Assembly (NCBI RefSeq): GCF_028275115.1
Contig: NZ_JAQCNH010000112.1
Coordinates: 1-64,000, forward strand
Direction: 5' to 3'
DNA from: Halorientalis sp.
Lineage (GTDB): Archaea; Halobacteriota; Halobacteria; Halobacteriales; Haloarculaceae
Length of the DNA stretch: 64,000 nt
Position numbers and translations under genes: made by a program. The notes under the pieces are model-generated. The model worked only from the letters and a program-made list of their open reading frames with translations, was not told where the DNA came from and made no database searches. Shown here piece after piece: positions 1 through 64,000 of the stretch (the first letter of the stretch is position 1; the number at the start of each line of letters is the position of its first letter).

Positions 1-292
1 GGTACGCGCCGTCCGTGGTGTGGCTCGGCTGGCCGAAGTCGTCGTACGCGTAGTCGTTCTCCATCGCGCCGAGAGCCTTGGCGACGACACGTTGTGTCGT
101 GTTCTTCACGAGGTTGGCGTCGGCCACGCGGTCGGGAATCGCGTCCCAATCAACGCCCTGCTTGGCGAGGCGGATGGTTTCGTTGTACACCGACCGTGCT
201 TCGAGGGTGACGTCGTACAGCAGTCTCTCGTTGTCACTCCGGGTGTCGAGTTGGAAGTCCAGCGTCTTGACGAGAGCCTGTGCGTCGGTCAT
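1..292 (-). CDS. tnpB: TnpB-family RNA-guided nuclease, N-terminal part (cut by window edge)
   Basis: The visible 97 codons begin MTDAQALVKTLDFQL and contain the YNETIRLAKQG block typical of the N-terminal region of haloarchaeal TnpB (IS200/IS605 family, IS1341 type). The RuvC domain and zinc finger lie outside the window, so it cannot be said whether the protein is intact. The ATG overlaps the stop of the upstream DUF2080 gene (ATGA), so the two are translationally coupled. Known for the family: TnpB is an RNA-guided DNA endonuclease that promotes retention of the element. Its start and coupling are visible; nuclease activity here is inference. Confidence 0.85.
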   Translation of the reverse strand, partial: MTDAQALVKTLDFQLDTRSDNERLLYDVTLEARSVYNETIRLAKQGVDWDAIPDRVADANLVKNTTQRVVAKALGAMENDYAYDDFGQPSHTTDGAY

Positions 293-444
293 TCTTCGTC
301 TTGATCGGTAGGTTCTGAGGTACGGACGACTTTCACGTCGGCCCCACGCCAGCGTTTGGGAACGGTGATGTAGGCGCTGTTCCCGAACGGCTTGACCTCG
401 CCGTCGAGAACTTCCTCGCCGTCGATTTCAAAGCGGTTCGCCAC
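289..444 (-). CDS. DUF2080 family transposase-associated protein, 51 aa
   Basis: A 51-residue ORF from a GTG start. Residues 2-13 are acidic, followed by the core VKPFGNSAYITVPKRW and a C-terminal acidic tail. This matches the DUF2080 proteins that precede tnpB in haloarchaeal IS elements. The GNSxxITVPK pattern is reminiscent of AbrB/MazE swapped-hairpin DNA-binding proteins (my inference). The stop overlaps the tnpB start by 4 nt. The likely role is as a small DNA- or RNA-binding partner or autoregulator of the IS. The start was chosen because no in-frame ATG precedes it. Confidence 0.8.
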   Translation of the reverse strand: MANRFEIDGEEVLDGEVKPFGNSAYITVPKRWRGADVKVVRTSEPTDQDEE

Positions 445-539
445 ACAAGTGGATATAACTAAACGTGTTGGTCGAGGGTGTGTCCGGAGGGGGATTGTTT
501 AAGAGGGCTTACGGCCTTCACTCTCGGGGTCAAGTGGTT

Positions 540-584
540 CGAGACGCGACGCGTCTCGTCATCACGGAAATCAAAGCTTTCCGT
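540..584. repeat. Paired hairpins at the IS end
   Basis: A perfect inverted repeat has arms 540-548 (CGAGACGCG) and 550-558. A second has arms 564-570 (ACGGAAA) and 578-584 (TTTCCGT) with a 7-nt loop. Subterminal imperfect hairpins are the ends recognised by Y1 transposases in IS200/IS605 elements, so these probably mark the element's left end. Confidence 0.6.
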
Positions 585-615
585 TCGACCGCGAGGCACT
601 CGGCCTGCTCCGCCT

Positions 616-1254
616 GTAGATGGCGTCGAGGCGGTCGCCGAGGACCTGAACACCGAGACTACACCACTCCCGGTCGACGTCTCCGCCCACGAGGAGGTCG
701 TCGCGATGGTCGAGGAGACCGTCGACCAGTTCGGTCGGCTGGACGTAGCCTTCGCCAACGCCGGCATCGGCCGGCTCGGTCGGACCGTCGACGACTACGA
801 CGTCGACCAGTGGCACCGGGTGATGGACCTGAACCTCGGCGGCGTGTTCTACACCATCCGGGAGGCCGCCGCGGTCATGCAGGACGGCGGCCGGATCGTC
901 ACCACCGCGTCGGTGCTCAGCCAGGTGGTATCCGATTTCCCTGGCGTCGCCGCCTACATCGCCTCGAAGGGCGGGGTCGCCCAGCTGACGAAACAGGCCG
1001 CCGCGGACCTCGGTTCGCAGGGGAGTCGAGTCAACGCCATCGCGCCGGGCTGGGTTCACACCGGCATCGGCGGCGGAGCCTTCCGGAAGGACTCGGGCAT
1101 GGACCACCTCCACGAACAGACGGAGGAGGAGACGGTCGTGGGTCGACTGGGCGAACCGGACGACCTGAAAGGCGTCGCGCTGTTTCTCGCCAGCGACGCC
1201 TCCACGTACTGTACGGGGAGCGTGCTGACCGTCGACGGCGGCTGGACGACGTAG
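616..1254 (+). pseudogene. SDR-family oxidoreductase lacking its N-terminus (IS-truncated)
   Basis: From about 616 the frame encodes a classical short-chain dehydrogenase: the DVS strand, the FANAGIG motif, Ser in TTASV, the YIASK active-site motif (Tyr codon at 955), the PGWVHT segment and the C-terminal LTVDGGW. The first roughly 45 residues that should carry the TGxxxGIG NAD(P)-binding glycine motif are absent and replaced by IS-derived sequence. The frame stays open upstream to an ATG at 478, but that stretch is not SDR-like. Without the dinucleotide-binding glycines the product should be inactive. The IS insertion is the probable cause. Confidence 0.75.
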
Positions 1255-1367
1255 CTCGGTCCCGGCTGTCGACGGTCGTCCGAAAAAGAACGCACCCGGA
1301 CGATTCGAGGGTGGACGCGACGGGTGACATCGTCCGCAGGCCGAACGGAGCGAGTCGATGTAGCCGG

Positions 1368-3158
1368 TTACTCCCCGGCCGAACCCGTCGAGTTGTTCCG
1401 GGCCCGGTCGTCGCCGGGGTCCACAATCGTCGTATCCTGCCCCGGTTCGACCGGAATACGCCTGACGACGTTGCCGTCGTCGTCGGTGACGAGGATGAAG
1501 TAGACGGCTTCCCCGTCGTCTGTCCGCTGTTCCGTCTGGTTGGTGGTGCCGTCGGCGGTCTCGTTGGCTTCACCGTCACCGCCGTCAACCGGTTCGAGGT
1601 CCTCGGTGGTGACGTTCCCCTGAATGAACGCCCGCACGGCCTCGTCGTCGGTGACCTCGACTGCGGTGCCGTCGTCGGCATCGACGAAGACGTTGCGGGT
1701 CACGTCGGTGAAGTCCGTCGGTGAGACCTTGACGTGCCACCAGAGGTTCCTGTCGACGATAACCGGCACCGGCTCCGTCACCACGAAGTTCTCACCCCAG
1801 TTTGTCTGTGAGTCCTCGGACCGGGCGATTCCCATGGCCCGCTCGGGACCGGTCAGCGTGTCGTCTCCAGTCCCGAAGAACGTGTGTGCACCGGTTTCGG
1901 CGTCGATGAACCACACTTCGTCGAGTCCTCGACTGTCCGACCCGAAGGGCTCCATCGCAGTCACGTAGGACATCTGCTCGCCAGCCAGGTCGATGACGAA
2001 GGGCTGGCTGTTGTCGGCGCCATCGGGGAGGTTGGCGATCTCGACCTCGCCTTCGTGTGCACCGACGACGGGCAACTGGTTGATGATGCCTTCACGGTAG
2101 CTCAGCGAGGCCATCTCGTCGCGTGTGAGCGTTAAGGGGTAGAGCCGCTGCCCGTCGAGGATCTCGTTTTGCTGTGCCTCCTCGGGCGTCAGGTGCTCGA
2201 TTTCACCGTTGGGAGAGACCAACGCGCCTCCCTCCCACGTCGGCACGGTGTGCGGGAACGGCGCTAGCTTCCAGTCGTGGCCGGTCTTCGGGTAGTACAT
2301 GTACGGCGTCCCGTCGTGAGTGAATTCGACGGCGTCGTCGTCGTACCGGGCGAGGTAGTCGCTCGCCTTGAGATTCCAGTCGGCCGAGCGGTGGAGGAAC
2401 ATGCCTTCGCCGTGGGTGAACTCCGTCTCGTCGTAGGCGGTCGTCCGTCGCTCGTCGATACTCGTCAGTTCCGATATGAGGACGCCGCGTTGGTTCTCGA
2501 CGACCCGGTTCCGGAAGCCGTCCGGTTCGATCGGGTACGACCAGGCCAGCGAACCGTCCTCGCGTCTGGCGATATCGCTGGCTCCGAGGCGGTGCTGTCG
2601 GTAGGACACCTCGCCGCGAGTCGTGATGTCGGCGACCTCCTGCGGGACGACCCGCGGATTGTCCGGGTTCGCCTCGGGGAACTCCTCGACGTTCTCGGCA
2701 CTCGCCATCGTCTGCTGTGCCAGCGACCGCTGTTCGAGGGTCCCGCCGATGGCCCCGACGGCAATCGACAGCGCGAACAACAGGACCAGGATGGAACTGA
2801 GCGTCCGCAGCTTGCTGGCGGCCGAATCCGCCCCCTCTAAGACACTGTCGACCGGTGGGTCGCCGTCCCCGAGCGAGAACTCTTCGGGGATGTCGACCGA
2901 ACCGCCGTCGTTCTCGTCGGACGCCAGTCTGGAGGGTGGGAGGTACCAGAGGACGAGTGCGGCGACGGCCCCGCCGCCGATAAACAACGCGCCACTCGGA
3001 GAGTAGAGGGCTGCGTAGACCAGGCTGTGCCACAGTGGCCGTGTCAGATACAGGAACACGGCGACCACAGCGACGGGTATCGTCCGCAGGCCCAAATATA
3101 CGAGCAAGTCGGTGTTGACCGGACTACCGCCGTCGCTCGGTTGCGATTTGCTTCCCAT
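1368..3158 (-). CDS. Conserved haloarchaeal membrane protein, 596 aa, function unknown
   Basis: Three hydrophobic segments lie near the N-terminus (residues about 17-40, 47-75 and 118-140), followed by a large hydrophilic domain of about 350 residues rich in Trp, Tyr and Asp, and an acidic, NxT-containing C-terminal part. The topology suggests a membrane-anchored protein with a big extracytoplasmic domain. I recognise no catalytic motif. It is monocistronic and divergent from the gene at 3300; its start ATG is preceded by AT-rich sequence (about 3165-3195) suitable for a promoter. Codon use matches its neighbours, so it is probably native chromosomal material. Confidence 0.75.
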   Translation of the reverse strand: MGSKSQPSDGGSPVNTDLLVYLGLRTIPVAVVAVFLYLTRPLWHSLVYAALYSPSGALFIGGGAVAALVLWYLPPSRLASDENDGGSVDIPEEFSLGDGDPPVDSVLEGADSAASKLRTLSSILVLLFALSIAVGAIGGTLEQRSLAQQTMASAENVEEFPEANPDNPRVVPQEVADITTRGEVSYRQHRLGASDIARREDGSLAWSYPIEPDGFRNRVVENQRGVLISELTSIDERRTTAYDETEFTHGEGMFLHRSADWNLKASDYLARYDDDAVEFTHDGTPYMYYPKTGHDWKLAPFPHTVPTWEGGALVSPNGEIEHLTPEEAQQNEILDGQRLYPLTLTRDEMASLSYREGIINQLPVVGAHEGEVEIANLPDGADNSQPFVIDLAGEQMSYVTAMEPFGSDSRGLDEVWFIDAETGAHTFFGTGDDTLTGPERAMGIARSEDSQTNWGENFVVTEPVPVIVDRNLWWHVKVSPTDFTDVTRNVFVDADDGTAVEVTDDEAVRAFIQGNVTTEDLEPVDGGDGEANETADGTTNQTEQRTDDGEAVYFILVTDDDGNVVRRIPVEPGQDTTIVDPGDDRARNNSTGSAGE

Positions 3159-3299
3159 TCGTCTATTCTAAGACCTCACGACTCCTATATACACCGTTTT
3201 CCGACGAGCAGGGGTGACAGAGACCACCAGCGCGTGCCGTGCGGTTCCGGTTTCGGTCCGGGAGTCTTTTATTTCCTGACGGCCGATAATAGGGTACGC

Positions 3300-3755
3300 G
3301 TGGCCATTACGGACAAGATTTACGTAAAGAACCACCGCCAGATTGCCTCACAGCTAGAGACCTCTATCCCCAAGGGAGCCTTCTCCGGGGCGACGCTGGA
3401 CATCCTCTACCGGGGCGACGGGCTGGCGAAACTCGACGACGCCACCCGCGACCGGGTACTGGAGTTCGCCGAGGACTTTCTGGACTGCGACTGTGAGGCC
3501 AACCCTCACTGTGGCCACCCCGAGGAGAAGTTCGTCGACTACCTGCTGGAGTTGCGCGCACAGGGGCTCGGCCCCGACGCCATCGTCGATGTGATGGGCG
3601 ACGATTACATGCTCTATGCCTACCCCGGCGATATCCTCTCCTTTCTCGACGGGTCCGTCCGGACGCTCGAGGCCGTCGAGGCGCTGGCCGATGTCGACGA
3701 CGCCTCGGAGATGGCCGACCGGGCGCGGCGACTCCGGCAGGACTTGGTACGATAG
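3300..3755 (+). CDS. Conserved haloarchaeal protein, DUF5814-like, 151 aa
   Basis: The product starts VAITDKIYVKNHRQI and carries the signature DCDCEANPHCGHPE (four Cys and one His, possible metal ligands at about 61-75), then LELRAQGLGPDAIV and DDYMLYAYPGD. This resembles DUF5814, a haloarchaeal domain that I recall being found alone or with helicases (moderately sure). The GTG at 3300 was chosen over an upstream ATG because a TATA-like TTTTATTT at 3267-3274 lies about 30 nt before it, fitting a leaderless transcript. It converges with the next gene with no spacer between stop codons. Confidence 0.75.
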   Translation: MAITDKIYVKNHRQIASQLETSIPKGAFSGATLDILYRGDGLAKLDDATRDRVLEFAEDFLDCDCEANPHCGHPEEKFVDYLLELRAQGLGPDAIVDVMGDDYMLYAYPGDILSFLDGSVRTLEAVEALADVDDASEMADRARRLRQDLVR

Positions 3756-3962
3756 CTACTCATCCTCAAGCAGCCCCAGGTCGTCGACCACCAGGTCGGC
3801 GAGGTGGTCGGCGATGTTTGGGTCGACCTGTGCGACCTCCTCGCCGTCGTGAAGCTGGTCGTTGTGGCGTTCGATGGCCTCGCCCACGTCGTCCAGCGGG
3901 ACCCGCGTCGTGGTCCCGCAGTCGTCACAGAAGACCGGAACGAACGGCTGTTCGTCTGACAT
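3756..3962 (-). CDS. Small acidic protein with a CxxC knuckle, 68 aa
   Basis: The residues FVPVFCDDCGTTTRVPL near the N-terminus form a single CxxC zinc-knuckle-like motif, followed by an acidic helical tail ending in LGLLEDE. With only two cysteines, metal binding would need dimerisation or a partner. The stop abuts the stop of the convergent upstream gene. Strong acidic bias and high GC3 support coding. The function is not recognisable. Confidence 0.65.
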   Translation of the reverse strand: MSDEQPFVPVFCDDCGTTTRVPLDDVGEAIERHNDQLHDGEEVAQVDPNIADHLADLVVDDLGLLEDE

Positions 3963-4004
3963 CCTAACTACAATTGGCCCAGCGTGTGGTATAACGGGGT
4001 CGGT

Positions 4005-4205
4005 TCAGGCCTGTTCTGCGTCGCCGTGGTGGACGATCACGAGGCACCCGTCCTTGAAACGGGCAATCCGAGCCCGGAGGGCGACCAGATCGCCCTGTTC
4101 CGGCGAGCAACGCACTCGCCCGTCCAGTGCCGGTCCTCGGCGACTGTCGGGAGCACCGAGGCTGTCATCCGGTCGGCTGCCGCGTCCGTACAACAGTCCT
4201 GCCAC
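4005..4205 (-). CDS. Possible small protein, 66 aa
   Basis: The last third, LRARIARFKDGCLVIVHHGD, looks like real protein (a helix then a beta strand), and third positions are GC-rich. The N-terminal half is low-complexity and Arg/Gly-rich, so this may be a fragment of a decayed gene with an artefactual start. It lies between the CxxC protein and the remnant HTH gene. I do not recognise a family. Confidence 0.35.
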   Translation of the reverse strand: MAGLLYGRGSRPDDSLGAPDSRRGPALDGRVRCSPEQGDLVALRARIARFKDGCLVIVHHGDAEQA

Positions 4206-4209
4206 GACC

Positions 4210-4716
4210 GACCCTCATCTCGCCGGGGTCGTAACCGAATCGTGTCGCGTAGACGCTGTTGACGAACTCGACCTCCGGATCGAGGACGAAAGCGACCTGC
4301 TGTCCCGCATCGCTAAGGAGCCCGACTGTCGCGTCGAGTACGAGGGGCTGGCCACTATCTCCGGCGATGACGGCCGTGTTTTTTTATCGCGCGAGACGCC
4401 AACCCCGAGGCTCTCCGTGACCGGTACCCGGCTGGTCAGCGACGTCGACGGCTACCTGTTCGAGGTGACGACTGCCGCCCCGCTGGTCGCCGCGAAACTC
4501 GTCACCACGCCGTTCGATGCGCTCACCGGCCGCCAGCGCGAAGTGCTGGAAGCCGCCTACCTCGCCGGCTTCCTCGGACAGCCCCGCGAGACGACCGGCG
4601 AGGAACTCGACGCGGTACTGGGTGTCTCACAGCCCACGGTCAACCGCCACCTCAGGCTCGCCCAGCAACAGCTCGTGGGACAGCTGTTCACTACCGGTGA
4701 GGAGAGAGCAGCGTAG
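4210..4716 (+). pseudogene. Bacterio-opsin activator-type HTH protein, N-terminally degraded
   Basis: The C-terminal 60 residues (LTGRQREVLEAAYLAGF through QPTVNRHLRLAQQQL) are a clear HTH_10 domain of the bat family of haloarchaeal regulators. Protein-like sequence extends back to about 4210 but there is no ATG or GTG in frame until GTG 4417, and the usual N-terminal sensory half of the family (about 150 residues) is missing. GTG 4417 is preceded by TTTTTTTATC at 4379-4388, a plausible TATA box, so a shortened HTH-only protein of about 100 aa could still be made. Either reading makes it a truncated regulator. Confidence 0.6.
4379..4388 (+). promoter_or_regulatory. TATA-like box before GTG 4417
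   Basis: TTTTTTTATC stands out in GC-rich surroundings and ends 29 nt before an in-frame GTG, the geometry of leaderless haloarchaeal promoters. It lies inside the longer open frame, which favours an HTH-only product if the locus is expressed. Confidence 0.35.
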
Positions 4717-4737
4717 AAGCGAGAGGCGACGGGTCGG

Positions 4738-5184
4738 TCAGATCGACTCGTCGAAACTACTACCGATACGGTAAGATGGGTCGTCGTCGTCTTCTTCCTC
4801 GCCGTCGAGGTCCTCGAGTTGGATGACTTCCTCGCCGTCGTCGTAGGTGTCGAGTTCCTGCCGGAGCTTCGTCACGTAGCGTTTGTGTTCCTCCAGCTGG
4901 TCTCGGAGGTGTTCGGCCTGCAGTTCCAGTCGCTCGTGTTCACGCACGAAGCTTTTCGGGACCTCGACCTTTGGCGGGAAGCTCGTCCCGTCGCTCGTGT
5001 CGGTACTGTCCGTTATCTCGTGTTCCGGGACGACCTCGACCTGGCCGTCGTGGGCAACGAGCAGGTCCACGTAGTCGCGGAAGACGGCCGAGAGCGAGAG
5101 GTCGCGCTCCTCGGCGATCTCGCGGAGCGTCTCGAACTTCTCCTGGCTCACGCGAAAGGAGATCGTCTTGTTTTTGTTGCCCAT
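4738..5184 (-). CDS. Ribbon-helix-helix protein with coiled coil, 148 aa
   Basis: Residues 6-45 (KTISFRVSQEKFETLREIA and following) fit a CopG/RHH DNA-binding fold. The middle is acidic, and residues about 88-115 (REHERLELQAEHLRDQLEEH) form a heptad-rich coiled coil, followed by a very acidic tail. It lies 98 nt downstream of rpap3 on the same strand, so it may belong to the replication/repair cluster or regulate it. RHH proteins bind operators as dimers; the coiled coil could add oligomerisation. The target is unknown. Confidence 0.75.
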   Translation of the reverse strand: MGNKNKTISFRVSQEKFETLREIAEERDLSLSAVFRDYVDLLVAHDGQVEVVPEHEITDSTDTSDGTSFPPKVEVPKSFVREHERLELQAEHLRDQLEEHKRYVTKLRQELDTYDDGEEVIQLEDLDGEEEDDDDPSYRIGSSFDESI

Positions 5185-5282
5185 CGTATATCGAGTTCGT
5201 CACTACTCATACTTCAAAGTTCGTCAGACGCTCACACGTTCGTCACAGCGGGTGAAAAAAACCGACCGTCGACGGGTCGCCG

Positions 5283-5903
5283 TCAGGGTGACGCTTCGAC
5301 CTGCTCGTCGTCGCTCTCGTCTAAGCTCTCCAGGGCTTCGGTGGCGGCCCGCCGGTAGTTTTCGACCGACAGGTCGTACTCCTCGCGGGCCATCTGCACG
5401 TACTCGTCGACGGCCGCACCCTCTTCGGCCTCGGCTGCTTGGTAGTCTTGGATACGCTCGACCGTCCGCTGTGCGGTCTCGACGAGCCAACGGTCCCGTG
5501 TCGCCTCGCCCACAGTGGTGATCGACTCCGGCCGGACGGAGACGTTCACTTCACCGTCGTCGGTCTCGTATGTCCGGGGTTTGCCGACGACGGAGACGTA
5601 CGCCGGCGGTTCCAGTTCCCGGAGCATCGAGGCGGCGTCGGGCTGGTACTGCCCGGCGTACATAAAGAACGTGTCGCCGTTGGGGTCGACGACCCGCCCC
5701 TGCCAGTACTCGCTGTCCTCGCCCACGTCCTCGGTCTCTGTGAGCGTGCCAACCAGGAAGATCCGGTTGGCCCGCTCACCCGTCGGAAGCAGGAGGTAGA
5801 CGGGTGCGCGCTCGTCGTCCGATTCCTTGAACGTGTAGCTCGCGTCGTTGAATTCGCGGGCGAACACGCGCCGTGCAACCTCGCGGGATGGAACTGCTGC
5901 CAT
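5283..5903 (-). CDS. rpap3: RPA-associated protein RPAP3
   Basis: A 206-residue protein with an OB-fold core (NRIFLVGTLTETEDVG, WQGRVVDPNGDTFFMYAG, PAYVSVVGKPRTY) and a helical acidic C-terminus, as in the COG3390 partners of haloarchaeal RPA. Its ATG lies 1 nt after the rpa3 stop (5905), so the two are co-translated. Known from Haloferax: rpap genes are specific partners of the neighbouring rpa gene and act in ssDNA binding during repair. The pairing with rpa3 rather than rpa1 rests on the short RPA next door. Confidence 0.9.
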   Translation of the reverse strand: MAAVPSREVARRVFAREFNDASYTFKESDDERAPVYLLLPTGERANRIFLVGTLTETEDVGEDSEYWQGRVVDPNGDTFFMYAGQYQPDAASMLRELEPPAYVSVVGKPRTYETDDGEVNVSVRPESITTVGEATRDRWLVETAQRTVERIQDYQAAEAEEGAAVDEYVQMAREEYDLSVENYRRAATEALESLDESDDEQVEASP

Positions 5904-5904
5904 G

Positions 5905-6837
5905 TTAGATCGACCTCGCTTTGATCAGCGTCTCTTCGGCATCGACTGGCCCGTCCAGTTCCGCGACCTCGTCGGCCAGAACGTACCGGCTGAACGTCGG
6001 CCCGGTCACCCGATAGTACCGGCCCAGCGTCTCTTTGCGCATCCTGTCGGCCACGACCGTCGTATCCAGTGCGTCCATGGCCATCTCCTTTGCTTCTTCC
6101 AGAGTGATTCCGGTGAACTCCTCCGTGGCCTCCTTGTCGAAGATAACCTCGTGGACGTCCTCGCCGTCGTCGAGGACCCCCTTGATCCGGAGGTCGAACT
6201 CGCCGTCGGCCTCGCCGTGCTCCGAACAGCGGCCGTTCTGGAGGACCCGCGTACAGTCCTCCTCGGGACAGCGCTTGATGAGTCCGGAGCCGTTCTGGAT
6301 GTCCACCAGCGCGCCCGCCACGGTCGTATCGTCGTCACCGACCTCGATATCCGTGTCGGCGTCCTCGATGACCGTCGTCCGGTTGAGTTTGACCGAGAAC
6401 CGGCCCTGGTACTCGTCGGTGACGACGTTGCGCAGGTGGTAAACCGCGCCTTCCTCCAGCGCCTGCAGGTCCGACTTGGACCACTTGGTGAACTTGATCG
6501 TGCCCGTCTCGTCCCCGAGCAGGCCGACCTGTGCCACCGCGTCACTGTTTGGCTCCCACAGCTCGACGAGTTTGGCCGTCAGGTCGACCCACTCCTCGGC
6601 CGCGTCCACGTCGCTGACCTGAACCTGCTCGTTGCCGCCACCGCCCGACAGTTCTTCGCGGTCCATATCCGCCTCGTCGAGATACGTGCTCGTGACGCTC
6701 CGGCGCGCCTCGTCGACTGGGACCTTGTACTCCTCGACCAGCGTCTCCAGTCGCTCGTTGACGTCGTCGACCGAGATCTCCAGCTGATTTGAAAACTGCT
6801 CGTGTATCTCTTCCGCCTGGGTACGCAAATCTGTCAT
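5905..6837 (-). CDS. rpa3: Replication protein A (RPA3-type ssDNA-binding protein)
   Basis: A 310-residue protein with an N-terminal helical segment (residues 1-60), an OB fold (WVDLTAKLVELWE, GLLGDETGTIKFTKW), a second OB-like region (DTTVAGALVDIQNGSGLI) and a zinc-finger segment CPEEDC...GRCSEHG. This layout fits the shorter RPA3 class rather than the multi-OB RPA1. The start was set at the internal ATG (6837), because MTDLRTQAEEIHEQF is the usual N-terminus; the frame extends 13 codons further. It leads the rpa3-rpap3-RHH cluster and is divergent from arsR. Confidence 0.9.
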   Translation of the reverse strand: MTDLRTQAEEIHEQFSNQLEISVDDVNERLETLVEEYKVPVDEARRSVTSTYLDEADMDREELSGGGGNEQVQVSDVDAAEEWVDLTAKLVELWEPNSDAVAQVGLLGDETGTIKFTKWSKSDLQALEEGAVYHLRNVVTDEYQGRFSVKLNRTTVIEDADTDIEVGDDDTTVAGALVDIQNGSGLIKRCPEEDCTRVLQNGRCSEHGEADGEFDLRIKGVLDDGEDVHEVIFDKEATEEFTGITLEEAKEMAMDALDTTVVADRMRKETLGRYYRVTGPTFSRYVLADEVAELDGPVDAEETLIKARSI

Positions 6838-7004
6838 TGCTCTCACTGCCTCCGCGTCGTTTTCAATGGGAGACACTCGAGAGTTGGTCGGCTTCGGGCA
6901 TAAAGGCTCGCCCCGTCCAGAGTGAAAGTGTAATCGGGAGACGGAAGTCGGTTCGTGTGGTGGGCCGACGGACGCCGTGGCACCGCGAAACCGGCTCCGA
7001 CAGG

Positions 7005-7014
7005 TCTATATGAA
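7005..7014 (+). promoter_or_regulatory. TATA box of the arsenic operon
   Basis: TCTATATGAA is centred about 26 nt before the arsR ATG (7036), fitting a leaderless transcript. ArsR regulators usually bind palindromes overlapping the core promoter; the stretch 7010-7035 is the place to look for the operator, although I see no perfect palindrome there. Confidence 0.55.
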
Positions 7015-7035
7015 TAGCTGCTCAAACGTTCAACT

Positions 7036-7428
7036 ATGGCACAAACCGAGCGGATCGAGCGGCTCATTACTGCGGAGTCGGGAGAGTGCTGTGCGGCCGA
7101 CGTCGAGGAACGGTTGGAGACGCTCCAGGAGTACCGGACGTCGGTCGCGGACGGCCACGCGACCGATCTGGAGGCGCTGAGGACGCTGGGCAACGACACC
7201 CGGTACGAGATCGTGCGGCTTCTGGCGGCGGCCGGGCGGGAGTTGTGTGTCTGTGAGATCAATCCGGTCGTCGAAGTGAGCGACAGCGCGATCAGCCACG
7301 CGCTCTCGGACCTCCGTGACGCGGGGCTGGTGACCCGGCGGAAAGACGGGACCTGGCGCTACTACGAGGCGACCGACCGCGCCAAGGCGCTGCTCGCTGC
7401 GCTCGACGAGACGCGGGGTGAGCAATGA
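7036..7428 (+). CDS. arsR: ArsR-family metalloid-responsive repressor
   Basis: A 130-residue winged-HTH protein. Residues 45-68 form helix 1-2 (LEALRTLGNDTRYEIVRLL), followed by ELCVCEI with C71 and C73, the classic ArsR As(III)/Sb(III) ligand motif at the start of the recognition region, then SDSAISHALSDLRDAGLV as the DNA-reading helix. An extra CC pair at residues 18-19 may be a third ligand site. Its last codons overlap arsC (ATGA, 7425-7428), so arsR-arsC-acr3 forms a self-regulated operon. The metal specificity is inferred from motif and context. Confidence 0.9.
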   Translation: MAQTERIERLITAESGECCAADVEERLETLQEYRTSVADGHATDLEALRTLGNDTRYEIVRLLAAAGRELCVCEINPVVEVSDSAISHALSDLRDAGLVTRRKDGTWRYYEATDRAKALLAALDETRGEQ

Positions 7429-7877
7429 CGGTGCGCGTCGCCTTCGTCTGTGTCCAGAACGCCGGTCGCTCCCAGATGTCGGCGGCCCTCGCAGAACGGG
7501 AGCGTGAACAACGCGAACTCCAGGACAACGTGGAGATTTTGACGGGCGGCACAGCCCCCGCAGACCACGTCCACGGCGAAGTTGTCGAAATCATGCGCGA
7601 GGCCGGGTTCGACCTCTCGGGCCGGGAACCACGCGAAATCGACACCGAGGAGCTGAACGCGTGTGACTACGTCGCGACGATGGGCTGTTCGACGCTCGAA
7701 CTCGACGCTGCCGGTCCGGACGTGCGCGACTGGGCGCTCGACGACCCAGACGGGCGGGACCCCGGCGAGGTGCGGGCGATCCGCGACGATATCGAGAGGC
7801 GCGTGCGCGACCTCTTTGACGAGGTCGAACGAGCAATCAAGCAAGAGAGCGAGGTCACGGTGGCCGCCGATGAGTAA
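7425..7877 (+). CDS. arsC: Arsenate reductase, low-molecular-weight phosphatase fold
   Basis: A 150-residue protein with the P-loop CVQNAGRS (C9-X5-R15-S16) and two further cysteines, C80 and C88, spaced like the Cys10/82/89 relay of thioredoxin-coupled ArsC. The general-acid Asp lies in WALDDPDGR. It would reduce arsenate to arsenite, which the next gene exports. It overlaps arsR by 4 nt and acr3 by 8 nt. A pure tyrosine phosphatase role is less likely given the three cysteines and the operon. Confidence 0.88.
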   Translation: MTVRVAFVCVQNAGRSQMSAALAEREREQRELQDNVEILTGGTAPADHVHGEVVEIMREAGFDLSGREPREIDTEELNACDYVATMGCSTLELDAAGPDVRDWALDDPDGRDPGEVRAIRDDIERRVRDLFDEVERAIKQESEVTVAADE

Positions 7878-9033
7878 CGCCACCCACGAGCACGGCCCGG
7901 AGTGTGGGTGCGAGAGCTGCGGCGACCCGCGCTCGATGGACTTCCTCGACAAGTACCTCACCGTCTGGATCTTCGGGGCGATGGCCGTCGGCGTCGGCCT
8001 CGGCTTCGTCGCACCGTCGGTCACCCAGCCGATTCAGGACTTCCGTCTCGTCGAGATTGGGCTGATCGCGATGATGTACCCGCCGTTGGCAAAGGCTGAC
8101 TACTCGCAGTTGCGGGCCGTGTTCAGCAACTGGCGGGTCCTCGGACTCAGTCTCGTCCAGAACTGGCTCATCGGCCCGACGCTGATGTTCGGGCTCGCAG
8201 TCGTGTTTTTCAGCGGTCTCGTTCCGGGCCTCCCGGCCCGCCCCGAGTACTTCCTTGGCCTCGTGTTCATCGGGATGGCCCGCTGTATCGCCATGGTGCT
8301 AGTCTGGAACGAGTTGGCCGAGGGCTCGACGGAGTACGTCACCGGTCTCGTCGCGTTCAACAGTCTCTTCCAGATCGTCACCTACGGCGTCTACATCTGG
8401 TTTTTTGCCCTGTTCCTGCCGCCCCTGCTCGGTATGGAATCGCTCGTCGCCGGCATCGAGATGTTCGACGTGACACCGGTGCAGGTGTTCGAGGCGATTG
8501 TCGTCTTCCTCGGCATCCCGTTCGCCGGCGGCTTCCTCACCCGATACGTCGGGACCCGGAGCAGGGGCCAGGAGTGGTACGACGAGGAGTTCGTCCCGAA
8601 GATCGATCCACTGACGCTGGTCGCGCTGCTGTTCACCGTGGTTGTGATGTTCGCGACCCAGGGTGGCGCCATCGTCGCCGCACCCGGCGACGTGTTGCTC
8701 ATTGCCGTCCCGCTGACCATCTACTTCGTCGTGATGTTTCTCGTCAGCTTCGGCATGGGGAAGGGGATCGGCGCGGACTACTCGACGACGACAGCAATCG
8801 GCTTCACGGCTGCCTCGAACAACTTCGAGCTGGCTATCGCCGTCGCCGTCGCGGTGTTCGGCGTCGGCTCCGGCGTCGCCTTCACGACCGTCGTCGGTCC
8901 GCTGATCGAGGTGCCGGTCCTGCTCGCCCTGGTCAACGTCGCGCTGTACTTCCAGCGCCGCTTCGACTGGACCGGGACCACGCCCAGTGGTCTCGACGGG
9001 TCGGCCGCTGAACCGGCTCCAGAGGACGATTGA
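7870..9033 (+). CDS. acr3: Arsenite efflux permease, ACR3 family
   Basis: A 387-residue protein with about ten membrane segments starting at LTVWIFGAMAVGVGL. The Acr3 hallmark GMARCIAMVLVWN holds the conserved transport cysteine of TM4, and a conserved glutamate lies in VVGPLIEVPVL. The N-terminus has an unusual cytoplasmic cysteine cluster (C12, C14, C17 in ECGCESCGD) that could bind arsenite delivered by ArsC. The start ATG at 7870 overlaps arsC. The T-tract at 9150-9157 may be a terminator. Confidence 0.92.
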   Translation: MSNATHEHGPECGCESCGDPRSMDFLDKYLTVWIFGAMAVGVGLGFVAPSVTQPIQDFRLVEIGLIAMMYPPLAKADYSQLRAVFSNWRVLGLSLVQNWLIGPTLMFGLAVVFFSGLVPGLPARPEYFLGLVFIGMARCIAMVLVWNELAEGSTEYVTGLVAFNSLFQIVTYGVYIWFFALFLPPLLGMESLVAGIEMFDVTPVQVFEAIVVFLGIPFAGGFLTRYVGTRSRGQEWYDEEFVPKIDPLTLVALLFTVVVMFATQGGAIVAAPGDVLLIAVPLTIYFVVMFLVSFGMGKGIGADYSTTTAIGFTAASNNFELAIAVAVAVFGVGSGVAFTTVVGPLIEVPVLLALVNVALYFQRRFDWTGTTPSGLDGSAAEPAPEDD

Positions 9034-9043
9034 CAGGGGACGC

Positions 9044-9137
9044 GACCGAAGGGAGCGTCCCCGGACGAGCGAGCGGGGAGGAACGACCCGCGAACCGGGC
9101 CGTTTGACCGAAGGGAGCGTCCCCAGACGAGCGAGCG
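9044..9137. repeat. 32-bp direct repeat, two copies, in the acr3-CPBP spacer
   Basis: Copies at 9044-9075 and 9106-9137 differ at one base. Each begins GACCGAAGGGAGCGTCCCC and ends GACGAGCGAGCG. The period is 62 bp. The unit is not a long palindrome. It fills most of the 144-bp spacer; the function is unknown. Confidence 0.7.
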
Positions 9138-9177
9138 AACCCGCCGGCCTTTTTGTTTGGTCCCAATAAGAGACGGT

Positions 9178-9924
9178 ATGAATGTGGCGAGAACGGTGAC
9201 GAAGCGTCGGCTCCTGATACTCGGGGCGATGCTCGGGCTCACGGTCGCGAGTCTCGTGGTCGGGCTGGCAGCGGTTCTGGGACTCGCCGTGCTCGTCATG
9301 GGCGCCGGTATCGAACTGTCCAGCACGGGCGCACTCATTCTCAGTCTGATCGGCGTCCAGGGAATCGCGTTCCCGACCGTCGGACTCCTCTATCTCCGCT
9401 ATCACGGTCGGACGGTCCGAGAGTTCGTGCCGACGACGGTTCCGAGCCTCAGGGACATCGGCGTCATCGTCGCCGGGTGGCTCGGCGCCCTCGGACTGCT
9501 CTTGCTCGTCGCGAATCTGGTTCTGGCTGTCTCGGACACCGCGCCGGCACAGAACCAGGCGGCACAGACCGTCGCCGAGAATCCCGAGTTCGTCCCCTTT
9601 CTGCTCCCCTTCGTCTTCCTGCTGAACGGCCCCGGCGAGGAGTTCCTCTTCCGTGGCGTCATCCAGGGCCGTTTCCGCGAGGATTTCTCCGCGCCCGGCG
9701 CCATCGTCCTGGCCACGCTGATGTTCGCCCCAATCCACGTCTTCTCGTTCGTCGGCGCGTCCCCGCAGGCCGCGCTGCTCACGATCAGCCTCCTCACCGT
9801 CCCGAGCCTCGTCTTCGGCGCGATTTATGAGTACACGGACAACTTCGTCGTCCCGGCGCTGGTCCACGGTCTCTATAACGCGACGCTGTTCGGCAGCGTC
9901 TACCTGACCAATGCCGTCGGGTAA
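9178..9924 (+). CDS. CPBP-family intramembrane metalloprotease (CAAX protease-like)
   Basis: A 248-residue multi-spanning membrane protein (about seven segments). The four family motifs are visible: E154-E155-x3-R159 in GEEFLFRG, the FAPIH histidine motif, and HGLYN near the C-terminus. Known members are glutamate/metal intramembrane proteases of the type II CAAX/Abi family. Substrate here unknown. The ATG at 9178 is preceded by an AT-rich tract (CCCAATAAG); an upstream in-frame ATG at 9157 is less likely. Confidence 0.85.
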   Translation: MNVARTVTKRRLLILGAMLGLTVASLVVGLAAVLGLAVLVMGAGIELSSTGALILSLIGVQGIAFPTVGLLYLRYHGRTVREFVPTTVPSLRDIGVIVAGWLGALGLLLLVANLVLAVSDTAPAQNQAAQTVAENPEFVPFLLPFVFLLNGPGEEFLFRGVIQGRFREDFSAPGAIVLATLMFAPIHVFSFVGASPQAALLTISLLTVPSLVFGAIYEYTDNFVVPALVHGLYNATLFGSVYLTNAVG

Positions 9925-9967
9925 CCGGGAGCGCCGTTGCTTAGTAGCAGGCTCGCCAATAGCCGGT

Positions 9968-10249
9968 ATGAGAGACGACGGGCGACTGCGTCGGTTCGTC
10001 GAGAACCTCCGGGCTGCTGGAGACCAGTTCGCAGCGGCGAAACGTGCATACAGCGACGCCAAACGGTCGGCACTGGCCGACCTCCCGCAGGACGGCCGGG
10101 GCCGCGCGAAGATCGTCTGTCGCCGCTACGCCGAGAAACGCGCCGTCGCACTCGACGAGGAAGGCCGGCCGTCCTGTTTCGACGCCGACCACACCGACTG
10201 CCAGGGCTGTGCCGAAGACGTGCGCGACGGCATCGTCGAGACCTGGTAG
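9968..10249 (+). CDS. Conserved haloarchaeal protein, DUF7091-like, 93 aa
   Basis: A small protein with a basic helical N-terminus and a cysteine-rich C-terminal half: IVCRRYAEKRAV, GRPSCFDADHTDCQGCAEDVRDG. The four cysteines and one histidine suggest a small metal-binding fold. It resembles a haloarchaeal family I believe is DUF7091 (not certain). It is followed after 30 nt by the sugar-nucleotide pyrophosphorylase gene; co-transcription is possible. Confidence 0.7.
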   Translation: MRDDGRLRRFVENLRAAGDQFAAAKRAYSDAKRSALADLPQDGRGRAKIVCRRYAEKRAVALDEEGRPSCFDADHTDCQGCAEDVRDGIVETW

Positions 10250-10279
10250 GTTTTTCCCCCGAGCGGCCGTCGAACCGAT

Positions 10280-11338
10280 ATGGACCGTCCGCTCGTCGCC
10301 GTCGTCCTCGCCGGTGGTACCGGCACCCGGCTCTACCCCGCCAGCCGGCGCCACCGGCCCAAGCAGTTCCAGTCGTTCGGCCACGAGCAGTCACTCCTCG
10401 CCGACACGGTCGACCGGGCCGGGTTCGCCGACGAGGTGTACGTCCTCACCCGCCCGGAACTCGCCGAGTCGGTCCGCGAACACGCGCCACAGGCCGCCGT
10501 CCTCACCGAACCCACGCCGAAAGACACCGGTCCCGCGCTGGTGTACGCTGCCCACCGCATCCGCGACCAGTTGAGCGGAGCCGTCATGATCACCATGCCC
10601 AGCGACCACCGGATCGACGGCGACTTCGCGTCCACCGCTCGCACGGCCGCCGAAGTGGCCGTCGACACAGGCGGCCTGGTCACCGTCGGCGTCGAACCCA
10701 CCCGTCCCGCGCCCGGCTACGGCTACGTGGAGCCAGGAGAGCGCCTAGACGGCGACTGTAGGGAGCCCTCGAACCCGTCGAGCGACGCCGACGGGGCCGC
10801 GAGCAGCGACGGGTACCACACCGTCGCGTCGTTCACCGAAAAGCCGGACTCCGAAACCGCCGCGACGTACGTCGACTGGGGCTACTACTGGAACGCCGGC
10901 ATCTTCGCCTGGACGCCCAACGCCTTCCTCGGCGAGGCCAGGACATCCTCGCTCGGCCCGCTCGTCGAGGCCATGGACGACGCCGACCCCAACCGTGGCT
11001 TCGCGGCTGTCGACCCCGTCAGCGTCGACTACGCTGTGCTCGAACGGACCGACAAGGCATACGTCGTCCCCGCGAGCTTCGAGTGGGACGACCTGGGGTC
11101 GTGGGACGCCGTCGAGCGCCTCTTCGAGGCAGACGACTCCGGCAACGTCGTCCTCGGCGATGGCCTGCTGACGGATGCCGCGGAGAACGTCGTCGCCACC
11201 GACGGCCACGTCAGTCTGGTCGGTGTCTCTGAGCTGGTGGTCGCGAGCTACGGGGACCGGACGCTGGTGATTCCGAAAGCCCGCGCACAGGAGGTCCGTG
11301 ACGTCGTCGATCAGTTACGCGAGGACGGTCGGTACTAG
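10280..11338 (+). CDS. manC: Mannose-1-phosphate guanylyltransferase family nucleotidyltransferase
   Basis: A 352-residue protein. The N-terminal nucleotidyltransferase signature VVLAGGTGTRLYPASRRHRPKQF contains the GGxGxRL..PK motif. TMPSDHRI is the DxD-like metal region, then GYGYVEPG, FTEKPD and WNAGIFAWTPNAF follow as in GDP-mannose pyrophosphorylases. The C-terminus (VIPKARAQEVRDVV) is the monofunctional type without an isomerase domain. It would supply GDP-mannose for glycosylation. A short acidic insertion (about residues 158-176) is a halophile feature. The 3' end overlaps the convergent SDR gene by 4 nt. Confidence 0.82.
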   Translation: MDRPLVAVVLAGGTGTRLYPASRRHRPKQFQSFGHEQSLLADTVDRAGFADEVYVLTRPELAESVREHAPQAAVLTEPTPKDTGPALVYAAHRIRDQLSGAVMITMPSDHRIDGDFASTARTAAEVAVDTGGLVTVGVEPTRPAPGYGYVEPGERLDGDCREPSNPSSDADGAASSDGYHTVASFTEKPDSETAATYVDWGYYWNAGIFAWTPNAFLGEARTSSLGPLVEAMDDADPNRGFAAVDPVSVDYAVLERTDKAYVVPASFEWDDLGSWDAVERLFEADDSGNVVLGDGLLTDAAENVVATDGHVSLVGVSELVVASYGDRTLVIPKARAQEVRDVVDQLREDGRY

Positions 11339-12120
11339 CTCCGCAGGCTCCCACCGTCGACCGGCACCGCCGCGCCGTTGACGTAACTCGCCGCGTCGCT
11401 AGAGAGCCACGCGACGGCCTCGGCCAGTTCCTCGGGGTCGCCGATTCGCGCCAGCGGAATCCCGTCCGCCCAGTCCGCGAGGCCCTCCTCGTAGCTCCCG
11501 TACTCGCCACGCTCGATGTTCTGCTCGATCAGGTCCTCGATGCGACTGGTCTCGTGTGCGCCCGGCAGGACCGCGTTGACCCGCACGTCCGGCGCGAACT
11601 CCCGGGCCTGGGTCTTCATCAGCCCGATGACCGCCCGCCGGACCGAGTTCGAGAGCACGAGTCCGTCGATGACTTCCTGAACCGAGCGGGAGGTGATATT
11701 GACGACGGTCCCCGCGTCGCTCTCTCGCAGGTGGGGATGGGCCTCCCGAGTCGTCCGTACGACACTCATCACCAGCAGGTCGTACGCCGAGTAGAAGTCC
11801 GCGTCGTCCATGTCGAGAAAGGGACCGCTCGGCGGACCGCCCGCGCTCGTGACGACGTGGTCCAGCCCGCCGAACGCGTCGACCGTCTCGGCGACGAACC
11901 GCTCGATGTCCGCGGCCTCGGTGATGTCGGCCTCGGCTGTGAGGACGTCGCCGCCACCGAGTTCGTCCAGGGTCTGCTCGGCCTCGGCGAGTCTGTCGAC
12001 AGCGCGGCCACAGATCGCCACGTCCGCACCCTCGCGAGCGAAGGCCTCGGCGCTGGCCAGACCGAGGCCGCTGCTGGCTGCTGTAAACAGTGCCGCGTTC
12101 CCGTCGAGTTCGAACTCCAT
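11335..12120 (-). CDS. SDR-family protein with a non-canonical active site
   Basis: A 261-residue Rossmann-fold protein with FTAASSGLGLA as the nucleotide loop (residues 12-22; the usual TGxxxGxG is TAASSGLG), TSAGG for the NAG motif, S144 in NITSRS and C-terminal PVDGGS. The catalytic YxxxK is replaced by SNSVR (residues 157-161), so tyrosine and lysine are both gone. This fits the divergent SDR group related to BacC/FabG-like proteins that carry (A/S)N-type motifs. Standard dehydrogenase chemistry is doubtful; substrate unknown. Its start ATG faces the end of the tfx gene on the same strand. Confidence 0.82.
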   Translation of the reverse strand: MEFELDGNAALFTAASSGLGLASAEAFAREGADVAICGRAVDRLAEAEQTLDELGGGDVLTAEADITEAADIERFVAETVDAFGGLDHVVTSAGGPPSGPFLDMDDADFYSAYDLLVMSVVRTTREAHPHLRESDAGTVVNITSRSVQEVIDGLVLSNSVRRAVIGLMKTQAREFAPDVRVNAVLPGAHETSRIEDLIEQNIERGEYGSYEEGLADWADGIPLARIGDPEELAEAVAWLSSDAASYVNGAAVPVDGGSLRS

Positions 12121-12152
12121 GCTCCGGTTGAGGTGGGCCGCCGTCTAAAGAC

Positions 12153-12626
12153 TCACTCCTCGGGCCGCTGGCGCACCCGCACCGCCCCGTCGCTGGTGAC
12201 GCCGACGAACAGCCGCCGTTCGACGTTTCGCCCGACGACCGCGTCGCCCGCCTCGTCACTGATGCGCTTCATGAGTTCGGGAGCTGTGTGGTTGACCTTG
12301 ACCCCGACCTCGTCACACTCGGCGAACACTCGCGCCGGTACGTCGTAGAGGTCCGTCCCCGGCTCGACGGTGATCTGGACCGGCGCGCGCAACGTCTCCG
12401 CGAACGCAACCGTCTCGTAAGCTTTCGAGACGTTGTCACGGGCACTAGACTCGACACTAGAGACGTTCGCTCGCGACGTGCCCAGCAGGTCGGCGATTTC
12501 GGCCTGTGCTAACCCTCGCTCGCGAAGCGCCAACACCTCCGCCTGTCGCCGCGTCAGCACGTTCTCCGCGGTATCGAACCCCGCCCGGTCGAGAACTTCG
12601 TCAGCGTCAATCTCGTCGTCAGTCAT
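12153..12626 (-). CDS. tfx: Tfx-family DNA-binding protein
   Basis: A 157-residue protein. Residues 23-65 (NVLTRRQAEVLALRERGLAQAEIADLLGTS) are a sigma-4-like HTH, followed by NVSSVESSARDNVSKAYET. The C-terminal domain (VPARVFAECDEVGVKVNHTAPELM) is typical of Tfx, first described as a regulator near the fmd operon in Methanothermobacter. The haloarchaeal role is unknown. It precedes the SDR gene on the same strand with a 32-nt gap, so they may share a transcript. Confidence 0.85.
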   Translation of the reverse strand: MTDDEIDADEVLDRAGFDTAENVLTRRQAEVLALRERGLAQAEIADLLGTSRANVSSVESSARDNVSKAYETVAFAETLRAPVQITVEPGTDLYDVPARVFAECDEVGVKVNHTAPELMKRISDEAGDAVVGRNVERRLFVGVTSDGAVRVRQRPEE

Positions 12627-12767
12627 TCGTGTGCCCCGCGTCTCCGTTACGTAATGGTATCATCGCCCGCGCGAAAAACCCACCGTCCGAGTCGCCACCA
12701 CCGTCCGACCTGCGAGCGGTGAGTTGGATTGTCCACAGGTCCGCCGCTCACGACTCCGCGAGCCGCC

Positions 12768-13268
12768 TCAGCTCCCCCAGAAGTTGTCCCGACTTCCGAG
12801 GTGTGGATCCTCGTCTCTCGCGTCCAGGTCGTCTGCTGCCGCCCCGTCGGCATCGGCCGCCTCGTCGTCGGCTCCGCTGTCGTCCGCTTCCCCGTCCCCG
12901 TCCCTGTCCCCGTCGTCGGCCTCGGCCTCCTCCTCCAGCGGCAGTCGCTCGATTTCCTCGGCTTTCGCGTGGTTCGAGTGGACACGCGTGATCTGGACGC
13001 GTGCCCGCGCCTCCGGCAGGACGCCGTCAACCATCACGATGAACCCGTCCCCAGTGCGGCCGACGCCAGCACCGCTCTCGTGGATGTCTTCGACCGTCAC
13101 GACGACTTCTTCGCCGGGCTGGACAGGTTGTTCTTTCAGGTCGCGGATCGGCTGGTTGTAGTGGTTGCACCACTCCGCGCCGCCGCGGTCCCCGTAGTGC
13201 TGGCACCCCATGCCTTCGATTCGTTCGCTAAAACTGGGGCAGTCGTCCGCCAGTGGACAATCCGGCAT
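12768..13268 (-). CDS. TRAM-domain protein with Cys-rich N-terminus and acidic tail
   Basis: A 166-residue protein. The N-terminus MPDCPLADDCPSF with further Cys/His in GMGCQHYGDRGGAEWCNH suggests a metal site. Residues about 50-100 (GEEVVVTVEDIHESGAGVGRTGDGFIVMVDG) are a TRAM beta-barrel. The last 60 residues are almost all Asp, Glu and Ala, ending LGSRDNFWGS. TRAM proteins bind RNA; stand-alone archaeal forms have been linked to cold response and RNA chaperone activity. The enzymatic RumA/MiaB domains that usually accompany TRAM are absent. Confidence 0.85.
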   Translation of the reverse strand: MPDCPLADDCPSFSERIEGMGCQHYGDRGGAEWCNHYNQPIRDLKEQPVQPGEEVVVTVEDIHESGAGVGRTGDGFIVMVDGVLPEARARVQITRVHSNHAKAEEIERLPLEEEAEADDGDRDGDGEADDSGADDEAADADGAAADDLDARDEDPHLGSRDNFWGS

Positions 13269-13318
13269 ACCGATTGGTACTCACAGCGGCAATTAAACGC
13301 TTACGACCCACCTTTTTC

Positions 13319-13395
13319 CGCGGGGGGTCGCGAACGACCCCCCGCGCAAAAACGTGGGCAAAAAAGGCGGAATTCGCGCTGGTGGCGCGAATTCC
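13319..13395 (-). terminator. Hairpin plus T-tract downstream of the hydrolase gene
   Basis: Two strong hairpins occur: arms 13319-13330/13335-13346 (12 bp, CGAA loop) and arms 13369-13379/13385-13395 (11 bp, 5-nt loop). Read on the minus strand, the second hairpin is followed by a run of T (A-run at 13360-13366 on the plus strand) and a second T5 at 13347-13351. It lies 75 nt after the hydrolase stop, so it probably ends that transcript. The T-tract block resembles the one after etfA. Confidence 0.5.
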
Positions 13396-13470
13396 GGTGC
13401 TGTGCTGGTAGCAACCACCACCGCCCCGCTACCGCAACCGCTACCGTCCAAACCTATCGAAATATCGCGG

Positions 13471-14316
13471 CTATCCCGCGAACAGTTCCCAGATCGGGTC
13501 GATCTGTTCGGGCGTGTTCAGCGCCGGTGCGTGTCCGCAGTCGACCTCGACCGTCTCTGCCTCGGGCTGGACCTCCTGCATTCGCTCGAAGGGTTCCGCA
13601 GGCAGGATGTCAGAGTCCGCTCCCCGAAGGATCAGGATCGGGGCGTCGATGGCCGCCCACACGTCCCACGGGTCGGGCCCCTCGTCGTCGTCCTCGCCCG
13701 CGAGGATCCGCGGATCGTACTGTGTCGTGACACGACCGTCGTCGGTCCGCCGGGCCGAGGTCATGGTCAGCCGCCGGTACTCGTCGTCGGTCATCTCGCT
13801 GAACCGCCCCTCGTACAGCTCCCGGAAGTAGTCTTCCAGTTCCCCCACCGTCTCGACCATCGGCGGGTCGGGGACGTACTCCATGATTCGCCCGAGCGCC
13901 TCGGGCGCGGAATCGGCCTCCGGATTCGGCGGCATGTCGTTGATCACCAGCCGCTCGATCCGGTTGGCGAACGGCCCCCCGGCCAGCGCCATGCCAAGCC
14001 CACCGCCCATCGACGTGCCGACGTACCGGACCGGGCCCAGGTCGAGCGCGTCACAGAACCCCACCAGCGTCTCGACCATGGCCGCGTTGCTGTAGCGCTC
14101 TGCGGGGTCGTCGGCCCACTCGCTCCAGCCCCGTCCCGGCATGTCCGGGCAGACCACGTGGTAGTCGTCCTGGAGTTCCCGCGCCAGCGGGTCGAAGTCC
14201 CGGCCGTTCCGGGAGAGGCCGTGGACGCACAGCACTGTGGGGTCGGCGGGGTCGCCCCACGCCGAGTAGTGGATCTCGGTCCCGTCGACGGTGACGAACT
14301 CGTCACTTCGTGCCAT
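13471..14316 (-). CDS. Alpha/beta hydrolase
   Basis: A 281-residue protein. VLCVHGLSRNG gives the oxyanion-hole HG motif. The nucleophile elbow is G-T-S102-M-G, the acid is probably in RGADSDILP, and the histidine is in DCGHAPALN near the C-terminus. The complete triad points to an active esterase, lipase or C-C hydrolase; the cap region (residues 125-190) is acidic and unhelpful for substrate. The start was placed at 14316 (MARSDEFVTVDG), since the upstream extension lacks hydrolase features. Confidence 0.85.
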   Translation of the reverse strand: MARSDEFVTVDGTEIHYSAWGDPADPTVLCVHGLSRNGRDFDPLARELQDDYHVVCPDMPGRGWSEWADDPAERYSNAAMVETLVGFCDALDLGPVRYVGTSMGGGLGMALAGGPFANRIERLVINDMPPNPEADSAPEALGRIMEYVPDPPMVETVGELEDYFRELYEGRFSEMTDDEYRRLTMTSARRTDDGRVTTQYDPRILAGEDDDEGPDPWDVWAAIDAPILILRGADSDILPAEPFERMQEVQPEAETVEVDCGHAPALNTPEQIDPIWELFAG

Positions 14317-14405
14317 AGCCTCGCTTGGTCGGGCCGACTCAAAAGTCCCGGTGGCGTGGTGAGACCGCGGTAGTTTTACTTCGGGAGTCGCTGATATGAA
14401 GCACA

Positions 14406-14576
14406 ATGGGCTTTGGAAGCTACGACGAGTCCGAGCAGAAAGATCAGAACGTCGAAACCGACGAGGACGAAGCCGTCAACGTTCACGAGGACCACGACAC
14501 CGGTGACGTCGAGTTCCAGTCCGACATGGACACCGACGAACTGGTGGACCAACTGCAGCACATGAAAGACGACTAA
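14406..14576 (+). CDS. DUF5786 family protein, 56 aa
   Basis: The product starts MGFGSYDESEQKDQNVE and ends LVDQLQHMKDD, matching the small, very acidic DUF5786 proteins found across haloarchaea. About a third of its residues are Asp or Glu. No function is known. A TATA-like TAGTTTTAC lies about 30 nt before the ATG (14371-14379). It is divergent from the hydrolase gene. Confidence 0.8.
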   Translation: MGFGSYDESEQKDQNVETDEDEAVNVHEDHDTGDVEFQSDMDTDELVDQLQHMKDD

Positions 14577-14587
14577 ATTTTCACCTG

Positions 14588-14644
14588 CTAAATTTTTACT
14601 GCAGGGGGACTCGCCTCCGGCGAACCCCCTTTGCAAAAATTTAG
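14588..14644. repeat. 57-nt imperfect palindrome after the DUF5786 gene
   Basis: Outer arms CTAAATTTTT (14588-14597) and AAAAATTTAG (14635-14644) enclose an inner hairpin GGGGGACTCGCC...GGCGAACCCCC. The preceding TAAATTTT and internal T5 could end the DUF5786 transcript. Two more GC hairpins follow (about 14705-14750, including GGCGGGACCTTCGGTCCCGCC). The rest of 14577-14846 shows no gene. Confidence 0.55.
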
Positions 14645-14846
14645 TATAAAAACTTCCCGGGCGCGAGCCGGAGCTCGCGTCCGGTGAACCGCGCTCCCCT
14701 CGTCGCCGGCGCGTAGCGCCGGCTGCAGGCGGGACCTTCGGTCCCGCCCTGGTCGCGCGGATGCCAGTTTGTACGAGAGTCGTGTGCAGCGGCTGGTACA
14801 GTGGGAGTGTGACCTGGTCGAACATTCGGGTAGTACAACTGCCGAG

Positions 14847-15134
14847 CTACGCCCTCTCGGCGCTCCGATTCTCGAGCCACCAGCCGAATCCCGTTCCGGG
14901 AAGCCCGAGCAGAAGTAGTGGCAGTAGCAGATAGAGCGCGGAAAGCTTGTTCCCCGACAGAAGCACTACCACCGAGAGGAGCAAAGTACTCGTCGCCATC
15001 ACACCAACGTCGTACTCTCGCCGTCGAAGTGCGATGCCAGTCAACACGGGAACTCCGGCTGCGAGACCGAACGAAACGTTGCCGAACCAGTCGACGACCG
15101 ACAGCGTCGGGGCGGCGAGAGCGTTCGCACCCAC
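14847..15134 (-). CDS. Small membrane protein, about 95 aa
   Basis: The frame encodes three hydrophobic segments (VSFGLAAGVPVLTGIAL, TSTLLLSVVVLLSG, LYLLLPLLLLGLPGTGFGWW), a short charged loop RRREYDVG and the end ENRSAERA. The frame stays open upstream to 15332, but a TATA-like TATAAAT on the minus strand (15182-15188) lies inside it, so I chose the GTG at 15134. A start further upstream cannot be excluded. The function is unknown. Confidence 0.55.
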   Translation of the reverse strand: MGANALAAPTLSVVDWFGNVSFGLAAGVPVLTGIALRRREYDVGVMATSTLLLSVVVLLSGNKLSALYLLLPLLLLGLPGTGFGWWLENRSAERA

Positions 15135-15181
15135 GAGTGCGACGGTTGCCCCTGTAATAGCTTCAAGCCGGTCAGTGGCGG

Positions 15182-15188
15182 TATAAAT
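15182..15188 (-). promoter_or_regulatory. TATA-like box of the small membrane protein gene
   Basis: The minus-strand ATTTATA stands alone in GC-rich DNA about 50 nt before GTG 15134, which would give a leader of roughly 20-25 nt. Confidence 0.4.
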
Positions 15189-15261
15189 GTTTGACCGGAA
15201 GACTCGGCGGTGATAACGGTGGTTGCAAAGCGTGTCGGCACGAAACGGTCCGTGGCCAGCG

Positions 15262-16257
15262 TCAGGCGACCGGGGTTCGTTCGACGACCTGCCCGTCGTA
15301 GCTCGGGTACTGCTCGACGATTTCACCCTCATCGAGGTCGCCGTCGGCGACCATCTCCTCCAGCAACCACCACGCCACCTCGACGTGGTCGGATTTGACG
15401 GTGTAGTACTCCTCGGGGACGCCCAGATTCTCGAAGCGCTCGGGGTCGACCCAGGTCTTCCCGTAGACGAGGGTCCCGTCGTCGGTCACCTCGTCGAAGG
15501 GGCGGCGGACGGTTCGGGCCATACGCTTGAGTCGCCGGCGGTGCTGTGCGGCGTCTTTGAACACCGACGTGCAGAAGTACACCCTCTCGTGGTCGCCCAT
15601 GACGTTCAGAATCTCTTCGCGGCCGTTCTCAACGGCACTCATGTGCCCCTCCTTCAGTTCGTAGCCTTTCTCCTGCATCCGGCGGTAGTTGCCGTCGGAC
15701 ATCTCGAACTCGTTGATGTTACAGAACTCCGCCGCGCCTTCCTCGAGGAACTGTATGAACTCCGTCTCCGGGCGGATACCGGGAATCTCGAACGCGGGGG
15801 TGAGCCCTTCATCACGGGCGACGTAGAGGATGTCCTCCCACTCGGTGCCGTGGAGGTCACCCCACTGCTCGAACGGTGGGTGGAAACGAATCTCGTCGAG
15901 GCCGGCCTCGCTCAGACGGCGCATGTTCTCGCGGCCGCCCGTGATGCCGGTGTAGAGGTGCGTGTGGAACTCCTCACCGTACTCCTCTTTCAGCAGCGAG
16001 AGGTACCGGGTCGTGCGACCCATCGCCTCCTGAGGTTCGCCACCGGTGATGGAGGCACCGAGTGCGTCCATGCGCTCGGCTTCCTCGAGTACGTCCTGGT
16101 CGGTCTCGACCTGGCGCTCGTTGGCGTACACGTCAGTGACGTTCTTGCGGTTCTCACCGAGCGGGCAATAAAAACAATCGCGCTGGTCACAGTAGCCGTA
16201 AACGAAGAGAACGAGCTTGCCACCCTGGGCGCACTGTTCACAGCCCTTGGAGATCAT
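15262..16257 (-). CDS. Radical SAM protein
   Basis: A 331-residue protein with the cluster motif C23-X4-C28-X2-C31 (GYCDQRDCFYCPLG), which differs from the standard CX3CX2C by one residue. GASITGGEPQEA is the GGEP SAM-binding motif, and IRFHPPFEQW and AFEIPGIRPE continue the barrel. An N-terminal pair C6/C9 and scattered cysteines (FCNINEF, YFCTSVF) may hold another cluster. The haloarchaeal homologues are annotated only as radical SAM; the substrate is unknown. It is divergent from the PsiE gene, 106 nt away. Confidence 0.88.
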   Translation of the reverse strand: MISKGCEQCAQGGKLVLFVYGYCDQRDCFYCPLGENRKNVTDVYANERQVETDQDVLEEAERMDALGASITGGEPQEAMGRTTRYLSLLKEEYGEEFHTHLYTGITGGRENMRRLSEAGLDEIRFHPPFEQWGDLHGTEWEDILYVARDEGLTPAFEIPGIRPETEFIQFLEEGAAEFCNINEFEMSDGNYRRMQEKGYELKEGHMSAVENGREEILNVMGDHERVYFCTSVFKDAAQHRRRLKRMARTVRRPFDEVTDDGTLVYGKTWVDPERFENLGVPEEYYTVKSDHVEVAWWLLEEMVADGDLDEGEIVEQYPSYDGQVVERTPVA

Positions 16258-16333
16258 CTGTTACCGATTCTTTCCCGTCGAGGGGCAAAAGCCGTGCGAA
16301 ATGGAGTCGACGCGTGTCCGACCGACACCGGCC

Positions 16334-16340
16334 TTTTAAC
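16334..16340 (+). promoter_or_regulatory. TATA-like box before the psiE-like gene
   Basis: The TTTTAAC tract lies 24-30 nt before the ATG at 16364, consistent with a leaderless transcript. Confidence 0.45.
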
Positions 16341-16363
16341 TGTTCGGGCTGTACTGTCGATTC

Positions 16364-16918
16364 ATGGACGACGAGGGTTCGGGCCACGGCGGCGAATCCA
16401 CCGACGAGGCCGGCGGCGAGGCCGCCGTCGCTGGGGAGTCGGATACCCCACTCCGGGGAACGAGAATCGACCCGTTCGTCAGCTTCTCCGAACGGATCAT
16501 GCAGTTCGTCGAACTAATCGCAGGGTTCGTCCTCGTCGTGCTGTTCGCCATCGGCGTGTTCGACCTCGGTCTCCAGATTGTCGAGGAGATCCGAAGCGGC
16601 GACATCAGCCAACCGCTCGTCGTCATCGGGTTCATCGATACCGCGCTCCTGCTTTTTATTATCGTCGAGGTGTACAACACCGTTATCGCCTACGCGCGGT
16701 CGGACGAGACGGCGCGTATCCTTCGACTGGTGATCTTCACGGGGGTTATCGCGCTGGTCCGGAAAGCGATCGTCTTCCGCACCGGCGAGTTTGCGACGAA
16801 GATGGACGCGCTGATGGTCGCGGCCTCTTATGCGCTGCTTACGCTGACGCTCGGCGTACTGCTGTTCGTCAGTTACCAGTACGTCGGCAGCGAGGGCGAC
16901 GAACCGGCCGGGCTCTGA
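16364..16918 (+). CDS. PsiE-family membrane protein
   Basis: A 184-residue protein. After an acidic Gly-rich N-terminus (1-40) come four membrane segments: LIAGFVLVVLFAIGVFDLGL, VVIGFIDTALLLFIIVEVYNTV, ILRLVIFTGVIALVRKAIVF and ALLTLTLGVLLFVSYQYVG. The ARSDETARI loop and R-K-A-I-V-F match the phosphate-starvation-inducible PsiE family. No activity has been established for this family, and nothing here ties the gene to phosphate regulation. Confidence 0.82.
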   Translation: MDDEGSGHGGESTDEAGGEAAVAGESDTPLRGTRIDPFVSFSERIMQFVELIAGFVLVVLFAIGVFDLGLQIVEEIRSGDISQPLVVIGFIDTALLLFIIVEVYNTVIAYARSDETARILRLVIFTGVIALVRKAIVFRTGEFATKMDALMVAASYALLTLTLGVLLFVSYQYVGSEGDEPAGL

Positions 16919-17020
16919 GCCAGCGGTCGCCGAACCGCGCGGAGCCGAGCCCACCCTGCCGGGTCGACTCACGCCCGTCCGCCCAAAAGCAGATAAGCGA
17001 TAGCAGCGAAATAACGAGTG

Positions 17021-18103
17021 ATGCTGCTGGTCCTGTGTGTGGACCTCGACGACGACCTCGGACGCAAGACCGGAGTAGACACCCCCGTGATCGGTCGGGA
17101 CGCCGTCGAAACGGCCGCCGTATCACTCGCGACGGCAGACCCCGAGGACTCCGACGTGAACGTCCTGTTCGAGGGGCTACACATTCAGGACGAGATCGAC
17201 GACGAGGAAGTCGAGGTCGCGGCAGTGACCGGTATCGACGGCACGGAAGTCGCGGCGAACCGCAGGGTCGGCGAGGAAGTCGACACGGTGCTGGCGAGCA
17301 TCTCCGCCAGCGACGACGTGCGCGCCATCGTCGTCACCGACGGCGCTCAAGACGAGAGCGTCGTTCCAGTGATTCGCTCACGCGTCTATATCGACGGCGT
17401 TCGGCGCGTCGTCGTCCGCCAGGCACAGGATCTAGAGTCGATGTACTACACTATCAAGCAGGTGCTCGACGACCCCGAGACCCGCGGGACCATCCTCGTC
17501 CCGCTCGGCATCCTGTTGCTGATCTATCCACTGGCGATCATCGCCGACCAACTGGGGCTGCCCGGCGCGGTCTTCGGCATCACCTCCGGCCTGCTCGGCC
17601 TCTACATTCTCGGCCGCGGCCTCGGTGTCGAGCGGGCGCTAGATTCGGCCATCGACCGCCTCCGGTCGGTGTTCTACGCCGGTCGCGTGACGCTTATCAC
17701 CTCCGTCGTCGCCGCCGCGCTGCTGCTCATCGGCGGCGTCGAGGGCGTCCAGTTGCTCGAAGCTACCCAGACCGACCGCGGGACGCTGGGCGCGCTCGAG
17801 GTACTAGCGGCGCTCGTGTTCGGGGCTGTCCGCTGGTTCGCCGCCGCCGGTATCACCTCCAGCCTCGGCCGCGTCACCGACGAGTATCTCGCCGGCGAGT
17901 TCGAGTGGCACTACCTCAACGCCCCCTTCTACGTCGTCGCCATCTCTGCGGTCCTCTACGGGATGAGCGCCTACTTCCTCGATCTCGTAACCATCTCTTT
18001 CCTCGCGGCGACCCTCACCGGCGGTACCATCCTCGGTCTCGTCAGCACGCTGGCCTTCGCCGTCGTCGAGTCCCGTGCCCGGAAAGATCGACCACCCGCC
18101 TGA
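17021..18103 (+). CDS. DUF373 family membrane protein
   Basis: A 360-residue protein with a soluble N-terminal domain starting LLVLCVDLDDDLGRKTG (the DUF373 signature with its Asp cluster), containing GRDAVETAA and DGAQDESVVPVI, then six or so membrane segments from residue 150 (LVPLGILLLIYPLAIIAD) to the end. The family is widespread in archaea with no known activity. ATG 17021 is directly preceded by GTG 17018; either could be used. A leaderless start is likely. Confidence 0.85.
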   Translation: MLLVLCVDLDDDLGRKTGVDTPVIGRDAVETAAVSLATADPEDSDVNVLFEGLHIQDEIDDEEVEVAAVTGIDGTEVAANRRVGEEVDTVLASISASDDVRAIVVTDGAQDESVVPVIRSRVYIDGVRRVVVRQAQDLESMYYTIKQVLDDPETRGTILVPLGILLLIYPLAIIADQLGLPGAVFGITSGLLGLYILGRGLGVERALDSAIDRLRSVFYAGRVTLITSVVAAALLLIGGVEGVQLLEATQTDRGTLGALEVLAALVFGAVRWFAAAGITSSLGRVTDEYLAGEFEWHYLNAPFYVVAISAVLYGMSAYFLDLVTISFLAATLTGGTILGLVSTLAFAVVESRARKDRPPA

Positions 18104-18156
18104 GCCCCGCTCGGAACCGTCCGGCAGCGTGACCACGGTCGAGTTCGACAGAACGG

Positions 18157-18166
18157 TTATTTTATG
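18157..18166 (+). promoter_or_regulatory. TATA-like box before the hicB-like gene
   Basis: TTATTTTATG is centred about 25 nt before the ATG at 18186 and supports that start over the longer upstream frame. Confidence 0.5.
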
Positions 18167-18185
18167 TTCTCTCGTACACCGCTAT

Positions 18186-18434
18186 ATGTCCTGCCAGGAG
18201 ATCCGTCTCATCAAAAAGGCCGACGACCAGTGGTCCGCAGTCGACGTCGAAACCAGCGTCGTCACACAGGGCGAAACCCGCCGGCAGGCCCTGGAGGCCC
18301 TCGACGAGGCCGTCGTCCTCTACACCGACGACGACGGCACGGCTATCGGCGACGAAGTCGCATACCTCGAAGACCACGGCATCAACCCGGCCGAAGTCAC
18401 CGACCCACGAGAGCTTCCGGAGGTCATGCAGTAG
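18186..18434 (+). CDS. HicB-family antitoxin-like protein, solitary
   Basis: An 82-residue protein. IRLIKKADDQWSAVDVETSVVTQGETRRQALEALDEAV is a HicB partial RNase-H-like fold, with the usual GxTxxEA-type helix (GETRRQALEALDEA). The C-terminus is short and acidic with no obvious DNA-binding domain. No HicA-like toxin ORF (a short basic dsRBD with a catalytic His) is seen within several hundred bases on either side. Solitary HicB-like proteins are common in haloarchaea and may not be antitoxins. Confidence 0.75.
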   Translation: MSCQEIRLIKKADDQWSAVDVETSVVTQGETRRQALEALDEAVVLYTDDDGTAIGDEVAYLEDHGINPAEVTDPRELPEVMQ

Positions 18435-18506
18435 CGGGGGCGACCGTCGGGAGTCCTCGAAACGTCGAGCGGGGAGCGACGACCCACGGGACAGTGAGGA
18501 CCACTG

Positions 18507-19349
18507 TCACCGTTCTCTGACTACGACGAACTCGGCCAAGTCCTCCAGATACGCCAGCGCCTGTGAATCCTCCGCGTCGACCGCCGAGAGCGACGCCAGC
18601 GCCTCGTCGGACATTTCGCGGGCGCGCTCGTTTGCCTCCTCCGGTGTCAGGTCCGTCACCTGGACGAGCGACGGGCGGTCCATCTCCGCGTCGTGACCCG
18701 TCGGCTTCCCCAGGTCGTCGGCCTCGGCGGTCGCGTCCAGCACGTCGTCACGCATCTGGAAGGCGATTCCCACACGCTCGGCGTACTGTCCGAACGCCTC
18801 AACCGTGTAGGCGTCTGCGTCGGCCGCGATAGCGCCCAGTTCGGCCGCAGCACGGAACAGCGCGCCGGTCTTCCGGCGAGCCAGCTCCATGTACTCGGCC
18901 TCATTTTCCGGCTGTGCAACCAGTTCCGTGGCTTCTCCTTCCCCGAGTTCGACCATCGACTCCGAGACAGCCTGCATTGCCCGCTCGTCGCTCGAAAACA
19001 GGGCAAACGCCTCACCGAGCAGCCCGTCGGAGGCGATGATTGCCGGGCCAAAGCCGAATTCGGCCCACGCGCTCGGAACACCCCGTCGGACCTCCGAGTC
19101 GTCGATTATGTCGTCGATCACGAGCGACGCGTTGTGAACGAGTTCGACACCCACGGCAAAATCGACCGCGTCCGCCGGCTCACCACCCAGCGACTCACAG
19201 ACCAGCACCGTCACAGTCGGGCGGACACGCTTCCCGCCCGAGAGCGTGACGTGCCCCAACTCGTCGGCCAGCTCCGCCGGCTTGACCCCGTCGAGGACCG
19301 CCTCCAGCCGCTCCTCGACTCGCGCCCGGCGGCGCTCCAAATACTCCAT
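18507..19349 (-). CDS. idsA: Geranylgeranyl/polyprenyl diphosphate synthase
   Basis: A 280-residue trans-prenyltransferase. GGKRVRP lies at 38-44, the first Asp-rich motif at residues 79-84 (DDIIDD) and the second at 201-205 (DDVLD), both intact. It would make GGPP, the precursor of archaeal lipid chains and isoprenoids. The start was set at MEYLERRRARVEERL (19349), as the upstream extension is unlike the family. The chain-length residue before the first motif (HNASLVIDD) fits a C20 rather than C15 product, but this is inference. Confidence 0.88.
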   Translation of the reverse strand: MEYLERRRARVEERLEAVLDGVKPAELADELGHVTLSGGKRVRPTVTVLVCESLGGEPADAVDFAVGVELVHNASLVIDDIIDDSEVRRGVPSAWAEFGFGPAIIASDGLLGEAFALFSSDERAMQAVSESMVELGEGEATELVAQPENEAEYMELARRKTGALFRAAAELGAIAADADAYTVEAFGQYAERVGIAFQMRDDVLDATAEADDLGKPTGHDAEMDRPSLVQVTDLTPEEANERAREMSDEALASLSAVDAEDSQALAYLEDLAEFVVVRER

Positions 19350-19738
19350 TGGCAACTCATTAGAACTAGGGCCCAATGAGGCTGACGAACCGCTTCGTGA
19401 CGGGGGGCGCCCGCTACCCACGGCGGCGGCCGTTCAGCACGAGTCCATGACCGGAGGTCCGTCCATCCCGAAATCCGTCGTCACCGCAGTTCCTCCGAGC
19501 CCACGGCACTCGGATCGACATGCCCGTCGCGACCATCCGGAAGGTCTCGTCGTCTCTGGAAACCGACATCCCGCAGGACCCGAGGAGCTCGGTCTCCTGC
19601 ATCACCATCGCGTTGGTCGGCGCGTCTCTCCGCCTCCGTCGTCGGGTCGGTCCGGTCTGGAGGTGTCGGCCACGGGTTCCAAGACTCAGCACGGGGTCAG
19701 GGCTCGTCTCGGTGAGCCAGAGAGCGTCGCTCCCGCGG
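19350..19738. other. Gap without a confident gene
   Basis: Frames are open on both strands but none has a convincing start or recognisable fold. A minus-strand stretch at about 19520-19640 reading MVMQETELLGSCGMSVSRDDE looks somewhat protein-like and may be a remnant. High GC explains most of the open frames. Confidence 0.4.
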
Positions 19739-19839
19739 ACGTGGGTGAAAAAGCGGTCGCTCACGCCGTTTACGACCGTGCAAAAACTGAGTGTGTCGTC
19801 CCGAATTACACGTCCGGCACTTCGCCGCCGAACTCCTCG
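19739..19839 (-). repeat. Second copy of the etfA 3' end and terminator (101 bp)
   Basis: This copy matches 19889-19989 at 99 of 101 positions. It contains the last 11 codons plus stop of etfA (19806-19839), the T-tracts and the hairpin, and is placed 150 bp further downstream of etfA. The two differences (TA for CG at 19771-19772) fall in the arm of the hairpin and weaken it. Confidence 0.85.
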
Positions 19840-19888
19840 GATGCCACCTTTTTCCGCTCGGGTGCCCCCCGGCACCGCTCGCTCAAAA

Positions 19889-19989
19889 ACGTGGGTGAAA
19901 AAGCGGTCGCTCACGCCGTTCGCGACCGTGCAAAAACTGAGTGTGTCGTCCCGAATTACACGTCCGGCACTTCGCCGCCGAACTCCTCG
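19889..19989 (-). terminator. etfA 3' end with hairpin-T5 terminator (repeat copy B)
   Basis: On the minus strand, after the etfA stop (19956) comes T5, then a hairpin with arms CGGTCGC (19904-19910) and GCGACCG (19922-19928), immediately followed by TTTTT (19898-19902) and another T5 at 19885-19889. This looks like an intrinsic-type terminator for the etfBA transcript and is the original of the duplicated unit. Confidence 0.6.
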
Positions 19990-20927
19990 ATGAGGGCCGG
20001 CACGACCTCGAAGAGGTCGTCTTCGATACCGTAGTCAGCGAGGTCCCAGATGGGTGCATTGGGGTCGGTGTTGATCGTGACGATGGTGTCCGCACCCTTC
20101 ATTCCGGCGACGTGCTGGACGGCACCGGAGATGCCGATGGCGATGTACACGTCGGGCGTGACGACCTTTCCGGACTGTCCGACCTGCCGGTTGGCGGGCA
20201 GCCAGCCGTTGTCGACGATGGGACGGGACGAGGACAGCGTGGCGTCGGTCGCTTCGACCAGCGACTCGATCAGCGTGATGTTCGCTTCCTCGTCGATGCC
20301 GCGGCCGATGGAGATCAGGAAGTCCGCCTCGCTGATGTCGACGTCGCCGCCAGCGACTTCCTCGTAGCCGGTGACGGTGGACTGAATCTGGCCTTCGTCG
20401 ATATCGGCGTCGAACGCCTCGATGGTAGCGTCACCGTCACCCTCGGCCTGGGCCCACTCGGCCGGCCGGATGGTCACGGCAGCGTGGTCCTCCGCAACGT
20501 CGATAGTAGTCTCGACCTTGCCACCGTACTGCTCGCGGGTGACGGTGAGCCCGTCCTCGAACTCCAGGTCGACCACGTCGGTCACCAGCGGCAGACTGAG
20601 GCCCTCGGCGACCGCAGGCGCGTAGTCCAGCCCGTTGACCGAGTTCGGGGCCAGCAGGTACTGCGGGTCGAGTTCGGCGTAGAGTTGTTCGATGGCCTGC
20701 GTGTACACGTCGTGGTTGAACTCCTCGCCGTACTCGACGGTGTGGATAACGTCGACGCCCTCGCGATTGGCCTGGTCGGCGTAGTCGTCTACGTCGCCGC
20801 TGATGACGGCGAGGTGGAGGTCGCCGCCGGTCTGGTCGGCCAGGTCACGGCCGGCCGTGACCATCTCCAGACTCACATCGCGCAGTTCGTCACGGCGATG
20901 CTCGGTGATGGCGAGAACGTCCGTCAT
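19956..20927 (-). CDS. etfA: Electron transfer flavoprotein, alpha subunit
   Basis: A 323-residue protein. The N-terminal ETF domain contains DYADQANREGVDVIHTVEY and PNSVNGLDYAPAVAEGL. The C-terminal FAD-binding domain shows SIGRGIDEE, SSRPIVDNGWLP, RQVGQSGKVVTPDVYIA, GISGAVQH and INTDPNAPIWDLADYG, all family landmarks. It forms a heterodimer with EtfB and carries electrons from acyl-CoA and other dehydrogenases to the quinone pool. Its start overlaps the etfB stop (ATGA). No ETF-quinone oxidoreductase (fixC) is nearby. Confidence 0.93.
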   Translation of the reverse strand: MTDVLAITEHRRDELRDVSLEMVTAGRDLADQTGGDLHLAVISGDVDDYADQANREGVDVIHTVEYGEEFNHDVYTQAIEQLYAELDPQYLLAPNSVNGLDYAPAVAEGLSLPLVTDVVDLEFEDGLTVTREQYGGKVETTIDVAEDHAAVTIRPAEWAQAEGDGDATIEAFDADIDEGQIQSTVTGYEEVAGGDVDISEADFLISIGRGIDEEANITLIESLVEATDATLSSSRPIVDNGWLPANRQVGQSGKVVTPDVYIAIGISGAVQHVAGMKGADTIVTINTDPNAPIWDLADYGIEDDLFEVVPALIEEFGGEVPDV

Positions 20928-21718
20928 CCCTCGACCACCCCCTTGTCACGAAGGAATTCGGCCAACTGGTCGGCCTCCTCTTCGGGGTCGCCGCTCCAGA
21001 CCGTCGCGTCGCCCTCGGATTCGGGCTCGTACATGTCGGTCTGGGCCAGCGGACTCTCGAGCACGTCGGCGTCGAGGCCAACGTCCTCGAGGGACTTGAG
21101 GTCAAGCGGTTTGCTCTGTGCCTGGCGGATGCCGCGCAGGCTCGCGTAGCGGGGCTCGTTGATACCGGACTGAATGGTTAGCACGGCGGGGCTCTCGACT
21201 TCGGTGAGCTCCTCGACGCCGCCTTCCAGTTCGCGGTGGACGGTCGCGACGCCACTCTCGATGTCGAGGTCGAGCTGGTTGACAACGGCGGCCCACTCGA
21301 AGCCAATCTTCTCGGCCAGTGTGACGCCCGTCGCGCCGTTGGACTCGTCACTGGCCTGGACACCGGTCAGGACGAGGTCGGGGTCTTCCTCCTCGACGAC
21401 GGCGGCTAGCAGTTCGGCCTTGGCCTCGACATCGAGATAGCTCGCGGATTCGACGTCGTCGTCCCAGACACGAACCGCGCGGTCGGCACCCTTGGCCAGT
21501 GCCATCCGGACGGTCTCCTCGGCGCGTTCCGGGCCGATGGTCGCGGTGACGACTTCCACGTCGTCGTGCTCCTCGCTGATCTGAACGGCTTCTTCGACGG
21601 CGTAGTCGTCCCATTCGTTGAGGTCGTACTCGAGATACTGCTCGGCGATATCGCCACCGGAGATCTCGAACTCGTCTTCGACTTCCGCCACCTCCTTTAC
21701 CGTTACGAGAATCTTCAT
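20924..21718 (-). CDS. etfB: Electron transfer flavoprotein, beta subunit
   Basis: A 264-residue protein. MKILVTVKEVAEVEDEFEI is the usual beta-subunit N-terminus, then YDLNEWDDYAVEEAVQI, GADRAVRVWDDD, TGVQASDESNGATG (nucleotide-binding loop) and SPAVLTIQSGINEPRYASLRGI. It starts the etfB-etfA operon; ATG 21718 was chosen because the 9-codon upstream extension does not belong to the family. AT-rich sequence at 21725-21750 holds the probable promoter. Confidence 0.92.
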   Translation of the reverse strand: MKILVTVKEVAEVEDEFEISGGDIAEQYLEYDLNEWDDYAVEEAVQISEEHDDVEVVTATIGPERAEETVRMALAKGADRAVRVWDDDVESASYLDVEAKAELLAAVVEEEDPDLVLTGVQASDESNGATGVTLAEKIGFEWAAVVNQLDLDIESGVATVHRELEGGVEELTEVESPAVLTIQSGINEPRYASLRGIRQAQSKPLDLKSLEDVGLDADVLESPLAQTDMYEPESEGDATVWSGDPEEEADQLAEFLRDKGVVEG

Positions 21719-21828
21719 ACTCAACAATAACTGTGGATTGCTCACCGTTAAACGTTTCCGAACACTAGAACCGGTGAAAACTGTTCGTTCGCCAACTAGA
21801 ACGGGGTCACGGTGTTCGGGCAGCCCTG

Positions 21829-23031
21829 TTATCCGTTTCCGGGCTCTTCACCGTTCATACCCGTGACGTCCTCGTCGGGGAAGGAGATGAGATTCTCTCG
21901 GCCGATTCGGAGTTTGTCGATGCGACCCGCGTCGTCCATCGACGAGAGCAGTTGAGACACCTTCGCGTTCGACCAGTCGGTCTCTCTGACGATGTTCGCC
22001 TGTTTCATGCGCCCGCCGTTCCGTTCGAGCAGGCGTTCGATGCGTTCCTCGTCGCTCAGCAGTTCCACGTCGACCTCGGACTCGTCTTCGGTGGCCGCGG
22101 TCCCGCCATCGGTCGTCGAGGCGGCAGTCCCGGTTGTCGTCGCCGGCGGCGGGTCGTCCCCACTGTCGCCGTTACCCGCCTCACTGCCGTCGCTCGGGGA
22201 CGCAGGCGATGGGAGGTCGACGTCCCGCGTCACGAGCAGGTACGCGACCACGACAACGAGCAACGGCACCACGAGACCCAGCAGCAACAGCGGGGGGATG
22301 GCACCGGACTGCGAATCGTCCGTGCTGTTGTTTGGCGGGGTCGCGTTCCCGCTTCGCTGATAGACGACCGACGGCTGACTCGCTTGGAAGGTACCGTCCT
22401 GTGCACCCTCCCAGCGGAGCGACGCGTTCGTCACCGAGTACCCCGGCGGAGCGGCGCTAAACAGGTCGTACGTTCCGGGGGGAGCGATGGTGAGTGTCTG
22501 GTTCGCCCCGAGTGTCGGGAACCACGTTCCGTTGGACGGCAGGAACACGTCGTCGACGTAGAGGTTCGTGCCGGATTTCCGGGCGAACCCGGTCCAGGTG
22601 AACCGGAGGACGAGTTGTCCGGTATCACCGGTGACAGTGCTTCGCCGCGTCACACCGGAGATCTCCATAGAGCGCCCAGTTGCAACGCTGGCCCGGTCGC
22701 TCGCCGCCCTGACCGTCCGGACCGTCTCCGAATCTGATTCGCTCTCGAAGTCGTCTGCGGTCGCTCTGAAAGCCGCCCGCTTTGCCTCGGTACCGACCGT
22801 GTAGTTCCGTCTGATCGTCCACACCGCGTCACCGTTGGACCGGATCCCGACGTGGAAGAGCGTGTCAGTTCGGTTTATTTCGGTGTCCTGTGTCTGGCTG
22901 GCACCAGCACCACTCGCGACCGCCGACTGATGAGCGCCGGTTCCGGCAGCGAGAACCGGGGCCGCAACCGGACCTGCGGTCAAGAGGAGGGCGAGTGAGG
23001 CGAGCAGGGCGGCGTGTGCCCGCGTCAACAT
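21829..23031 (-). CDS. Membrane-anchored winged-HTH regulator (DUF7345/DUF7343 type)
   Basis: A 400-residue protein. It has a signal peptide (residues 1-30, AALLASLALLLTAGPVAAPVLA) and a secreted beta-rich domain of about 200 residues with NGT/NQT sites. A TM helix follows at about 240-265 (IPPLLLLGLVVPLLVVVVAYLLV), then an acidic, Thr-rich linker. The C-terminal winged helix contains ERIERLLERNGGRMKQANIV and TDWSNAKVSQLLSSMDDAGRI. This is the haloarchaeal one-component architecture in which an outside domain is linked to an inside HTH (I recall DUF7345 plus DUF7343). It is divergent from a secreted-protein gene and may control it. Confidence 0.82.
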   Translation of the reverse strand: MLTRAHAALLASLALLLTAGPVAAPVLAAGTGAHQSAVASGAGASQTQDTEINRTDTLFHVGIRSNGDAVWTIRRNYTVGTEAKRAAFRATADDFESESDSETVRTVRAASDRASVATGRSMEISGVTRRSTVTGDTGQLVLRFTWTGFARKSGTNLYVDDVFLPSNGTWFPTLGANQTLTIAPPGTYDLFSAAPPGYSVTNASLRWEGAQDGTFQASQPSVVYQRSGNATPPNNSTDDSQSGAIPPLLLLGLVVPLLVVVVAYLLVTRDVDLPSPASPSDGSEAGNGDSGDDPPPATTTGTAASTTDGGTAATEDESEVDVELLSDEERIERLLERNGGRMKQANIVRETDWSNAKVSQLLSSMDDAGRIDKLRIGRENLISFPDEDVTGMNGEEPGNG

Positions 23032-23219
23032 TACCCCTCTCTGGTCGCGCCTCGGGCAAAACACTTTCCATCAGACGAAAAAACGTCAGGAGCGGCCGTG
23101 AAAGATCTAAGCGGCGCTCACACGGCGACAGAAAGGTAGAACTGCCGACAGGACCGGCGGCAGCGGCGGGAGTCGGTCGGGTTTTTTGTAGTGGCACGTC
23201 TATGTGGCAGGTAGCCGCC

Positions 23220-24491
23220 ATGCGATATTCACTGCCCGTCCTGATGGTCGTGTTCGTCGTCACCGCAACGGTGGCCGTCGGCACGCCAGCCCCTGCCCCC
23301 GAGGCATCGCCGGTCGCGGCGACACAGGATACCCCAGACGGTCTCATCAAACCAATCGCCACCTCCCGCAACACGACCAACTATCTCGCCCTCCCCGACG
23401 ACGAAACCGAGCGGGCCCAGTTCGGCAACGCCTCGCTCGACCTCGGAGCCGCAGTCGCCGCCGACAGTGCGCGGTTACAGGAGTCGTTCGTCGGCGAGGC
23501 GGCGGTCGAGCGGTTTCGCTCGGCCCCGAACACGTCGGCCAGGACCGATGCACTCCACCGGTTCTCGTCGGACCTGAGCAACCGGACGGGCGCGTTACGT
23601 CAGCGACAGCGGCGGACCGTCCAGCAGTTCGACGACGGCCGCATCTCTACCGCGGTAGTACTCAGGCGGTTGTCTACGATAGACGCGCGTGCCCGAGCGA
23701 TCGACAGAGCGGCCGTGCGATTGCAGGGAATCGCCCAGTTCACACCCCGGTACACGACCCCGTTCAATATCACCAGTCGGTTCAACAACGTCAAACAGCG
23801 GGCCAGCCTGCTTTACACCGGCCCCCGAGAGGGTGTGAGAGCGTCGCTCATCGGCCAGCGAAACACGAAACAGTACCTGTTGAGGACGGGCGGCAACGGG
23901 CTCGCCCTGGCGGGCACCGACAGCCGCCGACAACGGTACGTGCGTGACGCGTTCGTCGACGACCGGTTCCAGCAAAGCGGCAGTGACCGGTTCGACGGTG
24001 ACATCGGTACTGCCCTGGATTTCGTACAGGAACTGTACCCGTGGGCCGGCGACAGCGGAAACCAGCGTGGGCCGGACTCCGACGTCGACTCGATGTTCGA
24101 GAGCGTCTACCAGGTCTCCATCACGCACAGGCACGGCGAGTTGCTGACCTATCTCGACGGGTCGGACGCCGAGGTGTTCAAGGAGGTCCAGCGGAAGCGG
24201 CTGCCGAGGCTCCCGGTCACCGAGTCAGTCAGCGAGGCGAACACGACCGCCGACCTCACCGTCCGAGCGAACCTAACACACGTGACCGGGCCGATGGAAC
24301 TCACCGTCCGGGACACGACGGCCAACGTGCCCGTCGATGCCCGGATTACGGTCGACGGCCAGTTCGTGGGCGAGACTGGCGACGACGGCAGGCTCTGGAC
24401 GGTCCAACCCGGCGAGACGGTCCGGGTCGAGGCCACCACCGACGGCGGCCGTGTGGCGTTCACCGTCGTCCGCGACACGAGCGGAGTTTGA
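23220..24491 (+). CDS. Secreted haloarchaeal protein, DUF7096/DUF7094-like, 423 aa
   Basis: MRYSLPVLMVVFVVTATVAVG is a signal peptide, followed by a helical, Arg/Asp-rich region with LALPDDETERAQFGNASLDLG and LDARARAIDRAAVRLQG, and a C-terminal Ig-like or PEGA-like beta domain (VPVDARITVDGQFVGETGDDGRLWTVQPGETVRVEATT). ATG 23220 was preferred over ATG 23202 because the T-rich box at 23181-23187 fits it better. It resembles a haloarchaeal family found next to pilin-like genes, as here (24519). A role in surface or adhesion structures is inferred from context only. Confidence 0.75.
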   Translation: MRYSLPVLMVVFVVTATVAVGTPAPAPEASPVAATQDTPDGLIKPIATSRNTTNYLALPDDETERAQFGNASLDLGAAVAADSARLQESFVGEAAVERFRSAPNTSARTDALHRFSSDLSNRTGALRQRQRRTVQQFDDGRISTAVVLRRLSTIDARARAIDRAAVRLQGIAQFTPRYTTPFNITSRFNNVKQRASLLYTGPREGVRASLIGQRNTKQYLLRTGGNGLALAGTDSRRQRYVRDAFVDDRFQQSGSDRFDGDIGTALDFVQELYPWAGDSGNQRGPDSDVDSMFESVYQVSITHRHGELLTYLDGSDAEVFKEVQRKRLPRLPVTESVSEANTTADLTVRANLTHVTGPMELTVRDTTANVPVDARITVDGQFVGETGDDGRLWTVQPGETVRVEATTDGGRVAFTVVRDTSGV

Positions 24492-24518
24492 AGTAGGAAG
24501 CCGGGCCCACCGACCGGC

Positions 24519-24983
24519 GTGTCGGCCCGCGCACTCAGTTCCGTCATCGGTGTCGTACTTCTGGTCGCTGTCACTGTCCTCACAGCCGCCGCAGTCGGTG
24601 TGACGGTCCTCGACGCGGCACCGGCCGACGGGAGTCCCACCCGGGCCGCCCTCGAACTCCGGGCCGAAGCCAGTACGGACCGGCTGACTCTCCGCCACCG
24701 CGGCGGTGACACTGTCCCCGTGTCCGACCTCCGTCTCCGTGTCCGGATCGACGGCCGCCAGCTGGCCCACCAGCCACGCGTCCCGTTTTTTGCCGCCACC
24801 GGCTTCGACTCCGGGCCGACCGGCCCGTTCAATACCGCCGCCGACGGCCGCTGGCAGGCCGGCGAGCGTGCGAGCGTCCAACTCGCCAACACGAACGACC
24901 CCCCGCTAGAGCCGGGGTCACGGGTGTCCGTAGACGTCTATCTCGATGGGAAAAAACTGGCTGCACTGGAAGCGACGGCCTGA
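24519..24983 (+). CDS. Type IV pilin-like protein
   Basis: A 154-residue protein with a short N-terminus MSARALSSVIGVVLLVAVTV, i.e. a class III signal peptide with a PibD-type cleavage site before SSVIGVVLL and the hydrophobic assembly helix. The remainder is a beta-rich domain (RLTLRHRGGDTVPVSDLRLRV, VSVDVYLDGKKLAALEA) like archaeal Pilin_N proteins. The start is GTG. It lies 27 nt after the secreted-protein gene, so they are probably co-transcribed. No assembly ATPase or membrane platform gene is in the window. Confidence 0.8.
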   Translation: MSARALSSVIGVVLLVAVTVLTAAAVGVTVLDAAPADGSPTRAALELRAEASTDRLTLRHRGGDTVPVSDLRLRVRIDGRQLAHQPRVPFFAATGFDSGPTGPFNTAADGRWQAGERASVQLANTNDPPLEPGSRVSVDVYLDGKKLAALEATA

Positions 24984-25015
24984 GCAGCCCCGACCGCACC
25001 CGGCCCGGCGTCCCG

Positions 25016-25639
25016 TTACTCCGGCACCGCCGCCACCGTCGTGATCGCGATTTCCGGGTTGTACTCGGGGCCCATCATGTGGTGTTCGAAGTCGGTGAAG
25101 CCGGCTTCACGGAACATCCGGTCGGCCTCGCGCTCGTCGTAAAAGAGCATAATCGCGTCGGCGAGTCTCTGGAACACAGACGAGTTGGGGTAGTTCGGGC
25201 CGACGATCAGCACTTGACCGCCGGGCTTCGTGACGCGCCGACACTCTTCGAGAGCGTCGACGGGGTTGGGCCAGTATTCGATGGAGCCCGACGACCAGAC
25301 GACGTCGAAGCTGTTCCCGCCGAACGGTAGCCGCTCGGCGTCGCCGAGGTGGAAGTTGACGGGGCCGTCGCGCTTGCCGAACTTGTCGTAGGCCTTCTCC
25401 AGCTGGTGAGGGCTCTGATCGAGGCCGTACACCGTGTCCACGCGGTCGAGTAGGCCCTCGGTCGCGAAGCCGGTGCCACACCCGATGTCGAGCACCCGGT
25501 CGTCGCGCCCGATGTCGAGCATGTCGATAGCCGCCGTGCGCATCTCCTCGTTCCAGATGAACGGGTTGACCTGGTCGTACACCTTCGAGAGGTACTTGTA
25601 GAAGAGCCGGGCCCGGGACTTGTTCTCGAGGACTCCCAT
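25016..25639 (-). CDS. SAM-dependent methyltransferase, class I
   Basis: A 207-residue protein. VLDIGCGTGFATEGL is motif I, YGLDQSPHQLEKA is motif II/acidic loop, FDVVWSSGSIEYWPNP motif IV and RVTKPGGQVLIVG motif V. The N-terminal KYLSKVYDQVNPFIW and the overall size resemble menaquinone or benzoquinol methyltransferase-like enzymes of archaea. The quinone assignment is inference. It is a single gene, divergent from the ATP synthase cluster. Confidence 0.82.
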   Translation of the reverse strand: MGVLENKSRARLFYKYLSKVYDQVNPFIWNEEMRTAAIDMLDIGRDDRVLDIGCGTGFATEGLLDRVDTVYGLDQSPHQLEKAYDKFGKRDGPVNFHLGDAERLPFGGNSFDVVWSSGSIEYWPNPVDALEECRRVTKPGGQVLIVGPNYPNSSVFQRLADAIMLFYDEREADRMFREAGFTDFEHHMMGPEYNPEIAITTVAAVPE

Positions 25640-25803
25640 TAGAACGACGTTTGGTAGCTGAGAGTCATAATTCCCCGGATTTTCGACCGCCGACGCAACG
25701 GGACGGCGGCCCGAGCAGCCAGGAGCGTGTCACACGGTGACGGACGGCCCGGTCGTGGCGGCAAACTTCGCAACTACCATATGGCCGCTTCCGTAATCTC
25801 CGA

Positions 25804-26145
25804 ATGATTCAAATGCCAAGGCCAGAGGTTCTCGATCGGATCAAAGAGACCGAAGCAGAGGCCGACGAGATCGTCGCCGAGGCCCACGAGGAGGCCGAAG
25901 CGACGATCTCAGAGGCCCACGAGGAGGCCGAGGAGATTCGCCAACAAGCTCGCGAGGAGGCCGAGGAGATGGCCCAGCAGCGCCTCGACGACGCCCGGGA
26001 CGAGGTCGAGGCCGAACGCGAAGAGATTCTCGCGGACGGCGACGAACAGCGTGAAAAACTGGAAACGCAGGCCGAAAAGCAACGTGACGAGGTGATCGAA
26101 CACGTAGCGGCCCTGTTCGAGGAGGCGGTGCATGCTCAGACCTGA
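25804..26145 (+). CDS. atpH: A-type ATP synthase subunit H (peripheral stalk)
   Basis: A 113-residue, almost fully helical coiled-coil protein (EVLDRIKETEAEADEIVAEAHEEAEATI onwards) typical of AhaH/subunit G. It pairs with subunit E to form the peripheral stalk. It is the first gene of the ATP synthase cluster. ATG 25804 or 25813 may be the start; an AT-containing ACCATATGG box at 25777-25785 lies about 24 nt before the first. It overlaps atpI by 14 nt. Confidence 0.9.
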   Translation: MIQMPRPEVLDRIKETEAEADEIVAEAHEEAEATISEAHEEAEEIRQQAREEAEEMAQQRLDDARDEVEAEREEILADGDEQREKLETQAEKQRDEVIEHVAALFEEAVHAQT

Positions 26146-28486
26146 GCGGATGAGTCGTGTCTCGGTGACCGGCTCCAAACAGGTTATGCAGTCGGTCGTC
26201 GAGACCGTTCACGACCTGCGAACCGTCGATCTCACCGATTACGACGGCGCCTGGGAAGGGTTCGAGCCCGGACAGCCGGCCGAAGGCGGCGAGGCCGCCT
26301 CCGAGAAGCTCGTTACCGTCCGTTCACTGAAATCCATCCTCGGCGTCGACGAGAGCGACGCCGGTCCGACGCGGTTGGTGACGGAGGACGCCCTCGAGCA
26401 GGAACTCGAGGATATCCGCGAGGATGTCAACGAACTCAGCGACCGCCGGGACGAGTTGCGAGACGAACTCCGAACGGTCGAGGAGCGCATCGACAGCGTC
26501 GAACCGTTCGCGGCGCTGGGGATCGACCTCGACCTGCTGACCGGTTACCGCTCCCTGGCCGTCGGCGTCGGCGAGGGTGACCCCGAGACTATCGAAACCG
26601 AACTCACCGGTGTGGACGGCGTCGCGGCCTTCGAGGTGTTCTCCGAGGGCGATGCGGTCGCGGTCTTCGTCTATCCCGAAGCGACCGACCCTCTCGAACC
26701 GGGCGTCGAAACCGCCGTGCAGGACCTGCTCGTCGGGGCGGACTTTCAGGCCTACGACGTACCCGAGGCCGAGGGTAGTCCCGAAGAGTACATTTCGGAG
26801 CTGAACCACCGCAAACAGCAGCTCGAGTCCAAGCTTGACACGGTTGAGGACGAACTCGAGGACCTGCGACTCGACGTGGCCGGCTTCCTGCTGGCCGCCG
26901 AGGAGACACTGGCGATCAAGGCACAGAAGACCGAGGCCCCCCTCTCCTTCGCGACGACCGAGAACGCGTTCATCGCCGAAGGCTGGCTTCCGACCGAGGA
27001 GTACGAAGGGCTCGAAACCGCGCTCACAGAGGCCGTCGGGGACCACGTCGAAGTGGAGGAACTCGAACGCGCCGAGTACAACGACGACGGGCACGCGACC
27101 CGCTCGGCAGACGTGACCGAGGACGCGCCCGCGGCCGGCGGCGCGGTAGAGGCGGACCTCGGCGCTACCGTCAGCGCGGACGCGACCGACGGGACCGAAT
27201 CGGCTGCGGAAGCGGAGGCCGAAGCCGAGAAAGAGGAACAGGAAACTGTCGCCGATGGCGGACTCGCGAACGGCGCGAGCGAGACCTCGTCGGAACCTCG
27301 CTCTGACGGTGGCTCGGTCACGATGGGCAACGACGCCCCGCCGGTCGTTCAGGACAATCCCGGCGCGGCCAGGCCCTTCGAGGCGCTGGTCGAAGTTATC
27401 AACCGACCCAAGTACTCCGAGTTCGACCCCACGGTGCTGGTCTTCCTGACCTTCCCCGCGTTCTTTGGGTTCATGATCGGCGACCTGGGATACGGACTCC
27501 TCTACGTCGGACTCGGCTACTGGCTGTACAACAGTTTCGACAGCGATGTCGTCCGGAGTCTCGGTGGCGTCGGCATGTGGGCCGGCGGCTTCACGATACT
27601 GTTCGGTATCCTCTACGGTGAGATATTCGGACTCCACCTGATCTCGTCGTACCTGTGGGAAGGCGCGCTCGGTATGAGCGGGTCGCCGCTACACAAGGGC
27701 CTCCAGCCCAAATACGGCGACTTCGCGCTAGCGTGGCTCGTGTTGAGCCTGCTGGCGGGCATCCTCCACCTGACCATCGGCTGGGTGCTTGATTTCATCG
27801 AGAATCTCAAACACGGGTTCGGCGAAGCGATGGGCGAGAGCGGCTCCTGGCTGCTGATGATGTTCGGCCTGTGGGCCTGGATTTTCGCCGGTGCGTTCGG
27901 TAGTTCCCCACCCATCCTGTACGGCTCCGAGAGCGTCTTCAACGGGAATCCGGTCCCGCTCGGGTTCACCGGCTTTCCGGAGACGGTTGGTCTCGTCGGT
28001 CTCGGGATGTTCGCCGTCGGACTGGTTCTGCTGGCCCGGTCCGAGTTCATCGAAGTGGTGGAGTTCCTGAACGTGATGGTGAACGTCCTGTCGTACACCC
28101 GACTCGCCGCAGTGTTGCTGGCGAAGGCAGGGATGGCTTTCGTGGTCAATCTGCTCTTTTTCGGTGTCTTCGTCACCGGCGATGGCGCGTGGCACTTCGG
28201 CATCGGCCACTCGCCGAGTCAGATGCTCGAGCAGGGTACCTTCCACGGCCACGAGGTCACGAGCGTGATGTTCGAGGGACTGGCCCACTCGGGCATCGCC
28301 GGCATCCTCGGCGGGATCGTCGTCCTCGTCGTGGGCCACCTGCTCGTGCTGGCGCTCGGGATCACCAGTGCTGGCCTGCAGGCGGTGCGTCTCGAGTACG
28401 TCGAGTTCTTCGGAAAGTTCTACGAGGGCGGCGGCCGGTCGTATACGCCCTTCGGCTACGACCGCCAGTACACGACCGAGGACTGA
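26132..28486 (+). CDS. atpI: A-type ATP synthase subunit I (a subunit, membrane)
   Basis: A 784-residue protein. The start MLRPERMSRVSVTGSK is the family N-terminus. The cytoplasmic half (1-425) has two coiled-coil stretches (RQDLEDIREDVNELS-like and YISELNHRKQQLESKLD). From residue about 430 (VLVFLTFPAFFGFMIGDLGYGLLYV) there are seven to eight membrane helices. The arginine of the proton path is in NVLSYTRLAAVLLAKAGMAF. A roughly 75-residue acidic, Ala-rich insertion (about 329-405) lies just before the membrane part and is longer than in typical homologues. Confidence 0.93.
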   Translation: MLRPERMSRVSVTGSKQVMQSVVETVHDLRTVDLTDYDGAWEGFEPGQPAEGGEAASEKLVTVRSLKSILGVDESDAGPTRLVTEDALEQELEDIREDVNELSDRRDELRDELRTVEERIDSVEPFAALGIDLDLLTGYRSLAVGVGEGDPETIETELTGVDGVAAFEVFSEGDAVAVFVYPEATDPLEPGVETAVQDLLVGADFQAYDVPEAEGSPEEYISELNHRKQQLESKLDTVEDELEDLRLDVAGFLLAAEETLAIKAQKTEAPLSFATTENAFIAEGWLPTEEYEGLETALTEAVGDHVEVEELERAEYNDDGHATRSADVTEDAPAAGGAVEADLGATVSADATDGTESAAEAEAEAEKEEQETVADGGLANGASETSSEPRSDGGSVTMGNDAPPVVQDNPGAARPFEALVEVINRPKYSEFDPTVLVFLTFPAFFGFMIGDLGYGLLYVGLGYWLYNSFDSDVVRSLGGVGMWAGGFTILFGILYGEIFGLHLISSYLWEGALGMSGSPLHKGLQPKYGDFALAWLVLSLLAGILHLTIGWVLDFIENLKHGFGEAMGESGSWLLMMFGLWAWIFAGAFGSSPPILYGSESVFNGNPVPLGFTGFPETVGLVGLGMFAVGLVLLARSEFIEVVEFLNVMVNVLSYTRLAAVLLAKAGMAFVVNLLFFGVFVTGDGAWHFGIGHSPSQMLEQGTFHGHEVTSVMFEGLAHSGIAGILGGIVVLVVGHLLVLALGITSAGLQAVRLEYVEFFGKFYEGGGRSYTPFGYDRQYTTED

Positions 28487-28497
28487 CGGTTCACTCA

Positions 28498-28503
28498 TTT
28501 TTT
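28498..28503 (+). terminator. T6 tract after atpI
   Basis: A run of six T about 15 nt after the atpI stop, followed by a weak hairpin (GTGAGACTGTCTCTCAC, 28555-28571). It may partly terminate the atpHI transcript. The evidence is sequence composition only. Confidence 0.3.
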
Positions 28504-28615
28504 ACGGGAACCACAGCGGTGCGCGTCCCCTCACCCGGTTAGTGCTAGAAACCGTGAGACTGTCTCTCACCGGGTTTTCACGCACTGACGACGGCATTTG
28601 GGAAGTTTTATGAAG

Positions 28616-28622
28616 CCAGTAG
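28616..28622 (+). promoter_or_regulatory. Possible internal promoter before atpK
   Basis: TTTTATG lies about 50 nt before the atpK ATG in the only sizeable gap (182 bp) of the atpH-atpB run. A separate promoter would help supply the extra c subunits needed for the ring. It would give a leader of about 20 nt. Confidence 0.4.
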
Positions 28623-28668
28623 AGTCATATCCGGATGTTCGGAACGAGCGAATCCCGGAATCCAAATC

Positions 28669-28953
28669 ATGATCGACACATTCACCGCGGTACTGACCGC
28701 ACTCGGACCGGTTCTCCAGGACGGTGGCGCACAGACGATTGAGCAGGCACCCGCGATTCCGCCGCAGGCCGCGGCGGCACTGGCGGTCGGTCTGGCAGCA
28801 TTCGGCGCGGGCTATGCAGAACGTGGTATCGGGGCGGCTGCGGTCGGCGCTATCGCAGAGGACGACGACATGTTCGGTCGTGGGCTGATCCTCACGGTCC
28901 TTCCCGAGACGCTGGTCATCCTCGCGCTGGTCGTCGTCTTCATCGCGGGATAA
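28669..28953 (+). CDS. atpK: A-type ATP synthase subunit K (c ring)
   Basis: A 94-residue proteolipid with two membrane helices after a short N-terminal leader-like helix: AAAALAVGLAAFGAGYAERGIGAAAVGAI and LTVLPETLVILALVVVFIAG. E80 in LPETLVIL is the ion-binding carboxylate. A single hairpin with one carboxylate predicts a high-H+/ATP ring. N-terminal processing is possible, as residues 1-30 include a hydrophobic stretch. Confidence 0.92.
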   Translation: MIDTFTAVLTALGPVLQDGGAQTIEQAPAIPPQAAAALAVGLAAFGAGYAERGIGAAAVGAIAEDDDMFGRGLILTVLPETLVILALVVVFIAG

Positions 28954-28974
28954 CCACCCTACACTTTCTCTAAT

Positions 28975-29559
28975 ATGAGCCTTGATACGGTCGTAGAGGA
29001 TATCCGAGACGAAGCCCGCGCGCGTGCGGAGGAAATCACGTCCGAGGCGGAGGCCGAAGCCGAGGAAATCGTCGCCGAGGCCGAGCGCGACGCCGAGGAG
29101 ATCCGCAGCGAACGCGAGGCAGAGGTAGCATCGACTATCGAACAGGAGCGCGAACAGCGCGTCTCCAGTGCTAAGCTCGAGGCCAAACAGAAGCGTCTCG
29201 AAGCCCGCCGGACTGTGCTGAGCGAGGTCCACGAGGCCGTCGAAGTGGAGATTGCCGACATCGACGGCGAGGACCGCGAGGCGCTAACCCGTGAGCTACT
29301 GGCCGCGGCCACCGAGGAGTTCGGCGACGACGACGAGTTGGCGGTCCGCGGGCGCGAGGACGACGAAGACCTGATCGAGTCACTGCTCGACGAGGCGGGA
29401 CTCGACGGAAGTTTCGCCGGCGAGTACGACTGCCTCGGCGGCGTCGTCGTCGAGAGCGAGGGAGCGCGGATCCGCGTGAACAACACCTTCGACTCGATTC
29501 TCGAAGACGTCTGGGAGGAGAACCTCGGCGAAATCAGCGACAAACTGTTCGAGCAATGA
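28975..29559 (+). CDS. atpE: A-type ATP synthase subunit E (peripheral stalk)
   Basis: A 194-residue protein. The N-terminal 95 residues are coiled coil (VVEDIRDEARARAEEITSEAEAEAEEI), partner of AtpH. The C-terminal globular domain holds LGGVVVESEGARIRVNNTFDSIL, the E-subunit signature. It overlaps atpC by 4 nt. Confidence 0.92.
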   Translation: MSLDTVVEDIRDEARARAEEITSEAEAEAEEIVAEAERDAEEIRSEREAEVASTIEQEREQRVSSAKLEAKQKRLEARRTVLSEVHEAVEVEIADIDGEDREALTRELLAAATEEFGDDDELAVRGREDDEDLIESLLDEAGLDGSFAGEYDCLGGVVVESEGARIRVNNTFDSILEDVWEENLGEISDKLFEQ

Positions 29560-30617
29560 GTACGGAACGAGCCGCGGGCGGCAGCAACTACGAGTACGTG
29601 ATCGCGCGGGTCCGCTCGCGCCGCGCCGCGCTGTTCGACGACGACGACTACCGGAAGCTGGTGCGGATGGGGCCGGGCGAAATCGCCCGGTTCATGGAGG
29701 AAAGCGAGTACGAGAGCGAGATGAACGCGCTCGGGGCACGTCACTCCGGCGTCGACCTCATCGAGTACGCGCTGAACCGCAACGTCGCCAAACACTTCGA
29801 CGACCTGTTGCAGTGGGCCGACGGCCGGCTGTACGATTATGTCGCACGCTACATCCGGAAGTTCGACGTCTGGAACGTCAAGACGATTATCCGTGGACTG
29901 TACACCGGCACGGACGCCACTGGGGTCGAGACGGACCTGATCCGGGCTGGCGAGTTCGACGACGCGTTCCTCGACCAGTTGCTCAACGCCGGCTCTATCG
30001 AGGAGCTCGTCGAACTGCTCGAGCCGACTCGCTTCGGCGACCTGCTGGCCGATGCGTACGCGGTCTACGAGGACGAGGGTGTCCTCGTCCCGCTTGAAAA
30101 CGCCCTCGACCGGGCCTTCTACGAGGAGCTGTTGACGGGCCTGTCGGGCGAGCAGTCCCGGGCCATGGAGCTGTACGTTGAGTTCCTCAGTGCGGAAGTC
30201 GACTTCCGGAACCTCCGGAACGCCTTCCGGCTGGCTCGCAGTGGTTCGGATCTGGACCCCTCGGAGTACTACATCGACGGTGGCAAACTGTTCGACGAGG
30301 ACGAAATCCGCCAGCTGGCACGCAGCCGCGACCAGCTCGTCGAGTTCGTCCGGTCGAGCAAATACGGTGAGGACCTCGAAGTGGGGCTCGATTCCCTCGA
30401 GACGGCCGACAGCCTCATCGAGTTCGAGCAGGCACTGGACGCGGCGTTGCTAGAGTACTCCGGGCAGCTGTCCAACCGATATCCGCTGTCGATCTGTCCA
30501 GTCTTGGCGTACGTACTCGCCAAGGAGCGTGAGGTAGACAACATCCGCGCCATCGCACGCGGCCGGGAGGGCGGCCTCTCGACGGAGGACATCGAAAACG
30601 AACTGGTGGTACTATGA
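29556..30617 (+). CDS. atpC: A-type ATP synthase subunit C (central stalk socket)
   Basis: A 353-residue, all-helical V-ATPase d-type protein: YEYVIARVRSRRAALF, FDVWNVKTIIRGLYTG, and the C-terminal ICPVLAYVLAKEREVDNIRAIARG signature. It links the rotor axle to the c ring. Overlaps of 4 nt on both sides show tight translational coupling with atpE and atpF. Confidence 0.93.
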   Translation: MSTERAAGGSNYEYVIARVRSRRAALFDDDDYRKLVRMGPGEIARFMEESEYESEMNALGARHSGVDLIEYALNRNVAKHFDDLLQWADGRLYDYVARYIRKFDVWNVKTIIRGLYTGTDATGVETDLIRAGEFDDAFLDQLLNAGSIEELVELLEPTRFGDLLADAYAVYEDEGVLVPLENALDRAFYEELLTGLSGEQSRAMELYVEFLSAEVDFRNLRNAFRLARSGSDLDPSEYYIDGGKLFDEDEIRQLARSRDQLVEFVRSSKYGEDLEVGLDSLETADSLIEFEQALDAALLEYSGQLSNRYPLSICPVLAYVLAKEREVDNIRAIARGREGGLSTEDIENELVVL

Positions 30618-30940
30618 GCCAGGAGATCGCGGTCATCGGCAGTCCGGACTTCACGACCGGCTTCCGACTAGCTGGCGTCCGCAAGTTCGCGGACATCCCG
30701 GACGACCGGAAGGCGGCCGAGTTGGACGACGCCGTACGGGAGATGCTCGCGGACGAGGAGGTCGGCATCCTGGTGATGCACGAGGACGACCTCGAGCAGC
30801 TCTCGCGTGGGGTCCGTAGCGACGTCGAAACTAGCGTCGAGCCGGTGCTCGTCACTCTCGGCGGCGGGGGTGCCGGCAGCGGCGGCCTGCGCGAGCAAAT
30901 CAAACGAGCTATCGGTATCGACCTCATGGAGGAAGACTAA
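30614..30940 (+). CDS. atpF: A-type ATP synthase subunit F (central stalk)
   Basis: A 108-residue Rossmann-like protein with IAVIGSPDFTTGFRLAGVRKF at the N-terminus, VGILVMHEDD in the middle and the C-terminal helix REQIKRAIGIDL that inserts along subunit D. A Gly-rich loop GGGGAGSGG precedes the helix. Confidence 0.92.
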   Translation: MSQEIAVIGSPDFTTGFRLAGVRKFADIPDDRKAAELDDAVREMLADEEVGILVMHEDDLEQLSRGVRSDVETSVEPVLVTLGGGGAGSGGLREQIKRAIGIDLMEED

Positions 30941-30946
30941 CAACGA

Positions 30947-32707
30947 ATGAGTCAAGCAAGAGAATCTGACGTCCGTGAAGACGGACAGATCGAGAGCGTA
31001 AGCGGTCCCGTCGTGACGGCGATAGACCTCGACGCGAAGATGAACGACGTGGTCTACGTCGGTCACGAGGGACTGATGGGCGAAGTGATCGAAATCGAGG
31101 GCAACATCACCACCATTCAGGTGTACGAGGAGACCTCAGCGGTCTCCCCGGGCGAGCCCGTCGAATCGACGGGTGCACCGCTCAGTGTCGACCTCGGACC
31201 GGGTATGCTCGACGCCATCTACGACGGCGTCCAGCGGCCCCTGGACGTGCTCGAAGAGAAGATGGGCAGTGCCTTTCTCGACCGCGGTGTCGACGCACCG
31301 GGAATTGACCTGGAGAAGACCTGGGAATTCAACCCAGAGGTCACCGAAGGCGACGACGTCAGCCCGAACGACGTGGTTGGTATCGTTCCCGAGACGCCCA
31401 GCATCGACCACAAGGTGATGGTGCCGCCCGACTCCGAGGGCGGCGAAGTCGTCGACGTGAACTCCGGCGACTACACCGTCGAAGACACCGTCGTCGAACT
31501 CGACAGCGGCGAGGAAATCAAGATGCGCCAGGAGTGGCCCGTCCGCTCCCAGCGCCCCGCCGACGAGAAGCAGACGCCGGACACGCCGCTGGTCAGTGGC
31601 CAGCGGATTCTCGACGGTCTGTTCCCGCTCGCGAAGGGTGGGACGGCGGCGATTCCCGGCCCATTCGGGTCCGGGAAGACCGTCACCCAGCACCAACTCG
31701 CCAAGTGGGCCGACGCCGACATCGTCGTCTACGTCGGCTGTGGCGAGCGCGGCAACGAGATGACGGAAGTGATCGAGGACTTCCCGGAGCTCGAGGACCC
31801 GACGACCGGGAACGCACTGATGGACCGGACGTGTCTCATCGCGAACACCTCGAACATGCCCGTCGCAGCCCGTGAGTCCTGCGTGTACACGGGCATCACC
31901 ATCGCGGAGTACTTCCGTGACATGGGCTACGACGTGGCGCTGATGGCCGACTCCACTTCGCGGTGGGCAGAGGCCATGCGGGAAATCTCCTCGCGGCTGG
32001 AGGAGATGCCCGGTGAGGAAGGCTACCCGGCCTACCTCGCCGCGCGCCTCTCGGAGTTCTACGAGCGAGCCGGCTACTTCCAGAACATCAACGGTACCGA
32101 GGGTTCGGTCTCGGTCATCGGCGCCGTCTCGCCGCCGGGCGGGGACTTCTCGGAACCGGTGACCCAGAACACGCTGCGTATCGTCAAGACGTTCTGGGCG
32201 CTAGATGCCGACCTCGCCGAGCGCCGGCACTTCCCGGCGATCAACTGGAACGAGTCCTACTCGCTGTATCGGGACCAACTCGACCCGTGGTTCGAGGACA
32301 ACGTCGCAGCCGACTGGTCCGAGCAGCGACAGTGGGCCATCGACACACTGGACGAGGAGGACGAACTCCAAGAGATCGTCCAGCTCGTCGGCAAGGACGC
32401 ACTGCCGGAAGACCAGCAGCTCACGCTGGAAGTCGCACGCTATCTGCGTGAGGCCTGGCTCCAGCAGGACGCGTTCCACCCGACCGACACCTACTGCGAG
32501 CCGGAGAAGACGTACTCGCTGCTCGGCGCCATCAAGAGCTTCAACGACGAGGCCTTCGAGGCGCTCGAAGCTGGCGTGCCGGTCGAGGAGATTACGGCCG
32601 TCGACGCCATCCCGCAGCTCAATCGCGTCGGCGTTCAAGACGAGTGGGAAGACTACGTCGAGGAACTGGAAGACGAGATTGCCGAGCAAATCGGGGAGCT
32701 CTACTAA
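30947..32707 (+). CDS. atpA: A-type ATP synthase subunit A (catalytic)
   Basis: A 586-residue catalytic subunit. It has the N-terminal barrel, the long non-homologous insert typical of A/V types (about residues 120-200), the P-loop GPFGSGKTV (about 238-246), the [10 protein letters not shown] catalytic Glu region and [16 protein letters not shown]. The P-loop is intact and no intein interrupts it. The stop overlaps the atpB ATG by 1 nt (TAATG). Confidence 0.95.
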
Positions 32708-34125
32708 TGCAGAAAGAATACCAGACCATCACGGAAATCAGCGGTCCACTGGTGTACGCCGAGGTAGACGAGCCCGTCGGGTACGACGAGATCGTCGAGA
32801 TCGAGACCCCGGACGGCGACACCCGTCGCGGCCAGGTGCTCGAATCGACGAGTGACTACGTCGCAATCCAGGTGTTCGAGGGAACCGAAGGGATCGACCG
32901 CAGTTCGTCGGTCCGGTTCCTCGGCGGCACCATGCAGATGAAACTCACCGAAGACCTGCTCGGACGCGTCCTCTCGGGGACCGGTGAGCCAATCGACGGC
33001 GGCCCCGAAATCGAACCGGACGAAGAACGCCCCATCGTCGGGGAAGCGATCAACCCCTACTCCCGGGAGTACCCCGAGGAGTTCATTCAGACCGGTGTGT
33101 CCGCCATCGACGGCATGAACACGCTGGTCCGGGGCCAGAAGCTCCCGATCTTCTCCGGATCGGGGCTGCCTCACAGTGACCTCGCACTCCAGATCGCCCG
33201 ACAGGCGACCGTGCCGGAGGAAGAGGCGGGCGAGGACGGCGACGGGAGCGAGTTCGCAGTGATCTTCGGCGCGATGGGAATCACACAAGAGGAGGCAAAC
33301 GAGTTCATGGACGACTTCGAGCGCACCGGTGCGCTGGAACGCTCGGTCGTCTTCATGAACCTCGCGGACGACCCCGCGGTCGAGCGGACGGTCACGCCGC
33401 GGCTGGCGCTCACGACCGCCGAGTACCTCGCCTTCGAGAAGGATTACCACGTGCTGGTCATCCTGACGGACATGACCAACTACTGTGAGGCACTGCGCGA
33501 GATCGGTGCCGCACGGGAGGAGGTCCCGGGCCGCCGTGGCTACCCCGGGTACATGTACACCGACCTGGCCCAGCTCTACGAGCGGGCCGGTCGTATCGAG
33601 GGCGAGGAGGGCTCTGTCACGCAGATTCCGATCCTGACGATGCCCGGCGACGACGACACCCACCCGATCCCGGACCTGACGGGCTACATCACGGAGGGGC
33701 AGATCTACGTCGACCGTGACCTGAACAGTCAGGGTATCGAGCCGCCGATCTACGTCCTGCCGAGCCTCTCGCGGCTGATGGACGACGGGATCGGTGAGGG
33801 GCTCACGCGGGCCGACCACGCCGACGTGTCCGACCAGATGTACGCGGCGTACGCGGAAGGTGAGGACCTCCGTGACCTGGTGAACATCGTCGGTCGCGAG
33901 GCGCTGAGCGAACGTGACAACAAGTATCTCGACTTCGCGGACGACTTCGAGACGGCGTTCGTCCAGCAGGGCTTCCGGACCAACCGCTCCATCGACGAGA
34001 CCCTCGACCTGGGCTGGGAACTGCTCTCGCAGCTCCCCAAGGAAGAGCTCAACCGTATCGACGAGGAACTCATCGAGCAGAACTACGTCGAGGAGGAGAC
34101 CGAAGCCATCGAAGCCGAGGAGTAA
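32707..34125 (+). CDS. atpB: A-type ATP synthase subunit B (regulatory)
   Basis: A 472-residue non-catalytic subunit. The degenerate P-loop [32 protein letters not shown] and [17 protein letters not shown] are diagnostic. The start ATG overlaps the atpA stop. The last 56 nt are overlapped by an oppositely oriented membrane-protein gene, so the two transcripts are partly antisense. Confidence 0.95.
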
Positions 34126-34498
34126 CGCCGTTGTTTCCTTTCGTTTCCGTTCGGAGTCTGCCGGAGAGCGGTCGCCACGGCTCCGACGACCCGGAGTCGT
34201 CCTCGGCGGGACGGGCGCGGTACTGCGTGATGGCGTAGGCACCGCCAGCGTAGATGCCGAGCGAGGAGATAGCGATGGGGAAAACGCCGACCGAGAACAC
34301 GCCGGCGGCGAAGATACCGAGCGAGAGGATGCCGGTCGAGAGGCCGTCGCCGCCGAAGTTCCCCGCCACGAGGTAGCCGAAAGCAGTGACCCCGGCGACG
34401 GTCAACACCGGTGTGACGGCGAGGAGGCCGACGACGACGATTCCGGTCACGTCACCCCGTTTGATGTCCATATGTTCGTGTTTCTGTCGGTAGCTCAT
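34070..34498 (-). CDS. Small membrane protein inserted between atpB and atpD
   Basis: A 142-residue protein with three hydrophobic stretches ([61 protein letters not shown]) made of repeating G-hydrophobic units, then a basic C-terminal tail that overlaps the atpB 3' end on the other strand. ATG 34498 or the internal ATG 34471 ([10 protein letters not shown]) may be used. It is divergent from atpD with a shared 120-bp control region. The function is unknown. Confidence 0.65.
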
Positions 34499-34513
34499 CT
34501 AAAGTTGGCGTAC

Positions 34514-34530
34514 TTCTCACACTGTGAGAA
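34514..34530. promoter_or_regulatory. Inverted repeat TTCTCAC-ACT-GTGAGAA in a divergent promoter region
   Basis: Perfect 7-bp arms with a 3-nt centre lie 16 nt before the membrane-protein start and 89 nt before atpD. The symmetry and size suit a dimeric regulator's operator. No cognate regulator is evident. Confidence 0.45.
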
Positions 34531-34618
34531 TATCGCAGGGATGGCTCGTGGCGGGGTGAGACGGTCGCATCGACGGTTCTGTAAAGAGTTAACCGCCTGG
34601 GCCGGTAACAATCGGTCA

Positions 34619-35332
34619 ATGGCTAAGGACGTCAAACCGACCCGGAAAAACCTCATGGCGATCGAGGACCGGATCGAACTCTCCGAGCGGGGCCACGACA
34701 CGCTGGAGAAAAAACGCGACGGCCTCATCATGGAGTTCATGGACATCCTGGACCAGGCACAGGACGTCCGGTCGGACCTCAACGAGAACTACGACGACGC
34801 CCAGCGGAAACTCAACATGGCCCGCGCGATGGAGGGTGACGTGGCGGTGCGTGGTGCGGCCGCCGCACTCAAAGAGCACCCCGAACTCACCACCGAGTCG
34901 AAAAACATCATGGGCGTGGTCGTCCCTCAGATCGAGTCCTCGAAGGTCAGAAAGAGCCTCGACGAGCGGGGCTACGGCGTGCTGGGCACCAGCGCGCGAA
35001 TCGACGAGGCCGCCGAGGCGTACGAGGAACTGCTAGAGACGATCATCCTCGCGGCGGAGGTCGAGACGGCGATGAAGAAGATGCTCGACGAGATCGAGAC
35101 CACCAAGCGCCGCGTCAACGCCCTGGAATTCAAACTCCTGCCCGAACTCAAGTCCAACCAGGAGTACATCGAGCAGAAACTCGAAGAACAGGAGCGAGAG
35201 GAGATCTTTCGGATGAAGAAAATCAAGGCGAAAAAGGAAGAAGAGGAGAAGGCCGAACGCGAAGCCGCCGAGGAAGAAGCCGAGGAAGCCGAGGAAACCG
35301 AGGAAACCGAGACGGTTCCAGCGGACGACTAG
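34619..35332 (+). CDS. atpD: A-type ATP synthase subunit D (central axle)
   Basis: A 237-residue protein. [32 protein letters not shown] is the N-terminal axle helix and [21 protein letters not shown] the C-terminal one, with a globular middle. The last 35 residues are a Glu/Lys-rich extension ([17 protein letters not shown] and following) not found in bacterial or thermophile homologues of usual length near 210. It is separated from atpB by about 490 nt and an opposite-strand gene, so it needs its own promoter, probably the AT-rich stretch at 34578-34592. Confidence 0.92.
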
Positions 35333-35538
35333 CGGGAGCCGTGAGCGGAGTTCCAGCGAGACGGAACCCGCGGTCCCGCTGACAGTCGGCCCACCGCGCC
35401 ACCGGCGGAGCGGACGGTTGCTCTGACGAGGGGGAACGGGGGTCGTCCGGTGTGAACGTTGCCGGACGGGCGAGCGACGAAGCCGTGAATCACCGACGGT
35501 CGGGATACTCTTTTCAGGTGGCCGGTCCTTTTGCCGAT

Positions 35539-35931
35539 ATGAACTGCCCACACTGCCAGACGCCGCTGTTACGGTTCCCTGTGGCCGACGAGTGGCAACC
35601 ACATCTTCCGGAGGACTCGCCGGGAGCAGCGATCTGCCCGACCTGTCTCGTGCTGGAACCGGACCCGGACCCGCCGTCGACGGTCCCGAATTTCGGGGAG
35701 GTCGGTGACCCGTTTCCCGAAGGGGAGGCCGCGGTTCCAATGGCCATCGCGCTCGGACTGCTGAGTTCGCTGGCGCTCAACCGGTCTGAGATCGCGGAAC
35801 TGTTCGCGGCCGTCGAAGAGTCCGGGACGGACCCGTTGCTGGTGCTGGATCGACTCGCGGCGACGGGGAGTGTCGACAGCCGCGTCGACCTGCAGGGGCG
35901 GCGACAGCAACTGGAGCAGTTACTGGACTGA
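35539..35931 (+). CDS. DUF6276 family protein, 130 aa
   Basis: MNCPHCQTPLLRF begins a zinc-ribbon-like N-terminus completed by AAICPTCLVLEP (two CxxC/CxxxC pairs), followed by an acidic linker and a helical C-terminal domain (GLLSSLALNRSEIAELFAAVEESG). This matches DUF6276 of haloarchaea. The ATG was chosen so that the first CxxC starts at residue 3; the TTTTC box at about 35510 fits a leaderless start. Function unknown. Confidence 0.8.
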   Translation: MNCPHCQTPLLRFPVADEWQPHLPEDSPGAAICPTCLVLEPDPDPPSTVPNFGEVGDPFPEGEAAVPMAIALGLLSSLALNRSEIAELFAAVEESGTDPLLVLDRLAATGSVDSRVDLQGRRQQLEQLLD

Positions 35932-36161
35932 AAACGGGCGAACGCCGCCCGACATCGGGACGAGGCTGCCGGTGGTACACCGTGGCTCGAACTCGGTCGA
36001 GTTCGCTAATGCTCGCCGTCGGGTCGGTCGGATTCCGAGGGAGACGCGCTCCGTTCGGTTATCACACTTCGAGACGTCCGCGGTTCCGGCCTCGCGACGG
36101 CCGGCCCGAGGTCTGTGGCGTGACCGGACGTGAGTGCAGGCAGCGAGGTTCGGTCGCAAAA

Positions 36162-37415
36162 TCAGACGCCGGTATCGTACCGGAGGAGGCCAGCAACGCC
36201 GCCGAAGGCGTTCAGGAGTTGTTCACCCTTCTCGAAGTCGGTGGAGATGAACTTCGTCTCGGTGCCCCGTTGCTCGGCGATTCCCATGAGGTGGTCGATA
36301 ATGTCCTCGCGTTCGGCGTCGTCGGCGTCGACGGTCTCGCCACAGCGCGAGCAGTCGTGGTCGGGGGTGTCCTCGCGGCGGTCGAGAATCTCGCGTTCCT
36401 CGTGACCGTTCGGACACTCGTAGGAGATTACGTCCTGGCGCATGTCCTCGGAGATGAGCAGACGGTCGACCGCGCCCATGAACAGGTTCTCGCGGGTCGC
36501 CTCGAACCCGTACGTGGCCAGATTGCCGTCGTGAAGTTGTTTGAAAAACTCCTCCATCTCCGATTTGTCCTGCATCACCTCGTGTTCGTCGAGGATGTCC
36601 TGGGCGGCGTCGACCAGGTCGTAGAGGCCGGACTCGTCGGTGTAGGACACGTCGAACTTCCCGAGCACCATGTCTCCGAGTTCGTGGTGGAGGTAGTCGC
36701 CGTCGAGGAACTCGTCTTTGGTCGGGGAGGGACCGCCCACGAGGATACCGTCCATCTCGTGGCGCTGGTCGACGAACAGGTCGTCGGCCATTCCGGCGAC
36801 TTCCTGATAGAAGTTGTCGATGGCTTCCAGACGCAGGCGGGCAAAGCGCTGTGCGGATTGGCCACCTTTGCGTTGTTTCCCGGGGACCAGCGACGAGGCG
36901 GATTTGACCGGTTCGACGCGTTTGCCCTTGAGCCAGCCGACGTTTGCCTCGCGGCGGTCCAACACGACGAGGCCGAACAGACCCTTGTCGCCGAGCATCT
37001 CCTCCAGTGGTTCGGTGAGGAAATCCGAATCGCAGTGGTAGCGGAACGATTCGATGGGTTGTGGAGGCGACTCCAGCACCTTGGTGACCATGTCGGTGCG
37101 GCCGCCGCCGGCGTCGATAGCGCCGGAAAAAATGACCATCCCGTTCTCCGGTGGATACGTGTCGTAGTAGCGCAGGCGGTCCTTGATCGAGGTCAGCGCG
37201 TCCTGCACGGCCGTCCGGGTCTGCTTGGACTTGATGTTGGAGGCTTCGCTGTGCTCCTGGGTGACGTGCTTGACGACGGAGCTGACCTGACGGTCGTCGG
37301 GGATGTAGATGGTGACCAACTGGGTCCCCGAACCCTCGTACTCCCGCAGGTCCTCGATGACCTTCGTGAACTCGTATTTTTGTTTGTCCGTCTGATCCTG
37401 CTCGGGGCTACTCAT
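36162..37415 (-). CDS. prf1: Archaeal peptide chain release factor 1 (aRF1)
   Basis: A 417-residue eRF1-type factor. It reads all three stop codons through NIKS (60-63) and triggers peptide release through GGQ (183-185, context RKGGQSAQRF). The C-terminal zinc-binding mini-domain (CPNGHEER...CSRCG) is present. It is a single-copy gene with a normal length. The upstream frame 37416-37683 is non-coding and contains promoters for this gene and the divergent MinD gene. Confidence 0.95.
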   Translation of the reverse strand: MSSPEQDQTDKQKYEFTKVIEDLREYEGSGTQLVTIYIPDDRQVSSVVKHVTQEHSEASNIKSKQTRTAVQDALTSIKDRLRYYDTYPPENGMVIFSGAIDAGGGRTDMVTKVLESPPQPIESFRYHCDSDFLTEPLEEMLGDKGLFGLVVLDRREANVGWLKGKRVEPVKSASSLVPGKQRKGGQSAQRFARLRLEAIDNFYQEVAGMADDLFVDQRHEMDGILVGGPSPTKDEFLDGDYLHHELGDMVLGKFDVSYTDESGLYDLVDAAQDILDEHEVMQDKSEMEEFFKQLHDGNLATYGFEATRENLFMGAVDRLLISEDMRQDVISYECPNGHEEREILDRREDTPDHDCSRCGETVDADDAEREDIIDHLMGIAEQRGTETKFISTDFEKGEQLLNAFGGVAGLLRYDTGV

Positions 37416-37643
37416 TACTCCTGTATAGCCGAATGGGCGGTAAGTAACTGTTGACCGGGGCGCCGTTGTCTATGGCTCTACCACATACCTTCATATGATC
37501 ACGTACTGAAACGGACCGTGGCGCTTTTCAATCATTGCGGGCATGTGTTTACTTAGCAGACGTCCGGGTGTCGGTGGCGGCGGTTCCGTTGTTCCGGGCG
37601 GGGAGCAGACTAGGCGAGGGCCACAGCCCGGCGGACGCACGGG

Positions 37644-37650
37644 TTTATAT
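37644..37650 (+). promoter_or_regulatory. TATA box of the minD-like gene
   Basis: TTTATAT lies 34-40 nt before ATG 37684, so a leader of about 8-12 nt is expected. The preceding 100 bp are GC-rich with no clear gene. Confidence 0.5.
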
Positions 37651-37683
37651 GTTTCCCTTGTCTGTACAAGGTTAACAAGAAGT

Positions 37684-38517
37684 ATGACGGGATACGTCTA
37701 CACAATCGCAGGCGGGAAGGGCGGCGTCGGGAAGACCACGACGGCGATCAACGTCGCCGTGTCGCTCCAGGACGCCGGCCACGATGTCGTCGTGGTCGAC
37801 GCCGATTTAGGAATGGCGAACCTGGGGGCGATGCTCGCCGTGGATCATCAACCGAGCCTCCATCAGGTACTCGCCGGGAAGGCCGCCGTCAGCGACGCCA
37901 TCATCGAGGGACCGGGCGGAATCACCGTGGTCCCCGGTGAGCGCAACCTGGAGGCCTTCGCCGACGCCGACCCCGCGAAGCTCCGGAAAGTGGTCAAGGC
38001 ACTCTCGACCGCGTACGAGATCGTCCTCATCGACACCGGGGCCGGGTTGAGCCACGAGACGACCGTCCCGCTGGGGCTGGCCGACGGTGTCTTGCTCGTC
38101 ACTACCGCGGACGAGGTCGCCATCGGCGACACGATCAAGACCGCGCAGTTGGCCGAGCGAATCGACGGCGACGTCGTCGGCGCGGTGCTGACGCGGGCCG
38201 ATGACGACACGAACGTCTCGGAGGTCGCCGACAAACTCGACATGGAGATGCTGGCGGTCGTTCCCGAGGACCAGGACGCCACTCGGAAAGAACCGCTCAT
38301 CATCAACGACCCGGACAGCTACGCAGCCGAGGCCTACCGCCGGCTGGCCTCCACGCTCGAAGAGATATACGAGGCGAACACCGAGGGTGGCGTCACGCCC
38401 GAACAGGAGTTCGAGCCGAGTTCGACACCCGACACGGACGGCGAAGCAGCAGACGACGGCGACGACGACGAGGACGACGAGGACGACGAGGAAGGCGTGT
38501 TCGGGCTGTTCAACTGA
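37684..38517 (+). CDS. minD: MinD/ParA-family P-loop ATPase with acidic tail
   Basis: A 277-residue protein. The deviant Walker A GGKGGVGKTT (10-19) carries the signature lysine, DADLGMANLGAML is the switch I region and LIDTGAGLSHET Walker B. The end is unusual: about 45 acidic residues, then the short hydrophobic peptide GVFGLFN, which could act as a membrane or partner-binding anchor. Haloarchaeal MinD proteins are involved in positioning polar structures such as archaella and pili rather than FtsZ rings; which of the four classes this is cannot be told here. Confidence 0.85.
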   Translation: MTGYVYTIAGGKGGVGKTTTAINVAVSLQDAGHDVVVVDADLGMANLGAMLAVDHQPSLHQVLAGKAAVSDAIIEGPGGITVVPGERNLEAFADADPAKLRKVVKALSTAYEIVLIDTGAGLSHETTVPLGLADGVLLVTTADEVAIGDTIKTAQLAERIDGDVVGAVLTRADDDTNVSEVADKLDMEMLAVVPEDQDATRKEPLIINDPDSYAAEAYRRLASTLEEIYEANTEGGVTPEQEFEPSSTPDTDGEAADDGDDDEDDEDDEEGVFGLFN

Positions 38518-38604
38518 CCGTTCGGCCCCGTCGTCCCCGTCAGGACGGCTCGTCCGTTTTTTCGAAGCGGTACATCTAAATCGTCACTCCTGTCACGTCC
38601 CGGT

Positions 38605-38727
38605 ATGGCAGACGATTCGATCCGGCTGAGTTGGGTGCTGATTTTCCTGTTGTTGGCGCTCGGTCTCGGTCTCGTGGCGATCCAGTTCGCCGGGGGATCG
38701 ATTCTCCCGATGCTGTTCCCGGTGTAG
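38605..38727 (+). CDS. Single-span membrane microprotein, 40 aa
   Basis: MADDSIRLSWVLIFLLLALG begins a 40-residue protein with one membrane helix (residues 9-29) and a short tail ending GGSILPMLFPV. The stop TAG is directly followed by the stop of the convergent argS gene with no base between. A TATA-like TACATCTAAAT (38572-38582) lies about 28 nt before the ATG, supporting expression. Confidence 0.6.
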   Translation: MADDSIRLSWVLIFLLLALGLGLVAIQFAGGSILPMLFPV

Positions 38728-40497
38728 TTACATCGACTCGGGCGCGGCGACACCGAGTACACCAAGCGCGTTGCCCACAGTGTGGCGCGCAGCGGCGACC
38801 AGCGCCAGCCGCTCGTCTCGTTTGTCCGCGTCGGCGTCGAGTACCGGACACTCCCGGTAGAACGCGTTGAACGCGTCCGCGAACTCCCGCGTGTACGTGG
38901 CCACGACGTGTGGGTGCTGGTCCTCGGCGGCTCCCTCGATCACCGCCGGGAACCGGGCGATGGTCGCCAGCAGTCGACGCGCCTCCGGCACGTCGAGTCG
39001 GTCAGCGTCCAGGTCGCCGGCATCCGGCACGTCGTGCCCGGCCTCGCGGGCTTCGCCGAGGATGCCACAGGCACGCGCGTGGACGTACTGGACGTAGGGG
39101 GCCGACTGGGCCTCGAAGTCCAGCGCCCGATCCCACTCGAAGGTGATGGCCTTGGCCGGCTGTTTCGAGACGATATCGTACCGAACTGCGCCGATGCCGA
39201 CCTGGTGGGCGATTCGCTCCACGTCCGCGTCGTCGAGGTTGTCGTTCCGGAGCCGGCCGTCGAGGCGGTCTTCGACTTCCTCGCGAGCGCGGTCGATAGC
39301 CTCGTCGAGCAGGTCGTCCAGGTCGATCCCGGTCCCGTCTCTGGTACTCATCTTTCCCTCCGGGAGGTTGACGTAGGAGTAGAGAACCTGGTCGAGTCGC
39401 TCGGTGTCGCGGCCGAGCAGTTCGAGGGTGGTCCTGACTTGTTCGGCCTGAAGCTTGTGATCCTCGCCCAGCACGGTCACGGCGCGGTCGTAGTTCTCGA
39501 ACTTCCACTCGTGGTGGGCCAGGTCCCGGGTGGCGTAGAGGCTGGTGCCGTCCGAGCGGAGGAAGACGAGGTTCTTCTCGATGCCGTGGTCGTCGAGTTC
39601 GAGCTGCCAGGCCTCGTCGTCGTAGACCGCTTCCTCGAGGTCCTCCAAGCGGTCGACCAGGTCGTCGGTCGAGCCGTCACGCATGAAGCGGGTCTCCTTG
39701 ACGAAGTCGTCGAAGTCGGCGGGCAGACGCGCGAGACACTCCTGCATCCCACCGAGAACGGTGTCGACGACCTCGCTGACACGGTCGTAAGTCGCCTCGT
39801 CGCCGTCCTCTAGCCCCTGCATGATCGACTGGATCTCGGCCTCGGCCTGTTCGACCTCGTCTTCCGGTGCGTCTTCGAGGACGGTGTTGCCGCGCCGGTA
39901 GTACCGGACCATGTCGTACTCGGCCCGGTTCCGCTCGGGCTCTGGCAGTTCGTCCTCGTCGAATCGCTCGTAAGCCCAGGTGAACACGGCCATCTGTCGG
40001 CCGGCGTCGTTGACGTAGTAGTGGCGATCCACGTCGTACCCGGCGAAATCGAGGACGTTCGCCAGCGCGTCGCCGATGATCGGATTGCGCGCCCGACCGA
40101 CGTGGACCGGACCGGTCGGGTTTGCACTGGTGTGTTCGACGGCGACCGAGACGTCCTTCGGGTCGAGCCGGCCGTACTCGTCGTCTTGGGCGGCCTCGAG
40201 AGTCGCCCCGAAGTAGGCGTTGCTGGGCAGGAAGTTGAGATACGGGCCCTGGGTCGTCACGTCGCCGACGTACTCGTAGTCGGCTGGGTCGATCTCCGCG
40301 GCGAGGTCGGCAGCCACCTCGGGCGGGGCAGCGCCGACCTCGCCGGCCAGTCGGAACGCGACGCTGGAGGCGAGGATGGCGTCGACGTCTTCCGGTGGCT
40401 CCTCGATCCCGAGGTCGTCGGCGGGGAGGTCGAGCGCGTCGAGTGCGCTCTCGACGGCGTCTTCGACTACCCGGCGCGCGGCAAGGAACATGTCCAC
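38728..40497 (-). CDS. argS: Arginyl-tRNA synthetase
   Basis: A 589-residue class I synthetase. [19 protein letters not shown] carries the HIGH-type motif (HVGR). [11 protein letters not shown] is the KMSK-type loop. The C-terminal DALR anticodon domain ([27 protein letters not shown]) ends with a normal DALR tail. The N-terminal additive domain has the usual acidic halophile surface. ATG 40497 or 40491 may be used. Confidence 0.95.
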
Positions 40498-40649
40498 CCG
40501 TTTTCGAGCGCCAGGTATAGGCGTAACGAGTCGTGGTCGGCAGCGACCCGACCGGCAGGGACGGAGAAACGTGGCGGCCGTCGTGTCACGAGTGAGCGCG
40601 GGGTCGACGGTGGCCCGCGTTCGTCGGCACGGGCGTCCGGCCCGTCGGG

Positions 40650-41558
40650 TCAGTCGCTCGATTGGATGTCGGCGGCGATGCGGTCCCCGACGCCAACCTC
40701 GGGCACCTGATAGTTGCAGTGACTCTCGATCTCGTCGGTTACGTCGACGTCGACCCAGCTCTCCGGCGTGTCGTCACCGAACAGCGACCAGCCACAGTCG
40801 ATACCGCTACAGCCGAGCCCATTCCGGAAGGTCTGGAGGTCGTAGAACACGCAGATCGTGTTGTCCTCCCGGGAGTGGTAGTTGTACACCCGGTCGGCGG
40901 TCGCGTCGATGGCCGACGCCGAGAACGTCGCGTTGGCGTCGTCACAGACCTCGTCGTCGTCGACGGAGGCCCCGAACAGGGACGCGGTCTCGACCGGTAC
41001 GTCACCGTCGAGGTCGTCGAGCGTCGCGAGGGGCGGTCGGCCGCCCAGCGACAGTCCCGCCAGCCTGATGAGCGTCTCGGGGTTGTCCTCGTGGTAGCCT
41101 CGCAGAAAGTCGGCGAGTCGCCGGCCGTCGCGGTCGGCGTTGTCCTCACCGGTCGAGAACAGGAGCGTCTCGGCCTCCCACTGGACGGTGACCACCGGGT
41201 GGTCGTAGCCGTTGGCCTGCAGCGTCTGCTGGAGCGTGTAGGCCTGGTCGTCGCCGATCTGGCCTTCACTGGTCCAGCCGACGAAGTAAAACACCACTTC
41301 CGCCGGGCTCTCCGGCAGGTTCCGTGTCGTTGGCTCGGACTCGCGAACGTCGACCTGTGGAAAGTCCTCCGGGGCGCTCTCCCAGACGGTCGCGCAGTTC
41401 GTGAGTTCGAGCGGCGTCGGCTCGGCACTGGCCGGTTGGACAGCGCTGGCCCCCACGACACCCGTCCCGGCCAGCGTGCCAGTTGCACTGAGCACCGACC
41501 GGCGGCTCAGCTCTGTTAATCGTGTACCGCTACTCTCTGACTTTCGTTCATCCCCCAT
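40650..41558 (-). CDS. Tat-exported protein with a hydrolase-like GLSLGG motif
   Basis: A 302-residue protein. [10 protein letters not shown] (18-27) in a twin-arginine signal is followed by a hydrophobic stretch to about residue 46 (ASAVQPASA), so it is exported folded. The mature part has [43 protein letters not shown] (serine nucleophile elbow-like), and eight cysteines including CDDANA, CVFYDLQ and CSGIDCG that could form disulfides. It resembles an alpha/beta hydrolase fold but I cannot identify a family. A broken paralog lies just upstream (41717-42340). Confidence 0.78.
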
Positions 41559-41716
41559 GGCAGGTATCTTTACACCTCACAGCTACTTTTATTTATTTGT
41601 TTGTTCGTAAAATGTTCGGCAATTCCGCGGTCGTCCTGTGGCGCGACTGTTGACGGCGGTCGCCGCTTCCCGGCCGCCGAGGGGCCGGAACTCGGGGTCG
41701 ACGGTCATCCCGGCAC

Positions 41717-42340
41717 TCAGTCCGGTGAGCGGAAGTCCTCGACGACCAGGTCTACGATTCCGTCGTCGGGTGTCTGGTAGTCGCAGTGTCCGTCGGTGCG
41801 GTCGGAGGCGTCCACGTCTTGCCAGTTCTCCGGCGGGGAGTCGTCGGAGAAGGACACAGCACAGTCGACGCCATCACGGCCGACGAGGTCGTCGAACGAG
41901 AGCAACGGAATCAGTGAGCAGGTCGTGCTGTCCCCGTTCGAGTGGTAGTTGTACACCGTCTCGGCCGTCCGGTCGAGCGCATCAGCGTCGTACCGCCGAC
42001 TGTCCGAACAGACCACGTCGTGTTCGACGGCTCCGCCAAACAGCGACACCGACGCGACCGAGACGTCACCGTCGAGGTCGTCCATCGCCGCGATTGGGAC
42101 CCGGACGCCAATCAACAGCCCGACCAGTCGCATCGTCGTCTCGGGGTTGTCCTCACGGTAGGTCCGCAACCAGTCCGCGAGGCGCTCCCCGTTCCTGAGA
42201 TCGATCCGCGGATACCCGTCGGGCGCTGACTCCCAGTCGTTGCGACAGTCAGAGGCCAGTTCCTGGACGCCCAGACCCGTCGTCGCCCCGGCCGCCTGGA
42301 GTACGGACCGGCGGCGCAGGTCGTTCGATTCGTTACAGTA
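41717..42340 (-). pseudogene. Truncated paralog of the Tat-exported protein
   Basis: The frame begins at the IS edge with the end of a Tat signal (LRRRSVLQAAGATTGLGVQ), continues to WESAPDGYPRIDLRNGERLADWLRTYREDNPETT, and ends like the intact paralog (CDYQTPDDGIVDLV). Compared with it, about 70 residues (72-145) are missing between IDLR and GERLADWL, GLSLGG has become GLLIGV, and the start codon has been cut off by the insertion of the neighbouring IS. An internal ATG (42169) could still give a 150-aa fragment. Clearly decaying. Confidence 0.8.
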
Positions 42341-42354
42341 GTTCGAGGCGAAAG

Positions 42355-42374
42355 CCCACCCGTTTACGGGTGGG
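42355..42374. repeat. Left-end hairpin of the IS1341-type element
   Basis: Perfect 8-bp arms with a TTTA loop. The same stem sequence (CCCACCC/GGGTGGG) recurs in the right-end hairpin at 43758-43777, as expected if one transposase recognises both ends. Confidence 0.65.
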
Positions 42375-42481
42375 ATGAAGCCGACAACTGGGAATCAAAC
42401 CACGCTCGGACGCTCGGCTGGATATTCCACCGTGCTGAACCACCAGCTTTTACCAGCCTACAACAATACGTTACATGTGTA

Positions 42482-43534
42482 ATGGTTGAGGTGAGCGTGG
42501 AAACCACGTTCCGCAATCCCAGCCGTTCTCGCTGTCGAGAGTGGCAACGAGCCACCCACATCCTCCGCAAGTGCAAGCAATGGCTCGTGGACGGCTGGGA
42601 AGACGGCTCGCTCTCCTCTACCGTGACAACTGGCGACATCGACAACCCGCTCTACTCAGCACTCCAAAACCAAGCCATCCGTAACGCGAAGGGTGACTAC
42701 GACGACGAACCCATCGAGTACACGGGCGAGCAACCCATCGAGGTCAACAATCAAAACTGGGAAATCCACACGACTGAGAACGATTCTGTCGTCATCGGGT
42801 TCCCCTGCATCAGTGAGTGGTGGTACACACCAATTCACGTCCACGACAGCATCGAAGAGCCTGTGCAAGCCCTGCTCGATGGTGACGCTGAGAAGACGAA
42901 ACTCAGCGTGTGGCGAGAAGGCGACGACTGGCATTGCTCGTTCACTGTCGAATGCGACGAGCAACAAGACGGCGAGGAAACACCCATCGGTGTTGATGTT
43001 GGCCATAACTACATCCTCGCCGCTACGCCAGACGATGCGAGTGCTGACTCGTTCCTTGTGAGTGGCAAGGAACACAAGTTCGTGCGGCGGTACCACCGTT
43101 CCCTGCGTGACTCCCTACAGGAAACTGGGGCGCTTCGCGCCCGAACTCGCGTAGGTAACAAGGAGTACCGTCGCATCCAAGACATGAACCACACCCTCTC
43201 AAAACGTCTTGTCGAATACGCCAGTCAGTTTGAGAACCCCATTATCAAACTCGAAGACCTCGAAAACATCCGTGACGGTAGCGAGTGGAACGGTGTTCAC
43301 TCGTGGCCGTTCTACGAACTGCAACAGTTCATCACGTACAAAGCCGAGAAAGAAGGCATTCGCGTCGAGAAAGTAGACCCTGAGCATACGAGTCAGGAGT
43401 GTAGCCAGTGTGGTGAACTTGTTGGTCGTGATGGGAGCAAGTTCGAGTGTTCGAGTTGCGGGTATGTGCGGCATGCGGATTTGAACGCGGCTGAGAACAT
43501 TAGTCAACGAGAGGGTGAATCATGTACGGCGTAA
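42482..43534 (+). CDS. tnpB: TnpB, RNA-guided nuclease
   Basis: A 350-residue protein with an intact RuvC triad: D172 (IGVDVGHNYIL), E258 (IIKLEDLENIR) and D333 (RHADLNAAENI). The zinc ribbon has C307/C310 and C323/C326 (CSQCG, CSSCG). The N-terminal part (1-165) is the WED/REC-like region, shorter than in the roughly 400-residue biochemically studied TnpBs. The lower GC3 than neighbours supports its mobile origin. It should cut DNA next to a transposon-associated motif guided by an omega RNA; activity is inferred from intact residues. Confidence 0.92.
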   Translation: MVEVSVETTFRNPSRSRCREWQRATHILRKCKQWLVDGWEDGSLSSTVTTGDIDNPLYSALQNQAIRNAKGDYDDEPIEYTGEQPIEVNNQNWEIHTTENDSVVIGFPCISEWWYTPIHVHDSIEEPVQALLDGDAEKTKLSVWREGDDWHCSFTVECDEQQDGEETPIGVDVGHNYILAATPDDASADSFLVSGKEHKFVRRYHRSLRDSLQETGALRARTRVGNKEYRRIQDMNHTLSKRLVEYASQFENPIIKLEDLENIRDGSEWNGVHSWPFYELQQFITYKAEKEGIRVEKVDPEHTSQECSQCGELVGRDGSKFECSSCGYVRHADLNAAENISQREGESCTA

Positions 43535-43777
43535 CACTTCGGGTGACGCGAACCGTGCGGCCCAGCACGCTGAAGACCGTGCCGGCCGCTTCGCGGTCGT
43601 CTGCCACGTGCAGGTGGGAAGGCCGCTTTGACCCGGCTCCACGCGCTGAAAAGCACGCCTTTGGTAGTAATTGGGCGGCGACCGTTGACGCTGGCCACGC
43701 GAAAGCATATTTGAGCCGCCGAGGAAACGCGCAACCCTAATATCCCCATCGGGGAATCCCACCCCTTCAGGGGTGGG
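43535..43777 (+). ncRNA. Candidate omega (reRNA) scaffold region of the IS
   Basis: In IS1341-type elements the RNA guide derives from the 3' part of tnpB and the right end. Here the 243 nt after the tnpB stop are GC-rich, non-coding and end with two stacked hairpins: TCCCC-ATC-GGGGA (43743-43755) and the 8-bp stem at 43758-43777, right before flanking DNA that would supply the guide. The start could lie inside tnpB. Expression is not shown. Confidence 0.4.
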
Positions 43778-43822
43778 AGGAGGTCAATGTGGTGAGATTA
43801 TCGGGCCGGACGCCCACACTGG

Positions 43823-44398
43823 TCACCAGAGGTTTTCGACCGCACCCGACATCGTCGCATCCGGGTTTCGACCGTCGTCCGTCGCGGCTTCGAGGCGTGC
43901 GAGGCCGTCCTCGACACTGTGGTGGTCGCCGTCGAGCCAGCAGGGGTAGACGCCCGTGAGTCGGCCGCTCCGTCGGGTCGTGAGGCAGATCACCGGGAAC
44001 ACGATGTCGCGCTCGTCGTCTGTTGCCGACTCGGCCGGTCGCACGCCGTCGGTGGCCGTCGGTTCCGCGCCGGCGACGGGCGTCTCCATGGCCTCCCGCT
44101 CCTGAAAGAACGGGTGGAGGCGGCCACCGGCCTCGTCGACGGCGGCGCGCAGTTCCTCGTAGAGGGTGACGGCCGGCATGGCCGCACTCCCCTCGGTGTC
44201 GGGGACGCGGACGCGGTCGCTCCAGCGTTCGGTCCGCAGTTCCTCGATTCCGCTCTCCGTACTGACGGCTTCCAGTCGTTCGGCGATGCGTCGCTGTCGG
44301 CGCTCGGCGACCACAGACGGTCCCGAGCGGAGTCGCAACGTCATCGTCATCGGTTCGTCTGGGATACTCGACGCGACGTCGGATTTGTGTGCTGTCAT
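43823..44398 (-). CDS. Haloarchaeal paralogous family protein, copy 2 (191 aa)
   Basis: The core reads LRLRSGPSVVAERRQRRIAERLEAV, ELRTERWSDRVRVP, TLYEELRAAVDEAGGRLHPFFQ, IVFPVICLTTRRSGRLTGVYPCW and HHSVEDGLARLEA. It matches the upstream gene 44444-44986 segment by segment. I recall the family as a haloarchaeal group often labelled HTH domain protein, although no DNA-binding helix is obvious to me. The alpha-beta pattern with alternating strands looks like a small sensor or ligand fold. An extra acidic Pro/Ala insert lies at about 104-125. ATG 44398 was chosen over 44407. Confidence 0.72.
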   Translation of the reverse strand: MTAHKSDVASSIPDEPMTMTLRLRSGPSVVAERRQRRIAERLEAVSTESGIEELRTERWSDRVRVPDTEGSAAMPAVTLYEELRAAVDEAGGRLHPFFQEREAMETPVAGAEPTATDGVRPAESATDDERDIVFPVICLTTRRSGRLTGVYPCWLDGDHHSVEDGLARLEAATDDGRNPDATMSGAVENLW

Positions 44399-44443
44399 TG
44401 TTTCCAACCGTTCGTCAGTCGCTCCGGCAACTCGGCCGAGCGT

Positions 44444-44986
44444 TCAGAGGTTCTCAGGGTCGCACTGGTTCGTCACGAGCGCTTCGAGGCCGTCCTCGAC
44501 GCTGTGGTGCTCCCCGTTTTTCCAGCAGGGGAACAGTCCGGTCACGTCGTCGTCCCGGTGGATGGTCAGACAGACCACCGGGAACACGATGACACGATCC
44601 GCGGACGGCCCGGTCGAGAGCAGGCCGCTGACGGCCTTCCGGGTCTCGAAGAACGGTTCGAGACGTGCGTCCGCGCGCTCGGCGGCCGCCTCGAGTTCCT
44701 CGTACAGCGCCACTGGCCCCGGTTCGCGGTCGGTACCCCCCGAAGGAACGGTCACCCGGGAGCTCCAGCGCTCGACCCGAAGGTCAGGGACGACACCGTC
44801 GGACGCGAGCGACCGGAGCCGGTCCAACACGGTCTGTTGTCGCCGGGTCGCCGCCGCAGGCGCGGACGCCCGCAGGTGCAGCATGACCGTACAGTCGGGG
44901 TCGACAGCCGTCTTGACCTCGGTGTCGGTGCTGTGGTCCGTCTCTTCGTGCTCGCCGCCGCGTTCACCTGCGACGTTGGTTGCCAT
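44444..44986 (-). CDS. Haloarchaeal paralogous family protein, copy 1 (180 aa)
   Basis: The paralog of the next gene (46-nt gap, same strand), with LHLRASAPAAATRRQQTVLDRL, LRVERWSSRVTVP, ALYEELEAAAERA, LEPFFETRKA, VIVFPVVCLTIHRD and LFPCWKNGEHHSVEDGLEAL. A Glu/His-rich N-terminus (residues 1-35) is unique to this copy. The upstream frame to 45031 lacks family similarity, so ATG 44986 was chosen. The pair arose by tandem duplication and is probably co-transcribed, divergent from taw1. Confidence 0.72.
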   Translation of the reverse strand: MATNVAGERGGEHEETDHSTDTEVKTAVDPDCTVMLHLRASAPAAATRRQQTVLDRLRSLASDGVVPDLRVERWSSRVTVPSGGTDREPGPVALYEELEAAAERADARLEPFFETRKAVSGLLSTGPSADRVIVFPVVCLTIHRDDDVTGLFPCWKNGEHHSVEDGLEALVTNQCDPENL

Positions 44987-45137
44987 ATCTGTACTTTGTG
45001 ATATAACACTAATAGTCTTTTCCCAGTACAATCATGGCTCTGCGAGAGTTCTTTTACCACGTTTTTGCAGTTTGGTAGCGATTTGGTACAGACACGGAGA
45101 CAAAGACAGAGAGTCGAAGCAGCGTGACATCCGGGTG

Positions 45138-45146
45138 TTTTTATCC
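45138..45146 (+). promoter_or_regulatory. TATA box of taw1
   Basis: TTTTTATCC lies about 29 nt before ATG 45171, the normal leaderless spacing, and supports that start. Confidence 0.55.
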
Positions 45147-45170
45147 GCGGATGAAAAACGGGATTTTACG

Positions 45171-46157
45171 ATGAGCGACTCCGAGCCCGGAAGCGGGGGG
45201 CCCAAGCAGGTTTCCGACCCCGACTACCACAGTGAGAACCACACCGCAGCACAGACCTGTGGGTGGACGAAAAACGCGCTCCGCGGGGAGGGGAAATGTT
45301 ACAAGAATATTTTTTACGGGATCGAATCCCACAGATGTATCCAGATGACGCCGGTCGTGAAGTGCAACGAGCGGTGTGTGTTCTGCTGGCGGGACCACCA
45401 GGGACACGCGTACGAGATGGACGAGGTCGAGTGGGACGACCCCGAAGCCGTCGTCGGCGCCAGCATCGAACTCCAGAGCAAACTCCTGTCGGGCTTTGGC
45501 GGCAACGGGGCGGTGCCCGACGAGCGGTTCGAGGAGGCGATGGAGCCCCGTCACGTGGCAATTTCTCTCGACGGCGAACCCACGCTCTACCCCTATCTGC
45601 CGGAACTGATCGAGGCCTTTCACGAGCGGGATATCACTACGTTCCTGGTCTCGAACGGCACCCGCCCCGAAGTGCTCGCGGAGTGTGACCCGACACAGTT
45701 GTACGTCAGCGTTGACGCCGCCGACCGGTCGACCTTCGATAAAACTGTCAAAGCCGTCGAAGACGACGCCTGGGAGCGGTTGGTCGACACGCTGGATGTG
45801 CTTGCCGGAAAAAACGAGACCCGCACCGTGTTGCGGACGACCTGTATCCAGGGGCTGAACATGCACAACCCTGGCTGGTACGCCGCGATGTTCCAGCGGG
45901 CCGACCCGGACTTCGTCGAACTGAAAGCATACATGCACGTCGGCCACTCCCGGGGCCGGCTGGACCGGGACTCGATGCCCGACCACGAGCGCGTCGTCGA
46001 GTTTGCCGAGGAGGTGATGGAGCACATGCCCCACGACGTACTCAAGCAGGTGCCCGCCTCCAGGGTCGCCTTACTCGCCGAGGACCGCAACACGCTGGTG
46101 CCGAAGCTGCAGAAAGACAGCGACTTCTGGGAACGAGACGTCGTGAGCGGAGACTGA
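45171..46157 (+). CDS. taw1: tRNA 4-demethylwyosine synthase (Taw1/TYW1)
   Basis: A 328-residue radical SAM enzyme. The SAM cluster is C65-X3-C69-X2-C72 (KCNERCVFCW). The second cluster cysteines typical of TYW1 are C30, C43 and C56 (QTCGW, GKCYKN, HRCIQM). AISLDGEPTLYP is the GGEP-like motif and LKAYMHVGHSRGRL a family signature. It converts m1G37 of tRNA-Phe to 4-demethylwyosine using pyruvate. All key residues are present and no flavodoxin domain is fused, as is normal for archaea. Confidence 0.92.
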   Translation: MSDSEPGSGGPKQVSDPDYHSENHTAAQTCGWTKNALRGEGKCYKNIFYGIESHRCIQMTPVVKCNERCVFCWRDHQGHAYEMDEVEWDDPEAVVGASIELQSKLLSGFGGNGAVPDERFEEAMEPRHVAISLDGEPTLYPYLPELIEAFHERDITTFLVSNGTRPEVLAECDPTQLYVSVDAADRSTFDKTVKAVEDDAWERLVDTLDVLAGKNETRTVLRTTCIQGLNMHNPGWYAAMFQRADPDFVELKAYMHVGHSRGRLDRDSMPDHERVVEFAEEVMEHMPHDVLKQVPASRVALLAEDRNTLVPKLQKDSDFWERDVVSGD

Positions 46158-46212
46158 CTGCGGGTCGTTTCGACCGAGGGAGGTTTCTCTGCCGCCGCCA
46201 CGAGACGAGACG

Positions 46213-46680
46213 GTGAACAGCACCATCCTACTGTTCGAGGGGGGCGACGAACTGGACGCCTTCGGTCCGTTCGAACTGGTCGGGAACGCCGCGAACGCGG
46301 GTGCCGACGTGACGACGACGCTGCGGACCGTCGACGGGAGCGAGCGCGCCACCGCGAGCCACGGCCTCGACGTGGGCGCGTACCTGCCGAACGACGCCGT
46401 GTGGACGGTGCACGGGGCCGACAGTCTGGCCGAGACCAGTGCCGTCTGGCTGTTCGTCTTCGAGGGCGAGAACGTACACACCAGGACCGCTCCAGTCGCG
46501 GGTAGCGAGTACACACTATCGAGCGAAGCGAGAGCACTGGTGGTCGGCCCGTCACGAGTGCGGACGGCGCTGTCGGCGGTCGCACACGGCGTCAGCACGC
46601 TCCTCTTTGCCGCCGGGTCCGTGCTGGTGTTCGGCAGTGTGGCGTACCGGTCGGCGCTCGGACTGGCCGGGTTCGCCTGA
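46213..46680 (+). pseudogene. Chimeric ORF: DJ-1/PfpI N-terminus fused to an unrelated membrane C-terminus
   Basis: Residues 1-53 (ILLFEGGDELDAFGPFELVG, TVDGSERATASHGLDV) are the first quarter of a DJ-1/PfpI-type glutamine amidotransferase fold. At about 46372 this switches to sequence with no such similarity, VWTVHGADSLAETSAVW then two hydrophobic stretches ([20 protein letters not shown] and [16 protein letters not shown]). The DJ-1 nucleophile cysteine region is absent. The simplest explanation is a deletion that joined two neighbouring genes in frame. The start is GTG 46213. The product may be made but should lack amidase-like activity. Confidence 0.6.
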
Positions 46681-46710
46681 CCCGGGGACGCTCGAAACAA
46701 CGCCTTTACA

Positions 46711-46797
46711 TCGTTACTCACAAACGTTCTATCAGGAAACACCGTTTGCGTTTCTCCGCGTTCCAAAGTCGTTACGCATTCCATATTCGTTACGCTT
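46711..46797 (+). promoter_or_regulatory. Three TCGTTAC repeats overlapping the ribK promoter
   Basis: TCGTTAC occurs at 46711, 46769 and 46787. The last two are part of an 11-bp direct repeat TCGTTACGC(A/T)T with an 18-bp period, the second running into the probable TATA element CGCTTATG (46793-46800), about 27 nt before the ribK ATG. Position and repetition suit a repressor site. Archaeal HTH-RibK (RbkR) proteins are known to control riboflavin genes. Confidence 0.5.
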
Positions 46798-46823
46798 ATG
46801 CCTGTGACTGCCCAACTGCTGGT

Positions 46824-47525
46824 ATGGCACAGGCGACGGACGAGGCAGTCGGATACGACGAGTTGGCGACGCTGAAGCTGCTGGCCATCGAGGGCGCTCT
46901 GGAGGGCCAGCAGAAGGTGTCGTGTTCGGCGCTGGCCGACGACCTCGACGCGTCGAACCAGACTGCCTCCCGGCGGCTCCAGCGGCTCGACGACGCCAAG
47001 TACGTCGAGCGGGAGATGGTCAACGACGGGCAGTGGGTCGAGATTACCGGCGAAGGCGAGTCGGCACTGCGTCGCGAGTACGCCGACTACCGGCGGATTT
47101 TCGAGCGCGAGGCGGCCATCGGACTCCAGGGATTCGTGACCAGCGGGATGGGCGAGGGTCGCCACTACATCTCGCTGCCGGGCTACATGGAGCAGTTCAT
47201 CGAGAAGCTCGGCTACGAACCGTTCGCGGGAACACTGAACGTCGACCTCACCGAAGAGAGCGTCCGCGCTCGGGCTGGCATGGCCTCGCTGGAGCCAGTC
47301 ACTATCGAAGGCTGGGAGGATGACGAGCGCACCTACGGCCCGGCCTTCTGTTATCCGGCGAGCGTCGAGGTCGGCGACTCGATCTACGAGCCGGCCCACG
47401 TCATCGCGCCCGAGCGGACTCATCACGACGAGGACCAACTGGAAGTGATCGCCCCGGAGAAACTCCGCGAAGCGCTCGGACTCGATGACGACGACGAGGT
47501 TACGATCAATGTCACGGAGCGATAA
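46824..47525 (+). CDS. ribK: HTH-fused CTP-dependent riboflavin kinase (RbkR/RibK type)
   Basis: A 233-residue protein. The N-terminal winged HTH (residues 13-75: [49 protein letters not shown]) is joined to an archaeal riboflavin kinase domain ([55 protein letters not shown]). Known: such fusions both phosphorylate riboflavin with CTP and repress riboflavin genes. Here it leads a two-gene operon with ribB (1-nt gap), with repeats at the promoter, consistent with autoregulation. Confidence 0.92.
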
Positions 47526-47526
47526 G

Positions 47527-48186
47527 ATGCACACTGAGTCCAGAACCGGCGTCGATGCGGCGCTCGCAGCCTTCCGCGACGGCGAGCCAGTCCTGATCCA
47601 CGACGCCGCCGACCGCGAGGGGGAGACCGACCTGGTCTACCCAGCGAGCGGCGTCACACCCGAGGCCGTCACCCGAATGCGCAACGATGCCGGCGGTCTA
47701 ATTTGTACGGCGCTGAGCAACGAGGTGGCCGACGCCTTCGACCTTCCTTTCCTGCAGGACGTGATCGACCACCCCGTCGCCGGCGACCACGATCTCGATT
47801 ACGACGAACGCTCCTCGTTCTCACTGACGGTGAATCACCGCGACACGTTCACGGGCATCACCGACGACGACCGGGCCCTGACCATCACCGAACTGGCCCG
47901 AGCCGCCAGCGAACCTGCCGAAGCGGACTTCGCCGAGGAGTTCCGCGCACCCGGCCACGTCCACCTGTTGCGCGCCGCGCCGGACCTGCTGGCGGACCGG
48001 CTCGGCCACACAGAGTTGGGCGTCGCGCTCGCCGCCGCCGCCAACCAGTCGCCGGCCGTCGTCGTCTGCGAGATGCTCGACGACGAAACTGGGGCGGCAC
48101 TGCCCCCGTCGGCCGCCCGCTCGTACGGCGAGCGCAACGACATCCCCTACGTCGAGGGGAGCGAAATAATCGACCGACTCCAGTAG
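47527..48186 (+). CDS. ribB: 3,4-dihydroxy-2-butanone 4-phosphate synthase
   Basis: A 219-residue monofunctional RibB. AADREGETDLVYPASGVTPEAV is the metal/substrate loop, the mid region has NHRDTFTGITDDDRALTI, then FRAPGHVHLLRA (catalytic His) and GHTELGVALA. It makes the four-carbon unit of riboflavin from ribulose 5-phosphate. ATG 47527 lies 1 nt after the ribK stop; an in-frame ATG at 47509 would overlap ribK by 17 nt. No GTP cyclohydrolase II domain is fused. Confidence 0.93.
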   Translation: MHTESRTGVDAALAAFRDGEPVLIHDAADREGETDLVYPASGVTPEAVTRMRNDAGGLICTALSNEVADAFDLPFLQDVIDHPVAGDHDLDYDERSSFSLTVNHRDTFTGITDDDRALTITELARAASEPAEADFAEEFRAPGHVHLLRAAPDLLADRLGHTELGVALAAAANQSPAVVVCEMLDDETGAALPPSAARSYGERNDIPYVEGSEIIDRLQ

Positions 48187-49244
48187 ACCGCTATTTTCGC
48201 GCGGCGAAACCGTCCTGCGTGTTACACCCGGTTTCGAGAGAAAGACCGTCGTGGCGGGCGTAATAAACCAATAACCGCGATACAGAATTCGTCGAAGCGC
48301 TCTGCGGTCGACAACCTGCACACACTGGTGACCCGGTTGTTCGTCGTCTCAGGGCTGCATCGGGAGAGAGTCAGCGCAGACGTGCATGCGGTGGTCACTC
48401 CGCGACGCCGACTGGCATCTGGTTGCGGGGGGTCGTGAACGTGTCCTCGTCGTCGGTGACGACCCGGCCGGTGTTTGTCGTCGGCGCTGATAATGTACCC
48501 GCCACCATTGACACTCATGACGTGGTGTGACCAGTGAGTTGTCCTGACAGGGGTATCGCCGAAGCAGGCGTTCGGGTCCTGACCGTCGTCGGTCCAGGGT
48601 CGGTGGTACCCGGTCGGTTTTTTCAGTTAATTCGTAGCGAGACGTCCGGCTGGTTGGTCTGCGTCCCGCGGTTCGCGGAGCGAATCCACTCGTGAAGCGT
48701 CGAGGGAGACCGTCTCGGTGAACTCCTGAGGGCTAGATGCGTTCGTGACAGATCGCTGGCACCACAACCATCACCGCGACCGTTCGGCGGCGGTCGTCGC
48801 TCGCCAACCACTGGAGACCGTCCTCATTCCGTATCGCGAACGAGGATTTATCGTATTTCTGATGTGTGTCACTGGAAACCACCCTGCTGTGGGTCCACGA
48901 ACACGAGTTCGAACGGAAGAGGAGGGACCAGGCCGCGACGGTCTCGCCCAGCGCGTCGAAGGCCTGGCGACGGTGCGCTCCAACGGGGGTGGCGGTTGCG
49001 GTCACACCGACGTTTCCGGTCGGTTCGGGCGACAGCGCCGATACAATCGGGTCGAGTGCAGCGTCCAGCGCGAGCAGGGTGGGGTAATTCACATTTCCGA
49101 TATTCTTCCAGATCACAGTACGCAGATTCAGAGTCTTCAGTAGGGCGGCCTCGGTCTGCTGGTTGTGTCGGTGGGGGGTGAGGCCTGTCATCGGCCGGCA
49201 CGGCACGAAAACTGTTAAGACCGGATTGGGCCAACCTATGGCCA
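48187..49244. other. About 1 kb without a confident gene
   Basis: Many short open frames are present on both strands, none with a family I recognise. On the minus strand, 48395-48518 starts MSVNGGGYIISAD and, after one frameshift, ends NTGRVVTDDEDTFTTPRN then a stop; this looks like a small gene or gene end broken by an indel. The lower-GC stretch 48600-49150 may hold decayed coding sequence. The ilvE promoter region is at its right end. Confidence 0.45.
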
Positions 49245-50174
49245 ATGGGATTCGACGAGATGGATGTCGACACGATCTGGCAGGACGGCGAGTTCGTCGA
49301 CTGGGAGGACGCACAGGTTCACGTTCTCACACATGGACTCCACTACGGCACCGGCGTTTTCGAGGGGGTCCGGTGTTACGATACGGAGAACGGCCCGGCG
49401 ATATTCCGCTGGGAGGAGCATCTCGAACGGCTGTACCAGTCGGCCAAGCCGTACGACATCGACATTCCGTTCAGCCGGGCGGAACTGACAGAGGCCACGG
49501 AGGAACTGATTCGTCGCCAGGACCTGACGTCCTGCTACATCCGACCGGTCGCTTTCTACGGGTACGAGGAACTCGGGCTGAACCCCTCGAACTGCCCCGT
49601 TGAGGTCGCTATCGCCGTCTGGCCGTGGGGCACGTACCTCGGTGAGGAGGCGCTGGAGGAAGGCGTCGACGTGTCGATCTCCTCGTGGCGCAAGTACGGG
49701 TCGGACCAGATCCCGACCAACGCGAAGACCACGGGCCCGTACGTCAACAGCGTCCTCGCGAATCTGGAGGCGACGGGCAACGGGTACACCGAGGCCATCG
49801 TCCTCAACGGCGAGGGGAACGTCGCCGAGGGTCCGGGCGAGAACATCTTCCTCGTCCGTGACGGCGAAATCTACACTACGGGACTGGCCGAGTCGATCCT
49901 CGACGGTATCACACGCCAGTCGCTCATCACCATCGCTGAGGACCTGGGATACACCGTCCACGACGACGCGACGATCTCCCGGGGCGAACTGTACACCGCC
50001 GACGAGTTGTTCTTCACCGGGACGGCGGCGGAGGTCACACCGATCCGAAGCGTCGACGACAACGAGATCGGCAGCGGCACGAAAGGGCCGGTCACCGACG
50101 AACTGCAGTCGAAGTTCTTCACGGTCATCGAGCGGCGGACCGACGAGTACGCCGAGTGGTTCGATTACCTCTAG
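49245..50174 (+). CDS. ilvE: Branched-chain amino acid aminotransferase
   Basis: A 309-residue fold-type IV PLP enzyme. K161 in TNAKTTGPYVNS binds PLP, and HGLHYGTGVFEGVR, EAIVLNGEGNVAEGPGENIF and FFTGTAAEVTPI are class motifs. It catalyses the last step of Val, Leu and Ile synthesis. ATG 49245 (MGFDEMDVDTIW) was chosen; MDVDTIW at 49260 is an alternative. A promoter-like TGTTAAG (49211-49217) precedes it by about 28 nt. Confidence 0.93.
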   Translation: MGFDEMDVDTIWQDGEFVDWEDAQVHVLTHGLHYGTGVFEGVRCYDTENGPAIFRWEEHLERLYQSAKPYDIDIPFSRAELTEATEELIRRQDLTSCYIRPVAFYGYEELGLNPSNCPVEVAIAVWPWGTYLGEEALEEGVDVSISSWRKYGSDQIPTNAKTTGPYVNSVLANLEATGNGYTEAIVLNGEGNVAEGPGENIFLVRDGEIYTTGLAESILDGITRQSLITIAEDLGYTVHDDATISRGELYTADELFFTGTAAEVTPIRSVDDNEIGSGTKGPVTDELQSKFFTVIERRTDEYAEWFDYL

Positions 50175-50325
50175 CGGTTCCGCGTCGGTCGCGCAACGGC
50201 GTCAGCGCCGTGCCGTTCGGGAACACCTGTCGTGTCCGCCGACCCTGCGGGACGGCGGATCGAGTTGCTCACGGCGGTGGATGGGCCAAAGAGGAGCGGC
50301 GCAGTCCAGGTGTGGCACACTCGGC

Positions 50326-50979
50326 TCAGTCGTCGCTACCGTCCCCGTCTCTGGACAGTTCTTCGGTGACGCCGATCGTGACGCTCTCGTCGCGTGACTC
50401 GCCGAATCCAGCGCTGAGGATGCGCGTCAGGGCGTCCTCGACGCGCTCGTCGAGTTCCTCGTACTCTTGGGGTTCGACTTCGATGACGAATCCCGTGGTG
50501 ATGTTGGGTGCGGTCGGGAGAAAGAGGACGTCGCGGCCGTCCTGTGTCTGCTTGCCGGTTTTGAACGCGGTCATCCGCATCCCGTTCCACGTCTCGATTT
50601 TGACCGGCGTCTGGAGGTCGTCGGTGCCCGAGACAGCGGTTTCGACCGCCATCTTCGAGGCGTTGTAGACCACTCGTAGCCCGGGCAGGCGGTTCATCAG
50701 GTTGTCGAGGAGATCCTCGAAGATGTCGCCGAACGCCGTGCGGCTGAGATAACCAACGGACAGCACAAGCAAAGAAAAGACCACGAGGGTCGTGAACACA
50801 CGAATCAGTCCCAGTGCCTGCGACGGCACCCCGACGCTCGTCAGCGCTTGGAAGTCGATGTTGAAGATGGCCGTCGAACTCGCGATAATCCCGTAGAGGT
50901 ACGCGATGACATACAGGGTGACGATGACGGGCAGGAGGACGATGAGTCCGCTCGCGATGTCCCGTTTCCAGGAAGCCAT
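50326..50979 (-). CDS. DUF502 family membrane protein
   Basis: A 217-residue protein with two membrane helices: residues 9-33 (ASGLIVLLPVIVTLYVIAYLYG) and about 58-82. GLRVVYNASKMAVETAVSG and FLPTAPNITTGFVIEVE are typical of DUF502. The family is broadly conserved with no defined activity. The C-terminal tail is acidic. It faces ilvE tail to tail. Confidence 0.85.
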   Translation of the reverse strand: MASWKRDIASGLIVLLPVIVTLYVIAYLYGIIASSTAIFNIDFQALTSVGVPSQALGLIRVFTTLVVFSLLVLSVGYLSRTAFGDIFEDLLDNLMNRLPGLRVVYNASKMAVETAVSGTDDLQTPVKIETWNGMRMTAFKTGKQTQDGRDVLFLPTAPNITTGFVIEVEPQEYEELDERVEDALTRILSAGFGESRDESVTIGVTEELSRDGDGSDD

Positions 50980-51012
50980 GTACGGTACTGAATTTTTCTC
51001 TGCCTCACTTTA

Positions 51013-51490
51013 TTACCTGACGATTGCCCGCAGGGCGAACGTCAGGTTCTCCCGGCGCTCGGCGACGCGTCGGTAGAAGTACGACAGCCACTTGTTGTCG
51101 TAGGGGACGTACTGCCAGCCCTCGTGGCCGGTGGCCGGTCGAGTCTGTGCGGAGTCGCGCACACCTGTCAACATCTGGATTTCGTGTGGAGTCTCATACT
51201 CCTCGTAGAACCGTTCTGCGGCGGCGATCATCGGCGGGTCGTGACTCCCACCGTGATGCCGCCCGCCCGCTCGTCGAAGGCCTGCGACAGCAGTTTGCGA
51301 TAGAGGTCCGTCATGGCGAGGTCTCCGAGGAGCGTACAGTACGTCTCGGTGTCCTCGTCGGCCGGGCCGCGCTCGTCGTAATGTTCACCCAGGTGGCTGA
51401 GGATCGCTCCGATGCCGCGGTCGTTGAGCCGCCGTGCCCGCTCCGGCGCCGCGGCCGCCGTCTCGCCGGCGACGAACCGACTCAGGAACG
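51013..51490 (-). pseudogene. Proline dehydrogenase pseudogene
   Basis: Reading right to left, RFVAGETAAAAPERARRLNDRGIGAI and HLGEHYDERGPADEDTE are a PRODH N-terminus. The frame then breaks: with one base restored near 51244-51250, GGITVGSHDPPMIAAAERFYEEYETPHEIQML follows, and the C-terminus GWQYVPYDNKWLSYFYRRVAERRENL is intact. Between them about 130 residues of the barrel, including most FAD and proline contacts, are gone, and no start codon precedes the N-terminal part. The stop of the first fragment overlaps the ATG of the second (51228-51231). Confidence 0.8.
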
Positions 51491-51588
51491 ACGATATCGT
51501 ACTGGCAGATATTGCTTCCGCGATACTGAGTTTATCGCCGGACGGAACCCCGGAGATTAAGGGACGCGCTGACCCAGCAACGGGCACG

Positions 51589-52131
51589 ATGGACATCGTC
51601 GGCGTACTCGCGGTGGCGTTCTGGGCCATGTTACCTGCGTACGTGCCCAACAACGCCGCAGTACTGGTGGGTGGGGGGCCACCGGTAGACGGCGGGCGGA
51701 CCTGGAACGGGCGGCGGTTGCTCGGTGACGGGAAGACCTGGCTCGGAACCGTCGGTGGCGTCGCGGCTGGCTCGGCGTTGGCACTGGTTCTGAACGCGGT
51801 CCATCCCGTCGTGTCGGGCGCGGTGGAGGGACTCCCGGAGTTCACGCTCGTCACAGCGGTCACACTCCCGGCCGGCGCACTGGTCGGTGATATCGTGGCG
51901 TCGTTTCTGAAACGCCGGACCGGGCGGAGACGGGGGGCGGCCTTCCCGGGGGTCGACCAGCTGGATTTCGTCGTCGGGGCGCTGGGGCTTACGATACTGC
52001 TCGCACCGGGGTGGCTCTTCGAGACGTTCACGTTCCCCGTGCTGACGGTCGTACTGGTCGTCACACCCGTCCTGCACGTCGGGACGAACCTCGTGGCCTA
52101 CAAGCTCTCGCTGAAGAGCGAGCCGTGGTAA
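51589..52131 (+). CDS. carS: CDP-archaeol synthase
   Basis: A 180-residue membrane protein with about five helices. LPAYVPNNAAVLVGGGPPVDGG, the loop LLGDGKTWLGTVGGVAAG and FLKRRTGRRRGAAFPGVDQLDFVVGAL are the CarS/CdsA-type motifs. It activates unsaturated archaetidic acid with CTP for polar lipid synthesis. ATG 51589 was chosen because the upstream frame overlaps the proline dehydrogenase remnant. Confidence 0.9.
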   Translation: MDIVGVLAVAFWAMLPAYVPNNAAVLVGGGPPVDGGRTWNGRRLLGDGKTWLGTVGGVAAGSALALVLNAVHPVVSGAVEGLPEFTLVTAVTLPAGALVGDIVASFLKRRTGRRRGAAFPGVDQLDFVVGALGLTILLAPGWLFETFTFPVLTVVLVVTPVLHVGTNLVAYKLSLKSEPW

Positions 52132-52176
52132 GGCCGAACTGGTGTCCTTTTTAGTCCAGGCCGGCGAGATAGGAGT

Positions 52177-53319
52177 ATGACCACAGATAGGACGCTCCGG
52201 TTGGCGACCCGGGGGTCCGACCTCGCACTTCGCCAGGCTGCGACCGTCGACGAGGCCCTGAGCCGTCGACGGCAAGCGGTCGAACTCGTCGAGGTCGAGA
52301 CGACCGGCGACCAGCTCCAGGACGACCTCATCCACCGTCTCGGAAAGACCGGAGCCTTCGTCCGTAGCCTCGACAAGCGGGTCCTCGACAGCGATGTCGA
52401 CGCCGCCGTCCACTCGATGAAGGACGTGCCGACCGAGAGCCCCCCGGAACTCGTCGTCGCCGGCGTCCCGGAACGTGGTCCGGCCGGCGACGTGCTTCTG
52501 ACTCCTGACGGTACCGCGCTGGCGGACCTCCCCGAGGGCGCGACCGTCGGTACCGCTAGCCTCCGGCGGGCAGCCGAGCTGCGTGCCGAGCGTCCGGATC
52601 TGGAGATCGAGCCGCTCCGCGGCAACGTCGACACGCGCGTCGAAAAGTTGCTCGCGCCTGCGCTCCAGCGGGAACACGAGCGGCGCCTCGAACAGGCTGC
52701 CGGTGACCAGGACGACGAGGACGGGGACAGCGTCGACGACCTCGACCTGGAGAGCCTCTCGGACGAGGCGCTGGCTGAGGTCGAGGAGTGGTTCGACGGG
52801 CTCCACGAGGTCGAACGCCGCGCCACCGAGCGCGAGATCGAGGTCGAGTACGACGCCATCGTTCTCGCGGAGGCGGGGCTCGCCCGGACGGGGCTGCTCC
52901 ACGCGGTAGCGTTCGAGCGGCTGCCGACCGACCGGTTCGTCCCCGCGCCTGGTCAGGGCGCGCTGGCAGTGACGGCACTCGACGACGAGATGGGCACCGA
53001 GATTCACGAGCGGCTCGACCATCCGCCGACACGGGTGGCGACGAGCGTCGAGCGAATCGTCCTGGACGAGTTGGGTGGGGGCTGTGTCGCGCCTATCGGC
53101 GTCTACGCCACGGTGCAGGGGACTGTCGTCCACACGGTCGTGCGCGTCCTCGGTCGTGACGGGACGGAGGAGGTGACTGCCTCACGCGATCTCCCCGTCG
53201 AACACCACGCGCGGGCCGCCAGCAATCTGGCCGCCGACCTCCGCGAACAGGGGGCGGCCGACCTGATCCAGCGGGCCAAACGCGAGGAGCCGGACGAACG
53301 AAAACGGGAGAACTCTTAA
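52177..53319 (+). CDS. hemC: Hydroxymethylbilane synthase
   Basis: A 380-residue porphobilinogen deaminase. LATRGSDLALRQA, LGKTGAFVRSLDKRVL, AVHSMKDVPTE and GTASLRRAAELRA are catalytic-domain motifs. The dipyrromethane-cofactor cysteine is in LGGGCVAPIG (about residue 304). An acidic insertion of about 55 residues (about 175-230, EQAAGDQDDEDGDSVDD and following) makes it longer than the usual 300-310. It starts the tetrapyrrole cluster hemC-cobA-hemD. Confidence 0.93.
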   Translation: MTTDRTLRLATRGSDLALRQAATVDEALSRRRQAVELVEVETTGDQLQDDLIHRLGKTGAFVRSLDKRVLDSDVDAAVHSMKDVPTESPPELVVAGVPERGPAGDVLLTPDGTALADLPEGATVGTASLRRAAELRAERPDLEIEPLRGNVDTRVEKLLAPALQREHERRLEQAAGDQDDEDGDSVDDLDLESLSDEALAEVEEWFDGLHEVERRATEREIEVEYDAIVLAEAGLARTGLLHAVAFERLPTDRFVPAPGQGALAVTALDDEMGTEIHERLDHPPTRVATSVERIVLDELGGGCVAPIGVYATVQGTVVHTVVRVLGRDGTEEVTASRDLPVEHHARAASNLAADLREQGAADLIQRAKREEPDERKRENS

Positions 53320-53344
53320 TCGGGGACACGAAAAACCGCTCATC

Positions 53345-54127
53345 ATGACAGATGACACTGACATCGCACCGGGGAAGGTCTACCTCGTCGGGAGCGGTCC
53401 CGGCGACCCCGGTCTCCTGACGGTCAAAGCGAAACGCCTGCTGGACGATGCCGACGTGGTTCTCCACGACAAGCTCCCCGGCCCGGACATTATCGGGATG
53501 ATTCCGGAGGAGATCCGCGAGGACGTCGGCAAGCGTGCCCGCGGCGAGCGCACCTCCCAGCAGTACACGAACGAACGCCTGGCCGAACTCGCCCACGAAG
53601 GCAAGACGGTCGTCCGGCTGAAAGGCGGCGATTCGTTCGTCTTCGGGCGGGGCGGCGAGGAGATGGTGTATCTCGCAGAGCACGGCGTTCCATTCGAGAT
53701 TGTCCCCGGCGTCACCTCCCCCATCGCCGGTCCCGGTGTCGCGGGGATTCCGGTCACTCACCGCGATTACGCCTCCTCCGTGTCTTTTGTCACCGGTCAC
53801 GAGGACCCGACGAAGAATGACTCGGCGGTCGACTGGGCGGCGCTGGCCGACACCGGCGGCACCATCGTCGTGCTGATGGGCGTCGGAAAGTTGCCCGAGT
53901 ACACCCGCGAACTCCGGGACGCCGGAATGGGACCGGACACGCCGGTCGCGCTGGTCGAGCGCGGGACCTGGCCCGACCAGCAGGTCGCTACGGGGACGCT
54001 TTCGACCATCGTCGAGGCCCGCGACGACCTGGGAATCGAACCGCCGGCGATCACCGTGATCGGCGAGGTGGCCCGCGAACGCCAGCGGGTCATCAAGCTA
54101 CTCGAGAACGGGGCCGAGAAGTCGTGA
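53345..54127 (+). CDS. cobA: Uroporphyrinogen-III C-methyltransferase
   Basis: A 260-residue SUMT. VYLVGSGPGDPGLLTVKA is the N-terminal signature, VRLKGGDSFVFGRGGEE the substrate loop, and VVPGVTSPIAGPGVAGIPVTHRDYASS the SAM region. It makes precorrin-2 at the branch to siroheme and cobamides. It lies 25 nt after hemC and overlaps hemD by 4 nt. No precorrin-2 dehydrogenase domain is fused. Confidence 0.93.
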   Translation: MTDDTDIAPGKVYLVGSGPGDPGLLTVKAKRLLDDADVVLHDKLPGPDIIGMIPEEIREDVGKRARGERTSQQYTNERLAELAHEGKTVVRLKGGDSFVFGRGGEEMVYLAEHGVPFEIVPGVTSPIAGPGVAGIPVTHRDYASSVSFVTGHEDPTKNDSAVDWAALADTGGTIVVLMGVGKLPEYTRELRDAGMGPDTPVALVERGTWPDQQVATGTLSTIVEARDDLGIEPPAITVIGEVARERQRVIKLLENGAEKS

Positions 54128-54864
54128 CCGACCGTCCCCGCGTTGCCGTCTTCCGTCCCGGTGACGAGCGCATCACCGACGCCGTCGGCCTGCTCGACGA
54201 ACTGGCGGCCGACCCGGTCCCGGACCCGATGCTTGAAGTCGATCCGACCGGTGCCGTCCCCCGGATCGACGCCGACTACGCCGTCTTCACTAGCAAGACC
54301 GGCGCGGAACTGATCGCCGACGCGGGCTGGACCCCGGGCGAAACCGCAGTCTGTGCCATCGGCGACCCCACGGCGGCCGCCCTGACAGCCGCAGGCTACA
54401 CGGTCGATCTAGTCCCAGCGGAGTTCTCCTCGGCCGGGCTTGTCGATGCCCTCGAAGGCACCTGCGCCGGCGAACGCGTCGAGATCGCCCGGAGCGACCA
54501 CGGGAGCGCGGTGTTGCTCGACGGGCTGACCGATGCGGGCGCGTACGTCCACGAAACAGTGCTGTACCGACTCGGCCGGCCCGAGCAGGCAGGCGAATCC
54601 GCGGAGTTGGCGGCTGCGGGAGAGTTAGACGCTGCACTCTTTACCTCTTCGCTGACCGTCGAACACTTCCTGGCAGCCGCCGCCGACCGCGGCGTCCGGG
54701 ACGATGCCATCGCGGGACTGGCGGACGCCGTCGTCGCCGTCATCGGTGAGCCGACCGCCGAGACGGCCCGGTCTCACGGGGTGGACGTCGACATAGTTCC
54801 CGAGCAGGCCGACTTCGAGGCGCTGGCCAGGGACGCGGTGGCGGCGGCCAGCGCTGAAAGATAA
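54124..54864 (+). CDS. hemD: Uroporphyrinogen-III synthase
   Basis: A 246-residue bilobal HemD-like protein: VAVFRPGDERITDAVGLLDELAADP, YAVFTSKTGAELIADAGW, CAIGDPTAAALTAAGY, RSDHGSAVLLDGLTDAGAYV, and AALFTSSLTVEHFLAAAADRG. Sequence conservation in this family is low, but the operon position after hemC and cobA fits. The start is GTG 54124, overlapping cobA (GTGA). Confidence 0.88.
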   Translation: MTDRPRVAVFRPGDERITDAVGLLDELAADPVPDPMLEVDPTGAVPRIDADYAVFTSKTGAELIADAGWTPGETAVCAIGDPTAAALTAAGYTVDLVPAEFSSAGLVDALEGTCAGERVEIARSDHGSAVLLDGLTDAGAYVHETVLYRLGRPEQAGESAELAAAGELDAALFTSSLTVEHFLAAAADRGVRDDAIAGLADAVVAVIGEPTAETARSHGVDVDIVPEQADFEALARDAVAAASAER

Positions 54865-54878
54865 TCCGTGGAGGACTG

Positions 54879-56288
54879 TTATTTTTCGGCGGTCAACGTA
54901 ACGTTTCGGGCCCGGAACGCGCAACCTTCCTCGAAGACGGCCATCATCGGTTCGGTCTCGAATGGGCGGAACGTGATACGGTAGCCCCGGCGGCGGTTCT
55001 CACCGGAGATGCGGTAGCGGCCGTTCCGGTAGCCGGCGGTCGTGACTCGCACGTCGTGGCTCGTACCCTCCAACTCGAAGGCGAGGCAGTCGCCGGGTGC
55101 GGCCGCGAGCAGGCGGGCGCGGTCCGGTTCCAGTGCCAGTGCGTCCGCAGCGTGGTAGTCGTTGCAGCCACCGTCGTCGACATAGGTGGCGTCAATACCG
55201 TCGGTCGACTGGTGAAGGATGGTCCCGTAGTCGGCAGCGGGATTGTGCAGGTGGACGGCCACACGGTCGCCGGCGGGCGGGAACCGCGGCGCGACGAGCC
55301 ACTCCCTGCACGTCTCGAAGTCCTCGCGGCGGACGCCGTGTGACGCCATCGCCGCCTCGTCGGTGGCGGCGTAGTCCCGGACGATGCTGGTGGTTTCACC
55401 GACCAGGAACGGGGTAGCGTCGCAGTCTGCCCGGGCAACAGCCGTTCCCTCGTCGTCGCCCGAGCCCGGTTTCTCGCTCAGTCGGACCGCGACCCACGTC
55501 CCCAGGGTGGCGCTCTCGAACGCCGACTCGGGGACGGCGGGGCCGGTGTGTGTCGCGGTGGCTGCCATGGCGGCGCGGGCGCGCTCCCGAACCAGCGGGT
55601 GGCTGTCGGCCCGAGCGCGTTCCCGGAGCGCCTCGTCGACCCAGGACTGTTCGGTGACGGCGGCCAGACGGCAGGCGGCCTGGCGGACGCCGTCAGCCGC
55701 AGCGGTCACGAGTTCACGGAGTCGGTCGGATACCACGTCGAGCAGGCCCGGATAGGCGCGCTCGAGCGGGACCATCGTCCGTAGGACCGACACCTGTACC
55801 GGGTGGTGGTCGTCGAGCAACGCCCGTGTCAGCACGTCGGCATGGGGTTCGAGCAGTTCGGGGTAGAACGGCGCCAGCGAGGACAGGGCCCAGGCGGCGT
55901 TGCCCCGGACGCTTTTCACGTCGTCGAGCGGCGTGACGAGTGCAGGGATGGCGGCACGGACCTGCCACGGCCGTTCGGCAGCCAGCTCCGCCAGCGGACG
56001 CGTAACGCAGGCCCGCACGGCGGTCACCTGGTCGTCCAGCGCCCCGACCAGCGGGTCGACGATGGGGGCCACGGCGGTCGGTTCGGCGACCCCGACCTCG
56101 AACAGCGCGTTGGCCACGTCTCGGCGGACCGGCTCCTGGTCGTCGCCGAGGGCGTCGACGAGCCGTGTGAGCGACCCCCGCAGCCGCACCGGTTGCTCGG
56201 CAGCCGCCTCCCTGATAGTCCGGGCCGCGAGCCGTCGCTCGGTCTCGCTACCCTCACACAGCGCCTGCAGCGGGAGGTCAGCAGTCAT
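54879..56288 (-). CDS. HEAT-repeat protein with a novel C-terminal domain
   Basis: A 469-residue protein. Residues 1-235 are about six HEAT repeats (for example RLVDALGDDQEPVRRDVANALFEVG and PLDDVKSVRGNAAWALSSLAPF). Residues about 250-469 form a beta-rich domain with no recognisable family (FLVGETTSIVRDYAATDEAAMASHG, YVDDGGCNDYHAADALAL, CLAFELEGTSHDVRVTTAG). HEAT repeats mediate protein contacts; haloarchaeal forms are sometimes linked to lyase or phycobilisome-type chaperoning. Its stop lies 14 nt from the hemD stop on the other strand. Confidence 0.8.
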   Translation of the reverse strand: MTADLPLQALCEGSETERRLAARTIREAAAEQPVRLRGSLTRLVDALGDDQEPVRRDVANALFEVGVAEPTAVAPIVDPLVGALDDQVTAVRACVTRPLAELAAERPWQVRAAIPALVTPLDDVKSVRGNAAWALSSLAPFYPELLEPHADVLTRALLDDHHPVQVSVLRTMVPLERAYPGLLDVVSDRLRELVTAAADGVRQAACRLAAVTEQSWVDEALRERARADSHPLVRERARAAMAATATHTGPAVPESAFESATLGTWVAVRLSEKPGSGDDEGTAVARADCDATPFLVGETTSIVRDYAATDEAAMASHGVRREDFETCREWLVAPRFPPAGDRVAVHLHNPAADYGTILHQSTDGIDATYVDDGGCNDYHAADALALEPDRARLLAAAPGDCLAFELEGTSHDVRVTTAGYRNGRYRISGENRRRGYRITFRPFETEPMMAVFEEGCAFRARNVTLTAEK

Positions 56289-56401
56289 GCCGGTCTGTGG
56301 TACGTGGTACCGCTACACGTTTCTAAGTCTTCCGGATATTCAGTGGGACCACCAGACGGCGGTCGAATCTGCTCGCAACGCCTCGACCCGTGGACCGGAG
56401 G

Positions 56402-56407
56402 TTTAAA
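56402..56407 (+). promoter_or_regulatory. TATA-like box of the recJ-like gene
   Basis: TTTAAA, inside the palindrome GGTTTAAACC (56400-56409), lies 27-32 nt before ATG 56434. Spacing is right for a leaderless transcript. Confidence 0.5.
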
Positions 56408-56433
56408 CCCGAGACCGCGATAAGAAACGCGCG

Positions 56434-57846
56434 ATGGCCGGCCCAGTGCAAGCGCTCGAGGATCGTGCCGTGGCGTGTGCAGACCGCCTCCGGTCCGCCG
56501 ACCGGGTACTGCTCGCATCACATATCGACGCGGACGGACTGACGAGCGCAGGAATCGCCGCGAGAGCCCTCGAACGGGCCGGAATCGGGTTCGAGGTCGT
56601 GTTCAAAAAACAGCTCGACGACCACGAGATCGCGACGATCGCGGCCCGCGAAGAGACGACAGTGCTCTTTACCGACTTCGGGAGCGGCCAACTGGACACC
56701 ATCGCCGCCCACGAGGCCGCGGGTGACTTCACGCCCGTCATCGCCGATCACCACCAGCCGGCAGCAGCAGACACCGAGTACCACCTGAACCCGCTGCTGG
56801 AGGGCCTCGACGGCGCGTCAGAGCTGTCCGGAGCGGGCGCGAGCTACGTCCTCGCACGGGCGATGGAGGGGCTGGGCGTCGACAACCGCGACCTGGCCCG
56901 TCTCGCCGTCGTCGGTGCCGTCGGCGACATGCAGGCGGTCGGGGGCGAACTGGTCGGCGCGAACCAGGGCATCGTCGCCGAGGGCGTCGAGGCAGGCGTC
57001 CTCGAAGAGGGGGCGGACCTCGCCTTCTACGGGAAACAGACCCGGCCGCTCCCCAAACTGTTGGAGTACGCGAGCGAGGTGCAGATTCCGGGCGTCTCCA
57101 ACGACCAGAACGGAGCGATCCGGTTTCTCGATGAGTTGGGGCTAGACCTGAAACGCGACGGCGAGTGGCGTCGCTGGGTGGACCTGGACCACGGGGAGCG
57201 CCGGACCGTCGCCAGTTCGCTCGTCCAGCGAGCGCTCGAAAAAGGCGTCCCCGCCGACAAAGTCGACGGAGTTGTCGGGACGACCTACACCCTGTTGGCC
57301 GAACCCGAGGGGACCGAGTTGCGCGACGCGAGCGAGTTCTCCACGCTGCTGAACGCGACCGCTCGCTACGAGCGGGCCGACGTTGGTCTGGCGGTCTGTC
57401 TCGGCGACCGCACCGACGGGTTGACACGGGCGCGCAGGCTCCTGCGCAACCACCGGCGGAACCTCTCGGAGGGGCTCCAGTGGGTCAAAGAGGCGGGCGT
57501 CACACGGGAGGACCATCTCCAGTGGTTCGATGCGGGCGAGGAGATTCGCGAAACCATCGTCGGTATCGTCGCGGGGATGGCCGTCGGCGTCGACGGCGTC
57601 GACCGTGATCGTCCTATCGTCGCCTTCGCCCGGAAGAACGACGAGGAGACGAAAGTGTCTGGCCGGGGCACCGGGCGGCTCGTGGCACAGGGCCTCGACC
57701 TCTCGGCGGTGATGGGCCAGGCGAGCAAGGCCGTCGGCGGCGGCGGCGGGGGTCACGACGTCGCCGCCGGAGCGACCGTCCCAGCGGGCCGAGAGCAGGA
57801 GTTCGTCGAGTTGGCCGACGAACTCGTCGGCGACCAGTTGCGGTAG
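56434..57846 (+). CDS. RecJ-like DHH-family phosphoesterase/nuclease
   Basis: A 470-residue protein. SHIDADGLTSAG (29-40) holds the first metal aspartates, LFTDFGSGQ the second, and VIADHHQPA the DHH triad. GGGGGGHDVAAGATV is the DHHA1 substrate loop. This is the archaeal RecJ type related to GAN/RecJ1-4, single-strand exonucleases acting with GINS or in repair. All motifs are intact. No nanoRNase-specific features were seen. Confidence 0.88.
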   Translation: MAGPVQALEDRAVACADRLRSADRVLLASHIDADGLTSAGIAARALERAGIGFEVVFKKQLDDHEIATIAAREETTVLFTDFGSGQLDTIAAHEAAGDFTPVIADHHQPAAADTEYHLNPLLEGLDGASELSGAGASYVLARAMEGLGVDNRDLARLAVVGAVGDMQAVGGELVGANQGIVAEGVEAGVLEEGADLAFYGKQTRPLPKLLEYASEVQIPGVSNDQNGAIRFLDELGLDLKRDGEWRRWVDLDHGERRTVASSLVQRALEKGVPADKVDGVVGTTYTLLAEPEGTELRDASEFSTLLNATARYERADVGLAVCLGDRTDGLTRARRLLRNHRRNLSEGLQWVKEAGVTREDHLQWFDAGEEIRETIVGIVAGMAVGVDGVDRDRPIVAFARKNDEETKVSGRGTGRLVAQGLDLSAVMGQASKAVGGGGGGHDVAAGATVPAGREQEFVELADELVGDQLR

Positions 57847-57948
57847 TCGAACCGTATGCGGCGATTCGATATAGCGGTCTGCGGTTTACTCCGGAGCGGT
57901 CGGCAACGGCCACCAGGCAGAAGCCGGTCGAAATCCCAGTAATGTGTC

Positions 57949-58188
57949 ATGATCGGGTCAGATGTCGCCGAGAACGCCGGACGCGAGCGACTCAGCTTCG
58001 GCGCGGGCTTTGCCTTCGGCGTGATATTTACCGTGTCGGTCCTGGCGGTGGTCGTCACGACGGTCGTCCCGCGACCGGTCGCGCTGTCGAGTCTGCTCAC
58101 GTCGGCGGTGTCGCTACCCGTCGTCGCGACGGTAGCCGGCGTCGGGTTGGCCGGCGTCACGTTGTTTGAGGACACGGGCAGCGAGTAG
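57949..58188 (+). CDS. Small membrane protein, 79 aa
   Basis: Two hydrophobic segments (residues 17-41, LSFGAGFAFGVIFTVSVLAVVV, and about 45-70) are flanked by short charged ends (DVAENAGRER; FEDTGSE). It is followed by the DUF5783 gene on the same strand. No function is recognisable. Confidence 0.6.
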   Translation: MIGSDVAENAGRERLSFGAGFAFGVIFTVSVLAVVVTTVVPRPVALSSLLTSAVSLPVVATVAGVGLAGVTLFEDTGSE

Positions 58189-58193
58189 CGGAT

Positions 58194-58201
58194 GTTTTAG
58201 T
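58194..58201 (+). promoter_or_regulatory. TATA-like box before the DUF5783 gene
   Basis: TGTTTTAG is 23-30 nt before ATG 58224, consistent with a leaderless transcript. Confidence 0.45.
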
Positions 58202-58223
58202 TCTGGCCCGACGAGAGAGAGAT

Positions 58224-58604
58224 ATGGCCGATTTCGACCCCGAGCAGTTCGAGGACAAGTACGCCAACTACTTCACCGAACTCCAGCGGGCCTACAAAAA
58301 CGCCTTCGAGACGATGAACGACCGCTACGACTCGGAACTGGTCCACGCCATCGACCAGTTCGTCCTCTCGGAGAGCGAACCGTTCTACGAGGGGACCGCG
58401 GACCAGGGCTCCGCGGACGGGCCGAGCGGGCAGAGCCCGCGAGAACACGACGGCCAGTTCCGGATCGAATTACCAGAGGATCCCTACGACCGGCTTCAGG
58501 GTGTTATCGTCGCCGAGGAGCAGTTCGACGAAGTCATGGACCGATATCTCGACGAGATCGAGACGGAACTCCAGCGCGTGTTCGGGCTCGACACGGGCGA
58601 GTAG
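58224..58604 (+). CDS. DUF5783 family protein, 126 aa
   Basis: MADFDPEQFEDKYANYFTEL is the DUF5783 N-terminus. The protein is helical and very acidic, with an internal Gly/Ser-rich insert (ADQGSADGPSGQS) and LPEDPYDRLQGVIVAEEQFDEVMDRY. It is widespread in haloarchaea and of unknown function. Length and composition are normal for the family. Confidence 0.8.
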   Translation: MADFDPEQFEDKYANYFTELQRAYKNAFETMNDRYDSELVHAIDQFVLSESEPFYEGTADQGSADGPSGQSPREHDGQFRIELPEDPYDRLQGVIVAEEQFDEVMDRYLDEIETELQRVFGLDTGE

Positions 58605-58642
58605 GCGGTCGGATAGCTGGCGCGCGACGAAGTGATACGAGT

Positions 58643-58987
58643 CGGCAGCACGTCTCACCGGGCACACGGCGGGAGGAACAGGTGGGCTACTCGCGGGTCG
58701 TCCGCACGGGTGACAGGGTCGTCGTCTCGGGAACGACCACCACGAACGACACGGGCGGTCCGGTCGCCGTGGGCGACCAGCACAGGCAGGCGAAACGCGC
58801 CCCGGGACTCGTCGAGTCGGCACTAGAAGCGACCGAGACGGCCACGGACAAGATGACCCGCATCCGAATGTCCGTCACCGGTGCCGACGACTGGCCAGCG
58901 GTCGACCGTGCCAACCGCGAGGTCTTCGGCACGGCAAACCCCGCCGAGACGCCGGTGCAGGTCAAAGCCGTCGTCGGTTCGGTCTGA
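58643..58987 (+). pseudogene. Rid/YjgF-family remnant
   Basis: HVSPGTRREEQVGYSRVVRTGDRVVVSGTTTT and RIRMSVTGADDWPAVDRANREVFGT are the Rid-family pattern, with the Arg of the active pocket in TRIRM. The usual end (about 15 residues with IDPEMLVEIE) is missing: the frame stops after VKAVVGSV. At the N-terminus no ATG exists in frame; GTG 58682 would cut off the first strand. The result is probably an inactive relic of a 2-iminoacid deaminase. Confidence 0.6.
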
Positions 58988-59194
58988 GGGTGCCGTCCCG
59001 TCTGGAAGTATGTGTCAACTGTCATCACGAGCTACTGATCAGATAGTCATCACTCTCGCCGGCGTCGTACTGTGGCCGGTTCGGTCAGTCTCGTCCCGTG
59101 GCGGGGTAAGACGGTGGCAGAACTGTTCTCGGTCGAACAGTACGTCGAAAGCAACACATAACACCCTGGGGGGTCAGGTTGGCGACAACAGAGC

Positions 59195-60646
59195 ATGTCC
59201 GACGGACCGGCGGCTGACGACGCGGTGACGGACGGGGGCCAGAACTCCTGGGTCGCGAACTACTTCGGGTTCGCCGAGCACGGTACAGACCTGCGGAGTG
59301 AGATCGTCGCTGGGGTCACGACGTTCCTGACGATGAGTTACATCGTCGTGGTGAATCCCGTGATTCTGACGGCGTATCCGGACGATGGGACACCCGGTGG
59401 CATCGCACTCGCAGGGCACAGTCCAGGCGAGGTGTACCAGATGCTCGCAGTCGTCACCATCCTCGCGTCGGCGGTCGCCATCTTCGTGATGGGGTTCTAC
59501 GCGAACCGGCCGTTCGGGCTGGCACCGGGTCTGGGGCTGAACGCTTTCTTCGCGATCACCGTGGTCGGCGTGCTGGGCGTCCCCTGGCAGACGGCGCTGG
59601 CGGCCATCGTCGTCGAGGGGATCATCTTCGTCGTTCTGACGGCGGTTGGTGCGCGCGAGTTTGTTATCAATCTGTTCCCGGAACCGGTGAAGTTCGGGGT
59701 CGGGACCGGGATCGGACTGTTCCTGGCGATCATCGGCTTCCAGGCGATGGGCATCGTCGTCGACGACCCCGCGACGCTCGTCGGCCTCGGGAACGTCGCC
59801 AGCAATCCGGTCGCGCTCCTCTCGGTGATTGGTCTGTTCATTACGTTCGCGCTGTACGCGGCCAAGGTGCGAGGCGCAATCATCGTCGGCATCGTCGGGA
59901 CGACGCTGATCGGGTGGGGCCTGACAGCAGCAGGCTTCTTCCAGCGGGGTGTTCTCACGCCCGCCTCGATTCCATCGCCCCAGTACGACATCAGACCGCT
60001 CGCAGGAGCCTTCGTCGGCGGGTTCAGTAACGTCGAACCGTTCGTGTTCTCGCTGGTCGTGTTCACCTTCTTTTTCGTGGACTTTTTTGACACTGCGGGA
60101 ACGCTCGTCGGCGTCGGCCAGGCCGGTGGCTTTCTCGACGAGAACGGTGACTTCCCAGACATGGACAAACCGCTGATGGCCGACGCCGTCGGGACGACTG
60201 TCGGCGGGATGCTCGGCACTTCGACCGTGACGACGTTCGTCGAATCCGCGACCGGCGTCGAGGAGGGGGGCCGCACCGGGATGACCGCTCTCGTAATCGG
60301 CCTGTTGTTTCTGGCTTCGCTCGTTGTGGTGCCACTGGCGGCCGCGATCCCACAGTACGCCTCACACATCGCGCTCGTGGTCGTCGCCGTCCTGCTGATG
60401 CGCAACGTCACCGACATCCAGTGGAACGACTTCTCCCACTCTGTGCCGGCCGGGTTGACGATCATGGTGATGCCGCTGACATACTCCATCGCCTACGGCA
60501 TCGCCGCCGGAATTGTCAGCTATCCCATCGTCAAGACCGCGCAGGGCGAGTGGCGCGACGTCCACGTCGGCCAGTGGCTACTAGCGGCCGCCTTCGTGGT
60601 CTACCTCGGTGTCCGGACCGGTGGAGTGTTGACTTCGATCGCCTGA
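59195..60646 (+). CDS. NCS2-family (AzgA-type) purine permease
   Basis: A 483-residue membrane protein with about 12-14 segments. GVTTFLTMSYIVVVNPVIL is the AzgA N-terminal motif, GLAPGLGLNAFFA the substrate loop in TM3, and FFFVDFFDTAGTLVGV with GTSTVTTFVESATGVEEGGRTG the TM8-10 signatures. It transports adenine, guanine or hypoxanthine with protons; specificity is not resolved. The start ATG 59195 is preceded by CAACACATAAC (59152-59162). Confidence 0.9.
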   Translation: MSDGPAADDAVTDGGQNSWVANYFGFAEHGTDLRSEIVAGVTTFLTMSYIVVVNPVILTAYPDDGTPGGIALAGHSPGEVYQMLAVVTILASAVAIFVMGFYANRPFGLAPGLGLNAFFAITVVGVLGVPWQTALAAIVVEGIIFVVLTAVGAREFVINLFPEPVKFGVGTGIGLFLAIIGFQAMGIVVDDPATLVGLGNVASNPVALLSVIGLFITFALYAAKVRGAIIVGIVGTTLIGWGLTAAGFFQRGVLTPASIPSPQYDIRPLAGAFVGGFSNVEPFVFSLVVFTFFFVDFFDTAGTLVGVGQAGGFLDENGDFPDMDKPLMADAVGTTVGGMLGTSTVTTFVESATGVEEGGRTGMTALVIGLLFLASLVVVPLAAAIPQYASHIALVVVAVLLMRNVTDIQWNDFSHSVPAGLTIMVMPLTYSIAYGIAAGIVSYPIVKTAQGEWRDVHVGQWLLAAAFVVYLGVRTGGVLTSIA

Positions 60647-60700
60647 CCGCAACAGTTTTTGAGCCGACAGCTATCGTGAATGAACTGATGATTGTGAAAG

Positions 60701-60913
60701 TTGCCGGCGGGCGGCCCGCCGGTGCCCACCCTGCAATTTCGCGAGTCACCTGCCCTGGGCTTCGCAGTACTGGTCACGCTGGCGTTTTTTGCCGGCGGGA
60801 CGGCCGCCGCCGCCGGCGGAACAGACACACCGAGCGACGGGTGTACCGTCGTGGTCGACGACGACCGAACGATTCTGGACCTGCTGAGCGACGACGACGG
60901 CGGGTCGTCGTGA
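60701..60913 (+). CDS. Possible small exported or membrane protein, 70 aa
   Basis: The frame from TTG 60701 has one hydrophobic stretch (LGFAVLVTLAFFAGGTAAAAGG) and a short acidic tail CTVVVDDDRTILDLLSDDDGGSS. The TTG start and the short length make it doubtful. The remaining stretch 60914-61138 shows no gene. A T5 after the permease stop (60655-60659) may be its terminator. Confidence 0.3.
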   Translation: MPAGGPPVPTLQFRESPALGFAVLVTLAFFAGGTAAAAGGTDTPSDGCTVVVDDDRTILDLLSDDDGGSS

Positions 60914-61138
60914 CGAGCCGGAAACGCCTGCAGTTGGTCACGGGGAACTGTCTGTCGCGGAACTGGCTAGCATCCGCCGGCCGCAGGCCGTCGATTCACC
61001 GGACGCGGGTTCGTCGAGCGCAGTTCCGGCTTTTTTCCTCGCAGTTTTATTGGTGATGACGCGCTCCGCGTGCCACCGGACGCAGAAAGCAGTGGAGACC
61101 AAAAGCCTAAGCACGGTGAAAGCGTATCGAACTATACC

Positions 61139-61507
61139 ATGAGTACTGAGACAGAAAGCGGCGACGACCTTCGAGAGCAGATCACGAACTTCCTCCGCCG
61201 GAACTTCCCACAGATTCAGATGCACGGCGGGAGTGCGGCCATCGAGGACATCGACCGGGAGTCCGGCGAGGTCTCCATTCAGCTCGGCGGCGCGTGTTCG
61301 GGCTGCGGTATCTCCCCGATGACGATTCAGGCGATCAAGACCCGCATGACAAAGGAGATTCCCGAGGTCGAAACGGTTCACGCCAACACTGGCGGCGGCA
61401 TGGGTGGTAACGAGGGTATGGCCGGCGGCTCCACTAGCCCCTCGTTCCCGGGCCACGAGTCGAGCGGCGGCGACGACAGCGACGAAGGGCCCGAAGCGCC
61501 GTTCTGA
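61139..61507 (+). CDS. NifU C-terminal-domain Fe-S scaffold-like protein
   Basis: A 122-residue protein. LREQITNFLRRNFPQIQMHGGSAAIEDID and LGGACSGCGISPMTIQAIK with the CxxC cluster-binding pair are the NifU-C/NfU domain. The remaining 40 residues are a Gly/Ser/Met-rich acidic tail. Such stand-alone NfU proteins deliver Fe-S clusters. A TATA-like AAAAGCCTAAG lies at 61100-61110. No suf or isc genes are adjacent. Confidence 0.87.
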   Translation: MSTETESGDDLREQITNFLRRNFPQIQMHGGSAAIEDIDRESGEVSIQLGGACSGCGISPMTIQAIKTRMTKEIPEVETVHANTGGGMGGNEGMAGGSTSPSFPGHESSGGDDSDEGPEAPF

Positions 61508-61588
61508 GGTCACCGACAGTTTTTTTCGGAACAGTCACCCATCGGGCGTAGAGTACTTAATCCGTCGAGACGTGTCGTCTAACCTGTC

Positions 61589-63103
61589 ATGACTGAGACC
61601 GGGGCGTCGAACGTGTTGTTCGTCGTGTTAGATACGGTTCGGAAAGCGAATCTCACGCCCTACGGTTACGACCGGGAGACGACGCCCACGCTGGCGGCGT
61701 TCGCGTCGGAAGCGACGACCTACGAGCAGGCCGTCGCGCCGGCTCCATGGACACTTCCGGTCCACGCCTCGATGTTTACCGGGCGGTACCCGAGCGAACA
61801 CGGCGCGACACAGGAGACGCCGTACCTGGAGGGAGCGACCACGCTGGCGACGTCGCTGTCGGCCGCGGGCTACGAGACGGCCTGTTACTCCTCGAACGCC
61901 TGGATTACGCCCTACACCCGCCTCACGGCCGGGTTCGACACCTACGACAACTTCTTCCAGATCATGCCCGGAGACATCCTCTCGGGGCCGCTGGCCCGTA
62001 TCTGGATGGCGATGAGCGGCAGTGACCGACTCCGATCGGTCACGGACCTCCTCGTCGACATCGGGAACAGGGTCCACGAACGCCTCGCCGCCGAGGGGGG
62101 CGGTGACACGAAGACACCGGCAGTGGTCGACCGGACCAAGGAGTTTATTTCGGGAACCGACGGACCGTTTTTCGCGTTTCTCAACCTGATGGACGCACAC
62201 CTGCCGTACCGTCCGCCTGCGGAGTACGCCGAAACGTTCGCTCCGGGCACCGACCCATCGAGTGTCTGCCAGAACGCGAAGGAGTTCAACTCTGGGGCCC
62301 GCGATATCGACGACGCGGAGTGGGAGGAGATCGTCGGACTGTACGACGCCGAGATCAGGCATATGGACGACCAACTCGGCCGGCTGTTCGGCTGGCTCCA
62401 GGCGACGGGCCACTGGGAGGACACGACGGTCGTCGTCTGTGCCGACCACGGTGAACTCCACGGTGAACACGACCTCTACGGCCACGAGTTCGGCGTCTAC
62501 GATCCGATTGTGAACGTCCCACTCATGATCAAACATCCCGACCTGCCAGCGGGTGAGCACGACCAGACGACGACGGTCGAGTTGCTGGACCTGTACCACA
62601 CGATTCTGTCCGCGACCGGCGTCGACGCGGCCCCCGGCGGCGTCGGGGTCGACCCGGTGCGGTCGCTGCTGTCCCCGGAGTACCGGTCTTTCGACGGGGA
62701 CGGGGGCGAAGCGGTCGTTCCCGAGCGGGGCCAGTACGGCTTCGTCGAGTACCACCGCCCCGTCGTCGAGTTGCGCCAACTCGAGAACGCGGCGGCCGAC
62801 GCTGGACTCGAAATCCCCGACGAATCCCGGTTTTACTCCCGGATGCGAGCGGTCCGACACCCCGATGTAAAGTACATTCGCAACGAGCGCATCCCGGACG
62901 AGGGGTACCGTCTCAGTGCCGACCCCGAGGAGACGACGAACGTCGCCGGCGACGACGAGGCGGTCGCCGCCGCGGCGTCGGCGTTGGCCGCCTTCGCGGA
63001 CGCGGTCGGCGCCGAGTGGCGGGCGGTCGACGACGACGACGTGCTCGAAGAGATGGACACCGCCACCAGAGAACGACTCGCCGAACTGGGCTATCTGGAC
63101 TGA
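61589..63103 (+). CDS. Sulfatase/alkaline phosphatase-superfamily enzyme with a non-canonical nucleophile site
   Basis: A 504-residue protein. VLFVVLDTVR gives the first metal aspartate (D15). The active-site segment reads PWTLPVHASMFTGRYPSE, where sulfatases have C/S-x-P-x-R: here T55-L-P57-V-H59, so no formylglycine-forming Cys or Ser. Other ligands are present (NLMDAHLPY; CADHGELHGEHDLYGHEFG). A threonine nucleophile points to a phosphotransferase such as the LtaS/OpgB-like group rather than a sulfatase. It is soluble with no signal peptide. Confidence 0.82.
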   Translation: MTETGASNVLFVVLDTVRKANLTPYGYDRETTPTLAAFASEATTYEQAVAPAPWTLPVHASMFTGRYPSEHGATQETPYLEGATTLATSLSAAGYETACYSSNAWITPYTRLTAGFDTYDNFFQIMPGDILSGPLARIWMAMSGSDRLRSVTDLLVDIGNRVHERLAAEGGGDTKTPAVVDRTKEFISGTDGPFFAFLNLMDAHLPYRPPAEYAETFAPGTDPSSVCQNAKEFNSGARDIDDAEWEEIVGLYDAEIRHMDDQLGRLFGWLQATGHWEDTTVVVCADHGELHGEHDLYGHEFGVYDPIVNVPLMIKHPDLPAGEHDQTTTVELLDLYHTILSATGVDAAPGGVGVDPVRSLLSPEYRSFDGDGGEAVVPERGQYGFVEYHRPVVELRQLENAAADAGLEIPDESRFYSRMRAVRHPDVKYIRNERIPDEGYRLSADPEETTNVAGDDEAVAAAASALAAFADAVGAEWRAVDDDDVLEEMDTATRERLAELGYLD

Positions 63104-63278
63104 TCGACCGCGGCGCAGGCACCTCTGCGTCGGAGCGGTCACCCACGAACGTCGGCGGGCGATTCGGTCCGCGGTTCCAGCGACGTGGCAACTCGCCTTC
63201 GGCGGCAGAAACGAGAGTCCCGCACCGTCTCCAAGGAGTTCCGGCGGGTATTAGTCCCGTCGGCCCGCGGCTTTCGAT

Positions 63279-63821
63279 ATGGCCAATCAACAGCTCATCG
63301 ACGCGCTCAGAGACGCCGACGCGGTGACGTTCGGCGAGTTCGAGCTGTCCCACGGCGGCACGTCGAGCTACTACATCGACAAGTACGTCTTCGAGACCGA
63401 CCCACGGTGTCTGGAACTGATCGCGGAGGCCTTCGCGGCGCGGGTGGACGCGTCCAAACTCGCGGGTGTCGCTCTCGGCGCGGTCCCCCTGGTGGCGGTC
63501 ACGAGCGTCGAAACCGGCCGGCCCTACGTCATCGCACGCAAACAATCAAAGGAGTACGGCACCGGCAACCGCATCGAGGGGACCCTCGCAGAGGGCGAGG
63601 AAGTCCTCGTCCTCGAAGACATCGCGACCACCGGCCAGAGCGCCGTCGACGCCGTCGCGGCGCTACGCGAGGCAGGTGCAGTCGTCGACCGCGTCCTCGT
63701 CGTCGTCGACCGGCAGGAGGGCGCGACCGAGAACCTTGCCGAGCACGATGTCGAACTGGAGTCGTTGTTGACCGCCGACGACCTGCTCGAGGGCGCCCCC
63801 GAAGAGGTCGACGGCGAGTGA
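63279..63821 (+). CDS. pyrE: Orotate phosphoribosyltransferase
   Basis: A 180-residue OPRTase. [22 protein letters not shown] is the N-terminal motif, [12 protein letters not shown] the hood, [19 protein letters not shown] the flexible catalytic loop, and [18 protein letters not shown] the PRPP-binding motif. It makes OMP in pyrimidine synthesis. It is monocistronic, without pyrF nearby. The last 179 bases of the window hold no gene I can support. Confidence 0.93.
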
Positions 63822-64000
63822 CGTCTGCCCCGGCGTGAACGCCGAGACAGGGACCGACTGCCGTAGCCCGTCCGCGTCTGGCGAGCAGGAACCGTCGTGC
63901 CACACCGACAGCGTCCACGTGCCACGGGAGGCCGTCTGTGGACTCCGGCTAGCAGGCTACGGGCCTGTGTGTGGCCCGCACATCACCGTTGGGCCTTTGT

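Follow-up and report, generated by a model that had tools for sequence, protein, structure and literature searches.

DUF2080 is likely to be the protein half of an autorepressor-operator cassette that has been shuffled among mobile elements: an AbrB/MazE-like protein that would bind a site in its own promoter and, we infer, repress it. Because many kinds of archaeal mobile element carry DUF2080, the protein probably serves to damp expression of the element and is probably not a partner dedicated to the TnpB nuclease. The copy studied here lies at the beginning of the window (the whole 64,000-nt stretch of Halorientalis sp. DNA that was analysed), where we recognised the following features.

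289..444 (-): DUF2080 gene, 51 aa, GTG start; open reading frame matching PF09853 and NF033496; proposed autoregulator
2..292 (-): 5' part of tnpB, 97 codons, ended by the contig start; open reading frame whose relatives have full TnpB (PF07282, NF040570)
289..292 (-): ATGA in which the DUF2080 stop and the tnpB start overlap; read from the sequence
451..459 (-): remaining half of the putative operator dyad, GTTATATCC; from the alignment of upstream regions, with 0 of 8 pairs at the fixed-register site in the window copy
454..463 (-): TATA-like stretch, TTTAGTTATA, read from the sequence and overlapped by the dyad in relatives; presumed TATA box
507..535 (-): candidate left-end block of the element (ACTTGACCCCGAGAGTGAAGGCCGTAAGC); similar at L120, L124, L128 and L134

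The 51-aa protein matched PF09853 (DUF2080) in Pfam with 26.1 bits against a cut-off of 21.5 (E 7e-6) and NF033496 ('DUF2080 family transposase-associated protein') in NCBIfam with 62.9 against 22 (E 1.5e-17), and its GNSAYITVPK core was confirmed. The first-pass annotation had described this gene as translationally coupled to tnpB. Indeed, on the minus strand the TGA of DUF2080 at 289-291 overlaps the ATG of tnpB at 290-292. Of 81 related loci, 34 have a gap of -4 between DUF2080 and the next open reading frame and 26 have a gap of 3 nt, so the tight coupling is not due to chance. Window position 1 is the first base of contig C1 of draft genome G000, which by sequence is closest to haloarchaea, and this contig start reduces tnpB to 97 codons; this fragment (2-292) had no TnpB match in Pfam and was named because of its relatives. 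About 11 bp are missing from the window copy at the place where relatives hold the second dyad half (GTATATCCAAAGGATATAC), and we saw no tnpA within the 160 bp that precede its DUF2080 gene. A search with NF033496 found four DUF2080 matches in the source genome, namely the window copy and copies on C43, C76 and C81. The C43 copy (L030) has no in-frame start codon near the expected place; those on C76 and C81 appear intact. On C76, the DUF2080-TnpB element has an AbrB/MazE (PF04014) match (G000:C76:6863-6982) some 0.5 kb upstream. The window also contains a second TnpB-family match at 43310-43501 (+); the start of its open reading frame is uncertain, and we detected neither DUF2080 nor an AbrB or RHH-like gene upstream of it.

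To describe DUF2080 loci in haloarchaea, we kept 80 of the 158 loci confirmed in a scan of GTDB genomes and added one from a scan of viral contigs, giving 81; searches of viral contigs gave one relative each for two queries and none for a third. TnpB directly followed DUF2080 in 73 of the 81 loci, 69 of them recognised by tblastn, some of these being interrupted, and four having a divergent TnpB (L123, L127, L168 and L173, with a PF07282 match in L123). In L125, L131, L132, L133, L135 and L137, a protein of 188-191 aa that we call X189 lay between DUF2080 and TnpB, with an X189-TnpB gap of -4 in four of the six; TnpB was interrupted in L135 and L137 and left only partial remains in L125 and L131. 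Locus L138 had X189 after DUF2080 and no TnpB that we could find, and L130 stops at a contig edge. Because the search profile came from TnpB-associated DUF2080 copies, the association in 79 of 81 loci is not an unbiased rate.

X189 is a conserved protein encoded by an inserted middle cistron in the DUF2080-tnpB operon. It matched no family over the cut-off in Pfam and none in NCBIfam, PHROGs or PADLOC; its structural model was weak (pLDDT 63.6), and a fold search with that model gave no significant match. Five TnpB C-terminal parts that we inspected by eye had the D, E and D motifs and the zinc-finger cysteines, and the patterns used for the catalytic motifs were too narrow, finding all motifs in 0 of 59 and then 2 of 59 proteins. 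A divergent tnpA lay within 400 bp upstream of DUF2080 in 37 of the 81 loci; in 31 loci, 53 bp separated its ATG from the codon at which the DUF2080 match begins.

Alignment of upstream regions revealed a conserved block immediately before the DUF2080 start codon. Diverse DUF2080 genes have a dyad of about 19 bp at this fixed place, and in haloarchaea it overlaps the TATA-like box. The group 1 site is GTATATCC-AAA-GGATATAC and mostly begins 25 nt before the first codon; the group 2 site is GTCTATCCATAGTCTATAC. Other DUF2080 lineages have sites of like build, and the IS66, IS1182, IS5-like and IS1634 loci described below have start-codon dyads of their own.

L004: GTATCTAC-ATT-GTAGATAC
L013 and L016: GTTGAAAC-AAA-GTTTAAAC
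L173: GTTGATAC-AAA-GTATAAAC
L023: CTATATGG-CTA-CTATATAG
L034 (IS66): AGATATCT-AAT-AGATATCT
L046 (IS1182): ATATATAT-TAA-ATATATAT
L050 (IS5-like): AGTATTTC-TATG-GATATACT
L056 (IS1634): AGGATATC-CATA-GATATCCT

We compared 90-bp windows from 38 protein-distinct representatives (<80% identity) with dinucleotide shuffles. At least 7 of 8 pairs were found in 12 of the 38, against 2.6 expected, although the loci are related and such counts are hence not independent. The mean was 5.97 pairs against 5.41 for the null, and the highest of 100 null means was 5.71; among AT-matched windows from the same loci, 5.4% of 1420 reached 7 pairs. The remaining 26 representatives had fewer than 7 pairs, and a clear site was lacking in several methanogen copies that stand alone. 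Without any choice of a best site, the register profile of 112 distinct upstream regions peaked 82-85 nt before the GNS codon, at 4.79 of 8 pairs against a background of about 1.8-2. The two halves of the dyad change together: at the fixed register, 63 distinct 19-mers averaged 5.13 pairs, compared with 4.02 (sd 0.12) after the letters of the 3' half had been re-dealt, and none of 2000 re-deals reached 5.13 under this null, which keeps the columns but not the relatedness of the sequences. The half-sites are also repeated directly with an 11-bp period (5.6-5.7 of 8 against 2.3). Group 2 sites are poor dyads, mostly with 5-6 of 9 pairs (or 5-6 of 8, by the count used), and are better described as direct repeats.

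The dyad goes with DUF2080. At least 7 pairs were present in 44 of 111 loci with DUF2080 (mean 6.3), compared with 0 of 20 TnpB genes without it (mean 5.0). Allowing three or fewer mismatches, the group 1 site occurred at nine places in eight genomes, seven of which had a DUF2080 match about 30-34 bp away, and one of the two places of the group 2 site in six genomes was at DUF2080; a host regulon served by the operator was therefore not supported. The first-pass proposal that the small gene encodes a regulator thus gains support from the conserved promoter dyad at the level of the family, the window copy itself having lost one half. One half-site has also been lost at L228, and both of these copies may be derepressed or decaying.

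PF09853 was found in 58 of 294 Halobacteriota genomes. From these matches, we took the 30 top-scoring loci, which are not a random sample and which by their sequence all lie outside haloarchaea. Their neighbours were IS66 transposases in 5 loci, IS5-like in 11, IS1634 in 2, IS1182 in 1 and IS481-like in 1, so that 20 of these 30 best-scoring loci from other archaea adjoin another transposase. The name IS5-like was given under the NCBIfam cut-off (45.8 against 140 bits), as was IS481 (186.3 against 224); we take the IS5-like neighbours to be ISA1214-like. One of the remaining loci had TnpB on the opposite strand, 558 bp away, and nothing was recognised in nine. The transposase lay downstream of DUF2080 on the same strand in the IS66 and IS1182 loci and was divergent from it in the IS5-like, IS1634 and IS481-like loci. 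Weaker DUF2080 matches at L209, L213, L214, L221 and L236 were next to DDE_Tnp_1 or SWIM/IS240-type transposases, and others were beside a DNA methylase (L215), phage tail genes (L211) or a Fic/Doc gene (L208).

Most TnpB-family matches, in turn, have no DUF2080. The 16 DUF2080-bearing haloarchaeal genomes contained 309 PF07282 (TnpB-family) matches and 28 DUF2080 matches, so at most 9% of the former could have a DUF2080 partner. For this reason and because of the other-transposase neighbours, we rejected a role as a dedicated TnpB partner. The first-pass annotation, which had proposed a partner of TnpB, had named common occurrence of DUF2080 apart from TnpB as an observation that would refute it, and this is what we observed. 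Nothing that we found points to omega RNA, the other partner considered in that proposal.

At L208 (541-1089), DUF2080 stands immediately before the Fic/Doc gene in an arrangement like that of a toxin-antitoxin pair. Stand-alone DUF2080 genes occur in apparent provirus regions at L206, L211 and L212, with a phage minor tail protein near L211.

Comparison of TnpB lineages showed that the dyad sequence tracks DUF2080 and not TnpB. L123 and L094 have TnpBs that are 27% identical, DUF2080s that are 94% identical and GTATATC-type sites in both; L168 and L170 likewise have 27% identical TnpBs, 85% identical DUF2080s and GTTGA-type sites in both. By contrast, L123 and L168 differ in their sites, with TnpBs 69% and DUF2080s 73% identical. 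This pattern is what exchange of regulator-operator cassettes between TnpB lineages would look like.

The small gene itself is also exchanged. We examined 60 TnpB loci from nine genomes, picked from the list of TnpB-family matches with known DUF2080 loci mostly excluded, and found a short AbrB gene directly before TnpB in eight, an RHH-like gene in four and DUF2080 in one. Several of the 60 TnpB open reading frames were mis-chosen or short (for example at L253, L270, L284, L287, L297, L299 and L305), and for that reason the absence of a small gene at such loci is not evidence. The short AbrB genes encode about 40 aa, and the two that we checked matched PF04014 (E 2.3e-8 and 8.7e-9). Of three RHH-like genes checked, two matched CcdA (E 0.0066 and 0.063) and the third had no match, which weakly suggests an RHH-like identity. 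TnpBs of L264 (RHH-like) and L268 (DUF2080) are 82.6% identical over 408 aa, those of L291 (RHH-like) and L012 (DUF2080) 83.7% over 418, and those of L250 (RHH-like) and L256 (AbrB) 89.8% over 430. Since unrelated DNA-binding folds replace one another beside near-identical TnpBs, DUF2080 most likely acts on DNA rather than on TnpB.

DUF2080 is itself likely to be AbrB-like, judging from profile comparison. Aligned by hhalign with an archaeal PF04014 profile, the DUF2080 profile reached a probability of 77.7% with 22 sequences and 79.6% with a broader set, and none of 200 column shuffles matched the score in either case (best shuffles 17.0 and 23.2, against 25.9 and 26.0); an earlier comparison with a smaller AbrB set had given 50.9%. 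Both VKPFGNSAYITVPKRW and G..VKV are kept in the alignment, which skips about seven intervening residues in the helix region. In hmmscan at E up to 10, the window protein had no PF04014 match, DUF2080 alone being reported. The AlphaFold2 (AF2) monomer was a weak model (pLDDT 73, pTM 0.40) with strands at 4-7, 10-13, 18-20 and 23-25; Foldseek found nothing for it at E < 1, and VIA-align gave no Z >= 2. Chains of 57-78 residues from VapBC entries made up 8 of the 50 Foldseek rows listed, including ranks 1 and 2, at an rmsd of 10-19 A and with every E > 1, a hint only; we take VapB to be an AbrB-type antitoxin. A search of the DUF2080 profile against solved structures gave two matches, both short and resembling chance hits (E 0.035 and 0.85). 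The AbrB likeness suspected in the first-pass annotation is thus supported by the profile comparison, and the structure searches gave no significant match.

The VK..GNSA.V.VPK.W...G..VKV core of DUF2080 aligns with the first hairpin, helix start and third strand of the AbrB/SpoVT/MazE family (PF04014), and a dyad in its own promoter is what would be expected of such regulators. Unlike that family, DUF2080 has no direct Pfam match to PF04014, lacks about seven residues of the helix region and has an extra, predicted N-terminal strand pair.

In the mechanism that we favour, DUF2080 would be a mini AbrB/MazE-like DNA-binding protein, probably a dimer, that binds the site of about 19 bp through two 8-bp half-sites, which are inverted and also directly repeated with the 11-bp period. 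Bound there, it would keep TBP/TFB from the overlapping TATA-like box, repressing DUF2080-tnpB and probably also tnpA where this is divergent. In haloarchaeal TnpB elements, DUF2080 is the first cistron of DUF2080-tnpB, sometimes of DUF2080-X-tnpB, and where tnpA is present it lies at the promoter region between the divergent tnpA and DUF2080. Elements of other kinds have it before, or divergent from, IS66, IS1182, IS5-like, IS1634 or SWIM-type DDE transposases. Upon arrival in a new host, an element would be expressed until enough DUF2080 has accumulated, and the element's enzyme would thereby be limited. Our evidence is computational throughout: it shows the gene order, the dyad with its fixed position, the joint change of the half-sites, their co-segregation with DUF2080 and the exchange of the small gene, whereas the fold, the dimer, the binding and the repression are predicted. 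Regulator and operator would travel jointly and be swapped between elements.

We also considered an inhibitor that works on protein. DUF2080 could be antitoxin-like, binding TnpB or the other transposases and restraining the nuclease; autoregulation would then be incidental, as it is in operons of type II toxin-antitoxin systems. Such a reading, which we regard as improbable, would suit the operon layout, in which a small gene overlaps that of a nuclease, as well as the Fic/Doc gene of L208 and the substitution of AbrB and RHH-like genes, both antitoxin folds, for DUF2080 before TnpB; it also agrees with PMC10440598, where SpnP2/DUF2080 (D146) was validated as the antitoxin of a nuclease toxin. 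However, the 94% identical DUF2080s that precede TnpBs just 27% identical, and the relatives that accompany unrelated DDE transposases, make a specific protein-protein contact hard to accept, and in haloarchaeal DUF2080 the core is followed by no more than a short tail. A combined scheme also seems unlikely, in which haloarchaeal TnpB elements would be toxin-antitoxin-like modules. An antitoxin-fold gene with its own operator, be it DUF2080, AbrB or RHH-like, would stand exchangeably before the RNA-guided nuclease, and its product would both repress the operon and restrain the nuclease. If that scheme were true, losing the element or the small gene would unleash TnpB.

An RNA-level role is quite improbable. 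Here the dyad would be a hairpin in the 5' leader, and an RNA-binding DUF2080, the RNA option of the first-pass annotation, would control translation or omega RNA. The dyad could fold in RNA, with an 8-bp stem and a 3-nt loop, but the usual departures from pairing are C-T and T-C and not G-T, the direct repetition of half-sites at 11 bp fits a protein on one face of DNA, and the site overlaps the TATA-like box. Moreover, haloarchaeal transcripts are mostly leaderless. Very improbable is an insertion-sequence accessory protein that binds the element ends and aids transposition, the site being the inner part of the left end: DUF2080 does occur with many transposase families and near the left end, but the distance from site to start codon is fixed while sequence farther upstream varies (37 of 81 loci have a divergent tnpA there and the rest have other sequence), and each of the seven DUF2080-linked group 1 places is the single one of its element, no right end having any.

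Regarding the autorepressor-operator cassette, part of the setting was already known: the association with transposases from family names, and the pairing with TnpB from the annotation of public records. To our knowledge, the control that keeps TnpB and transposase expression low in IS1341/IS605 elements is not settled, and a transposon-borne repressor with a recognisable operator would make this question directly testable. DUF2080 would gain a function, and its operator specificity should be predictable from sequence; regulator-operator cassettes would move between unrelated transposons and be replaced by AbrB or RHH-like genes. The system might also offer a repression switch for archaeal TnpB expression.

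The likeness to PF09853/NF033496 is one of profile membership, and the family name itself already points to transposons; these entries give no fold, operator or function, to which we add the promoter dyad, its swapping and the AbrB-like profile. The short AbrB (PF04014) and RHH-like genes before other haloarchaeal TnpBs share the place, size class and tight coupling of DUF2080 and differ in fold. The SpnP2/DUF2080 antitoxin (NetFlax D146) of PMC10440598 has the same domain name; its partner there is a classic toxin nuclease, whereas here the partners are TnpB or DDE transposases. An antitoxin role for a DUF2080 protein is thus already on record in that paper, the only one mentioning DUF2080 in the literature searched. 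The accessible parts of PMC12558985, PMC10134880, PMC8987985 and PMC9956272 mention neither DUF2080 nor its operator, and no small gene for a regulator preceding tnpB. In the literature searched, which mostly left out subscription papers, we found no account of the operator, of its joint movement with DUF2080 or of AbrB and RHH-like genes taking the place of DUF2080.

Finally, variable double-hairpin inserts of about 50 bp occurred upstream of L094, L101, L111 and several of L139-L172, and at 536-585 in the window. Some lie within the left end, others interrupt tnpA without shifting its frame, as in the TnpA of L094 with its extra SSKAKLCVPRGIFDPAQ.
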